Origin: Pseudodesulfovibrio sp. JC047 | Lineage (GTDB): Bacteria > Desulfobacterota > Desulfovibrionia > Desulfovibrionales > Desulfovibrionaceae | DNA: 64,000 bases | Assembly: GCF_010468615.1 (NCBI RefSeq) | Contig: NZ_WUEH01000008.1 | Span: forward strand, 62,001-126,000 | Direction: 5' to 3' | In this document: positions 1 to 64,000 of the stretch, piece by piece | Layout of the letters: every line of letters starts with the position of its first letter | Numbering within the stretch: position 1 is the first letter of the stretch | Notes under the pieces: model-generated | The model's input: only the letters and a program-made list of their open reading frames with translations | Told to the model about the DNA's origin: nothing | Database searches by the model: none | Program-made: the position numbers and the translations under genes

Positions 1-666
1 TTGGACCAATGGTTCGAGCACATGATCCCCATCCCATTCTGTTCCCCATATTTTGAAATCATGAGAAACCAATTCTTTAAATGCTTCCCGGCGGTTTGGG
101 TAGCCTGCTCCCATGAATGAGATGTCTGATCCGAATTTGCGTTGTTCAATGGACGACAACGAAAGCGGTCTGTGAAAATCGGGTTGGGCGGCAAGGGGCA
201 AATACAGAACATTTGGCTGCCCAATAGCTTGAATATCTTCAACGCATTGTCCTTTTTGGATAACCGCAAAAATATCGTACAGTGGTGCAAAGGCTTTCCA
301 GTAGGTGAAAAGCCGATAGTCTTCGACGAACCACATGGCCGTGGCAACGCCATCTCGACGAAGTCGTTTAAGCGCCTGTCGATTGAGTGGAGCCTGTGCC
401 AGACATAAAACCATATCGGGTTCGAAGGTTTCAACCTTTGCGAGAATGGATTGGCTGACCACATTCAGCAAGGAGTTTTGCAGATAATCCAAACGGTCCG
501 AAGTGACCTTGAGATCTTTTAGCGCGGTATATGCCGGATAAAAATCAGGAGCTTCAAATATTTCGACCAGATGCCCATCCTGTTTCAAAGCCGATGCCAC
601 ATATCGACCAATGGGAAGAGAACCGCCATACAGCGGCAATACGACGAGAATACGCAAATTAGTCAT
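1..666 (-). CDS. Glycosyltransferase, CgeB/DUF3880-like (partial, 3' end outside window)
   Basis: An uninterrupted reading frame of 222 codons starts at ATG 666 (MTNLRILVVLPLYGGS) and leaves the window at base 1. The N-terminus is a Rossmann-type strand followed by a glycine-rich turn, as in GT4-like transferases. Further on, 'FEPDMVLCLAQAPL', 'TAMWFVEDYR' and 'DISFMGAGYPNRREAF' match the pattern of CgeB/DUF3880-type proteins that hand sugars to cell-surface acceptors. The start overlaps the last 8 bases of the upstream GT9 gene, so the two are translationally coupled and probably serve one glycan pathway (LPS or flagellin glycosylation). The family call rests on motif resemblance only, and the acceptor is unknown. 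Confidence 0.68.
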   Translation of the reverse strand, partial: MTNLRILVVLPLYGGSLPIGRYVASALKQDGHLVEIFEAPDFYPAYTALKDLKVTSDRLDYLQNSLLNVVSQSILAKVETFEPDMVLCLAQAPLNRQALKRLRRDGVATAMWFVEDYRLFTYWKAFAPLYDIFAVIQKGQCVEDIQAIGQPNVLYLPLAAQPDFHRPLSLSSIEQRKFGSDISFMGAGYPNRREAFKELVSHDFKIWGTEWDGDHVLEPLVQ

Positions 667-1921
667 TGCAATGTCCATGGGGTTCAAAATGTTGCATTTG
701 GGTCATCCAGTCTTTTTCCCGTTGGATTCTTTGGGCGAATACCTGTTCGTCTGCCTGGAATTGAGTGCCGGTTTTGAGCAGGTATTGTGCGATGAAATTT
801 CTGAATACCGTTCGAGAAGCTGTGTCCGAGTCTGTTCCGGCTAAGGGCGTGTAGATTTGTCCCAACGTGTCAAAATCAGACTGGAATTTAATGAGATTGT
901 CAGGGAGATGTTCTTTTTTCCGTGTGACGAGAAATCGTTTGAATTCCGGCGATTCAAACGGGGCGAGGCAGGCAACGTCAAGCTCGCACGGTCGAGTTTC
1001 CAAACAGGGAAGGCAGTGGGTTATCGCCTGATAGACCGTGTGCCCTGCCCCATACGGACCTGTTTCAAAACACCATGCCGAAGAGAGAAAAAAGGCCATC
1101 ACCGGTGTGCCTAAGTGAGCAGCCAGGTGCATGGTCCCTGTATCCGGTGTCATCAGCACGTCAAGTGAATCAACTATTTCGACCAGATCATTCCAATCGG
1201 TTTTGCCTGCAAGATTTCGGGTCTTCTTTTGAAGCGCAGGAGAGAGATTTTTAAAAACAGCGTGCCCTGCTGCCTGCTCTGTTTGTCCGCCAAGCAAGAC
1301 GATCGAGTCTGTTTTTTGGACGGTTCCGAGTGTTGAAACAATCGTCGCAAGCGTTGTTGGAGGGAGTGAGCGTCTGGATTCTCGACCGGCCAGCACTACA
1401 CCTATTCCGTTCCCTTTCGGTGTTGCGGGAGGATTGACTGATTCCGGTTTGATCCTCTCTGGACAATATCCGGCCCAAAAATCCATGAGGTTGATGCCCA
1501 GCCGTCGCAAAGAGGACCATCGCATGGCCATGGCGGGCCATGTTTCTGTGCATTCCTGTCCGTTTCGCCATGAGTATCCCCGGACTTTTTTCGCGTCAAA
1601 CAGCGCCGCCAATCGGAAATTGAGTCCTGAAAAATTGAGATTATAAATGGTATCAAAGTCAAGAGCTTGAAGCGAAGCGAATGTTTGTCGGTTGTCAATC
1701 AACAGACGCTGGAGCATTGTCGAAGCATTCCTTCCTGTCCCATGTGCGGTTATTGGATGGATGATGACATGCGGATAAACCAAACGGGCCAACGGTGCCA
1801 GCGATGTATCAAGACACAGATGCACTTCACTATTTTGGCATGAAGCAAGGCTCTGTATGAGTCGTTTTGTCTGGATCAAATCCCCGAAACGGGCCAGTTG
1901 GATAACAAGGTATTTTTTCAT
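659..1921 (-). CDS. Glycosyltransferase family 9 (heptosyltransferase-like)
   Basis: The 420-residue protein begins MKKYLVIQLARFGDLIQTKR, the typical N-terminus of ADP-heptose:LPS heptosyltransferases (GT9). Later it carries 'LLGGQTEQ', then 'LVEIVDSLDVLMTPDTGTMH' with the GT9 donor-site D-T-G-x-x-H, and 'HLGTPVMAFF'. About 70 C-terminal residues extend beyond a usual heptosyltransferase. I chose ATG 1921 because the frame upstream (to 2026) has no family-like sequence; a GTG four codons earlier is possible and neither has a clear Shine-Dalgarno sequence. It is divergent from sirC and overlaps the next glycosyltransferase by 8 bp. It probably adds heptose or a related sugar at the cytoplasmic face of the inner membrane; the acceptor is not determinable here. 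Confidence 0.8.
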   Translation of the reverse strand: MKKYLVIQLARFGDLIQTKRLIQSLASCQNSEVHLCLDTSLAPLARLVYPHVIIHPITAHGTGRNASTMLQRLLIDNRQTFASLQALDFDTIYNLNFSGLNFRLAALFDAKKVRGYSWRNGQECTETWPAMAMRWSSLRRLGINLMDFWAGYCPERIKPESVNPPATPKGNGIGVVLAGRESRRSLPPTTLATIVSTLGTVQKTDSIVLLGGQTEQAAGHAVFKNLSPALQKKTRNLAGKTDWNDLVEIVDSLDVLMTPDTGTMHLAAHLGTPVMAFFLSSAWCFETGPYGAGHTVYQAITHCLPCLETRPCELDVACLAPFESPEFKRFLVTRKKEHLPDNLIKFQSDFDTLGQIYTPLAGTDSDTASRTVFRNFIAQYLLKTGTQFQADEQVFAQRIQREKDWMTQMQHFEPHGHCND

Positions 1922-2024
1922 ATGTTTTTTCACGGCGTCAGAAATGTAGCGCAACTTGAGTGAATCTTGCAAGAACCGGGCAATTCCCATTTTACTTGTT
2001 CCGGCGCATTCGGTATCAAGAGCC

Positions 2025-2702
2025 ATGCGATACTATCCCATCTTTGTAAATCTGGAAAACAGATCGTGTCTTGTCGTCGGTGCCGGCGATGTCGGCAAGC
2101 GAAAGATTCGATCTTTGATCGATGCGGGGGCTGGTTTTGTCTCCATCATTGATACCCGTAAAGCTGACGAATACATACAATCACTTTGTTCAAGTAAAAC
2201 TGTTAATTATGTGTGCCGTGAATTCCAGGAAAGTGACCTTGAGGGACAATTTCTGGTTATCGTTTGCACTTCGTCAGGGACGGTTAATGAACGGATTAGT
2301 GACCTGTGCGCTGAACGGCATATTTTATGTAATGTGGTCGACCAGCCGGAAAAATGCAGTTTTATTGTTCCAGCAACGGTCAAACAAGGTGACCTGACTG
2401 TGGCTATTTCGACTGGTGGACAAAGTCCAGCTATGGCCAAACGCATTCGTCGAGACCTGCAAAACAGCTTCGGCGATGAATATGCCGCGTTGTTGACCCT
2501 CTTGGGACGAGTCCGTCCCTTGATGCTTGCTCTTCATCGAGAAACAACGTCTAATACAGCGGTTTTCCGTTCTTTGGTCAATTCCGACTTGTTGGAGACT
2601 TTGAAGAACAAGAACCTTGACGCTGCCAAAGAAATACTTAAAGAATCTTTGCCCGAACCGTTGTACGACAACATCCCGGAGATGCTTGATGGGCTTATTT
2701 AA
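2025..2702 (+). CDS. sirC: Precorrin-2 dehydrogenase / sirohydrochlorin ferrochelatase, single-domain SirC type
   Basis: This 225-residue protein has the N-terminal NAD-binding fold of siroheme synthase (CysG-N/Met8p): 'LVVGAGDVGKRK' at residues 17-28, then 'NVVDQPEKCSFIVPA' and 'GDLTVAISTGGQSPAMAKRI', which are signature segments of the family. It should oxidise precorrin-2 to sirohydrochlorin with NAD+; whether it also inserts iron cannot be told. There is no SUMT (CobA) domain. ATG 2025 is chosen because MRYYPIFVNL is the conserved N-terminus. Its end overlaps hemX by 14 bp, and hemX overlaps hemA by 4 bp, a coupled tetrapyrrole operon typical of Desulfovibrio, where heme is made from siroheme and siroheme also serves sulfite reductase. 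Confidence 0.88.
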   Translation: MRYYPIFVNLENRSCLVVGAGDVGKRKIRSLIDAGAGFVSIIDTRKADEYIQSLCSSKTVNYVCREFQESDLEGQFLVIVCTSSGTVNERISDLCAERHILCNVVDQPEKCSFIVPATVKQGDLTVAISTGGQSPAMAKRIRRDLQNSFGDEYAALLTLLGRVRPLMLALHRETTSNTAVFRSLVNSDLLETLKNKNLDAAKEILKESLPEPLYDNIPEMLDGLI

Positions 2703-3501
2703 TACGCTCCATATTTTTATTATTGCACTGTACGCATTGGGTACAGTCCTTTTTTTGACTGGAATAATCACCAGCAATGCCAAACTTAAACGAATCGCAA
2801 TTTGGTTTGCTGTCATCGGTTTTTCTTTGAATACCGTTGACTTAGGACTCATTTTAGCAAGCGATCCATTGGCCTTGAGCGGTGGGACTTTCTATTTCAA
2901 CATTTTGGCGTGGAGCGTTTTGGCCATCTATTTTTTCTTATGGTGGCGCTTGCGGCTTGAATTTCTGGCTATCACGGCTTTACCATTGGCACTTCTGCTT
3001 TTTGTCTCATCGATGGCCCTTGGTGGAATCCGGGTTATCATGCCTCCACAATTGACCGCCCTCTTCTTCGGGTTGCATATCGGATCGCTGGTGTTGACGC
3101 TTGGCGCGCTCATGATGGCTTTGGGGGCTGGATTTGCTTTTATTTATTACAATCGAAAACTGAAGACCAAGGCAGGACTCGCCAGCATGGGCAGTGCTGT
3201 ACCGTCTTTGGACAAGTTCGATACCGTCAATCGCTGGGCGGTTGCCGTGGGATTTCCCTTGTACACATTGGGACTTTTCTCAACATTCTTTTGGTATTGG
3301 ATTGCCCCCGATAAACATTTTACCTGGGATATCATGAAAATCGGCTCTTTAGCCGTCTGGTTTCTCTATGCATTTTTATTTCATCAACGCATTGTGCTTG
3401 GCTGGCGGGGACGCAAACCCGCAATCCTTGCCATCTGGGTTTTTGTCGGCATGTGCATTTCTCTCATCCATCACACCATTACTTTTCGAGTCATGCCATG
3501 A
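2689..3501 (+). CDS. hemX: CcsA/HemX-type integral membrane protein (cytochrome c assembly family)
   Basis: This 270-residue protein has about eight hydrophobic segments, starting MGLFNTLHIFIIALYALGT. It belongs to the CcsA/CcmC/HemX group (cytochrome c assembly protein domain) with conserved histidines in transmembrane context ('FFGLHIGSLVLTLGALMMAL', 'FLFHQRIVLGWRGRK', 'CISLIHHTITFRV'). Proteins of this type beside hemA are called HemX and are thought to control glutamyl-tRNA reductase level or handle heme at the membrane; a true CcsA function in system II cytochrome c maturation is the alternative. The start is ATG 2689, inside the 3' end of sirC (14-bp overlap). The stop overlaps the hemA start in an ATGA arrangement. 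Confidence 0.82.
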   Translation: MGLFNTLHIFIIALYALGTVLFLTGIITSNAKLKRIAIWFAVIGFSLNTVDLGLILASDPLALSGGTFYFNILAWSVLAIYFFLWWRLRLEFLAITALPLALLLFVSSMALGGIRVIMPPQLTALFFGLHIGSLVLTLGALMMALGAGFAFIYYNRKLKTKAGLASMGSAVPSLDKFDTVNRWAVAVGFPLYTLGLFSTFFWYWIAPDKHFTWDIMKIGSLAVWFLYAFLFHQRIVLGWRGRKPAILAIWVFVGMCISLIHHTITFRVMP

Positions 3502-4871
3502 ATAGACAGATTATTCTCATAGGGCTTAACCACCGAACCGCCAGTGTCGATATCCGGGAAAGATTCGCATTGACCGATATTGATAATTTCGAACAAGGAC
3601 TGATGGCGCACTGTCCTGTACTCGAATGTATGGCCCTCTCCACCTGTAACCGGGTGGAGATCATCGTGGTCGCCAAAAACAATGCCGAACGCGAAGTCGT
3701 GGACGCCGTCATTCAATATTGGGCCGCGATCTGTAAAGGAAAAGCCGAGCTTCTTTGGGAGAATACCTACAATTATTCCGGGCTTGAAGCAGTAAAGCAT
3801 GTTTTTACAGTCGCGAGTAGTCTGGATTCCATGGTGATGGGAGAACCTCAGATTCTCGGTCAGCTCAAAGATGCCTACCGCGCAGCGGTCACCAAGGGAA
3901 CGGCCAAAACTATTGTGAATCGGTTGCTGCACAAATCGTTTTCCGTCGCCAAGCGCATCCGTACTGAAACGGCTATCGCGTCCAGTGCCGTTTCCATCAG
4001 TTTTGCCGCTGTTGAATTGGCGAGAAAAATTTTTGGCGACCTGAAAGGGACTCGGGCCATGCTCGTCGGTGCCGGTGAAATGGCTGAACTGGCGGCCACA
4101 CATTTGTTACGCAACGGAGTTCAAGACGTCATTATCGCGAATAGGACACTGAGTCGGGCCAAGGAACTGGCGGACACTCTTGGTGGGGAACCCATTCAGA
4201 TTGAGAACATGTCGGACCGCTTGCCTGAAGTTGATATTGTTATCAGTTCAACCGGATCCCCGGTTGCGGTCATCAAGGCAAAGGACGTCAAGGCCGTGCT
4301 CAAGCGGCGCAAGAACAAGCCCATGTTTTTCATCGACATTGCCGTGCCCCGTGATATCGACCCTGATGTCAATATTCTGGATAACGTCTATCTCTATGAT
4401 ATTGATGATCTCAAGGAAGTTGTCGAAGACAACATGGCACAACGCCATGAAGAAGCGGCCAAGGCCTTGACGGTCGTTGATCATGAGACCGAAACTTTTG
4501 GAAACTGGCTCCATTCATTGAATTTACAGCCGACCATTGTGGATATGGTGGAAAAGACCGAAGACGTGGCGCATCGGGAACTGCGCAAAACGTTGAAACG
4601 AATAGGTCCAGTGGATGCCGTCACTCGAAAGGCTTTGGAAACACTGGTTCTCTCGGTGGCTCACAAATCCATGCATGAGCCAATTTGTTTTTTAAAACGT
4701 CGGACACAGGAAGAAGGTGCTGCCGAACGATTTATTGATTTGGCCCGCCGGATGTTCAATCTGGATGATGAGTCCATCCCAGCGGAAGCCCACCTTGATC
4801 GAAAGAACAAGACGTGTTCATCGCAAGACATCAGTGACCTCATTGAAGCCTCAAAAAACAAGGAACAATAA
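3498..4871 (+). CDS. hemA: Glutamyl-tRNA reductase
   Basis: The 457-residue enzyme makes glutamate-1-semialdehyde from glutamyl-tRNA(Glu) with NADPH, the first committed step of C5-pathway tetrapyrrole synthesis. The catalytic motif ALSTCNRVE places the nucleophilic Cys at residue 50, as in E. coli. The substrate-binding segment 'GLNHRTASVDIRERF' (9-23), the 'DSMVMGEPQILGQLKDAY' segment and the NADPH-binding 'MLVGAGEMAELAATHL' domain follow in order, ending in the helical dimerisation domain. The start is ATG 3498, overlapping the hemX stop by 4 bp. A 115-codon hypothetical gene starts within its TAA stop codon. Confidence 0.95.
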   Translation: MNRQIILIGLNHRTASVDIRERFALTDIDNFEQGLMAHCPVLECMALSTCNRVEIIVVAKNNAEREVVDAVIQYWAAICKGKAELLWENTYNYSGLEAVKHVFTVASSLDSMVMGEPQILGQLKDAYRAAVTKGTAKTIVNRLLHKSFSVAKRIRTETAIASSAVSISFAAVELARKIFGDLKGTRAMLVGAGEMAELAATHLLRNGVQDVIIANRTLSRAKELADTLGGEPIQIENMSDRLPEVDIVISSTGSPVAVIKAKDVKAVLKRRKNKPMFFIDIAVPRDIDPDVNILDNVYLYDIDDLKEVVEDNMAQRHEEAAKALTVVDHETETFGNWLHSLNLQPTIVDMVEKTEDVAHRELRKTLKRIGPVDAVTRKALETLVLSVAHKSMHEPICFLKRRTQEEGAAERFIDLARRMFNLDDESIPAEAHLDRKNKTCSSQDISDLIEASKNKEQ

Positions 4872-5218
4872 TGCGGAGTTATCTTATTGAAGACTTGAGT
4901 GATGCCGCGTGTCAGGCCGTCATGACCGCATTCGACGAGCTCGGTTTCAAAGGGGCTTTGGATGGAATTTATTATCTCCCCCTTCCAGTGGAATTGCTTC
5001 AAAAAGAGCAACAGGCCCATCAAACTGAGTGTGGTCCCTATTTCATGGCCCTTGAATGTCTTGAAAAAGAAGACGAAAATTCATTGAAATTGGAATTATT
5101 GGTTCGGGGCCGCAAAAAAATGCGGTGTTCCTGCATTGCCTACGCCACACCAGAACAACGCGCGCACATGATTGACTATTTGGATCAGTTCCTTGATGAG
5201 CTGGAGGTCGCTGTCTAA
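4871..5218 (+). CDS. Conserved hypothetical protein (115 aa) in the hemA operon
   Basis: I do not recognise a named family. The 115-residue product is acidic (for example 'ECLEKEDENSLKLELLVRGR' near the middle), has no signal peptide or membrane segment, and contains scattered cysteines including CSC near residue 94. It begins MRSYLIEDLSDAACQAV and ends in an amphipathic helix (DYLDQFLDELEV). The start codon shares its A with the hemA stop (TAATG), and tilS begins 3 bp after its stop, so the gene is locked into this operon and is certainly expressed. A small regulatory or accessory role for HemA or TilS is possible, but nothing in the sequence shows it. Confidence 0.72.
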   Translation: MRSYLIEDLSDAACQAVMTAFDELGFKGALDGIYYLPLPVELLQKEQQAHQTECGPYFMALECLEKEDENSLKLELLVRGRKKMRCSCIAYATPEQRAHMIDYLDQFLDELEVAV

Positions 5219-5220
5219 CC

Positions 5221-6231
5221 ATGTTCAGCGTGCCTGAGAATTTTCCTGACACGCTTCAGGACTTGCTCCCCAAATGGGCGCATTTCTGTCTGTATGTCGA
5301 GAAATTCATCACTGGCGAATTGCAACAGGATCTGGCGGGGAAACATGTCTTGGTCGGTTTTTCTGGCGGTGTTGATTCAACCGCCCTGCTCCTGGTTCTT
5401 CATTATCTTTCCCAACGAAATGACTATTCGTTGACCGCAGTTCATTTGAATCATCAATTACGACCTGAAGCGGCAGATGACGCGGCATGGTGTGATGCTT
5501 TTTGTCATTTTCTTGGCATTCAATGCGTTGTGGCTTCCCGTGATGTGGGGTCTTATGCAATAGAGCACAATCTTGGAGTCGAAGAAGCTGGGCGACAGGT
5601 TCGATACGCTCTGTTTGACTCTGTGAAAAAGAGCACAAGCGCAAATGTTCTGGCCCTTGGCCATCAGCTTGATGACCTCAGCGAGGACGTTGTCATGCGG
5701 CTTATCCGTGGTACTGGCTGGCCCGGCTTGTCCGGTATGACAGGGTTTGATCCCCAGCGACAACTCATTCGCCCTTTGCTCATGATTCCAAAATCGACAC
5801 TGATTGCCTTTGTGACTAAAACAGGGGTGCAATGGCGCGAAGATGCCACCAATGCGGACTCGAATTGGACGCGAAATAGGGTTCGAAACAGCATTCTTCC
5901 CTTGATTCAAAAAGAAAATCCAAATTTTTGGCAATCTGTGAGCCGATTGTGGAAAATTGGTCGCATTGAGCAGGATTATTGGAAATCAATGACCGCTGAT
6001 ATTTCTGATTCCATTGAGAATACACGACTTTTTAACACTCACCAAGCAGTCCGTCTCCGATTGTACAAAGCCGCACTTGACCGGCTTGGCCCGGGACAGG
6101 CCCTGGCTGATACCCTGTTTAAACTCGATGAAGCGTGGTTGGAAAAGCGTGTTGGTTCCACGTTTCAATTTCCCGGAGAAAAGGTCGCGAAAATAGTGGC
6201 AACAGGTGTCATATTTTCGACGACCCATTGA
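5221..6231 (+). CDS. tilS: tRNA(Ile)-lysidine synthetase
   Basis: The 336-residue protein belongs to the N-type ATP pyrophosphatases: the PP-loop 'GFSGGVDSTALLLVL' covers residues 47-60, followed by 'AVHLNHQLRPEAADD', 'EEAGRQVRYALF' and the TilS signature 'LGHQLDDLSEDVVMRLIRG'. 'NRVRNSILPLI' is the tRNA-contact segment. It converts C34 of the minor tRNA(Ile) to lysidine so that it reads AUA. Compared with E. coli TilS (about 430 aa) the C-terminal domains are short, as in many Desulfovibrio, and there is an N-terminal extension of about 40 residues before the PP-loop. The start ATG 5221 follows the previous stop by 3 bp. Confidence 0.92.
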   Translation: MFSVPENFPDTLQDLLPKWAHFCLYVEKFITGELQQDLAGKHVLVGFSGGVDSTALLLVLHYLSQRNDYSLTAVHLNHQLRPEAADDAAWCDAFCHFLGIQCVVASRDVGSYAIEHNLGVEEAGRQVRYALFDSVKKSTSANVLALGHQLDDLSEDVVMRLIRGTGWPGLSGMTGFDPQRQLIRPLLMIPKSTLIAFVTKTGVQWREDATNADSNWTRNRVRNSILPLIQKENPNFWQSVSRLWKIGRIEQDYWKSMTADISDSIENTRLFNTHQAVRLRLYKAALDRLGPGQALADTLFKLDEAWLEKRVGSTFQFPGEKVAKIVATGVIFSTTH

Positions 6232-6254
6232 CTTCCGCATTTCCCCGGTATAAA
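6228..6254 (+). promoter_or_regulatory. Candidate sigma70 promoter for adk
   Basis: TTGACT (6228-6233) and TATAAA (6249-6254) are separated by 15 bp, somewhat short. It straddles the tilS stop codon, which would let adk be transcribed separately. Motif match only. Confidence 0.28.
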
Positions 6255-6330
6255 AGCATGTGATCTTTTGCACAATGTGTTGAATTGGTATGCGACGTTG
6301 TGTTTTTTTCATCATCAGGAGGAGTACACT

Positions 6331-6996
6331 ATGAATATTCTGATTTTCGGCCCTAACGGCTCCGGTAAAGGTACCCAGGGAACCCTGGCCAAAGACAAGT
6401 ATGGTCTGGATCACATCGAGTCCGGTGCTATTTTCCGGAAACACATTGGTGGCGGTACCGAACTCGGCATGAAAGCCAAAGAATTCATCAACAAGGGCGA
6501 ACTCGTTCCTGATGATATCACCATCCCGATGGTGTTGGATGTGTTGTCCAACTCCAAAAACGGTTGGTTGCTTGATGGGTTCCCCCGCTCTTTGGTTCAG
6601 GGCGAAAAATTGTGGGAAGCCCTTCAGAAAGATGGTGAAAAGCTTGACTATGTGATCGAAATCAAATTGCCACGTGAAATCGCCAAGGCCCGTATCATGG
6701 GTCGTCGTCTGTGTGAAAACAACCCGAATCATCCGAACAACGTGGGTATTCCGGTTATTGCTCCTGACGGTGACAAGTGCCGTGTCTGTGGTGGCGCATT
6801 GTCCGCTCGTGAAGACGATCAGGACGAAGCTGCAATCGATGTCCGTCATAACATTTATTATGATGAAACGACCGGCACCATGGCTGCCTGCAATTTCTAC
6901 AAGAATATGACAGACGGTGGTTTCAAATTCATCGAACTGAATGGAGAAGACTCCATTGACGCCATCAAGGATTACCTGATGAGCCAGCTCGTATAG
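6331..6996 (+). CDS. adk: Adenylate kinase with metal-binding LID (Desulfovibrio type)
   Basis: The 221-residue enzyme interconverts ATP + AMP and 2 ADP in the cytoplasm. The P-loop GPNGSGKGT lies at residues 7-15; 'LLDGFPRSLVQ' (80-90) is the AMP-site signature. The LID contains Cys128, His134, Cys150 and Cys153, matching within one residue the Cys129/His135/Cys151/Cys154 site that binds Zn, Co or Fe in the D. gigas enzyme. ATG 6331 follows a strong AGGAGGAG Shine-Dalgarno sequence (6317-6324); the upstream in-frame codons lack family similarity. The gene has its own terminator at 7018-7053 and faces secF convergently. Confidence 0.94.
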   Translation: MNILIFGPNGSGKGTQGTLAKDKYGLDHIESGAIFRKHIGGGTELGMKAKEFINKGELVPDDITIPMVLDVLSNSKNGWLLDGFPRSLVQGEKLWEALQKDGEKLDYVIEIKLPREIAKARIMGRRLCENNPNHPNNVGIPVIAPDGDKCRVCGGALSAREDDQDEAAIDVRHNIYYDETTGTMAACNFYKNMTDGGFKFIELNGEDSIDAIKDYLMSQLV

Positions 6997-7017
6997 TTTT
7001 ATTCTACAATTAATAAA

Positions 7018-7053
7018 AGGCCTCTTCCATTGTTGTGGAAGAGGCTTTTTCTT
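7018..7053 (+). terminator. Rho-independent terminator of adk
   Basis: Stem CCTCTTCCA (7021-7029) pairs with TGGAAGAGG (7036-7044) around a 6-nt loop and is followed by CTTTTTCTTTT. It ends the adk transcript 22 bp after the stop codon. Confidence 0.85.
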
Positions 7054-7171
7054 TTGCATCGACTGTGTCTTTGCCAAATGAAGCTGTTTTCGTACAAGAG
7101 ACTGGTGGACGGAGCGTTGTACATTGAGTGTACCATGTCGTAAAACCATCTTTATGGCGGGACAACAACGG

Positions 7172-7205
7172 AAAAAAGGGAAGGACCATCAGGTCCTTCC
7201 CTTTT
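7172..7205 (-). terminator. Terminator of the yajC-secDF operon (possibly bidirectional)
   Basis: A perfect 10-bp stem GGGAAGGACC (7178-7187) / GGTCCTTCCC (7192-7201) with a 4-nt loop lies 25 bp past the secF stop. On the minus strand it is followed by six T; on the plus strand by TTTT, so it may also back up the adk terminator. Confidence 0.85.
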
Positions 7206-7226
7206 AGGTATTGAATGGAATAGAAG

Positions 7227-8288
7227 CTATGCTTCGCTTGTTTCCTGAGCACTCGGGCCAAATCCCAACAGGATCGGGCTTGCCACGAAGACGGAGGAAT
7301 ATGTTCCGACGCCGACGCCGATGAGCAGGGCCAAGGCAAAGTCATGGATAACACTACCGCCCAAAACGAACAGACAAAAGACAACCAACAAGGTTGTGAC
7401 AGAGGTCATGATTGTCCGGGACAGGGTTTGGTTGACTGCGGTGTTGATAACCGCGGCAAAGGTGGTGTTGCCTTTACGGGCGTTGTTGTTTTCACGGATA
7501 CGGTCAAACACGATAATGGTATCGTTGAGCGAATATCCGATAATAGTCAACAAAGCCGCAATGATGGTCAGGTCGAACTCCTTGCCGAGTATGGAGAATA
7601 TGCCGATCGTAATGATAACGTCATGAATGAGTGCGGCAACGGCTCCGAGGGCGTAGTTCAGTTTGAGATACCAGCAAAGGGCAACGGTAATAATCAGGGC
7701 TGCGATAATCAGCCAGCCCATTTCCAAGCCAAGGAGCCCGATGCCGTAGACACCGAATCCAAGGGCTGCGGCCATGACTCCGGCAATAGTCCACCGCTGT
7801 TCGAACCGGCCGGAGATGTACACGGCAATGAGGAGCACTGCGTAAAACAGGGCTTCCAATGCTTTGGTACGCAAATCCGCTCCGACTTTTGGACCGACCA
7901 TTTCAAGACGTTGAATCTCGAAATGCGCTCCATCCAGATTGTCAGACAATGCCGTGGTCACCCGACTTCGGACATCTTCCGAAGTGATGTTGGAGCTGGA
8001 GGTACGAATGAGGTATTCATGATCCCCGTCCAGTCCAAGTGTCTGGACGACAAGGCCGGGCAGTTCAACTCCCCTGACTGCGTCCTTGACCATTTCAACG
8101 TCTGTTGTTTTATCGATCTTCACTTGAACGATCATGCCGCCAGCAAAGTCGATACCGTATTTGGGGCCTCCCTTGATGAGAAGAGAGGCAACACCGGCCA
8201 GGATGATGATTGCCGAAAGAATAAAGGCAAATTTCCTGAGTCCGATGAAATCAATTTTTGTATCAGGTTTGATTATTTGAAGTCCCAT
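7227..8288 (-). CDS. secF: Protein translocase subunit SecF
   Basis: The 353-residue protein has six predicted membrane spans in the RND-like SecF arrangement and one periplasmic domain. It shows the family segment 'GIDFAGGMIVQV' after the first span, 'IIGYSLNDTIIVFDRIREN' in the fourth/fifth span region and the NQTLSRT motif. With SecD it forms the proton-driven complex that pulls preproteins out of SecYEG on the periplasmic side. It starts 10 bp after secD, with yajC upstream, so yajC-secD-secF is one operon closed by the hairpin at 7172-7205. Confidence 0.95.
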   Translation of the reverse strand: MGLQIIKPDTKIDFIGLRKFAFILSAIIILAGVASLLIKGGPKYGIDFAGGMIVQVKIDKTTDVEMVKDAVRGVELPGLVVQTLGLDGDHEYLIRTSSSNITSEDVRSRVTTALSDNLDGAHFEIQRLEMVGPKVGADLRTKALEALFYAVLLIAVYISGRFEQRWTIAGVMAAALGFGVYGIGLLGLEMGWLIIAALIITVALCWYLKLNYALGAVAALIHDVIITIGIFSILGKEFDLTIIAALLTIIGYSLNDTIIVFDRIRENNNARKGNTTFAAVINTAVNQTLSRTIMTSVTTLLVVFCLFVLGGSVIHDFALALLIGVGVGTYSSVFVASPILLGFGPSAQETSEA

Positions 8289-8298
8289 TGTCTTCCCC

Positions 8299-9894
8299 TT
8301 AGATGCTCAGCTTGGCGCTATCGGAACGGCTCTTCAAGTACAGCTCGAACAAAATGCGCGATACGAAAATCGCCGTGAACATAGATGTAATGATACCCAG
8401 GGTCAGCGTGACTGCAAAGCCGCGAACAGGTCCGGTACCGAACTGATACAGAATCACAGCTGCGATAACGGTCGTCACGTTGGCATCAAGAATGGTCAGG
8501 GTCGCCCTGCCATATCCCTCAGCAACAGCCTGTGATGCGGAAAGTCCGCGTCGCAGTTCTTCTCGAATACGTTCGAAAATGATGACGTTTGCATCCACAG
8601 CCATACCGATCGTCAAAATGATACCGGCAATACCTGGCAAGGTCAGTGTGGCACCGAATGCCGCCAAACCTGCCAAAATGAGCATGATGTTCAGGCAGAG
8701 CACGATATCCGCGACAAGCCCGGCAAAGCTGTAATAGATCACCATGAAACCGAGCACCATGGCCATGCCGATGAAAGCAGACATAACGCCGTTGTCAATG
8801 GATTCCTGTCCCAGGGACGGGCCGACACTGCGCTGTTCCAGAATTTCAACCGGAGCTGGCAGAGAACCGGCACGAAGCACAACCGCAAGGTCACGAGCTT
8901 CTTCCCGGTTGAATTGACCGGTGATCGATGCGCGGCCACCGGAAATGCGTTCCTGAATCACTGGTGCTGAATAAACTTTGCCATCCAGAACAATGGCCAT
9001 CCGTTTGTTCACATTTTCTGTGGTCAGATTGGTGAAGATGGCACCGCCCCGCGCATTGAATGTGATAGCGACATACGGCGAATTCCAATTGTCGAGTTGG
9101 ACTTTGGCATCCGTTACATATTCACCAGTCAGGACAGCGTCCCGTTTCAGGACGATGGGAGATTCGGCATATTGGCCATTGGGCAATTTCTTGAGCAGGA
9201 CCGCCAGTTCACGACCGGGTGCCAGAATTCCCTGTTGGGCTTTGGCAACGTCGGCGGCATCGTCCACCATTTTGAATTCGAGGTGGGCGGTCTGACCAAT
9301 GATTTTGATGGCGCGTTCAGGATCTTGCAAACCGGGCAACTGCACCTGAATGCGGTTGTCTTGCTGCCTGCGAATATCCGGTTCGGCGACACCAAACTGG
9401 TCAATTCTGTTACGGATGGTTTTGATGGCCTGCTCCATGGTCAGCTTCTCAATATCCTTTCGATATTGAGGAGAGATGGTAAGGACATACTTTTCCTTGC
9501 CGCCGTCCATGAGATGCGTGTTTTCAATCGCGAATTGCGTGTACTTGTTGATGACGTCTTCAAAAGCGTCTTTCTGTTCACTTTTGAGCAGCACGACTTC
9601 GATTTGCGATTCATTCAAAACGTTGGGGCGCAAAACAAAAATTTCTTTGTCGCGAGCTACGGCTTTGAGGTCGTCGCCGAGTCGGGCGAGGTTGTTATCC
9701 ATGGCGGTATCCATATCCACTCCAAGAGTGAGGTTGATACCACCTTTGAGGTCAAGGCCGAGGTTGACGGAGTCGCCCGGCAGAATCTTGCCAATTGCCG
9801 AGTCCTTGACGCCTGGTATGGACGGCAGCATGTACGCCAGTCCAAGCACCAGAACGACGAGGGCCGCAATGGCTCTCCAACGCAAACTTTGCAT
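8299..9894 (-). CDS. secD: Protein translocase subunit SecD
   Basis: The 531-residue inner-membrane protein has an N-terminal span, the large periplasmic P1 domain and five C-terminal spans. The conserved 'GLDLKGGINLTLGVDMD' lies near the start of P1, the SecD motif 'TIGMAVDANVIIFERIREEL' lies in the membrane domain. ATG 9894 (MQSLRWRAIAALVV) is chosen because it has AAGGGAG 5-6 bases upstream; the frame continues ten codons further upstream without a ribosome binding site. SecD works with SecF and YajC to complete preprotein export using the proton motive force. Confidence 0.95.
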   Translation of the reverse strand: MQSLRWRAIAALVVLVLGLAYMLPSIPGVKDSAIGKILPGDSVNLGLDLKGGINLTLGVDMDTAMDNNLARLGDDLKAVARDKEIFVLRPNVLNESQIEVVLLKSEQKDAFEDVINKYTQFAIENTHLMDGGKEKYVLTISPQYRKDIEKLTMEQAIKTIRNRIDQFGVAEPDIRRQQDNRIQVQLPGLQDPERAIKIIGQTAHLEFKMVDDAADVAKAQQGILAPGRELAVLLKKLPNGQYAESPIVLKRDAVLTGEYVTDAKVQLDNWNSPYVAITFNARGGAIFTNLTTENVNKRMAIVLDGKVYSAPVIQERISGGRASITGQFNREEARDLAVVLRAGSLPAPVEILEQRSVGPSLGQESIDNGVMSAFIGMAMVLGFMVIYYSFAGLVADIVLCLNIMLILAGLAAFGATLTLPGIAGIILTIGMAVDANVIIFERIREELRRGLSASQAVAEGYGRATLTILDANVTTVIAAVILYQFGTGPVRGFAVTLTLGIITSMFTAIFVSRILFELYLKSRSDSAKLSI

Positions 9895-10023
9895 GAAAAC
9901 TCCCTTAATACGAACTATTTGCACCCTCTTTGCACGACCCTGACGATAAACGCAAGTACGGACCGGGCCACGGATTTCCGTGGTCCGATCCGTTTGGGTG
10001 TGTCAAAGAATGGTTGCAAAAAC

Positions 10024-10374
10024 CTACTTTTTGCCAGCAGCTGGTGCGCCACCGTCTTTGTCAGCGACGAATCCGCGTTTGATGACGACGTTGACGTCGG
10101 GGGCAATCTCAATGGTGAGGTTGTCGCCGTCAATGTCTACGATGGAACCGCGAATGCCGCCGTTGGTCCATACTTTGTCGCCTTTTTTGAGGGCTTCAAG
10201 CATGGCCCTATGGGTTTTCTGCTTTTTTTGCTGAGGGCGAATAAGCAGGAAGTAGAAAATGGCGAACATAAGGACCAGCATGGGCAGTGGACCGCCGAGA
10301 ATGCTGCCCAGACCGCCTGCCTCGCCACCGCCCGCAGGCGGAGCCATGGCATAGGCTACGGAATCGAAGAACAT
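10024..10374 (-). CDS. yajC: Preprotein translocase accessory subunit YajC
   Basis: The 116-residue protein has one membrane span ('LPMLVLMFAIFYFLLI') followed by the family hallmark RPQQKKQK, then a small soluble domain with 'GDKVWTNGGIRGSIVDIDGD'. The N-terminus is glycine/alanine rich (PPAGGGEAGGLG). A GGAGG ribosome binding site precedes ATG 10374. YajC associates with SecDF in the inner membrane. The gene lies 129 bp upstream of secD and 46 bp downstream of the glutamate synthase cluster, with no terminator between, so read-through from that cluster is possible. Confidence 0.93.
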   Translation of the reverse strand: MFFDSVAYAMAPPAGGGEAGGLGSILGGPLPMLVLMFAIFYFLLIRPQQKKQKTHRAMLEALKKGDKVWTNGGIRGSIVDIDGDNLTIEIAPDVNVVIKRGFVADKDGGAPAAGKK

Positions 10375-10420
10375 AGGTTCCTCCAGAAAAGGTTAATATT
10401 GTTGCAGTGTTTTGAACTGT

Positions 10421-11182
10421 CTAGCAGGGAACATACAGGTTGCCGTATGGCCGATGCGAGAACGGTCGAATCTTGACAAAGTTCTCACTCATAATTTCCG
10501 TGCTGTCCAGCTTCAATTCGTTGGCGTAATCTGTAACCAGATCTTGAATAATATTCAAATCTTCTGAGTTCACGGGTTGAGCATTCAGCCCTGGACCGAG
10601 TTGGTTCTCGTGAACAGTCCCGCGAACATAGATTACACCGCCATGCATTCCTGTCCCGAGACTTCGTCCCGCTACAGGCGCATCAGACTTATCAGAAAAC
10701 ATGCCCAAGAGCAAAATAATTCCGCCAGCCATATATTCTCCGAGAAAGTCTCCGGCCTTGCCGCCCACAACAATTTTCGGCTGTTGATCCAGATAGGCTT
10801 TCATATGGATACCAACGCGGTAGCCGACATCGCCCTTGATGAATATTTCGCCGCCACGCATGGCATATCCGATCACATCACCGGCAATGCCTTCGATAAT
10901 CACACGGCCATTATCCATGGTGTTGCCAACGCCATCCTGTGCGTTGTTATGGATACGAATTTTCGGCCCACGCATGAACGCGCCCAAATCCTGGCCCGGT
11001 ACGCCGTAGACGTCGAATGTCAGGTCGCCTTCCAATGCTGTCGCAATATACCGCTGCCCATTGCATTCCTTGAGGGTGAAATCCGTCACCCCTTCATTGA
11101 TAAGCTGCCGTATCTTTTCGTTGAATTCTTTATAATAAGTCCGCCCTGCTGTCAGGGTCACCTTTTTTTTGTTGGGTGTCAT
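10421..11182 (-). CDS. Glutamate synthase GXGXG (GltB C-terminal domain) subunit
   Basis: The 253-residue protein corresponds to the right-handed beta-helix GXGXG domain that ends bacterial GltB, here as a separate polypeptide. Repeated short segments such as 'GVGNTMDNGRVIIEGIAGDV', 'GYAMRGGEIFIKGDVGYRVG' and 'GEYMAGGIILLLG' show the turns of the helix. In large GltB this domain is structural and holds the ammonia channel and domains together. Its ATG directly follows the TAA of the amidotransferase gene, with the Shine-Dalgarno GGAG inside that gene's last codons, implying coupled equimolar synthesis. The split is of archaeal type. Confidence 0.87.
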   Translation of the reverse strand: MTPNKKKVTLTAGRTYYKEFNEKIRQLINEGVTDFTLKECNGQRYIATALEGDLTFDVYGVPGQDLGAFMRGPKIRIHNNAQDGVGNTMDNGRVIIEGIAGDVIGYAMRGGEIFIKGDVGYRVGIHMKAYLDQQPKIVVGGKAGDFLGEYMAGGIILLLGMFSDKSDAPVAGRSLGTGMHGGVIYVRGTVHENQLGPGLNAQPVNSEDLNIIQDLVTDYANELKLDSTEIMSENFVKIRPFSHRPYGNLYVPC

Positions 11183-12280
11183 TTAATCCTCCAGATCCAC
11201 GATGACAGGTTCACCGGCCTTGGGCATCCAGACTCTGTCCAGATCGGGGCAAACGTCACGCACGGCGGATTCTTCGGATGACATGAAGACCATATCATCC
11301 TTTTCCGCAACCAGCAGAGGGCGTAACTTGATGCGATCGTTCAACCCCATGAGACGGGTATTGTCAGCCACCAAAATGGCAAACGGGCCGTTGAGCATTC
11401 CGGGACCATAGGTAGCCCGAAGTGCGGTGTACAATTCCTTGTCCTCGTCATCCATACGTTCGATTTCATCCCAGAATGGCGGCGCAAAGCATTTGGCGGT
11501 CATTTCCCATGACAAACCGTGTTTGCGAATGAGCATATCCAATTCATAGGCCACGACTTCCGTATCCGTCATCATGGTACACAGATAATCGTGTTCACAC
11601 AGATATCGGCGATTGATACCGTATGACGAGATTTCGCCGTTGTGGACAATGGACCAGTTCAGGATGGTGAACGGATGCGCTCCGCCCCACCAACCCGGCG
11701 TATTGGTCGGGAATCGGTTATGTCCGGTCCAGATGTATGCCGAGTATTCGTCAAGACGAAAAAATTCCGCAATATCTTCTGGAAATCCAACGCCTTTGAA
11801 TGCGCCCATGTTTTTACCGCTTGAAACGACAAACGCACCGGGAACAACGGTGTTGATTTTCATGACGACTGCCACGATGTAGTCTTCTTCGGGCAGTTCC
11901 CAGAATTCATTGTCCGGTTTTTCGGGAACAGTCACAAAATACCGATTGAACTTTGGCGGATTGGGAATCGCCAGCGTCCGTCGGGTTGGAATGGGTTCAT
12001 AATAATGCAGATCAAAGTATTTCTTGATCATTTCTTCGGAACCCTTGATTGCGCCGTCGTCATCACACATCATGTGAAAGCAGTATTTATCCGCATGGTC
12101 GGGGTAAATGCCGTAGGCGGCGAATCCACCACCGAGGCCATTTCCACGATCGTGCATACAGGCCATGGCCTGAATGGGCATTTCGCCCGGGATCGAGCCG
12201 CGTTTCTTGTGAATGACGCCGAATATTCCGCAACCGGAGATATCCTTTTCAAAATCATAATATTTATCAGGGGCTTTCAT
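11183..12280 (-). CDS. Class II glutamine amidotransferase subunit of split glutamate synthase
   Basis: The 365-residue protein matches the N-terminal Ntn-hydrolase domain of GltB/GlmS/PurF. The likely nucleophile is Cys17 in SGCGIFGV, so a 16-residue propeptide would have to be removed. 'CMHDRGNGLGGGFAAYG', 'TGHNRFPTNTPGWWGGAHPF' (glutamine-binding), 'WSIVHNGEISSYG' and 'TDTEVVAYELDML' follow in the family order. It should release ammonia from glutamine for the FMN subunit encoded upstream. GAGAGGATTAT before ATG 12280 is a good ribosome binding site. The gene sits between the FAD oxidoreductase and the GXGXG gene. Confidence 0.88.
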   Translation of the reverse strand: MKAPDKYYDFEKDISGCGIFGVIHKKRGSIPGEMPIQAMACMHDRGNGLGGGFAAYGIYPDHADKYCFHMMCDDDGAIKGSEEMIKKYFDLHYYEPIPTRRTLAIPNPPKFNRYFVTVPEKPDNEFWELPEEDYIVAVVMKINTVVPGAFVVSSGKNMGAFKGVGFPEDIAEFFRLDEYSAYIWTGHNRFPTNTPGWWGGAHPFTILNWSIVHNGEISSYGINRRYLCEHDYLCTMMTDTEVVAYELDMLIRKHGLSWEMTAKCFAPPFWDEIERMDDEDKELYTALRATYGPGMLNGPFAILVADNTRLMGLNDRIKLRPLLVAEKDDMVFMSSEESAVRDVCPDLDRVWMPKAGEPVIVDLED

Positions 12281-12304
12281 ATAATCCTCTCAAAAAAACA
12301 AGAC

Positions 12305-13579
12305 TTACGCTTCAGGGTTCCAGGTTTCCCGAAAGAAATCATCCGGCCACATCAGGACATCGGGTTCGCCGGACAGCAATTGTTTTTTGGTCTCTTCCGG
12401 AATGGGCATCTGGAATTTGACAAACGCCGTGTACATGCCAGCCATATCGATATCGCCGACCAGGACGTATCCCACCAGATGATCGTTGTGAAAAACCAAT
12501 TTGCGATAGCTCTTTTTCTTTTCATCCAATGTGACGGCGGACGTATAGGCTGTGTCATCTTCAGGTGGATTGACCGTTCCAACGGAGATGGTAGGCAGAC
12601 CGTAAAAGGAGATGGAATTCATGGCGAGTGAACCTTTGAATTCGATATCAGTGCCTGTCATGTTTTTCCCGGCGCAAAAACCCTGATTATACGCGTTTGT
12701 CCAAATGGGAATGACGCGATCGTCGCCAAACAGCAGGTCTTTGGCTTGGGCCACATCACCAGCGGCAAAAATGCCCTCTGCGGTGGTGCGCATGTGGTCA
12801 TCCACATGAATCCCTCGATCCACTTCGATACCGGCGTCCTTGGCCAATCCATAGTTCGGTACAACGCCAATGGCGATAACCACCACGTCGGTTTGCAAAA
12901 AGTTGCCATCAGTCAGATGAACGCCTTTAAGCAGCCCATCCGCATCTCGTTGAATTTCTTTTGCCGACACGCCACAGCGGACATTGAGACCGACTTCCTC
13001 AAGTCTTTTCCCGGCAAGTGAAGCGGCATTTTCATCAAACGCGAGGCTCAATATGCGCGGAGACAGTTCCAGAATCGTGACGTCAACACCACGATCAAAC
13101 AGGGATTCACCGGCTTTCAACCCGATAAGTCCTCCACCGATGACCACGGCTCTTTTTATCTTTTGGGCTTTGGAAATCAGTGTCTGAGCGTGTGCCAAAT
13201 TGGTGAAATTATAGACATCTGATCCGTCAGAACCAGGAATGGGCGGTGTAAAAGGAAGTCCCCCCGTGGCAATGAGCAGATTTTCAAAAGCAATGGTTTC
13301 GCCTGCGTCCGTGGTGACGGTCTTGTTCTCTGGATCAATGGCGGTCACCGTTGTTCCGAGTTTAAGCGAGACATTGCTTTTTTTATAGAATTCCTGCGGT
13401 CGCAAGGTCAGCCGGTCCGGACCAATTTTCCCTGCCAGAAGATAGGAAATGAGCGGACGGCCATACGCTGGAGCGTCTTCGGCTCCGATAATCAGAATTT
13501 CATTGTCGGCATCTACCCTGCGGATGCCTTCGATGGCACCGATGGAAGCGATGCCGTTGCCGATGATGACGTATTTCAT
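12305..13579 (-). CDS. NAD(P)/FAD-dependent oxidoreductase of the glutamate synthase cluster
   Basis: The 424-residue protein has two Rossmann dinucleotide motifs: FAD-binding 'IIGNGIASIGAIEGIRR' at the N-terminus and NAD(P)-binding 'VVIGGGLIGLKAGESLFDRG' about residue 147, plus the late FAD motif 'GIFAAGDVAQAKDLL'. It resembles the NirB-N/rubredoxin-reductase/CoA-disulfide-reductase group rather than bacterial GltD. In this cluster it probably passes electrons from NAD(P)H to the ferredoxin subunits, or between them. AGGAAG precedes ATG 13579, 9 bp after the ferredoxin stop. The electron donor is inference. Confidence 0.82.
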   Translation of the reverse strand: MKYVIIGNGIASIGAIEGIRRVDADNEILIIGAEDAPAYGRPLISYLLAGKIGPDRLTLRPQEFYKKSNVSLKLGTTVTAIDPENKTVTTDAGETIAFENLLIATGGLPFTPPIPGSDGSDVYNFTNLAHAQTLISKAQKIKRAVVIGGGLIGLKAGESLFDRGVDVTILELSPRILSLAFDENAASLAGKRLEEVGLNVRCGVSAKEIQRDADGLLKGVHLTDGNFLQTDVVVIAIGVVPNYGLAKDAGIEVDRGIHVDDHMRTTAEGIFAAGDVAQAKDLLFGDDRVIPIWTNAYNQGFCAGKNMTGTDIEFKGSLAMNSISFYGLPTISVGTVNPPEDDTAYTSAVTLDEKKKSYRKLVFHNDHLVGYVLVGDIDMAGMYTAFVKFQMPIPEETKKQLLSGEPDVLMWPDDFFRETWNPEA

Positions 13580-13588
13580 GCTCGCTTC

Positions 13589-14035
13589 CTACCTTTCCTC
13601 AAATTTCAATGCCTGGTTGGGACACGCCTGAACACAGGCTGGCCCTTCTTCCCGGCCTTCGCACAAGTCACATTTGACGATCTTGTTTTCCAGTGGATGC
13701 CGTCGAATAGCCCCATATGGACAGGCCATCAAACACGACCAGCAGCCCACGCATTTATTGCGATCGTATACGGTCCGGCCTGTTTCGGGGTCTTTGTACA
13801 ATCCACCGGAAATGCACGCCGCCACACAGGACGGCTCATCACAGTGACGGCAACTGATGGCCACACAGGTGTCCCCTTTTTCAAAGACTTTTTTGCAGGG
13901 GGACAAACCGTCTGAGGCCTGCTCTTCTCGAAAAGCCACGATCAGGTCCTTAGACTTCGAGTGCGCCGTGATACAGGCCAACTCGCACAAATGACACCCA
14001 ATACAGAAATCTTTATCAGGATAGACTCTTTTCAT
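13589..14035 (-). CDS. 4Fe-4S ferredoxin, HycB/PhsB-like, four clusters
   Basis: The 148-residue polypeptide carries four cysteine groups: CIGCHLCELAC near residue 11, CRHCDEPSCVAAC in the middle, CVGCWSCLMACPYGAI, and CDLCEGREEGPACVQACP at the end. This is the arrangement of electron-transfer subunits with four [4Fe-4S] clusters (DmsB/HycB type). It lies 9 bp upstream of the FAD oxidoreductase and 12 bp downstream of the FMN subunit, and probably links the two. GGAGGATATT precedes ATG 14035. No signal peptide is seen, so it acts in the cytoplasm. Confidence 0.86.
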   Translation of the reverse strand: MKRVYPDKDFCIGCHLCELACITAHSKSKDLIVAFREEQASDGLSPCKKVFEKGDTCVAISCRHCDEPSCVAACISGGLYKDPETGRTVYDRNKCVGCWSCLMACPYGAIRRHPLENKIVKCDLCEGREEGPACVQACPNQALKFEER

Positions 14036-14047
14036 AATATCCTCCGC

Positions 14048-15577
14048 TTACCGACCGGCGTGCTTGATGCCGAGAATGTCGAGTTCCGTCTCGGAAAGAC
14101 CGACGCCTCGCAGTTTGTCACGGTTGCCTCGCAGTGATTCAATGGAGTTCAATCCCATGCCGCCAAGCATTTCCTCGATTTCGTGGCCCCAGGCCCGGAT
14201 CAGATTTGTCAGCTTTTTTGCCGCAATATCGGGATTTTGCCGTTTGGACAGTTTGGGATCGTTTGTCGCGATACCCCAGGGACATTTGCCGGTATAACAG
14301 CGACCGCAAATGGTGCATCCGACCGCGATCAGCGTGGCTGTTCCGATATAGACCGCATCCGCGCCGAGAGCGATGGCCTTGACCACGTCGCCGGAACACC
14401 GGATGCCACCGGCCGCCACGATCGAAACATTGTTCCGAATACCTTCGTCACGAAGTCGCTGATCGACTTGGGCCAGAGCGAGTTCAATGGGAATGCCCAC
14501 GTTGTCGCGGATCATGGCTGGTGCCGCGCCCGTCCCGCCGCGCATACCATCAACAGTGATGATGTCTGCCCCAGCTCGGGCAATACCTGAAGCAATGGCG
14601 GCAACATTATGAACCGCCGCGATCTTGACCGAAATTGGCACCTTGTATTCAGATGCTTCTTTCAATGCGTAAATCAGCTGAAGCAGGTCTTCAATGGAAT
14701 AAATATCGTGATGTGGGGCTGGTGAAATTGCGTCCGAACCAATGGGAACCATTCGAGTTTCAGACACCATGTCATTAATTTTTTCACCCGGCAAATGCCC
14801 GCCGATCCCCGGCTTTGCCCCTTGGCCAACCTTGATTTCAATACCGGCACCGGCTTTGAGGTAGTCGAGGTGAACGCCGAAACGTCCAGATGCGACCTGC
14901 ACGATCGTATTCTTGCCATATTTATATAAGGACTTGTGCAGCCCCCCTTCTCCGGTGTTGTAAGCAGTCCCTGTTTCGGTGGCCGCACGGGCCATGGCGC
15001 GGTGCAGATTGAAGTTGATAGCCCCAAAACTCATGGCAGCGAACATGATCGGAATGTCCAATTCAAGCTGCGGTGTAAGTTTGGTGTTGAGCTTGGGCTT
15101 GCCGGTTTTTTTATCCGTTGAGATGTCCAGCTTTCTGGGCTTGGCACCCAGAAATGTCTTGAGTTCCATCGGTTCTCGCAGCGGGTCAATCGAAGGATTG
15201 GTTACCTGGCTTGCATCCAGTAACATACGGTCCCAATAGACCGGGATATCCACAGGGGACCCCATTCCAGCCAACAAGACGCCGCCGGTGTCAGCCTGTT
15301 TGTAAATGTTTTGCAAAAACACTGGCCGCCACAGGTTGTTTGTCCTGAAGTCTGAGCGTTTATTGACAATATTCAGGGCCGCTGTCGGGCACAACGCTTC
15401 ACATCGATGGCACCCGACACATTTGGTATTGTCATGCATGACCTTTTGTCGGGTTTCATCCCAATAATGCGCTTCATACGAGCATTGTCGGACACAGACT
15501 TTGCAATTGATGCACAGGTCCTTATCCCGTTCAATACTAAATTCATGATAGTTCTTGTTGATAGGCTGAAAAAGCAA
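14048..15577 (-). CDS. Glutamate synthase FMN subunit with N-terminal ferredoxin domain (archaeal-type GltB)
   Basis: The roughly 510-residue protein begins with a two-cluster ferredoxin domain (CINCKVCVRQC and CVGCHRCEALCP), then the TIM-barrel FMN-binding glutamate synthase core: 'AAMSFGAINFNLHRAMARAA', 'GEGGLHKSL', 'GQGAKPGIGGHLPGEK', 'ITVDGMRGGTGAAP' and 'GGIRCSGDVVKAIALGADAV'. The Cys-rich 'CTICGRCYTGKCPWGIAT' replaces the 3Fe-4S site of GltB. It should aminate 2-oxoglutarate to glutamate using ammonia from the amidotransferase. TTG 15577 is preferred because AGAGG (15590-15586) lies 8 nt upstream; the GTG at 15586 overlaps that Shine-Dalgarno sequence. It is the first gene of a five-gene operon. 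Confidence 0.88.
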   Translation of the reverse strand: MLFQPINKNYHEFSIERDKDLCINCKVCVRQCSYEAHYWDETRQKVMHDNTKCVGCHRCEALCPTAALNIVNKRSDFRTNNLWRPVFLQNIYKQADTGGVLLAGMGSPVDIPVYWDRMLLDASQVTNPSIDPLREPMELKTFLGAKPRKLDISTDKKTGKPKLNTKLTPQLELDIPIMFAAMSFGAINFNLHRAMARAATETGTAYNTGEGGLHKSLYKYGKNTIVQVASGRFGVHLDYLKAGAGIEIKVGQGAKPGIGGHLPGEKINDMVSETRMVPIGSDAISPAPHHDIYSIEDLLQLIYALKEASEYKVPISVKIAAVHNVAAIASGIARAGADIITVDGMRGGTGAAPAMIRDNVGIPIELALAQVDQRLRDEGIRNNVSIVAAGGIRCSGDVVKAIALGADAVYIGTATLIAVGCTICGRCYTGKCPWGIATNDPKLSKRQNPDIAAKKLTNLIRAWGHEIEEMLGGMGLNSIESLRGNRDKLRGVGLSETELDILGIKHAGR

Positions 15578-15586
15578 AACTGACAC

Positions 15587-15951
15587 CTCTTTGCGTTTTT
15601 GCCAAAAAAGTCATTCTGCGAACTGGCTGACTTGAAGTTGGCTTCGAACTTTTCACAATTCAGGGAAATCAAAGCTTCCTCTGAAGATAAAATATAAAAC
15701 CACATGCGGTGCTTGTCTGTCAAGAAAAGAGTCAACTAACTGTTTTTATTGTGTTTGTATATAATTGGTAAAGACGAAACCATATTGTCAAGGTGTGAAA
15801 TTGAGTCTTTTGCTGAAAATTGTTATTTCAAAATGAGCTCTTCCTTGCTCTGCTTGACTTTTTACGGATCTCTTCATAATAAGACAGGCATGAACACATC
15901 CAAAAACCGTCTGCGCTTTTTCTTTTTTATGGATTTTCGCTTTTTTAGCGG
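15587..15951 (+). other. Divergent intergenic region, no gene recognised
   Basis: This AT-rich stretch separates the minus-strand glutamate synthase operon from the plus-strand symporter unit. It must hold promoters for both. I see AT-rich -10-like sequences (for example TATAAT near 15759 and 15975) but no convincing coding frame. Confidence 0.5.
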
Positions 15952-16038
15952 CGCCTACGGTCTTGGAGTGTCTGTATAATATCATAAAGATATACCACAT
16001 CACAAACAAGGGCCGTAGGCGATAAGCTTACGGCCCTT
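15952..16038 (+). promoter_or_regulatory. Symporter leader with two mutually exclusive hairpins
   Basis: Segment A, CGCCTACGG (15952-15960), is the exact reverse complement of segment B, CCGTAGGCG (16013-16021). Part of B (AAGGGCCGTA, 16008-16017) is also the exact partner of segment C, TACGGCCCTT (16029-16038). A:B and B:C cannot form together, the layout of an attenuator or riboswitch-like switch. C is followed only by ATTTGTTG, a poor U-tract. If transcription starts at the TATAAT at 15975, A would not be in the RNA, and only B:C could form. Confidence 0.45.
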
Positions 16039-16093
16039 ATTTGTTGAGTGTCGTGGGTTTAGAACCTGGTCCCAAACACTGAGGGGCATCATC

Positions 16094-16240
16094 ATGATGT
16101 TGGGTTTTGGCAGTATCGAGATTGCATTGGCGTTTTGGTTGAGTATAGGCGCAACCGTGTTGTGTGTTGTTTACGGAATTGTCAATTGGAACAATTCTGG
16201 CGATTCGACCAAAGTGGTCACTCCCGGGGAGGATACATAG
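16094..16240 (+). CDS. Symporter small accessory protein (48 aa)
   Basis: A 48-residue frame starts ATG 16094, with GAGGGG (16081-16086) 7 nt upstream, and stops at TAG 16238-16240, directly abutting the symporter ATG. It reads MMLGFGSIEIALAFWLSIG and continues to a single membrane span of about 25 residues, then a short polar tail (NNSGDSTKVVTPGEDT). Small one-span proteins encoded immediately before sodium:solute symporters are known in Deltaproteobacteria as symporter small accessory proteins; position, size and topology fit. The symporter's own Shine-Dalgarno GGGGAGG lies inside this gene, which argues for coupled translation and complex formation. Confidence 0.8.
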   Translation: MMLGFGSIEIALAFWLSIGATVLCVVYGIVNWNNSGDSTKVVTPGEDT

Positions 16241-17848
16241 ATGGAAGGGAAAATCCTCGGGATTATCGTGTATTTGTGTGTTGTTTTTTTTCTCGGATAT
16301 CACGCATGGAAACGAACGAAGCAATCGACTGATTACATGCTTGCCGGGCGAGGAATGAATCCATTCGTCTTGGCCATGTCTTATGGAGCAACGTTTGTTT
16401 CCACTTCGGCCATTATTGGGTTTGGCGGTGTTTCCGGCATGTTTGGCATGTCATTACTGTGGCTCACATTTTTGACTATATTCGTCGGTATTTTCATTGC
16501 CATGGTCTTTTTTGGCAAACGGACACGTCGCATGGGATTAGCGTTGAATGCCCACACGTTCCCGGAACTTTTGGGACGACGGTATCATTCTAAATTCATT
16601 CAACAATTTTCCGGCGTTGTCATTTTTGTCTTTATCCCGGTCTATGCTGCGGCAGTCCTTATCGGGATTTCTCGAATGCTTGAAGTCGCTTTTCCTGCGG
16701 TGAGCTACGGCGCATGGTTACTCATCGTGACCGCCATCGTCGCCATGTATGTGATTACCGGCGGACTCAAGGCTGTCATGTATACGGATGCCTTTCAGGG
16801 GACCATCATGGCCGCGATGATGCTTATTCTGATGGTGACCACCTACTCGATTCTCGGAGGGGTGACCGAAGCCCATCAGGCTTTGACCGATATGATCCAT
16901 CTTATTCCGACAAAATTGCAACACGGCGGACTGGTGGGGTGGACAACTGGACCGCATCTGCAATCGCCCATTGGACTCACCATCTATACAACGATTATCT
17001 ATGGCGTTGGCATTGGTGTTTTGGCCCAGCCCCAATTGGCCATTCGATTCATGACTGTGCCGTCTGACAGGGAACTCAATCGGGCGGTGGCGATCGGTGG
17101 CGTGTTTATTCTTCTGATGACCGGGGTCGCATTTCTTGCCGGTGCATTGTCCAACGTGGTCTTTTTTAATGAATATGGGAAGACATCCCTTGCCATGGCT
17201 GGCGGGAACTTTGACAAGATCATTCCTTTATATATTGATAAGATCATGCCGGGTTGGTTCTCAGGACTCTTCCTGGTTGCCATGTTCGCGGCAGCAATGT
17301 CCACGATGAGTTCCCAGTATCATGTCGGGGGAACCTCGCTTTCCCGCGATTTTCTGGAACAACATGTCGCCATTGGCAATAGTGGTTCGTCCATGAAACT
17401 CAATCGATTGGGAGTGACTGTAGCGGTTATTGCCACGTTGGTCTGGGCCTGGTTGCTTCCAGGCGGCGTCATTGCCCGTGCCACCGCTTTTTTCTTCGGC
17501 CTGTGCGCGGCATCCTTTCTGCCCATCTATCTTTTGGGCTTGTATTGGAAAGGAATGACGAAAATCGCTGCCAAAATCTCCATGGTTGGAGGCTTCATTT
17601 TTTCGATGTTCTGGCTTTTGTTCATTCATCTCAAGGAAGCAGGGCCTATCGGACTGTGTCAGGCTTTGACCGGACAGGTTACTTTGGTCGCAAATGCTCC
17701 AAGTGGTTCATGGGTGTGGCTGCTGCAATGGGTTGATCCCAATGTCGTGGCTTTGCCAGTGTCACTTGCCTTGGCCATAGGTATCAGTCTTGTGACCCGA
17801 CGGATGGAACAAAAGCATCTTGATCTCTGTTGGAAAGGATTGCGTTAA
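16241..17848 (+). CDS. Sodium:solute symporter family (SSS) transporter
   Basis: The 535-residue membrane protein has about 13 hydrophobic segments. The N-terminus ('DYMLAGRGMNPFVLAMSYGA', 'ATFVSTSAIIGFGGVSGMFG') shows the SSS signature of the PanF/PutP/ActP superfamily, and 'VAMFAAAMSTMSSQYHVGGT' is the conserved eighth-span motif with the sodium-site serines. Substrate specificity (acetate, pantothenate, proline or another acid) cannot be read from the sequence. GGGGAGG lies 9 nt before ATG 16241. The gene forms a two-gene unit with the 48-aa accessory protein and ends at a terminator at 17874-17909. Confidence 0.88.
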   Translation: MEGKILGIIVYLCVVFFLGYHAWKRTKQSTDYMLAGRGMNPFVLAMSYGATFVSTSAIIGFGGVSGMFGMSLLWLTFLTIFVGIFIAMVFFGKRTRRMGLALNAHTFPELLGRRYHSKFIQQFSGVVIFVFIPVYAAAVLIGISRMLEVAFPAVSYGAWLLIVTAIVAMYVITGGLKAVMYTDAFQGTIMAAMMLILMVTTYSILGGVTEAHQALTDMIHLIPTKLQHGGLVGWTTGPHLQSPIGLTIYTTIIYGVGIGVLAQPQLAIRFMTVPSDRELNRAVAIGGVFILLMTGVAFLAGALSNVVFFNEYGKTSLAMAGGNFDKIIPLYIDKIMPGWFSGLFLVAMFAAAMSTMSSQYHVGGTSLSRDFLEQHVAIGNSGSSMKLNRLGVTVAVIATLVWAWLLPGGVIARATAFFFGLCAASFLPIYLLGLYWKGMTKIAAKISMVGGFIFSMFWLLFIHLKEAGPIGLCQALTGQVTLVANAPSGSWVWLLQWVDPNVVALPVSLALAIGISLVTRRMEQKHLDLCWKGLR

Positions 17849-17873
17849 CATCTGAATAGTAAAAAAAGGAATT

Positions 17874-17909
17874 GGGTGTCGGCACAATCAATCCGGCACC
17901 CTTTTTTTA
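17874..17909 (+). terminator. Rho-independent terminator after the symporter
   Basis: GGGTGTCGG (17874-17882) pairs with CCGGCACCC (17893-17901; one G-U pair), followed by seven T. Confidence 0.88.
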
Positions 17910-17979
17910 TGAGTAATTGACAGCCGCGCGCATTCCGCACATAAAAAAACATTCACGAACAAAAGGATTGGAAAAAAAC

Positions 17980-18438
17980 ATGAAAAAGATCGATGTCAAC
18001 GTCAAATTCCTGCACCCCGTCTGGGATGAAAACACACTTGCTTACGCAACCGAATATTCCGCCGGACTCGACCTGCGCGCCTGCCTTGAAACCGAAGAGC
18101 TTGAAATCGGCCCCGGTGAAAAGGCCGCCATTCCCGCCGGTGTCGCCATAGAGATTCGCGAACCGAGTATTGCCGGATATGTTTTTTCCCGGAGCGGTCT
18201 CGGCACCAAGGACGGCTTGACCGTCAGCCAGGGCGTGGGAGTCATTGATCCTGATTATCGTGGAGAAATCAAGGTTTCCCTGCTCAACACCTCGGACAAG
18301 GTGCGACGAATCAAGCGCGGACAGCGCATCGCACAGTTGGTGTTCATGCCCATTTTCCAGGCGACCCTTTTCCCTGTTGACGAACTCGGCGACACGGATA
18401 GAGGAGCTGGAGGATTCGGGTCTACAGGAAAAAATTAA
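17980..18438 (+). CDS. dut: Deoxyuridine 5'-triphosphate nucleotidohydrolase
   Basis: The 152-residue trimeric dUTPase hydrolyses dUTP to dUMP and pyrophosphate. All five motifs are visible in order: 'AGLDLRA', 'FSRSGLGTKDGLTVSQG' (with the Ser-Gly-Leu motif), 'GVIDPDYRGEI', 'RIKRGQRIAQLVF' and the C-terminal 'DRGAGGFGSTG' arm. ATG 17980 (MKKIDVNVKFLHPVWDE) is chosen because the codons before it are not family-like; the nearest AAGGA lies about 12 nt away, so the Shine-Dalgarno spacing is long. argD follows after 18 bp, probably co-transcribed. Confidence 0.95.
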   Translation: MKKIDVNVKFLHPVWDENTLAYATEYSAGLDLRACLETEELEIGPGEKAAIPAGVAIEIREPSIAGYVFSRSGLGTKDGLTVSQGVGVIDPDYRGEIKVSLLNTSDKVRRIKRGQRIAQLVFMPIFQATLFPVDELGDTDRGAGGFGSTGKN

Positions 18439-18456
18439 TCCATATCGAGCAAAATA

Positions 18457-19674
18457 ATGAGTTGTACATTCGACGAAATAGTCAAAAAGGAAAACGCCCT
18501 TCTCTGTCACACCTATGGCCGGTATCCTCTGGCCCTGTCCAAGGCCAAGGATTGCAGGTTGTATGATTTGGACGGCAATGAATATCGTGATTTTCTTGCC
18601 GGGATTGCGGTATGCAGTCTTGGCCACAGTCGTGAAGATTTGGCCGAAGTCATGGCTGAACAGGCCAAAAAAATGGTCCATGTTTCCAATCTGTTCTACC
18701 AGGAGCCACAGCTTGAGCTGGCTGAAAAGTTGTTAGGCACCTGCGCTGCCGACAAGGTCTTTTTTTGTAATTCCGGAGCAGAAGCGAATGAAGGCGCCAT
18801 CAAGTTGGCACGGAAGTACCTGCGAACAGTCAAAAATGAAGATCGGTATGAAATCATCACATTAGAACGGTCCTTCCATGGTCGGACACTGTCCACGCTC
18901 ACAGCAACGGGACAGACTGGCCCTATCAAGGACGGATTTTCTCCCCTGCCTGAAGGTTTCATTACGGTTCCTTTTGCCAATATGAACGCCTTGCGCGGAG
19001 CCATCGGTTCCCACACGGCGGCCATCATGTTGGAAATGGTTCAGGGCGAAGGTGGCGTCCGTCCCTTGCCCGCCGACTATGTCAATGAAGTTGTCCAGTT
19101 GTGCAAGGAAAACGGTATCCTTCTTATCGTGGATGAAGTCCAGACCGGCGTGTGTCGGACCGGACGGATGTGGGCGCATCAGCATTACAATATCACGCCT
19201 GACATTTTCACGTCAGCCAAGGCTTTGGCCAATGGATTGCCCATGGGGGCCGTGCTCTGCACTGATGAAGTTGCCAAGGGATTCACGCCTGGTTCTCACG
19301 CGACCACTTTTGGTGGAGGAGCGGTTGTTTCCGCAGTGGCCTCCAAGGTGCTGGATATCATGCTTGAAGAAAAAATGGCGGAACGAGCATGGGAAATGGG
19401 GACATTTGCGGCTGAAGAGGCGCAGAAGATTCAAGCAAAACATCCTGATAAAATCGCGGGAACTCGCGGTCTTGGATTGCTGTTCGGCATTGAATTGACT
19501 TTCCCTGGAGCCGAAGTATGGAAAGCGTTGCTTGACCAAAAAATGGTCTGCAATTTGACTCAGGGGAACATCCTGCGGCTGGTTCCGCCGCTTACCATCA
19601 CCAAAGACGACATCAGAGCCTTCATGGACGTTTTGGATGGCATTTTGCAGTCCGTCACAATCCAGTCGGCTTGA
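18457..19674 (+). CDS. argD: Acetylornithine aminotransferase (class III)
   Basis: The 405-residue PLP enzyme transfers the amino group of glutamate to N-acetylglutamate semialdehyde in arginine synthesis, and may act as succinyldiaminopimelate aminotransferase for lysine. Conserved landmarks are 'FCNSGAEANEGAIKLARK' (103-120), 'RSFHGRTLSTLTATGQ' (138-153), 'LLIVDEVQTGVCRTG' (222-236) and the Schiff-base Lys255 in 'TSAKALANGLPMGA', the same number as in E. coli ArgD. 'HATTFGGGAVVSAVA' follows. It is in tandem with dut. A long hairpin without a U-tract lies 140 bp downstream. Confidence 0.92.
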   Translation: MSCTFDEIVKKENALLCHTYGRYPLALSKAKDCRLYDLDGNEYRDFLAGIAVCSLGHSREDLAEVMAEQAKKMVHVSNLFYQEPQLELAEKLLGTCAADKVFFCNSGAEANEGAIKLARKYLRTVKNEDRYEIITLERSFHGRTLSTLTATGQTGPIKDGFSPLPEGFITVPFANMNALRGAIGSHTAAIMLEMVQGEGGVRPLPADYVNEVVQLCKENGILLIVDEVQTGVCRTGRMWAHQHYNITPDIFTSAKALANGLPMGAVLCTDEVAKGFTPGSHATTFGGGAVVSAVASKVLDIMLEEKMAERAWEMGTFAAEEAQKIQAKHPDKIAGTRGLGLLFGIELTFPGAEVWKALLDQKMVCNLTQGNILRLVPPLTITKDDIRAFMDVLDGILQSVTIQSA

Positions 19675-19813
19675 CCACCCTCTGTCGAGGGAGTAGCTTC
19701 GCACGAACGATAGATCGTCTTATGAAAAGCACATGCAGCCAGTGGCATTTCACGGGCATCAGCGAAATTGCTGAAATGTTTTTTTAAAAGACTTCAACAC
19801 TCTATAGCATCAA

Positions 19814-19841
19814 CAAGGCCGGGACATGATTCCCGGCCTTG
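19814..19841 (+). repeat. 11-bp perfect inverted repeat between argD and prmA
   Basis: CAAGGCCGGGA (19814-19824) and TCCCGGCCTTG (19831-19841) form a GC-rich hairpin with a 6-nt loop. No T-run follows on either strand, so it is not a classical terminator; it ends about 28 bp before the prmA start and could attenuate read-through or stabilise a transcript end. Confidence 0.6.
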
Positions 19842-19869
19842 CCGTATACAATCACTGGAGATACACGAC

Positions 19870-20733
19870 ATGTCTACCCTTTTAAAAGTTGCATTGACAG
19901 TCACTGAAGAACAGGCCGACGAAGCCGAAGGATTTATTTCCACAAAAATTTCACAAGGATGGGAAGAATCCACGACTGAGGCTGGACATCGAATGACCCT
20001 GTATCTAGAGGACCACTCTCTTGGCAGGCAGGTCGCCCAGGAATTTCAGACACAATTCCCGGAAGCCACCGTTGCCTGCTCGGAAGAAGAATCACAGAAT
20101 TGGGTTGACACCTGGAAGGAATTTTTTACCCCGGTTGTGTGTGGTGACACATTCAAGATCTTTCCCCCGTGGCTCAGCGAAAAAGAACAAAACGGTGTGA
20201 CCCATATCGTCATTGAACCCAAAATGGCTTTCGGAACAGGGCACCACCCCACCACGTCTTTGTGCCTTGGCACCATCGGTACATTGGCGAAAAAAAAGAT
20301 GATCCATCCGGGACAGACGTTTCTTGATCTCGGGACTGGCTCAGGCATCCTGTCCATCGGGTTGGCCAAGGCTGGGTTGACTGGTTTGGGATTGGACTAT
20401 GATCCGCTTGCCATTCCTTGTGCCATTGAAAACTTGGAAAATAACGACGTTGCAGATGCCGTGGAAATGGCGGTAGGCACACTCGATTGTCTGGATGAAA
20501 AACGACAATTCGATTTGATCGTCGCGAATATTTTATCTGGCCCGCTTATTGACATGGCCCCGAATATCCTGCCCCATATAGCACCAGGCGGGACACTCAT
20601 CCTGTCTGGAATACTTGCCGAAAAACAATCGGATGCGGTTTCGGAAGTTTATGATCGACGCGGCATAGGTCTGCCGACACGCTTTGTGGACGGAGAATGG
20701 GTCTGCCTTGTGTGGAAAAATATCACGAGATAA
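19870..20733 (+). CDS. prmA: Ribosomal protein L11 methyltransferase
   Basis: The 287-residue SAM-dependent methyltransferase trimethylates L11. The N-terminal substrate-recognition domain contains 'NWVDTWKEFFTPVV', followed by 'FGTGHHPTTSLCL' and the SAM motif 'FLDLGTGSGILSIGLAK', then 'IVANILSGPLIDMAP' with the N-(I/P)-L catalytic-site pattern and 'LILSGIL'. ATG 19870 is chosen over upstream in-frame starts because MSTLLKVALTVTEEQ is the domain start and CTGGAG lies 9 nt before it. The next gene starts 5 bp after the stop. Confidence 0.92.
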   Translation: MSTLLKVALTVTEEQADEAEGFISTKISQGWEESTTEAGHRMTLYLEDHSLGRQVAQEFQTQFPEATVACSEEESQNWVDTWKEFFTPVVCGDTFKIFPPWLSEKEQNGVTHIVIEPKMAFGTGHHPTTSLCLGTIGTLAKKKMIHPGQTFLDLGTGSGILSIGLAKAGLTGLGLDYDPLAIPCAIENLENNDVADAVEMAVGTLDCLDEKRQFDLIVANILSGPLIDMAPNILPHIAPGGTLILSGILAEKQSDAVSEVYDRRGIGLPTRFVDGEWVCLVWKNITR

Positions 20734-20738
20734 CAACC

Positions 20739-21389
20739 ATGTCGCACGCCAAGATGATTCTGGGAATGTACGAGGCCATGCGAACCGCGCTTGGCGACAG
20801 TCATTGGTGGCCGGGCGAAACGCCTTTTGAGATTTCCATTGGTGCCATTTTGACCCAAAATACGAACTGGACAAATGTTGAAAAGGCGATAGACACTCTC
20901 AAAGAAGCAGGGGTGATGTCGCCTGAGGCCATACATTCCCTGCCTATCGAGCGTTTTGCCGAATTGATTCGTCCCGCCGGATATTTCAACATCAAGGCTC
21001 GGCGTATTTTCAACTTTCTCGACTTCATGAGAGAGGAAGCAGCATATTCCTTTGAAACACTCAAGTCCTTCTCGTTGGATGACCTGCGTCCAAAAATACT
21101 GAATATTCATGGAATCGGGCCGGAAACAGCGGACGCGATTCTCTTATACGCCCTTGGATTTCCGACATTTGTCATTGATGCGTACACCGCTCGCATGGTG
21201 CTCAGACATGGCCTTGGCTTTGAAGGAATTGATTATTACGAACTGCAATCGCTTTTCATGGACGTTTTGCCGCAAGATGTGGCAGTATACAACGAGTACC
21301 ATGCGCTTATTGTTCGCGTTGGCAAAAAATGGTGTAAAAAGAAACAGGGGGATTGCGGAACATGCCCCCTGCAACCGTTTCTCGAGTAA
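20739..21389 (+). CDS. HhH-GPD DNA glycosylase, endonuclease III-like (MagIII-like)
   Basis: The 216-residue protein has the endonuclease III fold: 'ILTQNTNWTNVEKAI' (37-51), the helix-hairpin-helix 'LNIHGIGPETADAILLYALG' (121-140) and catalytic Asp148 in 'FVIDAYTARM'. The lyase lysine of Nth (GxGxKTA) is Glu129 here, as expected for a monofunctional glycosylase such as H. pylori MagIII (3-methyladenine). The C-terminal cluster loop retains Cys199, Cys206 and Cys209 with the correct X6-X2 spacing, but the fourth position is Leu215, so a normal [4Fe-4S] site is incomplete. It is likely a base-excision enzyme for alkylated purines. It starts 5 bp after prmA. Confidence 0.83.
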   Translation: MSHAKMILGMYEAMRTALGDSHWWPGETPFEISIGAILTQNTNWTNVEKAIDTLKEAGVMSPEAIHSLPIERFAELIRPAGYFNIKARRIFNFLDFMREEAAYSFETLKSFSLDDLRPKILNIHGIGPETADAILLYALGFPTFVIDAYTARMVLRHGLGFEGIDYYELQSLFMDVLPQDVAVYNEYHALIVRVGKKWCKKKQGDCGTCPLQPFLE

Positions 21390-21397
21390 TCTATCGA

Positions 21398-22501
21398 ATG
21401 TATAAGTCTTTTTTCGTTATTTTCTTTTTACTCGTCTTGATTCCGAGTGTGGTCAACGCTCGGGATTCAGAAGAAACCCTGCACGAATCACTCATGCAGG
21501 AACATCAGCGTGCTGACGATAATGAAAAAAAAGTGCGGGAATTGACGCGTCGAGCCGGTCAGATTTCGACCCGTATTTCGGGTGTTGAACATGATATCAA
21601 ATTCCTTCAACGAAAAATACGTTTGCAGGAGACCGCGCTGGAAGCGATCAGAAAAGAGGAACACAAGGCCAGAAAAGACTATTTTGTCCTTGAAGCGCAA
21701 AAAAAACAGATTTCCTTTGAACTGTCTGGCCTGATGCACACATTGTGGCCCATCCATCTCCACTCTGCGCAGGGACGTTTCGACGGAGTGGAAAATTGGG
21801 CCATGTTTGATCGACGGTTCAACTGGTTGGCAAAAATATACGGTGCGACCAGTGACAAGCTGGATGAAGCTCGCCAAAATGCCGAACACATTGCAGAAAA
21901 TCTTGAACATCAACAACTCTTGGAAGTCGAGGCTGAAAAACAACTCGCCAGCATCAATAAAAGCAAGGACAGGTTGCTGAAAAACACCTATGCGCTTCGG
22001 AAAAATCTGCGGAAAATTCGCAAACAGCGGCAGGATACCGAATCTGAATTGACAGATATTCTTTCAACGATTGAAACATTGAAATATCAGCTGCAATCCC
22101 AGAAAACCAAACGATTTTCCGTCTATAAAAGGACACTCCCCTGGCCTGTGCAAGGGCGTTTGGTCTCACGGTTCAACCTGCGGGCAACCCCCCCTATTCG
22201 AGGCTTGGGAATCAAGACCTCAGATGGAGCCAACGTTCAGTCCATTTTTTGGGGGAAAGTCGTGCATAATGACACGCTTCGGGGTTTTGGTCATGTGATT
22301 ATTGTATATCACGGGTATGATTACTATAGTCTTTATGCATATTTATCTGATACGTTTGTTAGAAATGGGCAAGAAGTGGAAAAAGATGAACCCTTGGGGA
22401 AAGTCGGTTATTATCCCAAGGCCGATGGGCCGGGATTGTATTTTGAATTGCGTTTTCATCAAAAACCAATTAATCCAAGAAATTGGTTAACCGCTTCATA
22501 A
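21398..22501 (+). CDS. EnvC-like murein hydrolase activator with degenerate LytM domain
   Basis: The 367-residue exported protein has a signal peptide (MYKSFFVIFFLLVLIPSVVNA), a long coiled coil (about 25-235) and a C-terminal LytM/M23 domain (about 245-365). None of the zinc ligands survives: the HxGxD position reads R268-G-L-G271, the second-histidine site reads 'LYAYL' (Tyr315), and the HLHFE site reads 'GLYFE'. Such domains in E. coli EnvC do not cut peptidoglycan but activate periplasmic amidases at the septum. It sits directly before ctpA and a YibQ homologue, the same neighbourhood as E. coli envC-yibQ. ATG 21398 gives the best signal peptide; 21362 is an alternative. Confidence 0.85.
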   Translation: MYKSFFVIFFLLVLIPSVVNARDSEETLHESLMQEHQRADDNEKKVRELTRRAGQISTRISGVEHDIKFLQRKIRLQETALEAIRKEEHKARKDYFVLEAQKKQISFELSGLMHTLWPIHLHSAQGRFDGVENWAMFDRRFNWLAKIYGATSDKLDEARQNAEHIAENLEHQQLLEVEAEKQLASINKSKDRLLKNTYALRKNLRKIRKQRQDTESELTDILSTIETLKYQLQSQKTKRFSVYKRTLPWPVQGRLVSRFNLRATPPIRGLGIKTSDGANVQSIFWGKVVHNDTLRGFGHVIIVYHGYDYYSLYAYLSDTFVRNGQEVEKDEPLGKVGYYPKADGPGLYFELRFHQKPINPRNWLTAS

Positions 22502-22554
22502 TGATAGAGGGTTATCCATTTAATATTTAGGACTCCGTTTTTCGGGAGGCTTTC

Positions 22555-23841
22555 ATGCGCGTCACGCTTTGGATCGTTACTTTTTTTCTTCTTTTCACCA
22601 TGACTATCGCTCCTGCCCCGACCATGGCAGGCCGGGATAACCATTTTGAATCGCTCAAACGGTTTTCCCAGATTTTGGATTTGGTGGAAGGAAATTATGT
22701 CAAGCCAATCACTAAAAAAGAACTCATCGACAATTCCATCAAGGGAATGATTGAGCAGCTCGACCCTCATTCCGCGTATCTTTCTGCCGAAGATTTCAAA
22801 GAAATGCAGGTTGAAACAGCTGGCAAATTCAGTGGAATCGGTATCGAGATAAGTCAGGATCAAGGACGAATAATTGTCGTTTCTCCAATTGAGGACACTC
22901 CGGCATACAAGGCGGGATTGTTGGCGGGAGACATTATCCTTGAAATCAATGAAGAGCCGACACAAGGCATGACGTTGATGGATGCTGTCAAACGGATTCG
23001 TGGAGAAAAAGGCACGATCGTCACGCTGCTTATTTTGCACAAGGAATCCAACAAGCCCGTGGAAGTTCCCATTACACGCGGCACGATTCCCATCGTGAAC
23101 GTCAAGACTCAGTCTCTTGAAGACGGGTATCTCTATTTGCGATTAACGAAATTTCAGGAGTCCTCAACGCGGAACCTTCGTGAAGAAATTGAAAAATATC
23201 AGAAAACACACACCCTCAAGGGCATTGTTTTTGATTTGAGAAATAATCCGGGCGGCTTGCTTGGACAGGCCGTTTCCGTGGCTGACACCTTTATTGAAGA
23301 TGGCACGATCGTGTATATTCAAGGCAAAAATGAAGCCGATCGCAAAGACTTTTATGCCACAAAGAATTCCAATGAAGTCAAGGTGCCGCTGGTCACATTG
23401 ATCAACGCGGGGTCTGCTTCGGCCTCTGAAATTGTGGCTGGTGCCCTTCAGGACCACAAACGCTCTCTCATCGTGGGCGAACGGTCGTTTGGCAAGGGGT
23501 CTGTGCAAACAATTATCCCCATGTCTGACGGGTCCGGCATCAAATTGACGACCGCATTGTACTACACTCCCAGTGGACGTTCCATCCAGGCCACGGGAAT
23601 CGAGCCGGATTTGCGGATACCCTTCGTGATCCCCAGCACGGACGATGTGTCTGATATGCGTGATCGATTCATGGTCCGCGAGAAAGACCTGAACCGGCAT
23701 CTGGAAAACGGAACAAAGTCGTCAAAAATCGGCAAGGATGCTGATGCCGAAAAAGCCAAGGAGATGCTCGCTCGAGACAACCAGCTTCGGATGGCATTGG
23801 AACTGGTCAAGAGCCTGCCCAAATTGAGAGAGATCAGATAG
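22555..23841 (+). CDS. ctpA: S41 carboxyl-terminal processing protease
   Basis: The 428-residue periplasmic serine protease has a signal peptide ending near TMAG, an N-terminal helical region, a PDZ domain ('GIGIEISQDQGRIIVVSPIE', 'GLLAGDIILEINEE'), and the S41 catalytic core. The catalytic dyad is Ser289 in GSASASE and Lys314 in FGKGSVQ, with Gln318 alongside, matching the Ser/Lys/Gln spacing of Prc. 'FDLRNNPGGLL' is the oxyanion region. CtpA proteins trim or degrade periplasmic substrates including peptidoglycan hydrolases. GGGAGG lies 7 nt before ATG 22555. Co-location with the EnvC homologue suggests a role in controlling wall cleavage. Confidence 0.93.
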   Translation: MRVTLWIVTFFLLFTMTIAPAPTMAGRDNHFESLKRFSQILDLVEGNYVKPITKKELIDNSIKGMIEQLDPHSAYLSAEDFKEMQVETAGKFSGIGIEISQDQGRIIVVSPIEDTPAYKAGLLAGDIILEINEEPTQGMTLMDAVKRIRGEKGTIVTLLILHKESNKPVEVPITRGTIPIVNVKTQSLEDGYLYLRLTKFQESSTRNLREEIEKYQKTHTLKGIVFDLRNNPGGLLGQAVSVADTFIEDGTIVYIQGKNEADRKDFYATKNSNEVKVPLVTLINAGSASASEIVAGALQDHKRSLIVGERSFGKGSVQTIIPMSDGSGIKLTTALYYTPSGRSIQATGIEPDLRIPFVIPSTDDVSDMRDRFMVREKDLNRHLENGTKSSKIGKDADAEKAKEMLARDNQLRMALELVKSLPKLREIR

Positions 23842-23858
23842 CCCGGAAAATTAGTATT

Positions 23859-25109
23859 ATGGATGATCAACCTTCCGATAATACAGAAAAAAAGACCGGG
23901 TTCGGTAGATTCCTTCGGGGACTCTATCGGCCCGGTCCGCTTGTTGTCTTCTTTTCACTTGCCTTTTTTGGGCTTGTTTCTTTCGGGTATTTTCTGCTGA
24001 CCGAAAAGACTCCCCCACCGCCAATTATTTCGGCTGTTTCAACAGAGGAAGACGCATCCTTTGTCCATGACGTTGAACAAACGTCAATTCCCAAAGAATT
24101 CGAAGAAGAAAGTGCGGAAATGGAAGATTTCGTCAAGCAGGCGGATTTTGCCATTTTAAAGACATTGCGAGAGCAAAAAATTTCGATGCATGATTTGGAC
24201 TTGGTGGATGTGGAAGTTCGTAAAGAACGGGATCATGTTTACCATTATCAGGTTTTGCAACTTCCCCGTCTCCCTCAAAAAAACAGTTTTTTGGTCACGT
24301 TGCGGCGGTATCTTTTTGAACGCCTCCCCGACGCCATTCTGCTTGAGAAAGACGCCAATGAGCTTTGTATCCAGATTAACGGTCTTCCTACGCATCGTCT
24401 GGTTTTACGCCCTACTCCTGAAGTCATTGCTCGCCCGAATTCGCAAAAAGCGATTATGGCCATCGTCATAGACGATATTGGAGAAAATTTTGCAGTTCTC
24501 AAAGGTTTGTTGCAGCTTGATTTACCGCTGACTTTTGCCGTGTGGCCTCACGCAAGCCATACCAAGGACTCAGTTCACCTCATCACTAAGGCGCAGCATG
24601 ATCTGCTTATTCATTTCCCAATGGAGCCGCGTGGATATCCAAAAGTCAAACCCGGGGATGACGCATTATTTGTCTCCATGACACCTGAACAAATTCAAAA
24701 ACAGATTGCTGAAAATGTGCGACAAATTCCCGGTGCCATTGGTACAAACAACCATATGGGGTCTCGATTTACCGCGTTTTCTCCCGGTATGGAAATCGCT
24801 TTGAAAGAATTCAAGCGTCGTGGGCTGTTCTTTCTGGATAGCATGACCTCTGGGCAAAGCGTCGGACGTCAAACCGCAACCGATGTTGGTATTCCATTTT
24901 ATAAACGAGATATTTTTTTAGATAATGTCAAAGACGTAAACGCGATTGTCCATCAGTTGAAAAAAACCGAACGGGTCGCCCTGCGTCGCGGATCAGCCAT
25001 TGCGATCGGGCACCCATACAAGGCCACTCTTGCCGCCTTGCAAAAATGGCAGGCTGAAAAAAAATCCGCAATTCTTGTTATTCCCCTTTCCCGAATGACA
25101 CCTCAATAG
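23859..25109 (+). CDS. Divergent polysaccharide deacetylase family protein (YibQ)
   Basis: The 416-residue protein is anchored by one membrane span (about residues 28-48), then an acidic linker, then a C-terminal divergent polysaccharide deacetylase domain (DUF610/YibQ) beginning 'IMAIVIDDIGENFAVLKGLL'. 'TFAVWPHASHTKDS', 'LLIHFPMEPRGYP', 'GTNNHMGSRFTA' and 'AIAIGHPYKATLAAL' match the family. Asp-Asp and His residues expected for metal binding are present, but activity is unproven in the family. It follows ctpA by 17 bp in the envC-ctpA-yibQ-like operon and is probably involved in peptidoglycan or septal wall maintenance at the outer face of the inner membrane. Confidence 0.87.
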   Translation: MDDQPSDNTEKKTGFGRFLRGLYRPGPLVVFFSLAFFGLVSFGYFLLTEKTPPPPIISAVSTEEDASFVHDVEQTSIPKEFEEESAEMEDFVKQADFAILKTLREQKISMHDLDLVDVEVRKERDHVYHYQVLQLPRLPQKNSFLVTLRRYLFERLPDAILLEKDANELCIQINGLPTHRLVLRPTPEVIARPNSQKAIMAIVIDDIGENFAVLKGLLQLDLPLTFAVWPHASHTKDSVHLITKAQHDLLIHFPMEPRGYPKVKPGDDALFVSMTPEQIQKQIAENVRQIPGAIGTNNHMGSRFTAFSPGMEIALKEFKRRGLFFLDSMTSGQSVGRQTATDVGIPFYKRDIFLDNVKDVNAIVHQLKKTERVALRRGSAIAIGHPYKATLAALQKWQAEKKSAILVIPLSRMTPQ

Positions 25110-25445
25110 ACATTAAGATTACAAAGAAGAATTTTTTTAAGACAAATTGGACGTTTTTGCAGATTGAACGACACTAAAACAATAATTTAAGATAGTTAAC
25201 GCAGGAAGTTTATAGTCGTTTTGAAAAAATCATGAAATTTTCTAGAGATTTCTGCTTGGATTTACGGCTTTCTATTGCCTCTGGCGTCACACCCGTGTAC
25301 AAAATCATTGAAGCAATTTCCCGATTTGACTGAGACAATTTCATATGTCCGGCTCGTTTTTTGCTTGTATATTGAAGGTATTCAAATTTCCGGCACCGCC
25401 GGTAAAAAAATGGCCGATTTTCGGCTTTGATGAGGCTTTTTCCAA
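25110..25445. other. 336-bp gap upstream of fliM, possible LuxR-HTH remnant on the minus strand
   Basis: No good gene is present. On the minus strand, 25344-25210 reads a 44-codon frame beginning MKLSQSNREIASMILYTGVT, which loosely follows the first helices of a LuxR-type HTH (L-S/T...IAxxI...G-x-T-x-E-x-I) but ends before the recognition helix and has no clear ribosome binding site. It may be a decayed fragment or chance. The region also holds the fliM leader, with a short GC hairpin near 25392-25404. Confidence 0.25.
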
Positions 25446-26423
25446 ATGAGCAAAATCCTCGAACAAGATGAAGTTGACGCACTGCTCCGGGGACTTTCCG
25501 GTGGGGATGTCGAAACAGAGACAGAGATTCCGGAGGATGAAACCGGAATCGTCGCATTTGATTTGGCAAACCAGGATAGGATCATTCGAGGAAGAATGCC
25601 TGTTCTTGAAATTGTCAACGATCGATTCGCTCGTCTATGCACGAATGCGTTGGCCAACACCATGCGCAAACGGGTAGATATCAACCCCATTTCGATCGAC
25701 ATGTCCAAATTCGGCGATTTCATGCGTTCCTTGCCGGTTCCGACATCTATCTCTATTTTCAAGATGGACCCGCTTCGCGGAAACGCCCTGCTGGTCGTTG
25801 ACTCCCGACTGGTCTTTGCCCTGGTTGAAAATTTTTTTGGTGGTGCGGGAAGTCAACCCAAGGTTGAGGGGCGTGATTTTACCCCCATCGAACAGGCGAT
25901 CGTTGAACGCGTCGTCAAAATCGCTTTGGCAAATATGGAAGAATCCTGGAAGCCGGTCCACGAAGTACATATCGAGCTGGTGCGGACCGAGGTTAATCCA
26001 CAATTTGCAGCCATTGTTCCGCCGTCTGACGTTGTCATTGTCGTCACCTTTGAGGTCGAGTTGGAAAACGCCATTGGCTCCCTTATCGTGTGTCTCCCCT
26101 ATGCGACCATGGAACCTATTCGTTCAAAATTGCACGCGTCTTTCCAGTCTGAACGGCTTGAAGTGGACCATGTCTGGATCAATCGATTCAAAGAACGTCT
26201 GATGGAAACGCCAGTGGAAATGGTCGTTCGCATGGGCCGAACATCCATCACAGGGCGGCAGCTGCTTTACCTTCAGGAAGGCGACATCATTCTTTTGGAT
26301 ACGGATGAGGATGAATTGCTTGAAGCGGAAATTGAAGGAATTCGTAAATTTCAAGGACTGCCTGGTCGAGTCAAGGGCAACAAATCTTTTCAAGTCATCA
26401 AGGAAGAGGAAATCCGTTTCTAG
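25446..26423 (+). CDS. fliM: Flagellar motor switch protein FliM
   Basis: The 325-residue protein has the N-terminal CheY-P-binding peptide (ILEQDEVDALLRG), the middle CheC-like domain ('MRKRVDINPISIDMSKFGDF', 'MDPLRGNALLVVDSRLVFAL', 'VENFFGGAG') and the C-terminal SpoA domain that packs with FliN ('MVVRMGRTSITGRQLLYLQE', 'GDIILLDTDE'). It forms the C-ring that sets motor direction. It is preceded by GAGG about 10 nt before ATG and followed by a strong terminator, so it appears monocistronic here, apart from other flagellar genes. Confidence 0.95.
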   Translation: MSKILEQDEVDALLRGLSGGDVETETEIPEDETGIVAFDLANQDRIIRGRMPVLEIVNDRFARLCTNALANTMRKRVDINPISIDMSKFGDFMRSLPVPTSISIFKMDPLRGNALLVVDSRLVFALVENFFGGAGSQPKVEGRDFTPIEQAIVERVVKIALANMEESWKPVHEVHIELVRTEVNPQFAAIVPPSDVVIVVTFEVELENAIGSLIVCLPYATMEPIRSKLHASFQSERLEVDHVWINRFKERLMETPVEMVVRMGRTSITGRQLLYLQEGDIILLDTDEDELLEAEIEGIRKFQGLPGRVKGNKSFQVIKEEEIRF

Positions 26424-26446
26424 TTCCTTGTCTCCCAAACAGATAC

Positions 26447-26473
26447 AGGCCGCACCATGCGGCCTTTTTTTTG
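26447..26473 (+). terminator. Rho-independent terminator of fliM
   Basis: GGCCGCA (26448-26454) / TGCGGCC (26458-26464) with a 3-nt loop, followed by eight T. Confidence 0.9.
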
Positions 26474-26491
26474 TTCAATGAACGAAACAGC

Positions 26492-26520
26492 TTGACTTTG
26501 CGCGCTCCAATTGGTCAAAT
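26492..26520 (+). promoter_or_regulatory. Candidate sigma70 promoter of the TrpX-like ABC operon
   Basis: TTGACT (26492-26497) and TCAAAT (26515-26520) with 17-bp spacing, directly after the fliM terminator and 32 bp before the start codon. Confidence 0.4.
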
Positions 26521-26552
26521 TTTGCCTTAATTTGAGAGAAGGAGCCTGTCTC

Positions 26553-27503
26553 ATGAAAAAAATACTGTTGTCTCTGTTGGCGGTGTTGCTCTGTGCAACA
26601 ACCGTTTTAGCCGGAAAATCATATACTATTTCAGTGACGCAAATTGTTGAGCATCCGTCCCTCGACGCCATGCGAAAAGGTGTTGCTGACAGACTTGAGG
26701 AAAAAGGCATTGATGCCACATTCAATGTCCATATTGCCCAGGGAAATGCAGCAACGAATGTACAAATTATCAGCCAAATCATTGGAGAACAGCCTGACTT
26801 GGTTTTGGCAATTGCCACGACGGGAGCACAGGCTGCGGCACAGAAAATTCATGATCGTCCCATCGTGTTTACCGGTGTGACCGATCCAGTGACAGCCGGT
26901 TTGGTCAAGGATCTGCAAAATTCAAATGCAACAAACGTAACCGGCATGTCGGATTTCAGTCCGATGGACAAACATGTTGCCTTGATTCAGGAAATTGTTC
27001 CGTCCACTCAGGCTATCGGTGTCATTTATAATGCAGGTGAACCGAATTCCGTGGCATCGGTGGGTGCCTTGCGAGAAAATGCGGCCAAGGCCGGGCTCAC
27101 GGTCGAAGAGGCTACCATTGCGAACTCGAGCGGCGTGTATCAAGCGGCTCAAAGTTTGATCGGACGATGCGATGTCATTTATATCCCAACGGATAATACA
27201 GCCATTTCCGCCTTGGAATCCGCTATTAAAGTCTGCACACAAAATCAACTTCCCCTCATTGTTGCAGATGTAGATTCCGTCGCCCGTGGAGCTCTTGCTG
27301 CAGTGGCTGTGGATTATTATAAAATGGGACTGCAAACTGGCGATATGGTCGCCCGAATTCTTGTCGATGGGGCAGATCCTTCCAAAATGCCGGTCGAGTT
27401 CCTCAATGATCTCAATCTGCACGTGAACACGACGGCCGCAGCATCCATGGGTGTGACCATACCGGACACTGTTTTGAGTCGGGCATCCAAAATTATTGAG
27501 TAG
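26553..27503 (+). CDS. ABC transporter substrate-binding protein (TrpX/PF04392-like)
   Basis: The 316-residue protein has a signal peptide (MKKILLSLLAVLLCATTVLA) and the two-lobed fold of the ABC substrate-binding family related to BMP/Rbs-like proteins and to streptococcal TrpX: 'SVTQIVEHPSLDAMRKGV', 'LVLAIATTGAQAAAQ', 'IVFTGVTDPVTAGLV', 'IGVIYNAGEPNSVA' and 'LPLIVADVDSVARGALAAV'. No lipobox is seen, so it should be a free periplasmic protein. AGAAGGAG precedes ATG 26553. A terminator between it and the permease gene probably gives the binding protein higher expression. The substrate (tryptophan, tyrosine or another small molecule) is not decided by the sequence. Confidence 0.86.
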   Translation: MKKILLSLLAVLLCATTVLAGKSYTISVTQIVEHPSLDAMRKGVADRLEEKGIDATFNVHIAQGNAATNVQIISQIIGEQPDLVLAIATTGAQAAAQKIHDRPIVFTGVTDPVTAGLVKDLQNSNATNVTGMSDFSPMDKHVALIQEIVPSTQAIGVIYNAGEPNSVASVGALRENAAKAGLTVEEATIANSSGVYQAAQSLIGRCDVIYIPTDNTAISALESAIKVCTQNQLPLIVADVDSVARGALAAVAVDYYKMGLQTGDMVARILVDGADPSKMPVEFLNDLNLHVNTTAAASMGVTIPDTVLSRASKIIE

Positions 27504-27535
27504 TCTCGCATTTGCTTATTTTATCCAATAAGTAT

Positions 27536-27564
27536 AAAAGGCGCGTTGCTCAAACGCGCCTTTT
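27536..27564 (+). terminator. Intra-operon terminator/attenuator between binding protein and permease
   Basis: A 12-bp perfect stem AAAAGGCGCGTT (27536-27547) / AACGCGCCTTTT (27553-27564) with a 5-nt loop. The T-run is inside the stem, so termination may be partial, a common way to make excess binding protein. Confidence 0.75.
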
Positions 27565-27621
27565 CGTTTCCTGTGGAACAGGAATATTTCTGTTTGGTTC
27601 TCGATGAATTGAGGGAAAAAA

Positions 27622-28521
27622 ATGACAAGTTATGCTTTTTTTGGAGCCTTGGAACAAGGATTCGCCTACGGCCTGATGGTCATCGGCGTCTACCTGACAT
27701 TTCGAGTACTGGACTTCCCGGATCTGACGGTCGATGGCAGCCTGCCTCTTGGGGCCGCAGTGTCTGCGGTTGCGGTCACTTCAGGCTATTCACCGCTTCT
27801 TGCGATTCTGATGGCAGCCGGAGCCGGTTTTCTCGCGGGTATGGTGACCGGGATTCTCAACACCAAATTCAAGATACTCCATCTGCTTGCGTCCATTTTG
27901 ACCATGATTGCGCTGTATTCAATCAATTTGCGTATCATGGGACGTCCAAATATAGCGTTGCTGGGACAGGAAACGGTCGTTGATTGGTTCATGAAATTGA
28001 CAGGGTTATCCCCCTCCTACTCCAACCCCCTTCTTTTCCTGTGCATCTGTCTGGTGATCGTTTTTATCCTCATCTGGTTCTTACACACAGAGCAGGGATT
28101 GGCTTTTTTAGCGACAGGCAACAATATGCAGATGATTACCAGTCAAGGTGTCAACACGGACACGGTCATCATTTTTGGAGTGGGATTGTCCAACGCATTG
28201 GTTGCCACCTCCGGCGCACTGGTTGCCCAGAATCAAGGAGCGGCCGATGTGAATATGGGCGTGGGAACCATCATTGCCGGTCTGGCTTCAGTCATCCTTG
28301 GTGAAACGATTTTTGGAGATAAAACCATTGGACGCGCGCTTATTGCCGCACTTCTCGGGTCTGCTCTCTATCGAATTGCCATTGGTTTAGCCCTTGGTCT
28401 CAAGCTTGGATCATTCTCAATCACACCAAGCGATTTGAATCTTATCACTGCACTCATTGTTGTTGTGGCTTTGGTCTCCCCAAGAATAAAGCGCACATTC
28501 CTCGCCAGGAGAGCCGCATGA
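27622..28521 (+). CDS. ABC transporter permease (TrpY-like, branched-chain type)
   Basis: The 299-residue integral membrane protein has about nine hydrophobic segments. 'YLTFRVLDFPDLTVDGSLPL' near residue 25 is characteristic of this permease subgroup, and 'GLSNALVATSGALVAQNQG' with 'GLASVILGETIFGDKTIGRA' carries the LivH/RbsC-type cytoplasmic coupling loop. It should form the homodimeric channel for the binding protein encoded upstream. GAGGGAAAAAA precedes ATG 27622. Its stop overlaps the ATPase start (ATGA). Confidence 0.87.
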   Translation: MTSYAFFGALEQGFAYGLMVIGVYLTFRVLDFPDLTVDGSLPLGAAVSAVAVTSGYSPLLAILMAAGAGFLAGMVTGILNTKFKILHLLASILTMIALYSINLRIMGRPNIALLGQETVVDWFMKLTGLSPSYSNPLLFLCICLVIVFILIWFLHTEQGLAFLATGNNMQMITSQGVNTDTVIIFGVGLSNALVATSGALVAQNQGAADVNMGVGTIIAGLASVILGETIFGDKTIGRALIAALLGSALYRIAIGLALGLKLGSFSITPSDLNLITALIVVVALVSPRIKRTFLARRAA

Positions 28522-29312
28522 TTACCATAACAGAAATGAATAAGGCCTTTAACAAGGGCGATGTCAATGAGGTGACCGCACTGAAAAAGGTCAACCTTGA
28601 AGTGAAAGACGGTGACTTTATCACCATTATCGGTTCAAATGGTGCAGGGAAATCAACATTTCTCAATGCGTTGGCCGGATCATTCCCTATTGATTCCGGC
28701 AAAATTATTCTGGGTGAAATCGATATTACCAAATGGCCGGAATATAAACGCGCAAGCCTGATTGGTCGGGTCTTTCAAGATCCGCTGCTGGGAACCTGCG
28801 CACACGCGACGATTGAACAGAATCTGGCCTTGGCGAAAAAACGGGGAATCACCAGAGGGCTTTCCCGTGGAGTAAAAAAGTTAGATCGGGAGTTTTTCAA
28901 AGAGAAACTGTCCATACTTGGTCTGGGACTCGAAGATCGGCTCAAGGCGCAAACAGGCCTGCTTTCCGGTGGACAACGACAAGCCCTAACCATGCTCATG
29001 GCGACATTGGTCCGCCCTCGCCTGCTGCTGCTGGATGAACACACTGCCGCCCTTGATCCGAAAACCGGCAGCATGGTTCTCGAATTGACCAAAGAAATAG
29101 TCAGTTCTCAAGGGCTGACCACACTCATGGTCACGCATAACATGCAGCAGGCCATTTCCATGGGAAATCGACTCATCATGTTTCATCGTGGTGAAATCGT
29201 CGTGGATATTTGCGGCGAAGAAAAACAAAATCTCAAGGTTGAAGATCTCTTATCGCGTTTCTCGAAGTTGCGTGGTGAAGACGGGGTCTCCGACCGGATG
29301 TTGTTGAGCTAG
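28518..29312 (+). CDS. ABC transporter ATP-binding protein (TrpZ-like)
   Basis: The 264-residue ATPase has Walker A GSNGAGKST (39-47), signature LSGGQRQAL, Walker B 'LLLLDEHTAALDP' and the H-loop 'VTHNMQQA'. The Walker B glutamate is followed by His instead of the usual Pro (DEHTAALDP), a feature of this subgroup. It starts inside the permease stop (4-bp overlap), completing a three-gene importer. No terminator is evident in the 84-bp gap to ndk. Confidence 0.9.
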   Translation: MITITEMNKAFNKGDVNEVTALKKVNLEVKDGDFITIIGSNGAGKSTFLNALAGSFPIDSGKIILGEIDITKWPEYKRASLIGRVFQDPLLGTCAHATIEQNLALAKKRGITRGLSRGVKKLDREFFKEKLSILGLGLEDRLKAQTGLLSGGQRQALTMLMATLVRPRLLLLDEHTAALDPKTGSMVLELTKEIVSSQGLTTLMVTHNMQQAISMGNRLIMFHRGEIVVDICGEEKQNLKVEDLLSRFSKLRGEDGVSDRMLLS

Positions 29313-29342
29313 GGGTGCTCGACACCATCTATTGGCAAGAAC

Positions 29343-29357
29343 TGGCAGAATCTGCCA
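29343..29357. repeat. Short palindrome upstream of ndk
   Basis: TGGCAGA-A-TCTGCCA is a perfect 7-bp palindrome around one base, preceded 10 bases earlier by a related TTGGCA. It lies about 40 bp before ndk and could be an operator or chance. Confidence 0.3.
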
Positions 29358-29396
29358 ATCTAAATACACATACAAACTGACAAGACGGAGGCTATT

Positions 29397-29819
29397 ATGG
29401 CTATCGAACAAACATTTTCCATCATTAAACCCGACGCAGTGGGTCGCGGTCTCATCGCTGAAATTCTCAAAATGATCACTGATTCAGGCCTCAAAATCAA
29501 AGGCATGAAAATGATCCACATGGATCGTGCCAAGGCTGAAGGCTTCTACGCCGTTCACAAGGAACGTCCTTTCTTCGGCGAATTAGTTGACTACATGATT
29601 TCCGGCCCTGTAGTTGTTTCTTGTCTGGAAGGTGAAAACGCCATCGAAGCATACCGTGCACTGATGGGAGCCACCAACCCTGCCGATGCGGCCGAAGGCA
29701 CCATTCGTGCCGCGTATGGCCAGAACATCCAGAACAACTCCTGTCACGGTTCCGACGCTGCTGAAACTGCCAAGACAGAGATTGCCTACTTCTTCAATTC
29801 TGACGAGCTGGTGGGGTAA
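29397..29819 (+). CDS. ndk: Nucleoside diphosphate kinase
   Basis: The 140-residue enzyme moves the gamma phosphate from ATP to other NDPs through a phosphohistidine. The N-terminus '[20 protein letters not shown]' and the catalytic 'NNSCHGSD' with His117 are diagnostic; '[19 protein letters not shown]' is the nucleotide-binding region. The size is the usual one. ACGGAGG lies 6-7 nt before ATG 29397. The stop TAA overlaps the proC start (TAATG). Confidence 0.95.
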
Positions 29820-30622
29820 TGCAACATTCTATCGGGTTCATAGGCGTTGGCAATATGGGGACAGCCATTCTCAAAGGGCTGACCTCGCGTGATGATATCG
29901 AACTGCATGGATTCGACCTGCATACGGACAGTCTGGTTCGGGCGAGCAAGGAATATGGATTCGTCGCGCACACAAGCGCACGGGATCTAGTCTTGTCATG
30001 CGACTACATCATTGTGGCCGTCAAGCCCCAGCACGCCGAACCCGTGCTCAAGGAAATCGTGGATGCTTTGGACACGTCCAAATGTCTCATTTCCATTTGT
30101 GCAGGACTTGCCCTGTCGCAATTCGAGCAATGGACAGAAAACCGATGTGCTGTGGTGCGGGTTATGCCCAACACTCCGGCCTTGGTGAATCAAGGCGTAT
30201 CAGCTATTTGTCTGGACAACGCCAATCTGTCCAAAACGATGAAAGAATTTGTCCCTGCACTGTTTCAGGGAATCGGTCAGGTCCACGTTTTGCCGGAAAA
30301 ACAATTCGATGCCTTCACCGGCGTCATTGGTTCCGGCCCGGCCTATGTCTTCTATTTTATGGAAGCAATGATCGAATCCGGTGTCGCACTCGGTCTGACT
30401 CGAGTCCAAGCGACCGAGATGGTCGAAGGGCTTTTTCTTGGTTCATCAAAATTGGCTGCCGAAAGTGATCTCCCGATCACACAACTGCGTGAAATGGTCA
30501 CATCTCCTGCCGGAACAACGGTTCAAGCGCTTATGCACTTTGATCGTCAAGCCGTCAGAGGTGATATCATCGACGGAGTTTTCGAAGCCTATCACCGAAG
30601 TATCGAACTCGGTAAAAAGTAA
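29819..30622 (+). CDS. proC: Pyrroline-5-carboxylate reductase
   Basis: The 267-residue enzyme makes proline from pyrroline-5-carboxylate with NAD(P)H. 'IGFIGVGNMGTAILKGL' is the Rossmann motif, 'VRVMPNTPALVNQG' and the C-terminal signature 'LREMVTSPAGTTVQALMHF' (P5CR signature with the substrate-binding Thr-Ser-Pro-x-G) are clear. It is translationally coupled to ndk by a TAATG overlap and followed by a strong bidirectional terminator. Confidence 0.95.
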   Translation: MQHSIGFIGVGNMGTAILKGLTSRDDIELHGFDLHTDSLVRASKEYGFVAHTSARDLVLSCDYIIVAVKPQHAEPVLKEIVDALDTSKCLISICAGLALSQFEQWTENRCAVVRVMPNTPALVNQGVSAICLDNANLSKTMKEFVPALFQGIGQVHVLPEKQFDAFTGVIGSGPAYVFYFMEAMIESGVALGLTRVQATEMVEGLFLGSSKLAAESDLPITQLREMVTSPAGTTVQALMHFDRQAVRGDIIDGVFEAYHRSIELGKK

Positions 30623-30624
30623 TA

Positions 30625-30657
30625 AAAAAAGGGACTTCAATTGAAGTCCCTTTTTTT
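30625..30657 (+). terminator. Bidirectional terminator between proC and cbiB
   Basis: AAAAAAAGGGACTTCAA / TTGAAGTCCCTTTTTTT is a near-continuous inverted repeat with A and T runs on both sides, placed between convergent genes. Confidence 0.9.
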
Positions 30658-30674
30658 ATGCTTTTTTTCAAGTC

Positions 30675-31625
30675 TTAAAAAATCAATGAACAGATCCCAA
30701 GAACAGGAATAAAGACCCAGGCTGCCAAACTTCCGGTCCGGTCACACAGGGTAATAAGCCGTTGGGCCATGGCTGCATTCCAAACTTTTCCGACAGGTCC
30801 AAGGCTTGGTTTATCCTTGATCTGTCCGAAATAGACGGTTGGTCCACCCATGTGGCCGCGAAGGAGCCAAGCCGCAGTGGCCATAGGCCATCCTGCATTG
30901 GGACTTTCCATTTTCCTGGCATCATTTTTATACTGTTTTTTTGCCGACGAAATATCCAAACCGCGCCCAATTGCTGCGATCAGCATCAAATATGCGGTAA
31001 TTCGTGCGGGAATCCAGGCAAGAATATCATCGGTTTTGGCAGCTCCCTGTCCGAGGTCATTGAACCTTTCCGTTCTATATCCCCACATGGAATCCATGGT
31101 GCTGACCGTTTTATAGGCCCATAGTCCTCCTGGACCCAAAAGGCAGAGATAAAACAATGGGGCCACAAATCCGTCATTAAGATTTTCACTGACAGTTTCT
31201 GCGAGCGTCTGACGGAGTGCTTCGGCATCGAGATTTCGGGTGTCCCGACTGACCAGCATGGAAACTGCGGTTCGAGCAGCGTCGAGATTGTTCGATTCGA
31301 TAAGGGAAAGAGCCTTGCGGGATTCCCGGATCAGACATCCGCGAGCAAGTCCGGCATAGGCCAGATAAAGCCCGATAAGAACGCCGAGATACGGAATATT
31401 CATCAGGAGTTCGACAAGACCCCAAACTCCTGCGGCAAACAGAAAAACGGTCAGCCAACCAGCCAACCGCAAATCAAGGCCGGATGCCCGAATTGTTTTT
31501 TCGCACCATTCCAGGCCCGCGCCGATGAGTCGGACCGGATGCGGTAAATGTTTGGGATCACCAAAGAGGGTGTCAAGCATGACGGCCAGAGTGGGAATGA
31601 TAAAAATGAGTGCGTATGTGGTCAT
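30675..31625 (-). CDS. cbiB: Adenosylcobinamide-phosphate synthase
   Basis: The 316-residue membrane protein attaches aminopropanol phosphate to adenosylcobyric acid in cobamide synthesis. CbiB landmarks are 'LDTLFGDPKHLPHPVRLIG' near residue 17, 'LAETVSENLNDGFVAPLFY', 'AYKTVSTMDSMWGYRTERF' and 'ESPNAGWPMATAAWLL'. Four or more hydrophobic spans are visible. It lies after rpoD on the same strand but behind the rpoD terminator, so it probably has its own promoter. Alternative symbol cobD. Confidence 0.92.
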   Translation of the reverse strand: MTTYALIFIIPTLAVMLDTLFGDPKHLPHPVRLIGAGLEWCEKTIRASGLDLRLAGWLTVFLFAAGVWGLVELLMNIPYLGVLIGLYLAYAGLARGCLIRESRKALSLIESNNLDAARTAVSMLVSRDTRNLDAEALRQTLAETVSENLNDGFVAPLFYLCLLGPGGLWAYKTVSTMDSMWGYRTERFNDLGQGAAKTDDILAWIPARITAYLMLIAAIGRGLDISSAKKQYKNDARKMESPNAGWPMATAAWLLRGHMGGPTVYFGQIKDKPSLGPVGKVWNAAMAQRLITLCDRTGSLAAWVFIPVLGICSLIF

Positions 31626-31632
31626 GATGTAT

Positions 31633-31665
31633 AAAAAAACCGGGAAGAGGTATTCCTCTCCCCGG
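31633..31665 (-). terminator. Terminator of the macromolecular-synthesis operon (after rpoD)
   Basis: An 11-bp stem (31640-31650 with 31655-31665, one mismatch/wobble) and a 4-nt loop, followed on the minus strand by seven T, 12 bp past the rpoD stop. Confidence 0.87.
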
Positions 31666-31676
31666 CCCGTTAGAGG

Positions 31677-33419
31677 CTAGTTTTCAAAATAGGACCGTAG
31701 CAATGCGCTTCGTACGGGATGACGCAATTTGCGTAAGGCCTTGGCTTCGATCTGACGAATACGTTCACGGGTAACGTTGAAGAGTTTGCCGACTTCCTCA
31801 AGGGTATGATCGGATTTCTCACCGATTCCAAACCGTTTTCTGAGGACCTGCTCTTCTCGTGGTGTCAAATCGGACAGGACAGAGGCAATCTGTTCACCCA
31901 ACTTGGTTGACACAACTTCTTCGGCAGGAGCGGTAGCCTTCTTGTCTTCAATGAAATCGCCCAAACTCGAATCTTCCTCGTCACCGATTGGAGTTTCAAG
32001 GGAAATAGGCTCTTTGGCAATCTTGAGGACTTTTTTGACCTTTTCAAGCGGATAGTCCATGCGCTCAGCGATCTCTTCAGGAGAAGGATCACGACCCAAT
32101 TCCTGAACCAAATACCGAGATGTTCGGATCAGCTTGTTGATGGTCTCAATCATATGCACCGGGATACGAATTGTCCTGGCCTGGTCCGCGATGGCGCGGG
32201 TAATGGCCTGTCGAATCCACCAAGTTGCGTAGGTGGAGAATTTGTATCCACGCTGATATTCGAATTTATCAACCGCTTTCATCAGGCCAATATTTCCTTC
32301 CTGAATCAGATCAAGGAATTGCAGCCCGCGGTTGGTATATTTTTTGGCAATTGAGACAACCAGACGCAAGTTGGCACGGATCAATTCCTGCTTGGCCTGC
32401 AAGGCTGTCCTGTTCCCTCTTTTGATGCGCCACAGAACTTCTTCCAAGTCATGAACTGAATGGCAACATTTGTCCTGAAGACGTTTCATGATTTCCAGCT
32501 TGCCAGCCAGCATTTCCTTGAAAGAGAAAAACTCTTCAACCGTCATGCCCAACTGGTCAGCAGCGACAACAGGATTAATATCCCGATCATCGACCTGTCT
32601 GAACAATTCTTCAATTTCACTTTTGGTTTTTCCAACAGAGAGAATATAGGCGGAAAAATCTCGCTGACAATTGTGCATCTGGCGCACATAGTCATTGACC
32701 GTTTCAATGATACGATCAATGAGAGTCTTTTCCAGCTTGATATCACGCAGACGGGAAACGACTTCTTCTTTGTAATCAAGAATTTCTTTTTGAATGCCGT
32801 ACACCCGTTTATCAAGACAAGCGCACTCGTCCAATTTTGCGTAAATCTTGCGTTTTTTGGTGTACAATTCTTTGACTTCGGCAAGCAGGAAAATAACTCG
32901 TTGACGCTGGTTCATTTCATCTTCGGAAGGATCGTCTTCCTCAATGGTTTTAACCACGTCTTTGAGTTTGACCCGCCCGTCTTCAAGGTCTTCCCCGACA
33001 CCGATCAGTTCTTCGACAGCGACAGGGACCTCAATCAACGAGTACAGGACATCCAGTTCGCCATTTTCGATCTTTTTGGCGATAACAACTTCGCCTTCCC
33101 GATCCAAAAGTCCAACGGCTCCCATTTCACGCAGATACATGCGGACAGGATCTGTGCTGCGAGAAGCGTATTCCGCAGAATCATCATCCTTTTCGTCCAG
33201 AGCCAGTTCCTTTTCAGGATTCATCTTTTTGTGGGTCTCTTCCGAGTCCACAATAGCGATGTCCATCTGATCGAAAATGGCGTGTATTTCTTCCAACTGT
33301 TCCGGGGTGTTGTAGTCAGAAGGCAAAGCCTTGCTCAACTCCTCGTACGTCAGGAATCCTTTTTTCTTTCCTGCGGCGATCAGTGATTTGATCTGTTGGA
33401 TTTCCTTAATGTTGCTCAT
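31677..33419 (-). CDS. rpoD: RNA polymerase primary sigma factor RpoD (sigma70)
   Basis: The 580-residue housekeeping sigma factor contains region 1.1, region 1.2 ('[20 protein letters not shown]'), a non-conserved insert, regions 2.1-2.4 ('[20 protein letters not shown]' with the -10 recognition helix), region 3 and region 4.2 ('[20 protein letters not shown]'). Its length is close to the proteobacterial norm. It overlaps the dnaG stop by 14 bp and is the last gene of the rpsU-yqeY-mutS2-dnaG-rpoD operon. Confidence 0.97.
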
Positions 33420-35160
33420 CGTCCCTCCTGCGAGATTCCTTCAAGGCCAAGAGTTCCATTGCCCGTTTGGTGTCGCCATTCTGTTGCGCTTGACGTATGG
33501 CCTCTGTGAGCTGCCGTTTATTCATCTTTTCTTGCCCAAACTTGATTTTATTACAGATATGTTTCCATTCGTCCAGTAAATCTCGACCAGAGAGTCCATG
33601 TATTCGTACTTCTTCGCGACATCTATAAAAAAAGCCTTTTTCCTGTTCATTCAGCAAGCTTGCTACATGGCTTGGCTGCGTGTTCACGAGCTTTTCCCAA
33701 AATGTCTTTGCCCAATCAGTATGAAGAATACGATCAAATCCTCTTTTGGACAGTTCCGGGGTATAGTCCGGATACTGGATTGGAAATCGTAAAAAATACC
33801 GATCATCCGCATCGTCCTTGCCGACGGGCATACCCGTTTGCTGCTGCGTGGCTGGTTGGCGTCGTTGAGGCTGCTGTTGCCTGGTGCGTGTCGGTGGCAA
33901 AGCACCGGCATCGCGTCTGAAGTCAGCCTCCGACAGACCAAGTCCGCCAGCGAGTCGGGGCAGATAATACGCCCGCAAGGATGCATCGGACAAATCCGAT
34001 AAAAACTGTTTGGCCCACGCCACAATATCTCTGGGGGCAAACGTGTCCCGCAGAGTTGTCATACAAAAATCAAGTCCGTCCGGAGCGGCATCCATGCACG
34101 CTTCGAATCCGTCCGCTCCCGTGGTTTGAAGCAGACTATCCACGTCCTCACCGTCCGGCATGAGAACAACCTTGCAGGCCACCCCTTGAAGCAAAATCAT
34201 TCTGCTCGATTTCAGGGCGGCCTTGCGACCGGCTCCATCGCCGTCAAAAACCAAATCCACGCGTGAACAAAATCCTGTTAACCGTTTGACTTGATCCGGC
34301 GTCAACGCAGTGCCTAAAACACCACACGAATCCGTGTACCCGAATTGGTGCAATGAAATGACATCCATGTATCCTTCGGTCAAAATGGCCCGTTTGGATC
34401 GGGTCATTGTGGACCGCGCCAAATTCAATCCATACAAGTGGTCGCCCTTCTTGTAGATGGGTGTATCCGAACTATTCAGATACTTTGGTTCTCCCTCAGT
34501 AATTATTCTACCGCCAAAGGCAATAACCCGACCTGATAAATTTTGGATGGGGAAGATCAATCTTCCTCGGAACCTATCGTAAATATTCCCTTTATCATTT
34601 TTTGATAAAAGTCCGGCTTCAACGCCATCTTCAGGCAATCTCCCCTTTGTCTTGAGAAAATTGTCCAAACCGTGCCAATCTTCCGGGCTGTAGCCCAGAC
34701 CGAATTTTTCGATCATTTCCTGGGTCATGCCCCTGTCTGCCAGATAATTTCTGGCATGTGTGCCAGCTGCCATACGCAAATTGCGCTGGAACCAGTCACT
34801 GGACTCATCGTGCATGTCCAGGAGTTTCTGTTTCCGTGCTTTTCGTTCCGCGGCATGGGGATCATGCGGCACGTTGGACAACTCGACCCCGGCTTCTGCG
34901 GCCAGTTGTTCCAGGGATTCCCGAAAATCAAGACCGTTGATACGGCCATAAAAATCAATAACATCGCCAGAGGCCTGACACCCGAAACAATAAAAAAAGC
35001 CTTCGTCATCATTGACAGACATGGAAGGCTTGGTCTCCTGATGAAAAGGACATGCCCCCATCCATCGGCCAGATACAGGTTTCAAGTCCACATAACGGCG
35101 TACAATGTCCGAAATGTTGATACGGGCCTTGACGGCCTCAACACCGCTTCTGTCCACCAA
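33406..35160 (-). CDS. dnaG: DNA primase
   Basis: The 584-residue primase makes RNA primers at the fork. The zinc finger uses Cys37, His40, Cys58 and Cys61 (CPFH and CFGC). The catalytic core shows '[20 protein letters not shown]', the TOPRIM glutamate in '[15 protein letters not shown]' and the '[10 protein letters not shown]' metal site. A glutamine/arginine-rich linker ([14 protein letters not shown]) precedes the C-terminal helicase-binding domain. The stop overlaps the rpoD start; mutS2 lies 21 bp upstream. Confidence 0.96.
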
Positions 35161-35181
35161 CTGCCTCCAAACTCAAGCTCA

Positions 35182-37479
35182 TTACTTGAGTTTTACTTCG
35201 GTCATACCATCTCCACCCCGATCTTCAGGTGCCAGAGTGTATTTATCTACCGCAGGATAATATTTCAAAAATTCATGTACCTCTCGCCGCAATGCGCCAG
35301 TGCCTCGACCATGGATAATCTCAAGCTTTCCGGCTCCTTTGCGCAAGGCTCCATCCAAAGCTCTGTCCAATTCGCTCAAGGCTTCGTCGGCCCGATGTCC
35401 TCTTATATCCACTTCAACCACGAGGTCATCTGGGGTGACAGGAGTCGCCTTTGGTCCCTTTGCCGGGCCCTTCTGCTTGGCTGCAACCGACCCGAGATGA
35501 TCGGCTTTGACCCACATGGCGACCCCGTTGATATCCAGCTTGGCTTGTTTCTTCTTGGCATTGACTTCAAGCACAGTGCCAGACTTGTTCCACGCCAAAT
35601 ACGACACTTTTTGTCCTGGGACAATGTCTGCAAAGGAAAAGGTGGGAACTTTTTTTTGTTGTCCACCAAGTTCTTCAACGTCCATACGCACTTGGGCCAA
35701 TTTTTTTCGTGCCTGTTTTCGACCGATTTTATCGGCTTGCCATTCTTTAATGACGTTCTGTGCACGATTTTGAATGTCGTGGAGCAACTGTGTCCGCTCT
35801 TTTTCAAACGCTATTTCCAATTTTGCCCGTTTTTGTGCGATTTTACCCCGTTCTTTTTCAATGGCGTCCAATTCATCTTCTTTCTTGACGGCCATGGCAT
35901 TGAGTCGATCGAGAACCGATGTCGTATCAGAGCCATCCAAGAGCAGATATTTTTCCGCACGGGTCAAAATCTCAGGAGGCAATCCGTGTTCTTTGGCCAC
36001 ATCCAAGGCAATGGATGCGCCGACTTGGTCATATGCCAATTTGAACAAGGGTTTTTTTGTACCTGGATCAAACAGCACACTCGCCGCACGGACAGACGTA
36101 TTGGCCATGGCATACGCCTTCAAGGCTGGAAAATGGGTCGCGGTAAACGTCGTTGTCTCTCGTTCGACCAAAGAATCAATGACAGCTTGAGCCAAGGCCG
36201 CACCTTGCGTTGGGTCGGTGCCTGCACCAAATTCGTCAAGGATGAAAAGCGACGAATGATTCACATTGTTCCACACTCGCTTCAAATACTGAATCTGTGC
36301 GGTAAATGTGGAGACATTTTCTTCAAGGCTCTGTTCATCACCCATAATGACAAAAATTTCAGACCAGAAAGGCAATCGGCTTCCTTCCGCAACAGGCACT
36401 GGCAATCCAGCAAAAGCCATGAGTCCAATCAACCCAACGGTTTTTAGACAGACAGTCTTGCCTCCGGCATTTCCGCCGCTCACGATCATGGCCTTTTGGC
36501 CGTCCAACAATTCAATACTGAGTGGCTGAACAGCATCATCAGTCAATGCCAAAAGCGGATGACGCGCCTTGATAAGGTTTGGCGAGCCTTCTTCAACGAC
36601 TTCAATGGTACGCCCGTCATATGATTCGGCAAGACAGACCTTGGCCATCAGGACATCAAGGGAAACGAGTCCCTGGTATGCCTCGAAGACCTCATTAAAT
36701 TCGTCTTGAACAAGTGCGGTCAGGTATTGAAGAACCTTGTATTCTTCTTCACGTTCTTCTCGTTTCAATTCCTGAAGACGGTTGTTGGTCTCCACGAGAA
36801 ACATTGGCTCAAAATAGCAGGTTTCGCCGGTTTGAGAATAATCGTGAATGATGCCCTTGGTTTTATTTTTGTAATTTGCCTTGATGGGCAAGACATAGCG
36901 GTCGGATGAAATTGTCATGAATTCATCCTGCATGGCCGACCCCATATTTTCCTGAAGGACAAAATCCTTGACGCGTTTGGTACACCGCTGATGAATGGAA
37001 CGGATTTCTTGACGAACAGCGAGAAGATCGGGAGAACTTTCATCCCGAATCTGCCCCTCTACATCAAGACATCGACCAATTCCCGAAACGGTTTTTTGGG
37101 GCCACGCATCGGCAAAAATGGTGTCTCTCAGTGTCTCCCAAGCCCGCTCTTTGAAACGATCCAGCGAATCCCGAGCGGTCTTCGCTTGGTCAAGTATGAC
37201 CTTGAGCGCAAAAAGCGCATCTTGGTCGAGCACGGCCTGTTCTTTTTCAATATGAGGAAAAACACCGTCCATTTCAGGAAATGGGCGAATTTTGAAACCA
37301 GATTCACCGACCCATTGAGCGGCCTGTTCAAAAAGGATTCTGGCATGATGAACTTCGTCAAATGTCGAAAAAGGTTTAATTTTTTGACACGACAAAGCCC
37401 CGGGTTCTGATACAGCGAAACCGGACAGCACCCCAAGAATTTTGGGAAACTCCAATACGTGGAATGTTCTGGACTCCAT
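35182..37479 (-). CDS. mutS2: MutS2 family ATPase/endonuclease with Smr domain
   Basis: The 765-residue protein has the MutS2 core and clamp, an ABC-type ATPase with Walker A GGNAGGKT (instead of the usual GPNTGGKT), 'EENVSTFTAQIQYLKRVW', Walker B 'LFILDEFGAGTDPTQGAAL', a coiled-coil region and a C-terminal Smr domain ('VDIRGHRADEALSELDRAL', 'IIHGRGTGALRREV'). MutS2 proteins suppress recombination or rescue collided ribosomes; the Smr domain nicks nucleic acid. Position inside the rpsU-dnaG-rpoD operon would tie it to growth-rate-dependent expression. Confidence 0.93.
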   Translation of the reverse strand: MESRTFHVLEFPKILGVLSGFAVSEPGALSCQKIKPFSTFDEVHHARILFEQAAQWVGESGFKIRPFPEMDGVFPHIEKEQAVLDQDALFALKVILDQAKTARDSLDRFKERAWETLRDTIFADAWPQKTVSGIGRCLDVEGQIRDESSPDLLAVRQEIRSIHQRCTKRVKDFVLQENMGSAMQDEFMTISSDRYVLPIKANYKNKTKGIIHDYSQTGETCYFEPMFLVETNNRLQELKREEREEEYKVLQYLTALVQDEFNEVFEAYQGLVSLDVLMAKVCLAESYDGRTIEVVEEGSPNLIKARHPLLALTDDAVQPLSIELLDGQKAMIVSGGNAGGKTVCLKTVGLIGLMAFAGLPVPVAEGSRLPFWSEIFVIMGDEQSLEENVSTFTAQIQYLKRVWNNVNHSSLFILDEFGAGTDPTQGAALAQAVIDSLVERETTTFTATHFPALKAYAMANTSVRAASVLFDPGTKKPLFKLAYDQVGASIALDVAKEHGLPPEILTRAEKYLLLDGSDTTSVLDRLNAMAVKKEDELDAIEKERGKIAQKRAKLEIAFEKERTQLLHDIQNRAQNVIKEWQADKIGRKQARKKLAQVRMDVEELGGQQKKVPTFSFADIVPGQKVSYLAWNKSGTVLEVNAKKKQAKLDINGVAMWVKADHLGSVAAKQKGPAKGPKATPVTPDDLVVEVDIRGHRADEALSELDRALDGALRKGAGKLEIIHGRGTGALRREVHEFLKYYPAVDKYTLAPEDRGGDGMTEVKLK

Positions 37480-37502
37480 CTGTGAGCCGTTTGGTTGGAA
37501 AG

Positions 37503-37949
37503 TTAGGAAAGCTTGGACTTGACCAGTCCGCTGGCTTTTTTGCCGTCAACTTGCCCCTTGTGGGCATTGAGGACAGCTTGCATCACCTTTCCCATATCCG
37601 CTATGGAGGACGCGCCAAGATCGGCTATTGCTTTATCAATAGCCTTCTCAAGGTCCTCATCGGACAGGGCTTGCGGAAGATAGGTCTCAAGAGCGGCAAG
37701 CTCTTCGGCTTCAACCTGAGCCAGATCATCTCGACCGGCTTTGGTGTATTGCTCGAAGGAATCCTTGCGCTGTTTGACCTGCTTGGCAATGAGATCAAGA
37801 ACGACATCATCGGAAAGACTATCGGACCTTTCATCGACCATCCGGTTTTTGATAGCCGTCTTGAGATGTCTCAAGACGGCTATTTTTACCTTCGATTTAG
37901 CCTTGTAGGCCTCGATGTAGTCTTTGTCTATTTTTTGTGACAGACTCAT
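37503..37949 (-). CDS. yqeY: GatB/YqeY domain-containing protein
   Basis: The 148-residue protein has the YqeY fold, related to the tail of GatB: 'KVKIAVLRHLKTAIKNRMVD' near the N-terminus, 'QRKDSFEQYTKAGRDDLAQV', 'EEELAALETYLPQALSDEDL'-like middle region, and the C-terminal 'ADMGKVMQAVLNAHKGQVDG'. The function is not firmly established; tRNA binding is presumed from the GatB relation. It lies 2 bp after rpsU and 23 bp before mutS2, a common rpsU-yqeY-dnaG arrangement. Confidence 0.9.
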   Translation of the reverse strand: MSLSQKIDKDYIEAYKAKSKVKIAVLRHLKTAIKNRMVDERSDSLSDDVVLDLIAKQVKQRKDSFEQYTKAGRDDLAQVEAEELAALETYLPQALSDEDLEKAIDKAIADLGASSIADMGKVMQAVLNAHKGQVDGKKASGLVKSKLS

Positions 37950-37951
37950 AA

Positions 37952-38152
37952 CTACATATTGCGCATCTTGCGCATTTTTTTAGCAAGCCTTTTCTTAGCA
38001 GCAGCTTTCTTTTTCTTCTTCTGCACGCTCGGCTTTTCGTAGTGCTGACGTTTTTTCAGCTCGGACAAGATCCCGGCTTTCTCAACCTGCTTCTTGAAGC
38101 GACGCAGGGAGATATCGAAATTGTCATTATCGTCAAAGTAAACACCCGGCAA
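37952..38152 (-). CDS. rpsU: 30S ribosomal protein S21 (TTG start)
   Basis: The 66-residue basic protein starts [20 protein letters not shown] and ends in a lysine/arginine-rich tail ([18 protein letters not shown]), the usual S21 layout. The start codon is TTG (38152-38150). It is compensated by a very long Shine-Dalgarno sequence, GAGGAGGTGAT (about 38169-38159), a near-complete match to the 16S rRNA 3' end. A 5-6-bp stem-loop with GGCCC/GGGCC (about 38177-38197) sits just upstream. It is the first gene of the macromolecular-synthesis operon, as in E. coli. Confidence 0.95.
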
Positions 38153-38280
38153 AGTAAATCACCTCCTCGGTGAACGGCCCGTTAATTTCGTGGGCCAGCG
38201 AAATAAGAGATACTACATATACGTATCAAAACGGGATTGCAACAGATAAATGCAAAAACATCCCGTATCCTTGTCAATGA

Positions 38281-38312
38281 CAAAGGCCTGTCGAGACTTC
38301 GGCAGGCCTTTG
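38281..38312 (-). terminator. Strong hairpin, probable terminator after the 56-aa membrane protein gene
   Basis: A 14-bp stem (38281-38294 with 38299-38312, one T-G pair) and a 4-nt loop lies 25 bp past the stop of the small membrane protein and before the rpsU promoter region. The T-run is short (CCTTTG), so termination may be incomplete. Confidence 0.6.
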
Positions 38313-38336
38313 AGTGTCCAGAAATACGTTTTCTTA

Positions 38337-38507
38337 TTATTGCGCTTTCTTTGCGTCACGCACGGACTGGAGGACAGTGACAGTCAGGGCAACGCCAAGA
38401 ACACCAAGGACTGCGTACAGAACGCCAAAAAACACAAAGTGATCAGGCATCCACCACGGCAGGTCCTGAAAAAGTGGGCTATGAACGGTTTCACCAGGAA
38501 TCATCAT
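38337..38507 (-). CDS. Small one-span membrane protein (56 aa), function unknown
   Basis: A short frame reads MMIPGETVHSPLFQDLPWWM, continues through one hydrophobic segment of about 22 residues ('FVFFGVLYAVLGVLGVALTV') and ends with a polar tail (QSVRDAKKAQ). TGGAG lies 8 nt before the first ATG (38507), a convincing ribosome binding site. The start lies 15 bp after the HU gene stop on the same strand, and a strong hairpin follows the stop, so the gene is the end of the rsmA-side/HU transcript. I do not recognise a named family; topology suggests a short cytoplasmic tail after the span. Confidence 0.72.
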   Translation of the reverse strand: MMIPGETVHSPLFQDLPWWMPDHFVFFGVLYAVLGVLGVALTVTVLQSVRDAKKAQ

Positions 38508-38521
38508 ACGTCTATCTCCAA

Positions 38522-38794
38522 TTATTTAACGGCATCCTTGAGGATCTTGCCAGGACGGAACTTGACAATGTTGGTAGCCGGAATCTGGATTTCGGCACCA
38601 GTGCGGGGATTACGACCCACACGAGCTTTACGTTCTTCGACAACAAATGTGCCGAAACCTGTCAGAGTCAACTTGCCATCCTTGACCAACGTCCCCTCGA
38701 CGGTGTCCAGAAAAGCATTCAGAGCACGCTCTGCATTTGCTTTGGTCAGGTTCGCCTTCTCTGCGATTTTGACAACCAATTCAGCCTTTGTCAT
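38522..38794 (-). CDS. HU family DNA-binding protein
   Basis: The 90-residue protein has the HU/IHF fold: MTKAELVVKIAEKANLTKAN at the dimerisation end and the DNA-clasping arm 'GFGTFVVEERKARVGRNPRT' followed by 'FRPGKILKDAV'. ATG 38794 is chosen because AGGAAGGACAG precedes it and the upstream codons are unrelated. It bends DNA and compacts the nucleoid. A second HU/IHF-type gene lies at 51632. A candidate promoter with TTGGCA and the shared decamer TATACGTATC (38825-38834) lies about 35-60 bp upstream. Confidence 0.94.
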   Translation of the reverse strand: MTKAELVVKIAEKANLTKANAERALNAFLDTVEGTLVKDGKLTLTGFGTFVVEERKARVGRNPRTGAEIQIPATNIVKFRPGKILKDAVK

Positions 38795-39071
38795 CTGTCC
38801 TTCCTCCTCAATGGAATAATTCCTTATACGTATCTGGGATAAAAGTGGTGCCAAGAAATTTTCGACAATCACACTTTGTTTCCTTCAACAACTCACCCCT
38901 TCGCCTTTAAATGAACTTTCGGCCTGTGTCCAGTCCGGTTGCTTATTTAGTACGAAAAAACCTATGTCCCATCACGGTTTCTGGGATTTTATCCCGGAGT
39001 GATTTCATTCAAAAACAGTATTTTCCCATTCAAGTCAATAGGGAAGGGCCAAATTATCGTGAAAAAACGAA

Positions 39072-39854
39072 CTAAAGTCGTTCTGACAGGCTTGAAAACT
39101 GTTTTGGCGTCAAATTTTCAGGTCGAATTTGAGGAGAGACCCCTTCGACTTCGAACCATGATTCAATGGAATCATTCCATCGTTTTTTCAGAATGGTCGA
39201 AATTTGTTTTCTTCGTTGCTGAAACAAAAGCTTGATAAGTTCAGCCAGTTTTTTGGGATTGGCGGGCCTGTCCTCCACAGGAAGAGGCTCGAACCGCACC
39301 ACAGCAGAATCAACTTTCGGTTGAGGACGAAAAACCGTGGGCGGCACCTTGAAGAGATAGGTTGTCTCACAAAAGTTATTGACCCATGCGGTTAGACCTC
39401 CGAACGCCTTGCATCCGGGTTTGGCTGTCAACCGCGTCGCGACTTCGTGTTGAACCATAAAGACCGCTCTTTCCAGGTGCGGCACTGTGCTGACAATATC
39501 CCAAATGAGCTTGGACCCGACATTATATGGCAGGTTGCCTATGATTTTGTGCGGACCGTCTTCAAGCTCCGCCCAAGGAAATTGCAAGGCATCAGTTCGA
39601 ATAACGTCAAGCATCGGCCACCGGGTGGCAAGGTGTTCGGCCAAGGCGTTGTCCATTTCCAGAGCGACCAGTTTGCGGGCATTGGTTTCAACAAGAAATT
39701 CAGTCAATGCCCCCTGCCCCGGACCTATTTCTATAATAAAATCGTTTTCGCCGGGACTGATGGCGTCCACGATTTTTCGACAGATGTTTGGATCTTTCAA
39801 AAAATTCTGGCCCAGACTTTTCTTGGCCCTGTGTCTCAGTTGTTCTTCAGGCAT
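39072..39854 (-). CDS. rsmA: 16S rRNA (adenine1518/1519-N6) dimethyltransferase
   Basis: The 260-residue enzyme (KsgA) dimethylates two adjacent adenines in helix 45 of 16S rRNA. 'AKKSLGQNFLKDPNICRKIV' near the start, SAM motif 'IIEIGPGQGALTEFLVE', catalytic 'IIGNLPYNVGSKLIW' (N-L-P-Y) and 'PPTVFRPQPKVDSAVVRFEP' are diagnostic. ATG 39854 is chosen: GGAG lies 8 nt upstream and MPEEQLRHRAKKSLGQNF fits the family. It is divergent from apt. The HU gene follows after 277 bp of non-coding sequence. Confidence 0.94.
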   Translation of the reverse strand: MPEEQLRHRAKKSLGQNFLKDPNICRKIVDAISPGENDFIIEIGPGQGALTEFLVETNARKLVALEMDNALAEHLATRWPMLDVIRTDALQFPWAELEDGPHKIIGNLPYNVGSKLIWDIVSTVPHLERAVFMVQHEVATRLTAKPGCKAFGGLTAWVNNFCETTYLFKVPPTVFRPQPKVDSAVVRFEPLPVEDRPANPKKLAELIKLLFQQRRKQISTILKKRWNDSIESWFEVEGVSPQIRPENLTPKQFSSLSERL

Positions 39855-39907
39855 TTCTTTTCTCCGTGTGCCATGGATAGCGGAACACCATTTGTCTGGC
39901 AACATCA

Positions 39908-39937
39908 TTGACACCATCCGAAATCAAAACGTATGAG
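39908..39937 (+). promoter_or_regulatory. Candidate sigma70 promoter of apt-mtnP-mtaD
   Basis: TTGACA (39908-39913) and TATGAG (39932-39937), 18-bp spacing, 31 bp before the apt start. Confidence 0.35.
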
Positions 39938-39968
39938 TCTTCGGTATCTATTTCTTTAGGAGGATTTT

Positions 39969-40487
39969 ATGAATTTACGTCACTATGTGCGAGATATTCC
40001 AGATTACCCCAAAAAAGGGATCACTTTTTACGATATCACCCCTATTCTCAGCAATCCAGAAGCATTTAAATATGTTATGGATCAACTGTACGAAAAATAC
40101 AAAGATTGCGGTGCTGACAAAATCGTGGCCGCTGATGCTCGGGGATTCATTTTTGGCGCACCTTTGGCCCTTCAGCTGGGTATTCCTTTTATTCCTGTCC
40201 GCAAACCGGGCAAACTGCCTTTCAAAAATCGCTGCGTCACCTATGATTTGGAATATGGATCAGACACCTTATGTATGCATGTCGATGCTATTGACGAAGG
40301 TGACAAGATTTTGATGATTGATGACCTGTTGGCGACCGGCGGTACTGCGGAAGGCATGGTGCAGCTCGTCAAAGAAGCTGGTGGAGAAATTGTTGGTTGC
40401 GGATTTGTCATTCAACTTGGATTCCTTGATGGCGACAAAGTCATGAAAGCAGCTGGCGTGGATCACGATTTTCTGATTGAAGTATAA
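39969..40487 (+). CDS. apt: Adenine phosphoribosyltransferase
   Basis: The 172-residue enzyme makes AMP from adenine and PRPP. Landmarks are 'IPDYPKKGITFYDITPILSN', 'AADARGFIFGAPLALQLGIP', 'VRKPGKLP' and the PRPP-binding 'ILMIDDLLATGGTAEGMV'. AGGAGG lies 5 nt before ATG 39969. It is followed after 14 bp by mtnP and then mtaD, so adenine released from methylthioadenosine can be recovered directly. Confidence 0.95.
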   Translation: MNLRHYVRDIPDYPKKGITFYDITPILSNPEAFKYVMDQLYEKYKDCGADKIVAADARGFIFGAPLALQLGIPFIPVRKPGKLPFKNRCVTYDLEYGSDTLCMHVDAIDEGDKILMIDDLLATGGTAEGMVQLVKEAGGEIVGCGFVIQLGFLDGDKVMKAAGVDHDFLIEV

Positions 40488-40501
40488 GACAAGGACACAT
40501 C

Positions 40502-41251
40502 ATGACCAAAATAGGCATTATCGGCGGCAGCGGACTGGATAACCCAGATCTGATGCAGGATGCACACGACGTTGAAGTCGAAACCGCCTTTGGCGCACCG
40601 TCCGCTCCGCTTAAAGTGGGCACTATTGCCGGTAAAGAGGTTGTTCTCCTTGCCAGACATGGACGGGAACACACGATTCCCCCGACTTTTGTCAATTATC
40701 GGGCGAATATTCAGGCACTGAAAGATGCCGGATGCACCCTGATTCTCGCAACGACCGCCTGTGGTTCCCTGCGAGAGGAAATTGATCGTGGCCATTTGAT
40801 CATTCTCGATCAATTCATTGATTTTACCCGGCGACGCCCTCTTTCCTTTTATGAGGAATTTGAACCGCATGGTGCAGTCCACACCGGCATGGCTGAACCG
40901 TTTGACACGAAACTGCGCGAACAACTCAACCAGACCTGTGAAGCCCTTGGCCTGACCCATCATAAAAAAGGGACAGTCATCACAGTTGAAGGTTCTCGTT
41001 TTTCCACCCGGGCGGAATCCAACATGTTCCGTATGTGGGGTGGAGACGTTCTGAACATGTCTATCGCGCCAGAATGCATCCTCGCCAATGAAGCGGGTCT
41101 TCCGTACGCAGCTGTAGCCATGTCCACGGACTACGATTGCTGGAAGACAGATGAAGCTCCAGTAACCTGGGATGAGATTCTTGAAGTCTTTCAGGGAAAT
41201 GTAGAAAAAGTAACCTCCCTGCTCGTCGAAGTTATTAAAAATATACAGTAG
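40502..41251 (+). CDS. mtnP: S-methyl-5'-thioadenosine phosphorylase
   Basis: The 249-residue phosphorylase splits methylthioadenosine into adenine and methylthioribose-1-phosphate. 'GIIGGSGLDNPDL', 'LARHGREHTIPPTFVNYRAN', 'GSRFSTRAESNMFRMWGGDV' with 'NMSIAPECILANEAGLPYA' follow the PNP/MTAP family II order. The base-recognition stretch 'MSTDYDCWKTDE' keeps the two aspartates of human MTAP that bind the adenine amino group, so adenine rather than hypoxanthine nucleosides are expected as substrates. It is in operon with apt and mtaD. Confidence 0.92.
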   Translation: MTKIGIIGGSGLDNPDLMQDAHDVEVETAFGAPSAPLKVGTIAGKEVVLLARHGREHTIPPTFVNYRANIQALKDAGCTLILATTACGSLREEIDRGHLIILDQFIDFTRRRPLSFYEEFEPHGAVHTGMAEPFDTKLREQLNQTCEALGLTHHKKGTVITVEGSRFSTRAESNMFRMWGGDVLNMSIAPECILANEAGLPYAAVAMSTDYDCWKTDEAPVTWDEILEVFQGNVEKVTSLLVEVIKNIQ

Positions 41252-41256
41252 TTTTC

Positions 41257-42606
41257 ATGAATCAATCAAAAGAATCAGTTCTTTTTCCTCGTCCGTGCGA
41301 CCTGCTCGTTCGGGCGGATATCATTGTGACACAAGATGCTGAACGACGAGTCCTGCATGACGCCGGCGTGGCGATTACGGACGGTCTCGTTGTTGCCGTC
41401 GCCGAATACCCCCATCTCGAAGCGACCTATCGCCCGACGCAGCGACTGGACATGGGCGGCAAAATGCTCATGCCCGGCCTGGTGAATGGTCATACCCATC
41501 TACCGATGACCCTTTTTCGGGGATTTGCGGACGATCTTCCGCTTATGGAATGGCTTGAAAAACATATCTGGCCAGTTGAGACGCAACTCACCGACGAACT
41601 CTTGGAAATCGGTGCGAACATCGGCTGCTGTGAATTCATCAGAACCGGCTGTACCACGTTTCTTAATGGCTATTTCAATGAATATGTCACGGGAAATGCC
41701 GCCTATGACACAGGTTTGCGCGCTGTTTTGGGCGAAGGATTTTTCCATTTCCCATCCCCTCATTTTCCCACTGCCGAGGATTGCTGGCAAACAATTCGAG
41801 CACTTGATGCCCGATATGAAGGCAACGAGCGTATTCGGACCGCTGTCACCCCTCATGCCGCATTTACCGTGAACCCTGATGAATTGCAGGCCAGTTTTGA
41901 ATTGGCGGAAGCTTTGGATGTTCCGTGGCAGGTGCATTTGGCGGAATCCCCGGCTGAAACAACGCTATGTCTTGAAAAACATGGCAAACGCCCTGTTGAA
42001 CTGCTTCGTTCGCTTGGATTGTTAACGGCGCGGACCACGTTGCATCATTGTGTCGATATTACGGATGATGAAATCGCGGCTCTTGCAGACAACGCAGTCA
42101 ATGTGGTTCATAACCCCGCTTCGAATCTAAAACTCTGTTCTGGTGTCTCTCCGGTGCAAAAGATGATAGAGGCTGGAGTGACAGTCGGGCTGGGAACTGA
42201 CGGCGCATCAAGCAATAATCAGTTAAATATGTTCAGAGACATGGCGCTGGCCGCTTTGATTGGCAAGGTGCGCCATAATGATGCTTCGGCAATGAGTGCC
42301 CAAACTGTTTTGGATATGGCAACCGTGAATTCGGCTCAATGTCTGGGCTGGCCGGAACTGGGCCGTATCGAAGCTGGATGTCCGGCCGATATGATTGCGT
42401 TGGACCTGGCAAGCCCGAATCTCGTCCCCATGTTCTCGCCCGTTTCCCATGCCGTGTATGCGGCCACGGGGATGGAAGTGTGCATGACCATGGTCGCTGG
42501 AGAAATTTTGTATCTCTATGGCGATTTTAGAACAATCGACATGCAAGCCTTGAAACGCAATGCTTTTCGGGCTGTTGAATGGGTTCGGTCCAAGGCCGAA
42601 CGATGA
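41257..42606 (+). CDS. mtaD: 5-methylthioadenosine/S-adenosylhomocysteine deaminase family amidohydrolase
   Basis: The 449-residue metal-dependent hydrolase has the amidohydrolase barrel: metal ligands in 'NGHTHLPMTLFRGFADD', 'PWQVHLAESPAET', 'TTLHHCVDITDDE' and 'LGTDGASSNNQLNMF'. The last two motifs are typical of the MtaD/SAH deaminase subgroup, which converts MTA, SAH or adenosine to the inosine forms. It begins 5 bp after mtnP. Having both a phosphorylase and a deaminase gives two exits for MTA. The exact substrate remains inferred. Confidence 0.87.
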   Translation: MNQSKESVLFPRPCDLLVRADIIVTQDAERRVLHDAGVAITDGLVVAVAEYPHLEATYRPTQRLDMGGKMLMPGLVNGHTHLPMTLFRGFADDLPLMEWLEKHIWPVETQLTDELLEIGANIGCCEFIRTGCTTFLNGYFNEYVTGNAAYDTGLRAVLGEGFFHFPSPHFPTAEDCWQTIRALDARYEGNERIRTAVTPHAAFTVNPDELQASFELAEALDVPWQVHLAESPAETTLCLEKHGKRPVELLRSLGLLTARTTLHHCVDITDDEIAALADNAVNVVHNPASNLKLCSGVSPVQKMIEAGVTVGLGTDGASSNNQLNMFRDMALAALIGKVRHNDASAMSAQTVLDMATVNSAQCLGWPELGRIEAGCPADMIALDLASPNLVPMFSPVSHAVYAATGMEVCMTMVAGEILYLYGDFRTIDMQALKRNAFRAVEWVRSKAER

Positions 42607-42625
42607 AAAAAAAGATGTAAAAAAC

Positions 42626-42655
42626 TTGACAACACCCACTGTGAGTGCATATCGA
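42626..42655 (+). promoter_or_regulatory. Candidate promoter of the PxxKW gene
   Basis: A perfect -35 TTGACA (42626-42631) lies 18 bp before TATCGA (42650-42655). Another AT-rich -10-like TATAAA occurs near 42676. The exact start site is uncertain. Confidence 0.3.
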
Positions 42656-42735
42656 ATTCTGCTCTTGCATTAATATAAAATCTTTATGCCGCTGGCATCC
42701 CGTGAGCCGCATTATTTTTAGGAGGAAGTCACCAA

Positions 42736-43023
42736 ATGGCCAAAAAGAACGTTACAGTTTCCCTGGACGGCGCTGTCATGACCGATGCCGGTCTGACTTA
42801 CAAAGGCGTCATCATGGAACCCATTGATGAAAAATGTGAAGGTTGTGAGCGCATAGTCACTTTTGAAGATAAAAAGTATTGCCCGACCTATGCCCAGCCC
42901 TCGCAGAAGTGGAGCAAGGGTGTGTGCAACTTTGCCACCCACGCTCGTGCTGGAGTTGACAAGGCCGGTAAGGTCAAGGTCAACCCGCTGAAAGCTTCCA
43001 AGCGTGCCGCTCGCGGTCGTTAG
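42736..43023 (+). CDS. PxxKW family cysteine-rich protein
   Basis: The 95-residue protein carries the family hallmark 'PSQKW' (P-x-x-K-W) and a conserved cysteine set: CEGC at about 34-37, KYCPTY, and GVCNF. It begins MAKKNVTVSLDGAVMTDAGL and ends in a basic tail (KASKRAARGR). The family is small and largely restricted to sulfate-reducing Deltaproteobacteria; its function is unknown. Four cysteines suggest metal or Fe-S binding (inference). GGAGG lies 10 nt before ATG. It has its own promoter region and a strong terminator, so it is monocistronic and probably well expressed. Confidence 0.87.
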   Translation: MAKKNVTVSLDGAVMTDAGLTYKGVIMEPIDEKCEGCERIVTFEDKKYCPTYAQPSQKWSKGVCNFATHARAGVDKAGKVKVNPLKASKRAARGR

Positions 43024-43035
43024 GCTACAGTTTTG

Positions 43036-43068
43036 AAAAAAGGCGGGGCAAGTCCCCGCCTTTTTTTT
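43036..43068 (+). terminator. Rho-independent terminator of the PxxKW gene
   Basis: GGCGGGG (43042-43048) / CCCCGCC (43054-43060) with a 5-nt loop, flanked by A and followed by eight T. Confidence 0.92.
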
Positions 43069-43124
43069 GTTTCTGTGAATGAAATTATTGGTTATTTTAT
43101 TGGAAAATTAACCGGAGGCTCGCC

Positions 43125-44348
43125 ATGGATACTCTTTTTGCCGAACTGGATAAACAGACAGAAACCGTTGTTGATCTTGAAACACGACTTACGGCCATCC
43201 CCGCTCTCGGACCAATGAATGGTGGAGACGGAGAAAAAGATAAGGCTGATTTCCTTATCGCTCATCTCAAATCCATGGGCATTGAGGATATCCGTGAATA
43301 CAACGCTCCTGCTTCGGATGTTTCCTGTGGATACCGTCCGAACGTCGTTGCTGTCATTCCTGGCAAAAACACCCAAAAAACGTTGTGGGTTATCTCCCAC
43401 ATCGACATCGTGCCCCCGGGCGATTTGACCTTGTGGGATACCGATCCGTACACCGTTGTCCGAGATGGCGACAAGGTGATTGGTCGTGGCGTCGAAGATA
43501 ATCAGCAGGGTATTGTTTCATCGCTGTTGACAGCGCAGGCCTTGCTTGACCTGAAAGTCACCCCCGAAGTGAATTACGGAATGATTTTTGTCGCCGACGA
43601 AGAAACGGGAAGTGGTTACGGCCTTGAATATCTCGTTAATGAACACGAAGATATCTTTTCAAAAAATGATTATTTTCTTGTGCCGGACTGCGGTGAACCG
43701 TCTTCAGAAATGGTCGAAGTCGCTGAAAAGTCAATGTTTTGGTTGAAGGTTATTGTTGAGGGACAACAATGCCACGCGTCCTCTCCAGATCAGGGAATAA
43801 ATTCATTGGTTGCGGCTTCCGATTTCATCTTGCGCGTCAAGGAACTGGAAAAAATTTATGATGCCGAAGATCCGATTTTTAATCCGGCACGATCGACGTT
43901 TCAGCCGACCATGAAAGAAGCGAATGTCGCCAATATCAACACCCTTCCCGGCCGTGATATTTTTTATATCGATTGCCGAGTCATGCCGGAATACGATATT
44001 CAGGATGTCATGGAAACGATCAAAGGATTTGGTACCGAAGTCGAAAAGGGACACGGTGTCACCATTTCTTATGAGATGGTTCAAGCGGAACAGGCCGCTC
44101 CGGCCACACCTGTTGACAGTGAGATTGTGGTCAAAGCCATTCAATCCATCAAAAAAGTGTATAACAACAATCCGCGTACAGCCGGTGTTGGCGGCGGGAC
44201 TGTTGCCGCAATCCTGCGCCGCAAGGACTATCAGGCTGTTGTCTGGGCAACCTTGAATCATTGCGCACATCAGCCCAACGAGTGGGCATCCATTCAAAAT
44301 ACCATTAATGATGCTAAAGTCATTGGTGATATTTTGTTGACCAAATAG
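43125..44348 (+). CDS. M20 family metallo-hydrolase
   Basis: The 407-residue enzyme belongs to the M20 zinc peptidases/deacylases. Metal-site residues are seen in '[16 protein letters not shown]', '[16 protein letters not shown]', catalytic '[11 protein letters not shown]', '[11 protein letters not shown]' and the late '[14 protein letters not shown]'. The dimerisation domain is inserted after '[18 protein letters not shown]'. It resembles the YgeY/ArgE/DapE group, which removes acyl or peptide bonds from amino acids; the substrate is not clear. GGAGG lies 7 nt before ATG. mnmG follows after 17 bp. Confidence 0.85.
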
Positions 44349-44365
44349 CTCGAAACGGACACTCA

Positions 44366-46249
44366 ATGCAGCGTAAAGCCCCTTTTCCGAATCAATTTGA
44401 CCTTATTGTCGTGGGAGCAGGTCATGCCGGTTGTGAAGCCGCCATGGCCGCTGCCCGACTCGGACTGAAAACGCTGCTGTTGACCATCAATGCAGATAGA
44501 ATCGGTCACTTGTCCTGTAATCCGGCTATTGGCGGGCTTGCCAAGGGCCACATGGTCAAGGAGATCGATGCGCTTGGTGGCATGATGGGTTTATGGGCCG
44601 ATGCCGCGGGTATCCAGTTTCGTCTTCTCAATACCCGTAAAGGTCCGGCAGTTCGATCCAGTCGTGCCCAGATTGATCGTGCCGAGTACATGCGTGTGGT
44701 GCAACGGTCCATTTTCTCACAAGAGAATTTGTGGGTTTTCCAAGACACAGGTGCTGCCGTTCTGACCAAAAATGGACGGGTTAGTGGTGTCAAAACAGAA
44801 CTTGGTGAAGTGCTACCGACTCGCTCGGTCCTTTTGACAACCGGAACATTTTTGCATGGTCTAATGCACATTGGGTTGGAGCACATCACAGGCGGTCGCA
44901 TGGGCGATCCTGCGTCCAACCAGTTGTCCGACAATCTTCGGGAGCTGGGATTTGAATTGGGACGACTCAAAACCGGCACCACGCCGAGACTTTTGAAAGA
45001 TTCCATCAACTTCGAGAAAATGCAGAAGCAGGAGGGAGATACTCCTCCTGCACCGTTCAGTTTTCGAAACAAGACCGTGCCCATGCCGCAGGTCCCCTGC
45101 TATCTGACCTATACCAACGAGCAGGCACACGAGGCCATTCGGTCCGGTTTTGATCGGTCGCCCATGTTCACCGGAATTATTGAAGGAACCGGTGCTCGAT
45201 ACTGTCCATCCATTGAAGATAAGGTGGCCCGATTTCCGGAAAAGACTCGGCATCAAATTTTCGTGGAACCCGAGGGCTTGGACAGCGCGGAAATGTACCC
45301 CAGTGGTATTCCCACCAGTCTGCCCTTTGATATCCAAAAAAAAATGGTTGCCGCCATTGTCGGACTGGAAAATGCGCAGATAGTCCGACCGGGCTATGCC
45401 ATTGAATATGATTTTGTCCCGCCCACCCAGCTCAAACCGACACTGGAAACTAAAAAAGTTCCGGGCCTCTATTGCGCCGGTCAAATCAATGGGACATCCG
45501 GGTACGAAGAAGCCGCAGCCCAAGGGCTGTGGGCAGCGATCAACGCGGCCAACCAACTTCTAGGACGCGAACCGTTCTTGTTATCCAGGGATCAGGCATA
45601 TATGGCTGTTTTGGTAGACGATCTCGTCACCAAGGGCACCGAAGAACCGTATCGGATGTTTACCTCCAGAGCCGAACACCGGCTTTTGTTGAGAGAAGGC
45701 AACGCAGACGAGCGATTGACTCCGTTGGGAAGAGATCTGGGCCTTGTTGATGACGACCAGTGGGCCATGTTTTCTACGAAACAAGCACATCTCCAGACAA
45801 CACTGGAAGCACTTCACTCTATTCGTATTCGGCCTAATGCGGCCACGCGATCCATAATAGAAAATCTTGGAGCCTCTGTCCCGGGTAAGGCTGTAGAATT
45901 AGCTGCCCTGCTGCGTCAGCCACAGATGGCGATAGAGAAACTGGATGTTTTCTATCCTGCCCTTGCCGATCTGGAAGACGATGTTCTGCGCGAAGCTGAA
46001 ACACAGGTTCGGTATGAAGGGTATCTGGTCAAACAGGCGGAACTGGTCAACAAATTCAAAACTTTGGAAAGCGTCCCTTTGCCGCATGATCTTGAATATT
46101 CACAGGTTTCAGGACTCACTCGCGAAGTTGTTGAAAAACTGACAGCCGTGCAACCCATCACGTTGGGCCAGGCAGGCCGAATTTCCGGCATCACGCCAGC
46201 GGCTTTGACGTGTCTCGAAGTCCATCTCAAAAAAATGGGACTCTTGTAG
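44366..46249 (+). CDS. mnmG: tRNA uridine-5-carboxymethylaminomethyl modification enzyme MnmG
   Basis: The 627-residue FAD protein works with MnmE to modify U34 of tRNAs reading two-codon boxes. '[20 protein letters not shown]' binds FAD, '[20 protein letters not shown]' is the GidA signature, '[20 protein letters not shown]', '[17 protein letters not shown]', '[20 protein letters not shown]' and '[20 protein letters not shown]' follow. The size is standard. No clear Shine-Dalgarno sequence precedes ATG 44366. Confidence 0.96.
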
Positions 46250-46269
46250 GACGGTATCGATTCGGTGTA

Positions 46270-46298
46270 TTGACACTGAGCAACTCTCTGTCTAAATA
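46270..46298 (+). promoter_or_regulatory. Candidate sigma70 promoter of corC-lnt
   Basis: TTGACA (46270-46275) and TAAATA (46293-46298) at 17-bp spacing, in the 130-bp gap between mnmG and the TTG start of corC. Confidence 0.38.
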
Positions 46299-46379
46299 CA
46301 AAGCATAGTATGAAGAAAACGCGAATGTGCGTTTTATCAAATATTCTTTGCATCGCAACCCATTTTAAGGAGTCTGGTC

Positions 46380-47201
46380 TTGGACGAAGGATCTGACAGT
46401 CGATTTTTTACCATTTTCAAAAAAGTATTCGGCACAAACGAACAACAAATCGAGGAACATATCCTTGATGCCAAGGCTGATGGAGAGCTTGAAAGCGAAG
46501 AAGTTTCCATGTTGCTCAACGTCTTGGAACTCGATGAAAAACAGGTCAAGGAAATCATGGTTCCACGCACAGATATGGTCTGTGCCGAGCTAGGCAGCTC
46601 AGTCAAGGACATCGCGACGCTCATCGCCACTCAAGGAGCACATTCCCGCATCCCGATTTTCAAGGAAACCAAAGACCACATTCTTGGCCTGGTTCATGCC
46701 AAAGACTTGTTGGAACCGCTTCTGCTCGGATTGGACAACACCCCCGTTGATACGCTCATGCGACCGCCTTTTTTCGTTCATGTTGAGGAACCTCTTGATG
46801 AAGTCCTCGCGGCACTCAAACGAGAAAGACTCCACATTGCCATTGTTCAGGACGAATATGGCGGAACGTCCGGTATGGTCACCATGGAAGATGTTCTGGA
46901 AGAAATCGTGGGCGAAATCGCTGATGAATATGACCAGGAACGCCCCATAGAGATTCAGGAATTTCCTGATGGATCCTATATTGTTTCCGGTCGTGTGCCG
47001 CTCGATGAAATCGGCGAACGGTGTTCTCTTGACCTCGAAAGTGAAGAAGTGGATTCCATTGGTGGATATATCGCCGATATGGCGGGACATATCCCGAAAC
47101 AAGGTGAATTCTACACGTTTGATAATCGACGGTTCACGGTGTTGGAAGCGGATGATCGACAGATTTGGTCCATCAAAATTGAACCTCTCGCTCACGAGTA
47201 A
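46380..47201 (+). CDS. Hemolysin/CorC family CBS-domain protein (TTG start)
   Basis: The 273-residue cytoplasmic protein lacks the DUF21 membrane domain and consists of a CBS pair ('EIMVPRTDMVCAELGS', 'HSRIPIFKETKDHILGLVHA', 'IAIVQDEYGGTSGMVTMEDV') and the C-terminal CorC_HlyC domain ('GSYIVSGRVPLDEIGE', 'SIGGYIADMAGHIPKQGE'). The start codon is TTG 46380, with AAGGAG 7 nt upstream (46367-46372). It is followed by lnt after 3 bp, the same corC-lnt pair as in Enterobacteria (ybeX-lnt). A link to Mg/Co efflux or to envelope functions is from family knowledge only. Confidence 0.9.
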   Translation: MDEGSDSRFFTIFKKVFGTNEQQIEEHILDAKADGELESEEVSMLLNVLELDEKQVKEIMVPRTDMVCAELGSSVKDIATLIATQGAHSRIPIFKETKDHILGLVHAKDLLEPLLLGLDNTPVDTLMRPPFFVHVEEPLDEVLAALKRERLHIAIVQDEYGGTSGMVTMEDVLEEIVGEIADEYDQERPIEIQEFPDGSYIVSGRVPLDEIGERCSLDLESEEVDSIGGYIADMAGHIPKQGEFYTFDNRRFTVLEADDRQIWSIKIEPLAHE

Positions 47202-47204
47202 ATC

Positions 47205-48722
47205 GTGCTCACACTGGTTCTTATCGCAACTGTCGGAGCGTGGATCGGGTTTGCCAACCCTATATTCCATTTTCCTGCGGCAGTCTTGGCCTTCCCTTTG
47301 GGGCTGACCTGGATTGCTCTGCGGGCTACATCCGGTAGAAAGGCCTTCCAATACGGCTGGTTGGCCGGGACTTTGGCGGTCACTGGGTGTTATTACTGGA
47401 TGGTTATCCCCATCCAGACCTATGGCGGGTTACCGTGGTTTCTGGCCCTGCCCTGTCCCGTCCTTTTGGCCGCTTTCATCAGTCTGTATTTCGCCCTTTT
47501 CTCGCTGGGAATGTATCATGCAGGCCGACAAATTGATGGTGTTCCTCTTTGTCTAACGGCAGGCTTTGCCTGGGCAACCATGGAAATGCTCATTGGTACG
47601 CTATTTTCCGGCTTTCCTTGGACCACACTGTCATCAGCATTCGCCTCGTGGCCTTTTGCCATTCAAGGCGCGTCAATTCTTGGCGCGTATGGTCTTTCCG
47701 GCGTGTTCGTCTCCTTAGCCGTTGCCTTGCTGTTGCTCAGCACCTACAGAAGTGTGCTCTGGTTCGCCCTCTGCCTGACAATTTGCCTGACAGGATTCGG
47801 ACTGCATCGAACAGTTTTTTTCGATGTCGGTGTTGCCGATTTCCCGATTTCATTGATTCAGGGAAATGTGGATCAAGGGAAAAAGTGGTCTCCTGAATAT
47901 CAGGAAACCACCGTTAAAAAGTATGCACGATTGACGCGTGATGCGGTTCAGCAATCAGCCCCGGTTCTCGCAATCTGGCCAGAAACGGCAATGCCCTTTT
48001 ATTTGCAGAACATGACCCCCTTGCGCGCACAGGTCGAGACCTTGACCAGAGAGGTTGATGTCGCCCTTATAACGGGGTCGCCAGCCTACCGTGTCACTGA
48101 TATGAAGACCAATACGTATGAGTTGCATAATCGAGCGTGGCTCATGGATACCACTGGCCGGACAACGCAATTTTACGACAAGGAGCATTTGGTCCCGTTT
48201 GGGGAATATATGCCCTTTGAGGAATGGATGCCCTTTGAAAAGTTGGTTCAGGCTGCGGGGAATTTTCGTCCGGGAAAAGAAAACCATCCTTTGAAGGTCA
48301 ATGGTATTTCCCTCGGGATGCTTATCTGCTATGAAGCCATATTCCCGGAATTGGCACAGAAACAAGTTGAACGGGGTGCGTCAATCCTTGTGAATATCAG
48401 TAATGACGCGTGGTTTGGGGACACCTCTGCTCCACAGCAGCATCTCAACCTCGCGATCATGCGCGCCGTTGAACAAGGACGTTGGTTGGCGAGAAGTACC
48501 AACACCGGCATTTCAGCGTTTATTGACCCAGTTGGACGAATCGCGGCCAAAGGGACGCAATTTCAGCCTGAAAGTGTGACCTTGAATGTTGCTCCGCTCA
48601 CGGCAAAGACATTTTATCATCAAAATGTCGGCAGCATAAATATATTCATATATATCATGACCATTGCCGCATTCGGATTTATCGGCTACATAGCCATTCG
48701 AGAGAAAGGAAATAGAAAATAA
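47205..48722 (+). CDS. lnt: Apolipoprotein N-acyltransferase
   Basis: The 505-residue inner-membrane enzyme adds the third acyl chain to lipoproteins. About six N-terminal spans are followed by a periplasmic nitrilase-like domain. The catalytic Glu, Lys and Cys are seen in 'AIWPETAMPFY', 'FYDKEHLVPFGEYMP' and 'GMLICYEAIFPEL', with 'NISNDAWFGDTSAPQQHL' and a final C-terminal span. GTG 47205 is the best start, 3 bp after corC. Its TAA stop overlaps the prfB ATG (TAATG). Confidence 0.93.
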   Translation: MLTLVLIATVGAWIGFANPIFHFPAAVLAFPLGLTWIALRATSGRKAFQYGWLAGTLAVTGCYYWMVIPIQTYGGLPWFLALPCPVLLAAFISLYFALFSLGMYHAGRQIDGVPLCLTAGFAWATMEMLIGTLFSGFPWTTLSSAFASWPFAIQGASILGAYGLSGVFVSLAVALLLLSTYRSVLWFALCLTICLTGFGLHRTVFFDVGVADFPISLIQGNVDQGKKWSPEYQETTVKKYARLTRDAVQQSAPVLAIWPETAMPFYLQNMTPLRAQVETLTREVDVALITGSPAYRVTDMKTNTYELHNRAWLMDTTGRTTQFYDKEHLVPFGEYMPFEEWMPFEKLVQAAGNFRPGKENHPLKVNGISLGMLICYEAIFPELAQKQVERGASILVNISNDAWFGDTSAPQQHLNLAIMRAVEQGRWLARSTNTGISAFIDPVGRIAAKGTQFQPESVTLNVAPLTAKTFYHQNVGSINIFIYIMTIAAFGFIGYIAIREKGNRK

Positions 48723-49841
48723 TGTTAGAATATCCCGAACTTAAAGCAGCTTCTCACGATCTTTTGGATCAATTTACAACACTTTGGGGGCGACTTTGAC
48801 TTTGCCCAGACCAAAGAACGGCTTGATGCCATAGAAAAAGAACTCTCCAAGCCCGGGGCCTGGGACAAGCCGGAAGCCCTCACACCTGTTCTCAAAGAAA
48901 AAAGTCAACTATCCACCAAGCTTGACATGTACGAAAAGTTGGCCGAGGCCAAAGAAGATCTTGAAGCATGGCTTGAATTGGCACAGGAATCCCCTGAGGA
49001 AGAATCGCTGGCCGCTTTGAACAGTCAGGTTCTTCTCCTGAAAGAACGACTGGCCGGGACGGAACTGGCGACCATGTTCGCTTTTGAGCATGACAAGAGT
49101 AACGCTATTCTTGAAATTCATCCGGGAGCCGGTGGCGTGGAATCCCAGGATTGGGCAGAGATGCTGTTGCGCATGTACAACCGATATGCCGAACGCAAGG
49201 GGTTCAAAGTATCCCAGCTTGATTTTCAAGCCGGGGAAGAAGCTGGCGTCAAATCCGTCACATTACAGATCGAAGGGCTGTTTGCCTATGGCCTGCTCAA
49301 GGGCGAGGCTGGTGTTCATCGATTGATTCGAATTTCTCCTTTTGATTCATCAGGCAGACGACACACCTCTTTTGCCTCGGTTGACGTGTATCCTGATTTG
49401 GATGATGATATTGAAATTGACGTCAAAGATGAAGATTTACGGGTGGATACCTTCCGATCAAGTGGTCCGGGAGGACAATCGGTCAACAAAACCAGTTCGG
49501 CTGTCCGCATTACGCATATTCCGACAGGTATCGTGGCCCAATGTCAAAACGAGAAGTCGCAGCATCGGAACAAGGCCACAGCTCTGCGTCTCTTGAAGGC
49601 CCGGCTCTACGAACAGGAGTTACAAAAAATCGAAGAAAGTCGCAGGCAGGATTACCAAGCCAAGGAAGCCATTGCCTGGGGAAGTCAGATTCGGACCTAT
49701 ACGCTTCAACCGTATCGTTTGGTCAAAGATCACCGTTCAAACAGCGAAAGCGGCAATGTTGACGCTTTCTTGGATGGAGATTTGGACGAAATGATCCGAA
49801 ACCACCTATTGTATATTCATGCCCAAGGAAAAAAAGATTAA
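48722..49841 (+). CDS. prfB: Peptide chain release factor 2 (programmed +1 frameshift)
   Basis: The gene is in two frames. ATG 48722 opens a 25-codon frame (MLEYPELKAASHDLLDQFTT...) ending at TGA 48797-48799; after a +1 shift the second frame, starting GAC 48798, runs 347 codons to the stop at 49841, giving 372 residues, close to E. coli RF2 (365). The tripeptide anticodon is 'RISPFDSSGRRHTSF' (SPF) and the hydrolysis loop is 'SSGPGGQSVNKTSSAVRI' (GGQ). RF2 reads UGA and UAA. The internal UGA makes synthesis self-limiting. The start overlaps lnt. Confidence 0.95.
48785..48800 (+). promoter_or_regulatory. prfB programmed frameshift site
   Basis: TGGGGG-CGA-CTT-TGA-C: an internal Shine-Dalgarno-like GGGGG, three bases of spacing, the slippery CTT and the stop TGA followed by C. 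This is the classical arrangement of bacterial RF2 genes. Confidence 0.95.
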
Positions 49842-50673
49842 TTTTTCGGAACAAGCTCTTGTTACTGAACTTTCCGAACTTCAGAAACAGTTGCGATGTT
49901 TGTACCAGACGCACCAGCCGTGCCCTGAGACAAACGGCATCTGTATTTTTCGTCTGCTCGAAAATTGTTCTCAGGAAAGATGGAATGAGCTGGCGGCCAA
50001 GCACGACCTGCGGCAATGGATGACAATTCCTCTCGAAAAAGCCCCTTTTCCACACCTTGAAAATCTTCAAAAAACACTGGAAAAATTAGCGTATCAGACC
50101 GATCATGACCCTCTGACAGGAGTGGCGAACCGACGCGCTTTCGACCGCATTCTGGATATTGAAATCGAACGCTCAAAGCGGGCAAAAACACCATTGTCTT
50201 TGGCTATTTTCGATCTTGATGATTTTAAATTGGTCAATGACACCTATGGTCATTCCAAAGGGGATGAGGTGTTGACGCGATTTGCCGACCATTTGCAGGC
50301 TTCAACCAGACGATACGATCTTGCCGCACGCTTTGGCGGCGAGGAATTCGCCTTGATTCTAGCCGGGTCCGGGGTGGTGAAGGCCTCTCAACTTTTACAA
50401 CGGCTTTTACATGAATTCGAACAGATAGAATTTCAGTCCGCAGACAAGAAAAAATCATTTAATGTCACCTGTTCTGTCGGCTTTACCTGTTTCAAAGGGG
50501 CCATGAACGTCACAGATAAAGACCTTGTTAATCTTGCGGATGAAGCCCTTTATGAAGCCAAAACGGCAGGCAAGAATCAAGTCAAAGTCTCACGATTGCC
50601 CTTTGTGGATGACGTACCAAACGAAACACTTGTCCAGGCAAACGAAAAACAATTTTTGTTTGGCGGGAAATAA
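49819..50673 (+). CDS. GGDEF-domain diguanylate cyclase
   Basis: The 284-residue protein has about 90 N-terminal residues of unrecognised sequence ending in a helix, then a full GGDEF domain: 'DHDPLTGVANRRAFDRIL', 'AIFDLDDFKLVNDTYGHSKG' and the active-site GGEEF in 'RFGGEEFALIL'. An inhibitory RxxD site (RRYD) lies five residues before it, so c-di-GMP feedback is expected. There is no membrane span, so the protein is cytoplasmic. ATG 49819 overlaps the end of prfB by 23 bp, coupling it to translation of RF2. The input signal is unknown; the N-terminal region has three cysteines (CLYQTHQPCPETNGIC). Confidence 0.88.
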   Translation: MPKEKKINFSEQALVTELSELQKQLRCLYQTHQPCPETNGICIFRLLENCSQERWNELAAKHDLRQWMTIPLEKAPFPHLENLQKTLEKLAYQTDHDPLTGVANRRAFDRILDIEIERSKRAKTPLSLAIFDLDDFKLVNDTYGHSKGDEVLTRFADHLQASTRRYDLAARFGGEEFALILAGSGVVKASQLLQRLLHEFEQIEFQSADKKKSFNVTCSVGFTCFKGAMNVTDKDLVNLADEALYEAKTAGKNQVKVSRLPFVDDVPNETLVQANEKQFLFGGK

Positions 50674-50685
50674 CGGAGATAGGCC

Positions 50686-51495
50686 ATGAATACAAACAAA
50701 ACCCTCAGCCTTGCCATCATGAGCGGTAAAGGTGGCGTGGGAAAAACTAATATTGTTCTCAATTTAGGATATGCCCTTCAGCAGGCTGATAATACGGCCG
50801 TCCTCATGGATTGTGATCTTGGTCTGGCAAATCTCGATGTACTGCTCGGCATTTCGCCCGAACTGAATTTGCGGGATCTACTTCAATCAGATGTTGATGC
50901 TGCCGATGTCCTCGTTCCAATAGAATCCGGTTTTGACATGCTCCCGGCAACCAGCGGTGTCCCTGAATTGGTTGAAATGGACGAGGACGTTCAAGATATT
51001 CTGTTCAAAAAACTCCTGACCATAGCAGGACGATATGATTACCTCATGCTCGATCTCGGGGCTGGAATCAGTCCGACGGTTTTGTCACTGGCAGCGTTGG
51101 CTCAACTTCGAGTCGTTGTCATTACCCCGGAACCGACCTCTTTGACCGACAGCTACGCGATGATAAAAGTTCTGACCACACACTATGGAATCAAGGACTT
51201 TCTTGTCGTGGTCAATCAAGCCTTAAGCGCGCAAGAAGCCCGACAAACATTCGATCGACTTGCTGCGGCCTGCAAGAATTTTTTGCATATTGAATTGCAA
51301 AACCTCGGTTTTGTGCACCAAGACACAACGTTGGTTGAATCGGTGCGACGCCAAACGCCGTTGATGAAATATGCTCCTAACGCTCCGGCCAGTAAGGATA
51401 TTTTCAGTCTTGCCAGAAAGATTATGCGATATCGAAAAGGCAATTCTGAACGAATCGCGGAACGACCAATTTTGAAAAAATTTCAAAGTGAATGA
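50686..51495 (+). CDS. MinD/ParA-type ATPase, FlhG-like
   Basis: The 269-residue ATPase has the deviant Walker A 'IMSGKGGVGKTNIVLNLG' (11-28), 'VLMDCDLGLANLDVLLG' and 'YDYLMLDLGAGISPTVLSLA', typical of FlhG (YlxH/FleN) and MinD. The GLANLDVLLG stretch is characteristic of FlhG, which sets flagellar number with FlhF. The C-terminal amphipathic helix is short and basic. It begins 12 bp after the diguanylate cyclase, suggesting a motility/polarity link, though flhF is not here. MinD or ParA roles remain possible. Confidence 0.82.
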   Translation: MNTNKTLSLAIMSGKGGVGKTNIVLNLGYALQQADNTAVLMDCDLGLANLDVLLGISPELNLRDLLQSDVDAADVLVPIESGFDMLPATSGVPELVEMDEDVQDILFKKLLTIAGRYDYLMLDLGAGISPTVLSLAALAQLRVVVITPEPTSLTDSYAMIKVLTTHYGIKDFLVVVNQALSAQEARQTFDRLAAACKNFLHIELQNLGFVHQDTTLVESVRRQTPLMKYAPNAPASKDIFSLARKIMRYRKGNSERIAERPILKKFQSE

Positions 51496-51510
51496 AAAGA
51501 TAAATAAAGG

Positions 51511-51540
51511 TTGACGAAAAGAGCCATTTTTCGGCATAGT
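51511..51540 (+). promoter_or_regulatory. Candidate sigma70 promoter of the HU/IHF-selenoprotein unit
   Basis: TTGACG (51511-51516) and CATAGT (51535-51540), 18-bp spacing, 92 bp before the HU/IHF start. Confidence 0.42.
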
Positions 51541-51631
51541 TAGTGAGAATTTTGGAGAGTGACATAATTTCCATTTTTTCGCAGAGCCTGAACATGGCTG
51601 TGCGATTCAAGCAAAGTTTCAGGGGGAAACT

Positions 51632-51907
51632 ATGAACAAGAGCGAATTAATCAAGGCTCTGTCGGAAGAAAAAAAAATGCACGTTGACGAGGCCACCAAA
51701 GTGGTCGGCGCTTTCGTCGATTCTGTCAAAGAAGCCTTGCGGCGCGGTGATCGTGTCGAGATCAGAGGTTTCGGCAGCTTCAAGATAAAAGACTATGAAG
51801 GCTATACCGGCCGCAATCCCAAGACCGGTACCGTTGTTCAGGTCAAACCTAAAAAACTTCCCTTCTTCCGTCCTGGTAAAGAGTTGAAAGAATTTATCAA
51901 CCAATAG
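51632..51907 (+). CDS. HU/IHF family DNA-binding protein
   Basis: The 91-residue protein starts MNKSELIKALSEEKKMHVDE and carries the HU/IHF arm 'IRGFGSFKIKDYEGYTGRNP' and 'PFFRPGKELKEFI'. The 'GRNPKTGT' hairpin with a proline at the tip is as in IHF and HU. It is only about 40 % like the HU at 38522-38794 by eye, so it is a paralogue, not a duplicate. AGGGGG lies 6 nt before ATG. The following exported protein gene starts 1 bp after its stop. Confidence 0.93.
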   Translation: MNKSELIKALSEEKKMHVDEATKVVGAFVDSVKEALRRGDRVEIRGFGSFKIKDYEGYTGRNPKTGTVVQVKPKKLPFFRPGKELKEFINQ

Positions 51908-51908
51908 G

Positions 51909-52769
51909 ATGCGACGAATTTCATATTGCCTTTTGGTGGCAGTCTGGATATTCGCGAGCGCAACTGCGTGGGCGAAAGATCCAGTTCTGACGTTACTTTA
52001 TTCGGCAAATACGTATGGCTCGGTACGTCCATGCCCATCCTGAGGAGGTAAAACCCTCGGTGGCATGGCCCGTCGGGCCACGTATTTTTTTGATGCTCGG
52101 GCATCCACACCATCGCTGTTTCTCATTTCGGGAGCGTGGGAATTCATGCGGCCTCAGGGCACGCTTGCATCCACCTCTGTGCTTCGTTCGCATATTCGGG
52201 CGTACTCGTTCATGCAGTACGACATCGGTTTTGTATCTAAAGAAGAAAAGGACATACTTGCTCAAAAAGGAATGCAGCGTCCGTCATGGCAACAATCGCA
52301 TGACGAGGCACCGGTTACTTTTCTGACAACGAAAACGGGAGATAAAGTCGCGTTTGTCCGATTTCCTTCCCTGCCTCCTGGTGAGGACACCCCGAATACA
52401 CAATTGATCACGCACATCGAACAATCCATCAAATCGGTTACCCCACAGGTTCAACTGGTTGTCGGAATATCCGATTGGGGGTGGCTTGGTGAAAATGAAT
52501 ATTTACGGAACAATTCTCGTTATGTCCCTGACGTGCTTTTGGGAAGTGGCCGTGGTTCGGGTCTCAATGGCCGTCTTCTCGCTGAAGACAGATGTATTTG
52601 GGTTCGTCCTTATGACAAAGGACGAAGTCTCTGCAAGGTCCAGATATTCGAATGGCCTACACGCAAGAATTCGTTTGCATGGAGCGTCTCAAAGAACTAT
52701 AACACATCCTCAATAGGACTGAACGACACCTATGCTGACAATCCGGACGTGGCTGCTTTTTTTGAGTAG
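51909..52769 (+). CDS. Candidate selenoprotein, UshA-like exported protein (in-frame UGA = Sec45)
   Basis: ATG 51909 opens a frame with a clear signal peptide (MRRISYCLLVAVWIFASATA) that meets one TGA at codon 45 (52041-52043) and otherwise runs uninterrupted to 52769, 286 residues. The sequence around it, 'GSVRPCPS-U-GGKTLGGMA', resembles the Cys motif followed by GGLARRAT in UshA-like/5'-nucleotidase-related proteins of Deltaproteobacteria. Downstream 'SGAWEFMRPQG' and 'VVGISDWGWLGE' sit where metallophosphoesterase motifs (GD, H) would be, but the metal ligands are missing, so it is probably not a nucleotidase. A SECIS-like hairpin follows the TGA. C-P-S-U would make a CxxU redox pair. Function unknown; likely periplasmic. 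Confidence 0.78.
52041..52086 (+). promoter_or_regulatory. Candidate bacterial SECIS element with UGA(Sec) codon
   Basis: The UGA is followed after 28 nt by the apical loop GUC (52072-52074) of a hairpin with stem TGGCCC (52066-52071) / GGGCCA (52075-52080), extendable outward by one C-G pair past an A-C mismatch. The loop begins with G and lies within the 16-37-nt window of bacterial SECIS elements. An alternative pairing GTGGC/GCCAC (52060-52064, 52077-52081) gives a larger loop. Confidence 0.62.
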
Positions 52770-52805
52770 TGCGTATTCGGTTTACAGATACACAAGGAGA
52801 TGACT

Positions 52806-53687
52806 ATGGAATTCAGAGGAGCCTATACCGCCCTCTCGACCCCATTCGTGAATGGGGAAATCGATGAAACAGCGTACAGAGAATTTATCGATTGGCAAAT
52901 CGAGCAAGGAATTAACGGCTTGGTCCCATGTGGAACCACGGGTGAAGCAGCAACCTTGACGCATGAAGAACAGGGGCGAATCATTCGAATTTGCGTTGAG
53001 CAAGCAAAAGGCCGCGTGCCCGTGATTGCAGGAGCCGGTTCCAACTCAACCAAGGAAGCGATCGCTCTGACTCAGATGGCCAAAGACGCCGGAGCCGATG
53101 CCGCTCTGCAAATTACGCCGTATTACAACAAACCCACTCCGCAAGGACTTGTAGAACATTTCAAGGCTATTGCCGCTGAAGTATCCTTGCCGTTCGTTAT
53201 TTATAATGTTCCAGGTCGTACGGGGCTCAATTTGTTGCCGGCACACCTGAAAATGATCGTTGACGCTGTTCCTGAAGCAATCGCCGTCAAAGAGGCAACC
53301 GGTAATTTGAATCAGGCCGCACAAGTCATTGAACAGTGTGGAAAGGACTTCAATTTGCTGTCCGGTGATGATTTTACGGTTCTCCCGCTTCTTGCTGTTG
53401 GCGGTGTCGGCGTCATTTCTGTGGTTTCCAACATCATGCCGCGTGCCATGAGCGATATGTGTGCAGCATTTTTCAATAATGAACATGAAGCCGCCTTGGA
53501 TTTGAGCTTGAAAATGGCTCCGGTCAACCGTGCCATGTTCATGGAAACCAATCCCATTCCGGTTAAAACGGCTTTGGCGATGATGGGGATTTTCAAAAAT
53601 GCACAGTTCCGTCTGCCGCTCGTTTCCTTGCAGGACGAGAACAAACCCAAACTGAAATCCGTGCTCAAAACAGCCGGTCTTTTGTGA
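52806..53687 (+). CDS. dapA: 4-hydroxy-tetrahydrodipicolinate synthase
   Basis: The 293-residue TIM-barrel aldolase condenses pyruvate with aspartate semialdehyde for lysine and diaminopimelate. Catalytic residues are Thr44/45 in 'PCGTTGEAATL', Tyr133 in 'IYNVPGRTG' and Schiff-base Lys162 in 'VKEATGN'. ATG 52806 is preferred over ATG 52800 because AAGGAG (52794-52799) is 6 nt from the former and adjacent to the latter. DapA feeds both protein and peptidoglycan synthesis. Two tandem terminators follow. Confidence 0.95.
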   Translation: MEFRGAYTALSTPFVNGEIDETAYREFIDWQIEQGINGLVPCGTTGEAATLTHEEQGRIIRICVEQAKGRVPVIAGAGSNSTKEAIALTQMAKDAGADAALQITPYYNKPTPQGLVEHFKAIAAEVSLPFVIYNVPGRTGLNLLPAHLKMIVDAVPEAIAVKEATGNLNQAAQVIEQCGKDFNLLSGDDFTVLPLLAVGGVGVISVVSNIMPRAMSDMCAAFFNNEHEAALDLSLKMAPVNRAMFMETNPIPVKTALAMMGIFKNAQFRLPLVSLQDENKPKLKSVLKTAGLL

Positions 53688-53693
53688 TATTTT

Positions 53694-53726
53694 AAAGCCC
53701 CAGCCGTCAGGCTGGGGCTTTTTCGT
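53694..53726 (+). terminator. Rho-independent terminator of dapA
   Basis: AAAGCCCCAGCC (53694-53705) / GGCTGGGGCTTT (53710-53721) with loop GTCA and a T-run. Confidence 0.92.
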
Positions 53727-53736
53727 CATCTCCTTG

Positions 53737-53765
53737 AAAAGGCGACCATTTGGTCGCCTTTTTTT
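53737..53765. terminator. Second terminator, shared by convergent genes
   Basis: AAAAGGCGACCA / TGGTCGCCTTTT, symmetric with A-run and T-run on either side, 11 bp after the first. It can stop transcripts from dapA (+) and from the solute-binding protein gene (-). Confidence 0.88.
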
Positions 53766-53804
53766 GTCTCGACTAAAATAGCTCATCCACCTTTTTCTTC
53801 GTTA

Positions 53805-54596
53805 TTACGGATTCTGAGGACGCCATTTGGTAATAATAGCATCAAGCTCTCCGCTTTCTCGCAGAATCTGCAAGGCAGCTTCAATGCGGTGTAAAAGTTT
53901 GCTATTTCCTTTTTTAACGGCAATGGCGACAGGTGATCCTGGGTCTGAATTTTCAATAATTCTGACTTTAATCGCATATCGTTTGGCAAGATGAAGCCCC
54001 ACTTCCAAAGGAGCTATCATGGCAACAACAGTTCCTTTTTTCAACATTTGAACAGATTTGTCCTTGCTTTCAGTTTGATATAACCGAATCTGACTTCTCA
54101 AACCAATGTCATTGAAATAGGCCTCCACGAAAGAATCCCTGTCCCCTGCCACAACCTGCCAACGCAGATCATGAATTGTGTGTATCTCCGTGTTGTCCTC
54201 TCGCACAAAAACAACAACCTTTCGCATATAATAAGGAGTGGTAAAATCGAAATAAGTCAGTCGTTTTGCATTAATTTCTATACCCGCTATACAATCGGTT
54301 TTGTTGAGCCGAAGCTGGGTCATGACCTCGTTCCATGTTGCCTGCTGAAAAAGAACAGGTTTGTGCAAATGGTTCGCAAGAGCTCGCATCACATCCACAT
54401 CTAATCCTGTCGCTTCATCATGCATTGATTGATATTGATACGGAGGAAATCCTTTTGCAACGCCGCAAATAATCAAAGATTTTGGTGATTCTGCCCAAAC
54501 CTGTGGAGTAAAAAAGACACACCACAGAAAGACGATGTACAAACAACATCGAAGGACAAAAGAAAGGCTTTGCGTGTGGTACATACTATTGACCAT
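53805..54596 (-). CDS. Periplasmic solute-binding protein, family 3
   Basis: The 263-residue protein has a long hydrophobic N-terminal signal (through 'FLWCVFFTPQVWA') and the type-II periplasmic binding fold of amino-acid binding proteins: 'GVAKGFPPYQYQ', 'GLDVDVMRALANHLHKPVLF', 'TDCIAGIEINAKRLTYFDFT', 'QMLKKGTVVAMIAPLEVGLH' and 'ALQILRESGELDAIITKW'. No transporter genes are adjacent, so it may be an orphan sensor or transporter subunit. ATG 54596 or 54584 could be the start; neither has a Shine-Dalgarno sequence. A candidate promoter lies 30-60 bp upstream. The ligand is probably an amino acid, but this is inference. Confidence 0.82.
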   Translation of the reverse strand: MVNSMYHTQSLSFVLRCCLYIVFLWCVFFTPQVWAESPKSLIICGVAKGFPPYQYQSMHDEATGLDVDVMRALANHLHKPVLFQQATWNEVMTQLRLNKTDCIAGIEINAKRLTYFDFTTPYYMRKVVVFVREDNTEIHTIHDLRWQVVAGDRDSFVEAYFNDIGLRSQIRLYQTESKDKSVQMLKKGTVVAMIAPLEVGLHLAKRYAIKVRIIENSDPGSPVAIAVKKGNSKLLHRIEAALQILRESGELDAIITKWRPQNP

Positions 54597-54628
54597 AGAG
54601 AATAGTACACTTTTTTGCAGTCAAGTAC

Positions 54629-54658
54629 ATTATGATTTTTGTCAGGTTGTGAAATCAA
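54629..54658 (-). promoter_or_regulatory. Candidate sigma70 promoter of the solute-binding protein gene
   Basis: On the minus strand TTGATT (54658-54653) and CATAAT (54634-54629) are 18 bp apart, about 35 bp before the first possible start codon. Confidence 0.42.
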
Positions 54659-54706
54659 GCACACAGTTCACTTTGTGAAAAGAAGAGCAAGAATGTCAAA
54701 TTTCGC

Positions 54707-54741
54707 AAAAAAAAGGCCTGTCAGCACGCTGCTGACAGGCC
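54707..54741 (-). terminator. Terminator after ppaC
   Basis: GGCCTGTCAGC (54715-54725) / GCTGACAGGCC (54731-54741), 11 bp, followed on the minus strand by eight T; it lies 32 bp past the ppaC stop. Confidence 0.92.
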
Positions 54742-54772
54742 CATACTTTGCGCTTCAATCAAGTCGTTTCAA

Positions 54773-55693
54773 CTACCCTTCAAAGGCCTTGATGAAATTG
54801 GGAGCAACCTGTTTTTTCCGGCTCATAACGCCGTCGAGATACACAGAGGTTCCCTCAGGAGCAATGCCAAACGCTTTTTCGACGACAGAGATGTCATCAG
54901 AAGCAATAAGCATTTCAGAGCCTTCTTTCATGATATCAGTCAGCAGCAGGAAAACCGAGTGGCGACCGTCTGCTTTGACTTTTTCAATTTCAGCCTGAAG
55001 CGCTTCTTTATGAGCGTCAAGCATAGACAAATCAACAACTTCCAACTGGCCAATACCAACTTTGTTGCCATTCATGTCGAAATCTTTGTAGTCCCGGAAG
55101 ACCAATTCGTTCGGGGAAGCCCCGTCTACAGCGGATTTGACCTTGAACATCTCCATACCCAAAGCCATAACGTCATCCACACCAGCGATCTTGGCAAGTG
55201 CGGCAACAGCTTCTTTATCAGCTTCGGTACAGGTAACGGATTTAAACATGACCGTATCGCTTAAGATAGCACAGAGCAGGATACCTGCGATATTTGCGGG
55301 GACTTCCACATTGTAGAAATCATACATGTTTTTCAAAACAGTTCCGGTACATCCCACTGGCCAAACCCACATTTCCAGCGGACCGGAGGTCGTGACATCA
55401 CCCAATTTGTGGTGATCAACCACAGCAACCAATTCACCTTTATCAAGGTTGTCGATGGTTTGGGAAATATCGGTATGGTCAACCAAAATGATCTTCTGAT
55501 CTGTCGCGTCGGCCACGATTTCAGGAGCAGCGAAACCAAATTTTTCGAGAACAAACACAGATTCCGGAGCGATCTCGCCCTGCGTCACAGCCTTGGCTTC
55601 CATGCCTCGTTTCGAATACAGGTCAGCGGCAGCAATTGCAGAAGCAACAGTGTCGGTATCGGGATTTTTGTGTCCAACAACCAAAATAGCCAT
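54773..55693 (-). CDS. ppaC: Manganese-dependent inorganic pyrophosphatase (DHH family II)
   Basis: The 306-residue enzyme hydrolyses pyrophosphate, which in sulfate reducers pulls sulfate activation forward. Family II motifs are 'GHKNPDTDTVASAIAAADL' (7-25), the DHH motif 'VAVVDHHKLGD', and the C-terminal substrate motif 'MSRKKQVAPNF' (SRKKQ). 'ILVDHTDISQTIDNL' lies between. AGGAGG precedes ATG 55693. It lies 91 bp downstream of the PTS IIC gene and has its own terminator. Confidence 0.95.
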   Translation of the reverse strand: MAILVVGHKNPDTDTVASAIAAADLYSKRGMEAKAVTQGEIAPESVFVLEKFGFAAPEIVADATDQKIILVDHTDISQTIDNLDKGELVAVVDHHKLGDVTTSGPLEMWVWPVGCTGTVLKNMYDFYNVEVPANIAGILLCAILSDTVMFKSVTCTEADKEAVAALAKIAGVDDVMALGMEMFKVKSAVDGASPNELVFRDYKDFDMNGNKVGIGQLEVVDLSMLDAHKEALQAEIEKVKADGRHSVFLLLTDIMKEGSEMLIASDDISVVEKAFGIAPEGTSVYLDGVMSRKKQVAPNFIKAFEG

Positions 55694-55784
55694 ATCAAGT
55701 CCTCCTAATTGAATTGTCCTTTACCAGGGAATGTGCCTTCGAAATAGAATGTGAGGAATATCACAACCTACCCGAACTGCCAAG

Positions 55785-56482
55785 CTAAAAACTGCTCCAA
55801 ACCAAGAAAAGGACGAAAAGACACATGCCGACCATCAAGATGGCATACGCACGTTTCACTCGAAGAGCCATCAAGCCGCCAAGCGAGGCAGCAACCCACA
55901 GGTGTGTCCAAGTGACATCAATAGAGGAAAGGAATCCTGGATATACAGAAAAAATAAACTGCAAACAGTATTTTATGAGGAGTATTGCCGCCAAAAAAGA
56001 AAGACCGGAATAAAGAAAAGAACGCACCATGGATTTCATGATGAGTGTGCCAGGAACGTTCGATTTTTCGGGATTTCTTGTCCAATTCAACAATTGGTTA
56101 TAGCTCACCTGTTCTTGGTCACGGATGATCATTTCGACTTTTGTTCCGAGCCAGGCCAGCGGCATACTTGCGAATAGCACCCCCATGATACGCGCAGGAT
56201 GCTCCAATCCAAAATATGTTGTCAGGGACAACGCCGCGAAACTGGCCGCAGTCAGGTGCGGCGGAATAAATGTTCCGACAGGAAGCAAATCAAGCCATAA
56301 CAATTCAAAAAATATGGCAATATAAAGACTGGTTGTTAAATCTCCGCTCCAAAGTCCCCAAAAAAAGCCCAGGACAAGCGGCCGTTCTAAAAAGCCTATG
56401 CTCAGGGCGTTTCTAAAAAGAGAGAAGAGCGCAAAAAAAAAGCGACAGATGCAAACCAGGTAAATTGTGTATGGATAATCAT
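55785..56482 (-). CDS. PTS mannose/sorbose-family IIC component, interrupted by a frameshift in a T9 tract
   Basis: ATG 56482 overlaps the IIB stop (ATGA) and reads MIIHTQFTWFASVAFF, then meets a stop after 26 codons. The rest of the protein, 'LFRNALSIGFLERPLVLGFF', 'GLWSGDLTTSLYIAIFFELL', 'LDLLPVGTFIPPHLTAASF' and a C-terminal membrane part, is in the -1 frame to 55785. The two frames meet at nine T (56433-56441). With one extra T the product would be 232 residues. The downstream part has no start codon of its own before TTG 56303, which would cut off the first spans. The transporter partner IID is absent. Possible causes are slippage, phase variation, decay or a sequencing error. Confidence 0.72.
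56433..56441 (-). repeat. T9 homopolymer (slippery tract) in PTS IIC
   Basis: Nine consecutive T on the coding strand, in reading frame GC-TTTTTTTTT-GCG. It is both a polymerase slippage site and a potential -1 ribosomal slippery heptamer (U-UUU-UUU). Confidence 0.85.
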
Positions 56483-56943
56483 GAGTCGAACCTCACCTGG
56501 ACCGGATCATTGGGAACACATCGAAAATCGAGTTTTACCCCTTTCCGATTGAGCATTTTAAGACAATTTTCATCTTCATCGGATAGTGCGACACTTGGAG
56601 AAATCTGTTTTTTCCCGGGGCTGTAATGAACATTACCAATATTCAGAACATTAAAATCAAATCCGGCTTCATACGCCCGTCTCGCATCAGCACAACTGGA
56701 AAAAAGAATAATGACCTGATCCCCGCCAGGCACAATTTTCGCTAAGGTTTCATGAAGGTCGTCAACATCGACAAAAACGCTGTCGACTGTTTGCGGGATG
56801 GCCAAAGACATGATTTCCTGTTGCAAAATGTCATGCGCCAATTCATCATTGGCCACAACAACATGTTTAGCTCCAGTATACGGAAGCCAAGTCTCAATAA
56901 TCTGGCCGTGAATCAGGCGGTTATCTATACGGGCAAGAATCAC
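56479..56943 (-). CDS. PTS system mannose/fructose/sorbose-family IIB component
   Basis: The 154-residue protein begins MILARIDNRLIHGQIIETW, with the phosphorylation-site His12 in 'RLIHGQ', the hallmark of the IIB-Man family. 'VVVANDELAHDILQQEIMSL' and 'LNIGNVHYSPGKKQISPSVA' match further family positions. It would receive phosphate from the IIA protein encoded just upstream. Its stop overlaps the IIC start. In Desulfovibrio this PTS is thought to be largely regulatory because few PTS sugars are used; here the transport subunit is frameshifted. Confidence 0.92.
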   Translation of the reverse strand: MILARIDNRLIHGQIIETWLPYTGAKHVVVANDELAHDILQQEIMSLAIPQTVDSVFVDVDDLHETLAKIVPGGDQVIILFSSCADARRAYEAGFDFNVLNIGNVHYSPGKKQISPSVALSDEDENCLKMLNRKGVKLDFRCVPNDPVQVRFDS

Positions 56944-56952
56944 GGCAACACC

Positions 56953-57393
56953 CTATTTTTTCGTTTTTTTTCGCAGCATCGCGCCCGCGACCTTAATTCC
57001 CTGGCGGCCAGCATTCTTGACCGCTTCAGCCAAGGCATCCAAATTCATTTTGCGTGACTGTATGGTCGCGACCAGCATCGGCAAATTGACACCGGTGATA
57101 ACTTCAAGATTTTCTGACTTCATCAGGGAAAGGCTCATGGTGGTTGGAGACCCTCCAAACAAATCCGTCAAGGCGACGACCCCCTTGCCAGTTTCCACTG
57201 TCTGAATGGCTTTCCTGACAGCTTCCATGGTCTCATCCACGCTCTTTTCGACATCAACACCCACAGCCAAACAGTTTTTCTGTTCGCCCATGACCATTGT
57301 TGCCGCATCCAGCAAGCTTGCTCCAAAAGTGGAGTGAGTCACCAAAACGATGCCGACCATTGCTTCTTTTTTATCAGACTTTACAGCCATCAT
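56953..57393 (-). CDS. PTS system mannose-family IIA component
   Basis: The 146-residue protein carries the phosphorylatable His20 in 'VLVTHSTFGASLLDAAT' and the family segment 'VVALTDLFGGSPTTMSLSL', then 'VITGVNLPMLVATI'. The tail is lysine-rich (RKKTKK). Start could be ATG 57393, the adjacent ATG 57390, or ATG 57360 (MVGIVLVTHS); the Shine-Dalgarno is weak in each case. It abuts rapZ. Phosphate normally comes from HPr, which is not encoded in this window. Confidence 0.9.
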   Translation of the reverse strand: MMAVKSDKKEAMVGIVLVTHSTFGASLLDAATMVMGEQKNCLAVGVDVEKSVDETMEAVRKAIQTVETGKGVVALTDLFGGSPTTMSLSLMKSENLEVITGVNLPMLVATIQSRKMNLDALAEAVKNAGRQGIKVAGAMLRKKTKK

Positions 57394-58275
57394 TTACCCA
57401 AGTTCCATATGTCGATGTTCAATTGAAACAGTATACCCTTTTTTCTTCAGGGCCACCAGCACGGACTCTCCAACAGAAACAGACCGATGGCGTCCTCCGG
57501 TGCATCCGAGAGCGACAGTCATTCGATATCGTCCCTCATCCGCATAGAGTGGAAGCATATACGTCAGGAAATCCAGAAAACGTGTTTTGAATTCTCCCCC
57601 GACCTTGCTGTGAAGTACATAGTCGGCAATGGCCTTGTCTTGTCCGGAAAGCGACCGAAGATTCTCTTCAAAATAGGGATTTGGCAAAAATCGCAAATCA
57701 AAGACCAAATCAGCTTCGGACGGAACACCATATTTGAAACCAAAAGAAATAAGATGAACCCGCATTCCGCGCCCGACTTCTTCAATAGCCGACCATTTTG
57801 TCTGAACAACGCGCCGAAGGTCATGAATGGAATAATTGGTTGTATCAAGAACCAAAGCTGCACCGGCTCTCACTGGTTCGAGAAGTTCCTTTTCCTGCTC
57901 AAGAGCCTGTTCCAATCCAAGATTTCGATATTCCAAAGGATGCGGACGACGAGTCGTCGCATACCGGCGCACCAGTTCACTCATTCGAGCTTCAAGGAAG
58001 ACAACCTGTGGAGTAATGCCAAGTTCCCTGAAATCATCCAAGACTTGGTCCCATCCATCGACGAATTCAAACTGCCGCAAATCCATGCCGAGAGCCAAGC
58101 CACGATATTGCGAATCGAATTTGAGAATAAGATCCGCAATCTTTGGCGAAATTTTCGAGGGCAAGCCATCAATACAGAAAAAGCCCAGATCCTCAAATAC
58201 ATTGAGGGCTGTGCTTTTCCCCGAACCGGAAAGCCCGGTCACAATGATAACGGGAAAAGGATTGGAAGGCGTCAC
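57394..58275 (-). CDS. rapZ: RNase adapter protein RapZ (YvcJ)
   Basis: The 293-residue P-loop protein has Walker A 'VTGLSGSGKSTALNVFED' near residue 12, 'CIDGLPSKISPKIADLI', 'ATTRRPHPL', 'VLDTTNYSIHDLRRVV', 'HLISFGFKYGVPSEADLVFD' and the C-terminal 'LGCTGGRHRSVSVGE'. In E. coli it binds UDP-GlcNAc-pathway small RNAs and GlcN6P. It starts with GTG 58275, with AAGGA 7 nt upstream. Placement between ptsN and the PTS genes matches the rpoN cluster of many proteobacteria. Confidence 0.94.
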   Translation of the reverse strand: MTPSNPFPVIIVTGLSGSGKSTALNVFEDLGFFCIDGLPSKISPKIADLILKFDSQYRGLALGMDLRQFEFVDGWDQVLDDFRELGITPQVVFLEARMSELVRRYATTRRPHPLEYRNLGLEQALEQEKELLEPVRAGAALVLDTTNYSIHDLRRVVQTKWSAIEEVGRGMRVHLISFGFKYGVPSEADLVFDLRFLPNPYFEENLRSLSGQDKAIADYVLHSKVGGEFKTRFLDFLTYMLPLYADEGRYRMTVALGCTGGRHRSVSVGESVLVALKKKGYTVSIEHRHMELG

Positions 58276-58293
58276 GAAGAAGTCCTTTTTGGA

Positions 58294-58743
58294 TTAAACA
58301 CTTTTAAGCAGTCCCCACAACTCGTCACGTCCTTCGGCTTCTAAAAAAGAACGACGAAACGTCTCGTCTTTCAACAACCGAGAAATTTGCGCAAGAACTC
58401 GCAGGTGAATGCCCACGGCTTCTTCCGGGGCAAGAACAAGGAAAAAGATGGTACATGGCTTCTGGTCAAGGGCATCATATTCGACTCCCTTGAGACTTCG
58501 ACCCACAATAACATGCATGGCATCGAGGCCATCCACTTTGCCATGAGGGATGGCAATGCCATCACCAATGCCGGTGGTCCCCAGCTTTTCACGTTCGAGA
58601 AGGACACGAACCGCGAGGTCCGTGTCCATCTCTGGATATTTTGCGCCCAAGGGGGCGATAAGTTCTTTCAAGGTATCCGATCGTGTTTCGGATACTATTT
58701 CGGGAAGGACACAGTCCTTCGCCAGGTAATCACCAAGTTTCAT
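58294..58743 (-). CDS. ptsN: PTS nitrogen regulatory IIA protein (EIIA-Ntr)
   Basis: The 149-residue protein has the mannitol/fructose IIA fold with phospho-acceptor His67 in 'IGDGIAIPHGKVDGLDA'. 'FFLVLAPEEAVGIHLRVLAQ' and 'LARLLKDETFR'-type helices follow. EIIA-Ntr belongs to a regulatory chain (EI-Ntr, NPr) that controls potassium uptake and nitrogen responses. It is located between hpf and rapZ, downstream of rpoN, as in many Gram-negative bacteria. Only 3 bp separate it from hpf. Confidence 0.93.
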   Translation of the reverse strand: MKLGDYLAKDCVLPEIVSETRSDTLKELIAPLGAKYPEMDTDLAVRVLLEREKLGTTGIGDGIAIPHGKVDGLDAMHVIVGRSLKGVEYDALDQKPCTIFFLVLAPEEAVGIHLRVLAQISRLLKDETFRRSFLEAEGRDELWGLLKSV

Positions 58744-58746
58744 TTT

Positions 58747-59289
58747 CTAGTACCCAGGATCAATAAGACCATAATCGCCATTTTTTCGTTTATAGATGAC
58801 ATTAAGGCCTTCAGTTTCGGCATTACGGAACACCAGGAATTCATTTTCAAGCGCATCGAGTTGCATGGCGGCTTCATCAACAGACATCGGTTTCGGAACA
58901 TATTCGTCAGTACCGACAATGGTGGGCGCAGAATCACTCGGCATATCCTCATAAGAAAGGACATTCATGTGGACCATCTTGTTTCCACGGCCCTTTTTCG
59001 AGCGACTTTTCATTTTTTCACGCATCTTCCGCAGCTGAGCTTCCAACTTGTCCAACACCATGTCAATGGTGGAATACATGTCTTCCGAAGCTTCATACGC
59101 GGAGATATGAATGCGATCCGAGTTCAAAATGACGTCCGCCTTGTGGCGAAATTTATCGACCAGCAGGTTGACCTGCAAATCGGCTTCCGAATCGGAAACG
59201 TATCGTGCTACCTTTTCAAACCGCTTCTTAGCGTATCCTTTGAGATGATCGGACGGCTCAAAGTTCTTGAAAGTGAAGCTGATGTTCAT
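58747..59289 (-). CDS. hpf: Ribosome hibernation-promoting factor, long form
   Basis: The 180-residue protein contains the N-terminal ribosome-binding domain ('ISFTFKNFEPSDHLKGYAKK', 'HKADVILNSDRIHISAYEA', 'MYSTIDMVLDKLEAQLRKM') and the C-terminal dimerisation domain ('KPMSVDEAAMQLDALENEFL', 'VIYKRKNGDYGLIDP'). The second domain marks it as a long HPF, which forms 100S dimers without RMF. AGGAGG lies 4-5 nt before ATG 59289. It follows rpoN by 35 bp. Confidence 0.95.
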   Translation of the reverse strand: MNISFTFKNFEPSDHLKGYAKKRFEKVARYVSDSEADLQVNLLVDKFRHKADVILNSDRIHISAYEASEDMYSTIDMVLDKLEAQLRKMREKMKSRSKKGRGNKMVHMNVLSYEDMPSDSAPTIVGTDEYVPKPMSVDEAAMQLDALENEFLVFRNAETEGLNVIYKRKNGDYGLIDPGY

Positions 59290-59324
59290 ACGTTGCCTCC
59301 TTGTTTTGAGTGCGGCAAACAGGA

Positions 59325-60734
59325 TTAGAAATACTGCTTGCGTTTTGAAGAAGACGGAATGCCCATGGCGGAACGGTATTTTGCAACAGTGCGTCGGGCG
59401 ATATTAACCTCGAGTTCTTCCTTGAGAATATCACCAATCCGTTCATCGCTTAAAGGTTTTTTCGAGTCTTCATCTGCAATCATTTTCTTGATGAGCGCCT
59501 TGACGCTCTCTGAACCCACTTGTGACCCATCGTCCAAATCCAAGGCTGAGTTGAAAAAAAACTTCAGCTCATAAATGCCATGTGGAGTCGAAACATACTT
59601 ACTCGTGGTAATCCGGCTCACGGTGGATTCATGCATCTCGATATCTTCGGCGACCTCCTTGAGGATCAATGGTTTGAGTTTTGTCACGCCTTCTTCAAAA
59701 AAATCTCGTTGAAAACCGACAATACTCTCAACCACTTTGTACAATGTTCTCTGACGCTGGTACAGACTTTTCATCAGCCATGCGGCAGACCGCATTTTTT
59801 CTTGAAAATATTCTTTTTCTTTGTGTGCGGCCCCTTTCATGGAATCCATATAAAAGGCGTTCATCTGTAATCGTGGCAATCCGTCTTCATTCAAAATGAT
59901 GATGAAATCGTCACCATACTTGTACACGAAGACATCCGGGCTGACATAATGCGGCTCGGTGCTGGAAAAATTGGTCCCGGGCATAGGGTCAAGCGTTTGC
60001 ATTAAATCCAGATAGGACTTGAGATCTTCCATGGAAATCTTGAATTTACGAGCCAAAGGCTTATACCGATTCTTTTCGAGATCTTCCAAATGGTCGGTGA
60101 CAAGCGAAACAAGAACGGGATCGTCATATCCTAAGACATCCATCTGAACTAACAGACATTCCTGTGGCGTTCGTGAAGCGACCCCGACAGGATCAAGTCG
60201 TTGGATCCGAAGAATGGTTGATTCAATGTCTTCGCTGGACGCGTCAACCATGGATTGCAGATCCTCGGTGGAGGCCTGCAAATAACCATTTGAATCAAGA
60301 TTACCGAGAATCATTTCACCGATCGCAATTTCCTGTTCGGTAAAATTGGAAAGCCGCATTTGCCAATTGATATGCCCCTCAAGAGAGGGCTTCGAAGCGA
60401 GACGAGCCTCGAAAGACATCCCTTCTTCGGGGATTTCGGCGTCGCGACCAGTGGCCTGTTTTGAAGTGCTGGAAAATTCTCCCAGGTAATTTTCCCAGTC
60501 GGCATTACGAACCAACTCTTCTTCAGCCTGGGATTCGGTCAACGTTTCCGACGCATCAGCAACATCAGCTTCCGTTTCCTTTTCATCAAGAAAAGGATTT
60601 TCCAGAAGTTCCTGCTGAACAGTTTCAAGCAACTCCAGACGAGAGAGTTGCAGCAATTTAATGGCCTGCTGCAACTGTGGTGTCATGACCAATTGCTGAG
60701 AAAGCTTGAGTTGTTGTCTAAGTTCCAATCCCAT
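59325..60734 (-). CDS. rpoN: RNA polymerase sigma-54 factor
   Basis: The 469-residue factor has the glutamine/leucine-rich activator-interacting region I (MGLELRQQLKLSQQLVMTPQ), an acidic linker ('EKETEADVADASETLTESQA'), the core-binding domain and the C-terminal DNA-binding domain with the RpoN box ('ARRTVAKYRSAM'). It directs transcription of nitrogen, motility and other genes with bEBP activators. It is first in the rpoN-hpf-ptsN-rapZ-PTS operon; 237 bp separate it from lptB, which ends in a terminator. Confidence 0.95.
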   Translation of the reverse strand: MGLELRQQLKLSQQLVMTPQLQQAIKLLQLSRLELLETVQQELLENPFLDEKETEADVADASETLTESQAEEELVRNADWENYLGEFSSTSKQATGRDAEIPEEGMSFEARLASKPSLEGHINWQMRLSNFTEQEIAIGEMILGNLDSNGYLQASTEDLQSMVDASSEDIESTILRIQRLDPVGVASRTPQECLLVQMDVLGYDDPVLVSLVTDHLEDLEKNRYKPLARKFKISMEDLKSYLDLMQTLDPMPGTNFSSTEPHYVSPDVFVYKYGDDFIIILNEDGLPRLQMNAFYMDSMKGAAHKEKEYFQEKMRSAAWLMKSLYQRQRTLYKVVESIVGFQRDFFEEGVTKLKPLILKEVAEDIEMHESTVSRITTSKYVSTPHGIYELKFFFNSALDLDDGSQVGSESVKALIKKMIADEDSKKPLSDERIGDILKEELEVNIARRTVAKYRSAMGIPSSSKRKQYF

Positions 60735-60906
60735 AATGTATTTCTCGAAAGGCTAATAGAGTCTTGTTTGATCCACCGGGTTCAAAGCAGGTTCCGGTTC
60801 TCCCTTTATGATTCTGATTTAAGTATGTCACACCTACGACAACGAAGCAAGGAGATTGTTATAACCTGCCGTTACTATTCATTATATAGTGGCATTGAAA
60901 TAGCAT

Positions 60907-60935
60907 GAAAAAGTGTACCAACGATTGGGTACACT
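60907..60935 (-). terminator. Terminator of the kdsAC-lptCAB operon
   Basis: AGTGTACC (60912-60919) / GGTACACT (60928-60935), 8 bp with an 8-nt loop, followed on the minus strand by TTTTTC, 37 bp past the lptB stop. Confidence 0.8.
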
Positions 60936-60971
60936 GTAAATCGAGAAAGCGTAAAAGTTGAAACGCGGGAA

Positions 60972-61697
60972 TTACAGGCTGAAGTCCTCGCCAAGATAAA
61001 TCTGTCGTGCACGACTGTTTTGAACAATTTCTTCAGGCGATCCTTCAAGAATAACATTGCCTTCATACACAAGGTATGCCCTGTCACAAATGTTCAACGT
61101 CTCACGCACGTTATGATCGGAAATCAGAATACCGATTCCCATACTTTTCAAGACTGAAATAATTTCTTGAATATCAATGACCGCGATGGGGTCAATCCCT
61201 GCAAACGGTTCATCCAAAAGGATAAATTGTGGATCAAGAATCAAAGCCCGTGCAATCTCAAGCCGACGACGTTCTCCACCAGACAAAAACATGGCAGCCT
61301 GATCGGCCAATTTCGTGATGGTAAACATCTCCATCAATTCATTGGCCCGGGCCATTTGCTTTTTGGCAGACAATGAAGTCTGTTCAAGGATGATTTCCAA
61401 ATTTTGTCGGACAGTTAGCTTTTTGAAAATGGAACTTTCCTGTGGAAGATAACTCACTCCCATTCGAGCCCGTTCATGAAGCGGTTTTTCCGTCAAATCT
61501 ATGCCGCTCAAAGTCACATTGCCGGTATTTGGCTCGACAATGCCCACAAGCATATAGAATGTCGTTGTCTTTCCCGCGCCATTCGGACCGAGTAGCCCTA
61601 CAACCTCTTGAGGATTCAGCTCCAGATTGATGCCGTGCACGACCTCTTTTTGGCCATACCGTTTGGAAAGATTTGTCGCCCGGAGTCCTTTTTCCAT
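60972..61697 (-). CDS. lptB: LPS export ABC transporter ATP-binding protein LptB
   Basis: The 241-residue ATPase has Walker A 'LLGPNGAGKTTTFYML' near residue 33, 'MGVSYLPQESSIFKKLTV' (Q-loop), signature 'FLSGGERRRLEIARAL' and Walker B 'FILLDEPFAGIDPIAV', typical of LptB. With LptFG (not here) it extracts LPS from the inner membrane. It directly follows lptA (stop and start adjacent). Confidence 0.94.
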   Translation of the reverse strand: MEKGLRATNLSKRYGQKEVVHGINLELNPQEVVGLLGPNGAGKTTTFYMLVGIVEPNTGNVTLSGIDLTEKPLHERARMGVSYLPQESSIFKKLTVRQNLEIILEQTSLSAKKQMARANELMEMFTITKLADQAAMFLSGGERRRLEIARALILDPQFILLDEPFAGIDPIAVIDIQEIISVLKSMGIGILISDHNVRETLNICDRAYLVYEGNVILEGSPEEIVQNSRARQIYLGEDFSL

Positions 61698-62552
61698 TTA
61701 TTGCACCTTCATGTTGCCAGGTGTCATGAAAATAGCCTTGACCCGTTGCCCGGTTCCACCCACCACTTCAGATCGATTGTCTTTGATATCAAATTTGATA
61801 ATTTCGCCGGTCAGACTATTAGGACCGTCCTGCAACAAAGGGTTCTGCTCCATTTGCAACATTTGTTCTGTGACAAAATACGTGAGTTTGCCACAGGTAC
61901 CTTCCGATGTACCTTTCTTGGCTTTGACATTTCCCTCTGCAATGATGCGATCAACACTGTCCGCGGTCAATTTCTTGCCGGTTTTGGAAGAAAGATATGC
62001 AGACAAGGAATCGGCCCACAACGTAAGTTGTCCATGCTCGGCAACAACATTCCCCACAAACGAAACAACCTTTCCGGTCTCGTCATACGTCATCCGGTCA
62101 GAAGTAATTTTGACCGGCATTTTGCTTGGATCGATTCCAATTTTTGAGGCATCTTCCCGAGGTGCCGCGACAACGGGGGCCTTGACCTTACCCTCTCCTT
62201 TTTCCGTGGAAGAAACGGTTTGAGCCTGTTGTTGTTTTTCAACCTGAGACAGCACGGTCTCTTCAACTGGCTCCAAGAATTTGATATTGGAATATCCTAT
62301 GGCTTTTTTCTTTTCCCGAACCGCTTCGGTGGGATTAAAAACTGCTGCCCATCCATTTTTGATAAAATCAACTTTGACCCGTTGTCCTTTGGTCAAAGTC
62401 AGCACATGCTCACTCGCTTTGTCAGGACGTTCCCGGACATTGAGATTAACAGTGGCTTCTCGAAGCTCTCCCCATTCCCCAGCCTGGACCGTAGAAGGGA
62501 AAATCAACAATGCCACCCCAAAAAATAGGGCCAATATATCTCGTTTTGTCAT
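61698..62552 (-). CDS. lptA: LptA-like LPS transport protein with N-terminal SH3 domain
   Basis: The 284-residue periplasmic protein has a signal peptide (MTKRDILALFFGVALLIFPS), then a bacterial SH3 domain ('TVNLNVRERPDKASEHVLTL', 'KGQRVKVDFIKNGWAAVF'), a Gln/Ser/Lys linker and a C-terminal OstA/LptA beta-jellyroll ('ITSDRMTYDETGKVVSFVGN', 'VVAEHGQLTLWADSL', 'IIAEGNVKAKKGT'). E. coli LptA lacks the SH3 part. ATG 62552 is chosen because GAGGAG lies 10 nt upstream. It bridges LPS from LptC to the outer-membrane LptD; the SH3 domain may bind peptidoglycan (inference). Confidence 0.87.
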   Translation of the reverse strand: MTKRDILALFFGVALLIFPSTVQAGEWGELREATVNLNVRERPDKASEHVLTLTKGQRVKVDFIKNGWAAVFNPTEAVREKKKAIGYSNIKFLEPVEETVLSQVEKQQQAQTVSSTEKGEGKVKAPVVAAPREDASKIGIDPSKMPVKITSDRMTYDETGKVVSFVGNVVAEHGQLTLWADSLSAYLSSKTGKKLTADSVDRIIAEGNVKAKKGTSEGTCGKLTYFVTEQMLQMEQNPLLQDGPNSLTGEIIKFDIKDNRSEVVGGTGQRVKAIFMTPGNMKVQ

Positions 62553-62559
62553 GAACGAC

Positions 62560-63177
62560 TCACTCCTCATCTTCATCCGGCAAATTGGTATCGAACCCTT
62601 CGGGGGCAAGCAAAGCCGTCACAGCTCCGGCAGCCACAAGCTGTCGAGTCACAAGATCAATTTCCAGGGCCGTGGCCTGAATGGTCAAATCTGGACGACG
62701 AACTGTCACCCCGCCCTTGAGATACACTTTATCGATTGCACCAACATAATCAAGTTGCTGCGCATCCAGGGCCAGTGTCCCGAATCGTCCGGAAACATTA
62801 TCATACAATGTCAGATTGTCATTGGCCTGATCGACTTCTCCACGATCAGACCGGACATAGACTTCTTTACGATCCGTGCCCAAAAAAGCCGTCAACTGCG
62901 GCGTTTCGACACCGATCAACCCTCTTTCCTGATTATATTTTGCCGTTTTTGCGAGCAATTTCCACGTCAGGCTTCCCTGTTTACCTTGAACAAGTTCAAT
63001 GTCCTTGGCAACGACATTCGCTTCTTCCAGCAAACGTTGGCGTGATTTGGAACCTTCTGTCTGCAAGGCCTCGTGCTCGATAATCGGATCAGCAAAAAAA
63101 ACAGCGTTGATCGTCAGCCCGGCAACAAGACCAATGGCAAAAATCAAAAGAATTATGAGCGTAGGACGCCGTTTCAT
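62560..63177 (-). CDS. lptC: LPS export protein LptC
   Basis: The 205-residue protein has one N-terminal span ([20 protein letters not shown]) and a periplasmic LptC beta-jellyroll ('DIELVQGKQGSLTWKLLAKT', 'VYVRSDRGEVDQANDNLTLY', 'VYLKGGVTVRRPDLTI'). It ends in an acidic tail (LPDEDEE). ATG 63177 shares its A with the kdsC stop (TAATG). It takes LPS from LptB2FG to LptA. Confidence 0.9.
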   Translation of the reverse strand: MKRRPTLIILLIFAIGLVAGLTINAVFFADPIIEHEALQTEGSKSRQRLLEEANVVAKDIELVQGKQGSLTWKLLAKTAKYNQERGLIGVETPQLTAFLGTDRKEVYVRSDRGEVDQANDNLTLYDNVSGRFGTLALDAQQLDYVGAIDKVYLKGGVTVRRPDLTIQATALEIDLVTRQLVAAGAVTALLAPEGFDTNLPDEDEE

Positions 63178-63704
63178 TACTTGATCCACTGCTGCAATGC
63201 CGCGTCCTTGAGGCCCCGGGCTTCGAGGATGAACATAATGGCTTCTCTGACAGCCCCTTCTCCTCCAGCACGGGAAGCAACCCAATCCGCCGCTTCAATG
63301 GTTTCAGAAACAGCATTGGGCACACTCATGGCCAAACCGACAGTACTCATGGCACCAAGATCAATCCAATCATCGCCCATAAAGGCAGCTTCAGAGACTG
63401 AAATCCCAATACTTTCACATATTTCTTGCACCAAAGGTGCCTTATCATGCTTCCCTGCATAATAATGCGTGATCCCCAATTCCCGAACCCGTTTTTCAAC
63501 AGGTTTTTGATTGAGTCCCGTGATTACCGCAATTTCAAGTCCTACGGCTTGCGCCAATTTTATGCCCAATCCATCCTGAACATGAAATCGTTTCATGATG
63601 AATCCCTGGTCGCCATAATACAGGCCACCGTCAGTTAGGACACCATCGACGTCAAGAATCAAGAGCTTGACGTTTTGTGCGAGCACTGCCGCGCTATCCT
63701 TCAC
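63177..63704 (-). CDS. kdsC: 3-deoxy-D-manno-octulosonate 8-phosphate phosphatase (KdsC, HAD family)
   Basis: The 175-residue HAD phosphatase lacks a cap domain. The nucleophile motif is '[17 protein letters not shown]' with DxD at about 18-20, motif III Lys is in '[11 protein letters not shown]', and '[13 protein letters not shown]' is the last motif. It releases Kdo from Kdo-8-phosphate. GTG 63704 lies inside the 3' end of kdsA (overlap 11 bp), so the two are coupled. Confidence 0.93.
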
Positions 63705-64000
63705 GGTTCAACTCCCACAAGGCTTTCAAACGCACTAAAAGTTTTTCAACAGTGCTGAGATGCAGGCTGTTCGGCCCATCACATAACGCATTATCCGGAT
63801 CGGGATGCACTTCCATGAACACGCCATTGGCCCCGGCCGAAACCGCAGCCGAAGCGAGAATCGCGACATACTCACGCTGTCCACCAGACATTCCGCCCAA
63901 CCCACCGGGCAATTGCACCGAATGAGTGGCATCCATGACCACAGGAACTCCAAAGCTCTGCATCTGCGGAATGGATCGCATATCCACCACCAGATTGTTA
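63694..64000 (-). CDS. kdsA: 3-deoxy-8-phosphooctulonate synthase (partial, 5' end outside window)
   Basis: The C-terminal 102 codons are present; the start lies beyond base 64000. '[16 protein letters not shown]' and '[20 protein letters not shown]' with '[15 protein letters not shown]' are diagnostic KdsA segments. It condenses phosphoenolpyruvate with arabinose-5-phosphate. It is the most upstream gene visible of the kdsA-kdsC-lptC-lptA-lptB operon. Confidence 0.93.

Follow-up and report, generated by a model that had tools for sequence, protein, structure and literature searches.

A Pseudodesulfovibrio gene of the UshA-like (seleno)protein family 2: an in-frame UGA probably read as selenocysteine in a domain without its nucleotidase metal site

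The window analyzed here, a stretch of 64,000 nucleotides from Pseudodesulfovibrio sp. JC047, contains a long reading frame for an apparently exported protein that is interrupted by a single TGA. Is this codon a stop, or is it read as selenocysteine (Sec), and what would the full-length protein do? Based on sequence comparison, we assign a probability of about 95% to an exported selenoprotein in which UGA codon 45 is read as Sec, and the use of Sec appears near certain on comparative grounds. The function that we propose for the protein is graded separately below.

The gene and its family

Translation of positions 51909 to 52769 yields 286 residues followed by a TAG stop, and the sole internal stop is the TGA at codon 45. 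The first-pass annotation had described the same frame of 286 codons from ATG 51909, as well as a signal peptide, and the N-terminus is indeed signal-peptide-like by eye. When the TGA is read as a stop, the product is cut at codon 45. Features of the gene are:

51909..52769, forward strand: probable selenoprotein gene, UshA-like (seleno)protein family 2, 286 aa with Sec, TAG stop (translation, profile match, homologue rows)
51909..51974, forward strand: signal-peptide-like N-terminus, codons 1-22, ending in AWA (by eye; helix 2-17 in the predicted model)
52032..52034, forward strand: codon of Cys42, first half of the CxxU pair (Cys in 86 of 88 aligned family rows, one Ile, one gap)
52041..52043, forward strand: UGA codon 45, probably read as selenocysteine

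The TGA lies in the context R-P-C-P-S-U-G-G-K, which contains the CxxU motif C42-P-S-U45. One detail had to be corrected: the GGAGG after the TGA, at first noted as too far from ATG 52065 for a usable Shine-Dalgarno sequence, represents the codons for the Gly-Gly that follows Sec, the first of which is conserved in 85 of the 88 rows.

The read-through product matches NCBIfam family NF049981 with 319.3 bits (cut-off 140, E 1.9e-95) over positions 1-261 of the 262 of the model, which bears out the proposed UshA-like class. All 73 aligned members, the window protein included, matched this model again at E ≤ 0.001. The window protein also carries the CxxU/CxxC motif that characterizes the family, and no difference from NF049981 was found. 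In a Pfam scan, no family matched the window protein, and none matched more than two of the 73 members at E up to 1. The plasmid collection searched, from which near records may be left out, contained no relative. A 2026 review tables NF049981 among the selenoproteins annotated in GenBank, in an entry that gives its motif (CxxU) and accession but no function (PMC13188914); an older UshA-like relative with motif CxU was tabled in 2008 (PMC2398784). In the literature passages searched, neither a function of NF049981 nor a link to cytochromes was found. Since the family is curated in NCBIfam and tabled in the review, the kind of selenoprotein represented by the window gene is already known, and the novelty of its identification is low, which leaves its correctness unaffected.

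The reading of codon 45

Homologues were searched in 98 related genomes, the own genome included, of which 71 contained a family match (76 match rows). In 71 of the 76 rows, the match is interrupted by a single TGA and by no further stop; two of these rows are upstream pieces of broken copies (G009 and G044). The other five comprise two Cys forms (a second copy in G037 and the copy in G042), two downstream pieces of broken copies and one weak fragment (G085, E 6.6e-4). For the alignment, loci were drawn from the best 30 of the 98-genome search, the best 30 of a sample of the host's family, 20 loci without a stop in the match and 20 selected for spread or as broken copies. Six partial matches and 15 identical copies were dropped, leaving 88 distinct family sequences, the window sequence included; Cys rows were partly picked on purpose and the 67:20 ratio of Sec to Cys forms is not a census.

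At codon 45, 67 rows have TGA, 19 TGC and one TGT, with a gap in the last, so that every one of the 87 rows with a letter carries TGA or a Cys codon. Cys codons in relatives, initially put forward as support for Sec, were thus recovered in 20 of the 88 rows, and position 45 is invariant in the alignment of the 73 members. Selection on the protein is visible on both sides of the codon. Among 145 non-independent pairwise comparisons of Sec forms, pN/pS amounts to 0.15 upstream of the UGA (codons 24-44), 0.16 for codons 46-52 and 0.25 to 0.39 beyond. Codons 46-52, which lie between the TGA and the in-frame ATG 52065 (codon 53), are therefore under strong constraint at the protein level.

These data bear on two readings without Sec, both of which we regard as extremely improbable. 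A separate protein starting at ATG 52065, from which the frame is open for 234 codons, would have neither the signal peptide nor the first strand of the domain, would follow codons that are among the best conserved, and would begin at a position that is Met in only eight of the 88 rows (Leu 48, Val 28, Ile 2, other 2); none of these rows is an intact homologue that begins after the TGA, and L101, the only row with a gap, represents a fragment of a broken copy. Alternatively, the TGA could be a true stop, making the gene a decaying pseudogene or the source of a 44-residue secreted peptide. Broken copies do occur in two of the 98 genomes (L100 in G009, L101 in G044), yet they amount to no pattern of random stops, the sign of decay that had been named beforehand. 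In G009, selA and selB are likewise each found in two pieces, so the breaks in its family copy may be assembly errors, while G044 possesses an intact second copy. Against a true stop also stand the recurrence of the TGA at this codon in 67 distinct sequences, the constraint on either side and the Cys in 20 others. Neither an internal start nor decay explains the constraint around the UGA together with the scarcity of Met at codon 53.

The machinery for Sec insertion is available to the host. All four genes proposed for checking, selA, selB, selC and selD, were found in the own genome, each over the cut-off of its family; selC is a tRNA-Sec with a TCA anticodon, and selD itself has one in-frame TGA. 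A TGA-bearing match occurs in 70 of the 98 genomes and selA in 66 of these 70. Among the four genomes with a TGA form and no selA match (G056, G068, G076 and G095), selB exceeds the cut-off in three, while the fourth, which is 67% complete, has a selB fragment below it. Genome G042, with neither selA nor selB over the cut-off, has a Cys form as its single family copy.

In the mechanism that we propose from the sequence, SelB and Sec-tRNA would read UGA 45 as Sec under the direction of a hairpin located 28 nt downstream:

52066..52080, forward strand: candidate bacterial SECIS (bSECIS) hairpin core, 6-bp stem with the 3-nt loop GUC (52072-52074), 28 nt after the UGA (published model, PMC13188914; the stem is also terminator-like)

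The stem arms span 52066-52071 and 52075-52080, and the core is built from the codons for Ala-Arg-Arg-Ala. As an Rfam search of 51600-52900 gave no match, the SECIS was tested by script. The bSECIS model given in the review specifies a loop of 3-9 nt with an early G, a stem of 4-16 bp, a spacing of 16-37 nt and a minimum free energy ≤ -7.5 kcal/mol (PMC13188914). The window hairpin agrees with it in loop (GUC), stem (6 bp), spacing (28 nt) and energy (local hairpin of -11.9 kcal/mol).

Without anchoring, hairpins separate the two groups poorly: the best local hairpin has -14.1 kcal/mol in Sec forms versus -13.7 in Cys forms, a hairpin with G in the loop is found in 67/67 and 19/20, respectively, and the mean z against synonymous shuffles is -1.0 versus -0.2. 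The window's own hairpin (z -1.03) was reached by 17% of 60 synonymous shuffles. At the anchored place, chosen after it had been seen in this unanchored folding test, the model with the loop 28 nt after the UGA is found in 61 of the 67 Sec forms and in 0 of the 20 Cys forms. A stem of at least five pairs is present there in 62/67 Sec and 0/20 Cys forms; elsewhere in the Sec genes, 146 of 18738 codon positions have one. The model is missed at that place by six Sec forms, three of which are stemless there. Arg56 is kept in all 87 rows, and it is encoded by CGG in 58 of the 67 Sec forms (19% at other Arg positions) and in four of the 20 Cys forms (25% elsewhere). Given the stem and the CGG bias in Sec forms at a residue that all forms keep, the RNA itself seems to be selected, beyond the protein, where UGA is used.

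In the window, the stem is followed by a T run (52066-52090), and together they score as terminator-like. Three such sites are found in the region, versus 1.8 (sd 1.7) in shuffles, and the hairpin might accordingly be read as an intrinsic terminator instead of a SECIS. That the stem keeps a fixed 28-nt spacing in Sec forms, is absent there in Cys forms, and precedes a T run made of Tyr-Phe-Phe codons makes a terminator very improbable.

A predicted nucleotidase fold without its metal site

The predicted structure of the window protein (mean pLDDT 94.1, pTM 0.90) has the fold of the N-terminal metal domain of SoxB, CD73 and UshA, with a best Z of 25.1 (rmsd 2.5, 239 residues). These COG0737-type metallo-hydrolases share the predicted fold at Z of about 22-25. 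SoxB occupies the top row in a tie with others, and the Z of 25.1 is obtained both with SoxB and with a 5'-nucleotidase. Such a common fold by itself indicates no function.

The metal ligands of nucleotidases lie in the motifs NDxH, GD, GNHE, H and GHxH. We read the eight corresponding metal-site positions from ten true nucleotidases of related genomes, all of which keep every position. The window protein keeps 0 of 8, which upholds the suspicion of the first-pass annotation that these ligands were lost. Over 87 family rows, all that remains at these positions is three Asp, one His and one Asn. The C-terminal nucleotidase domain (PF02872) gave no Pfam match in the window protein and none anywhere in its own genome. 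In the alignments and the predicted model, the mature protein consists of the N-terminal metal domain of 5'-nucleotidases alone, with the metal site gone and Cys-Pro-x-Sec in the loop after the first strand. The window protein thus differs from UshA, CD73 and SoxB in having no metal ligands and no recognizable C-terminal domain, and in having CxxU.

A selenoprotein that is still a metal-dependent phosphoesterase or a thiosulfohydrolase-like enzyme would fit the high Z to SoxB and to the 5'-nucleotidase. The loss of all eight metal-site positions, the sparse remnants in the family and the missing C-terminal domain argue against such an enzyme, which we consider improbable.

A closer comparison is offered by the sister family NF041198 (PCGU), which shares the N-terminal domain with the window protein and has Sec or Cys in the same loop, mostly within PCGU. 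The window protein scores 35.5 bits against this model, versus a cut-off of 275, and its CPSU is a CxxU rather than the CxU (PCGU) motif of the sister family. Some metal ligands are partly kept in NF041198, whereas all are lost in the window protein. We examined 26 sister or intermediate loci (L132-L151 and L156-L161), of which 17 were extracted by motif and eight more in addition; L142 was left out and L160 repeats L140. Four CxxCH heme motifs were found in 14 rows (one being the repeat) and were absent in 11, with one locus not extracted. Among the 13 loci over the NF041198 cut-off, 11 have the four motifs, L146 has none and L142 is the one not extracted; the window protein has no cytochrome domain. 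The one NF041198 member scanned matched Cytochrome_C554. The own genome encodes a stand-alone Cytochrome_C554 protein (L152, G000:C14) that matches the C-terminal part of NF041198. L136, a locus over the cut-off with four heme motifs, has P-S-G-R at the usual loop and thus no Cys or Sec there.

Of the hints at a redox role, the cytochrome fusion of NF041198 is the best, yet it comes by analogy from the sister family. In the periplasm, the Cys-Pro-x-Sec pair would act as a reversible selenol/thiol redox couple that exchanges electrons or disulfides with a second protein; to judge by the cytochrome fusions of the sister family, this partner might be a c-type cytochrome. Of the redox pair in an exported protein that had been proposed at the outset, the CxxU motif itself stands, whereas the periplasmic selenol/thiol function is one to which we give roughly even odds. 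The folds of SelW-like and AhpD-like proteins differ from that of the window protein. These are separate families that resemble it in CxxU and in having Cys-containing relatives (motifs per PMC2398784), and the likeness is a functional analogy only.

One Sec form, L099 (G060), has I-K-A-U in place of C-P-x-U and hence no first Cys. A Cys-Sec bond is consequently not universal in the family, and Sec alone may suffice in L099.

CPxC-type motifs are able to bind metals. The CxxU pair could therefore bind a metal or a selenium compound, as in a chaperone or sensor, with no redox exchange, and no redox partner was recognized beside the gene. On the other side, cytochrome fusions predominate in the sister family, and Cys42 is missing in L099 while position 45 is missing nowhere. 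We consider metal or selenium binding a minority possibility, though one with an appreciable share.

Genomic place, spread and meaning

The gene has a conserved place, with the following neighbours:

50686..51495, forward strand: ParA/MinD-type ATPase, upstream (present in 82/87 rows)
51632..51907, forward strand: HU-type DNA-binding protein, upstream, one base from its stop to the ATG (conserved; ≤ 300 nt upstream in 77/87 rows)
52800..53687, forward strand: DapA (DHDPS), downstream (≤ 200 nt downstream in 57/87 rows, flanks being limited)

The end of the selenoprotein gene is 30 bases from dapA. None of the three neighbours, HU, DapA and ParA, suggests a redox role. Of the 20 Cys rows, 16 likewise have HU at most 300 nt upstream; the Sec and Cys versions therefore share one place across genera. 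The Sec/Cys tree has three changes as drawn, of which well-supported branches force only one, and in a tree with no outgroup we claim no direction of change.

At four loci of genus g40 (L062, L063, L064 and L081), Cys and Sec copies stand in tandem after the HU gene, and the tandem Cys copy has no SECIS stem at the usual place. Cys paralogues L066, L067, L068 and L069 form a group of their own away from the HU-DapA place, among genes that are prepilin-like by eye, with N_methyl matches in the scanned neighbour genes of L066 and L069 and an AAA ATPase near L068.

Taken at its most specific, our proposal is that an ex-nucleotidase domain which gave up its metal site acts as a periplasmic selenol redox carrier working with multiheme c-type cytochromes, with Sec and Cys swapped at the HU locus. 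We offer this tentatively, as a possibility that is rather doubtful as a whole.

Weaker matches of the window protein in sampled order-level relatives show members outside the host family too. At E up to 0.001, the NF049981 model matches 122 of the 297 genomes sampled across the phylum, the weak remainder shading into NF041198-like proteins; over the cut-off, it matches four, all in the host's family.

At this locus, the enzyme site has been lost and the Cys-Sec pair persists; in the sister family, most members are linked to a cytochrome. If confirmed, the redox role would give a testable function to a family found over the cut-off in 131 of the 199 genomes sampled from the host's taxonomic family (4/297 phylum-wide).
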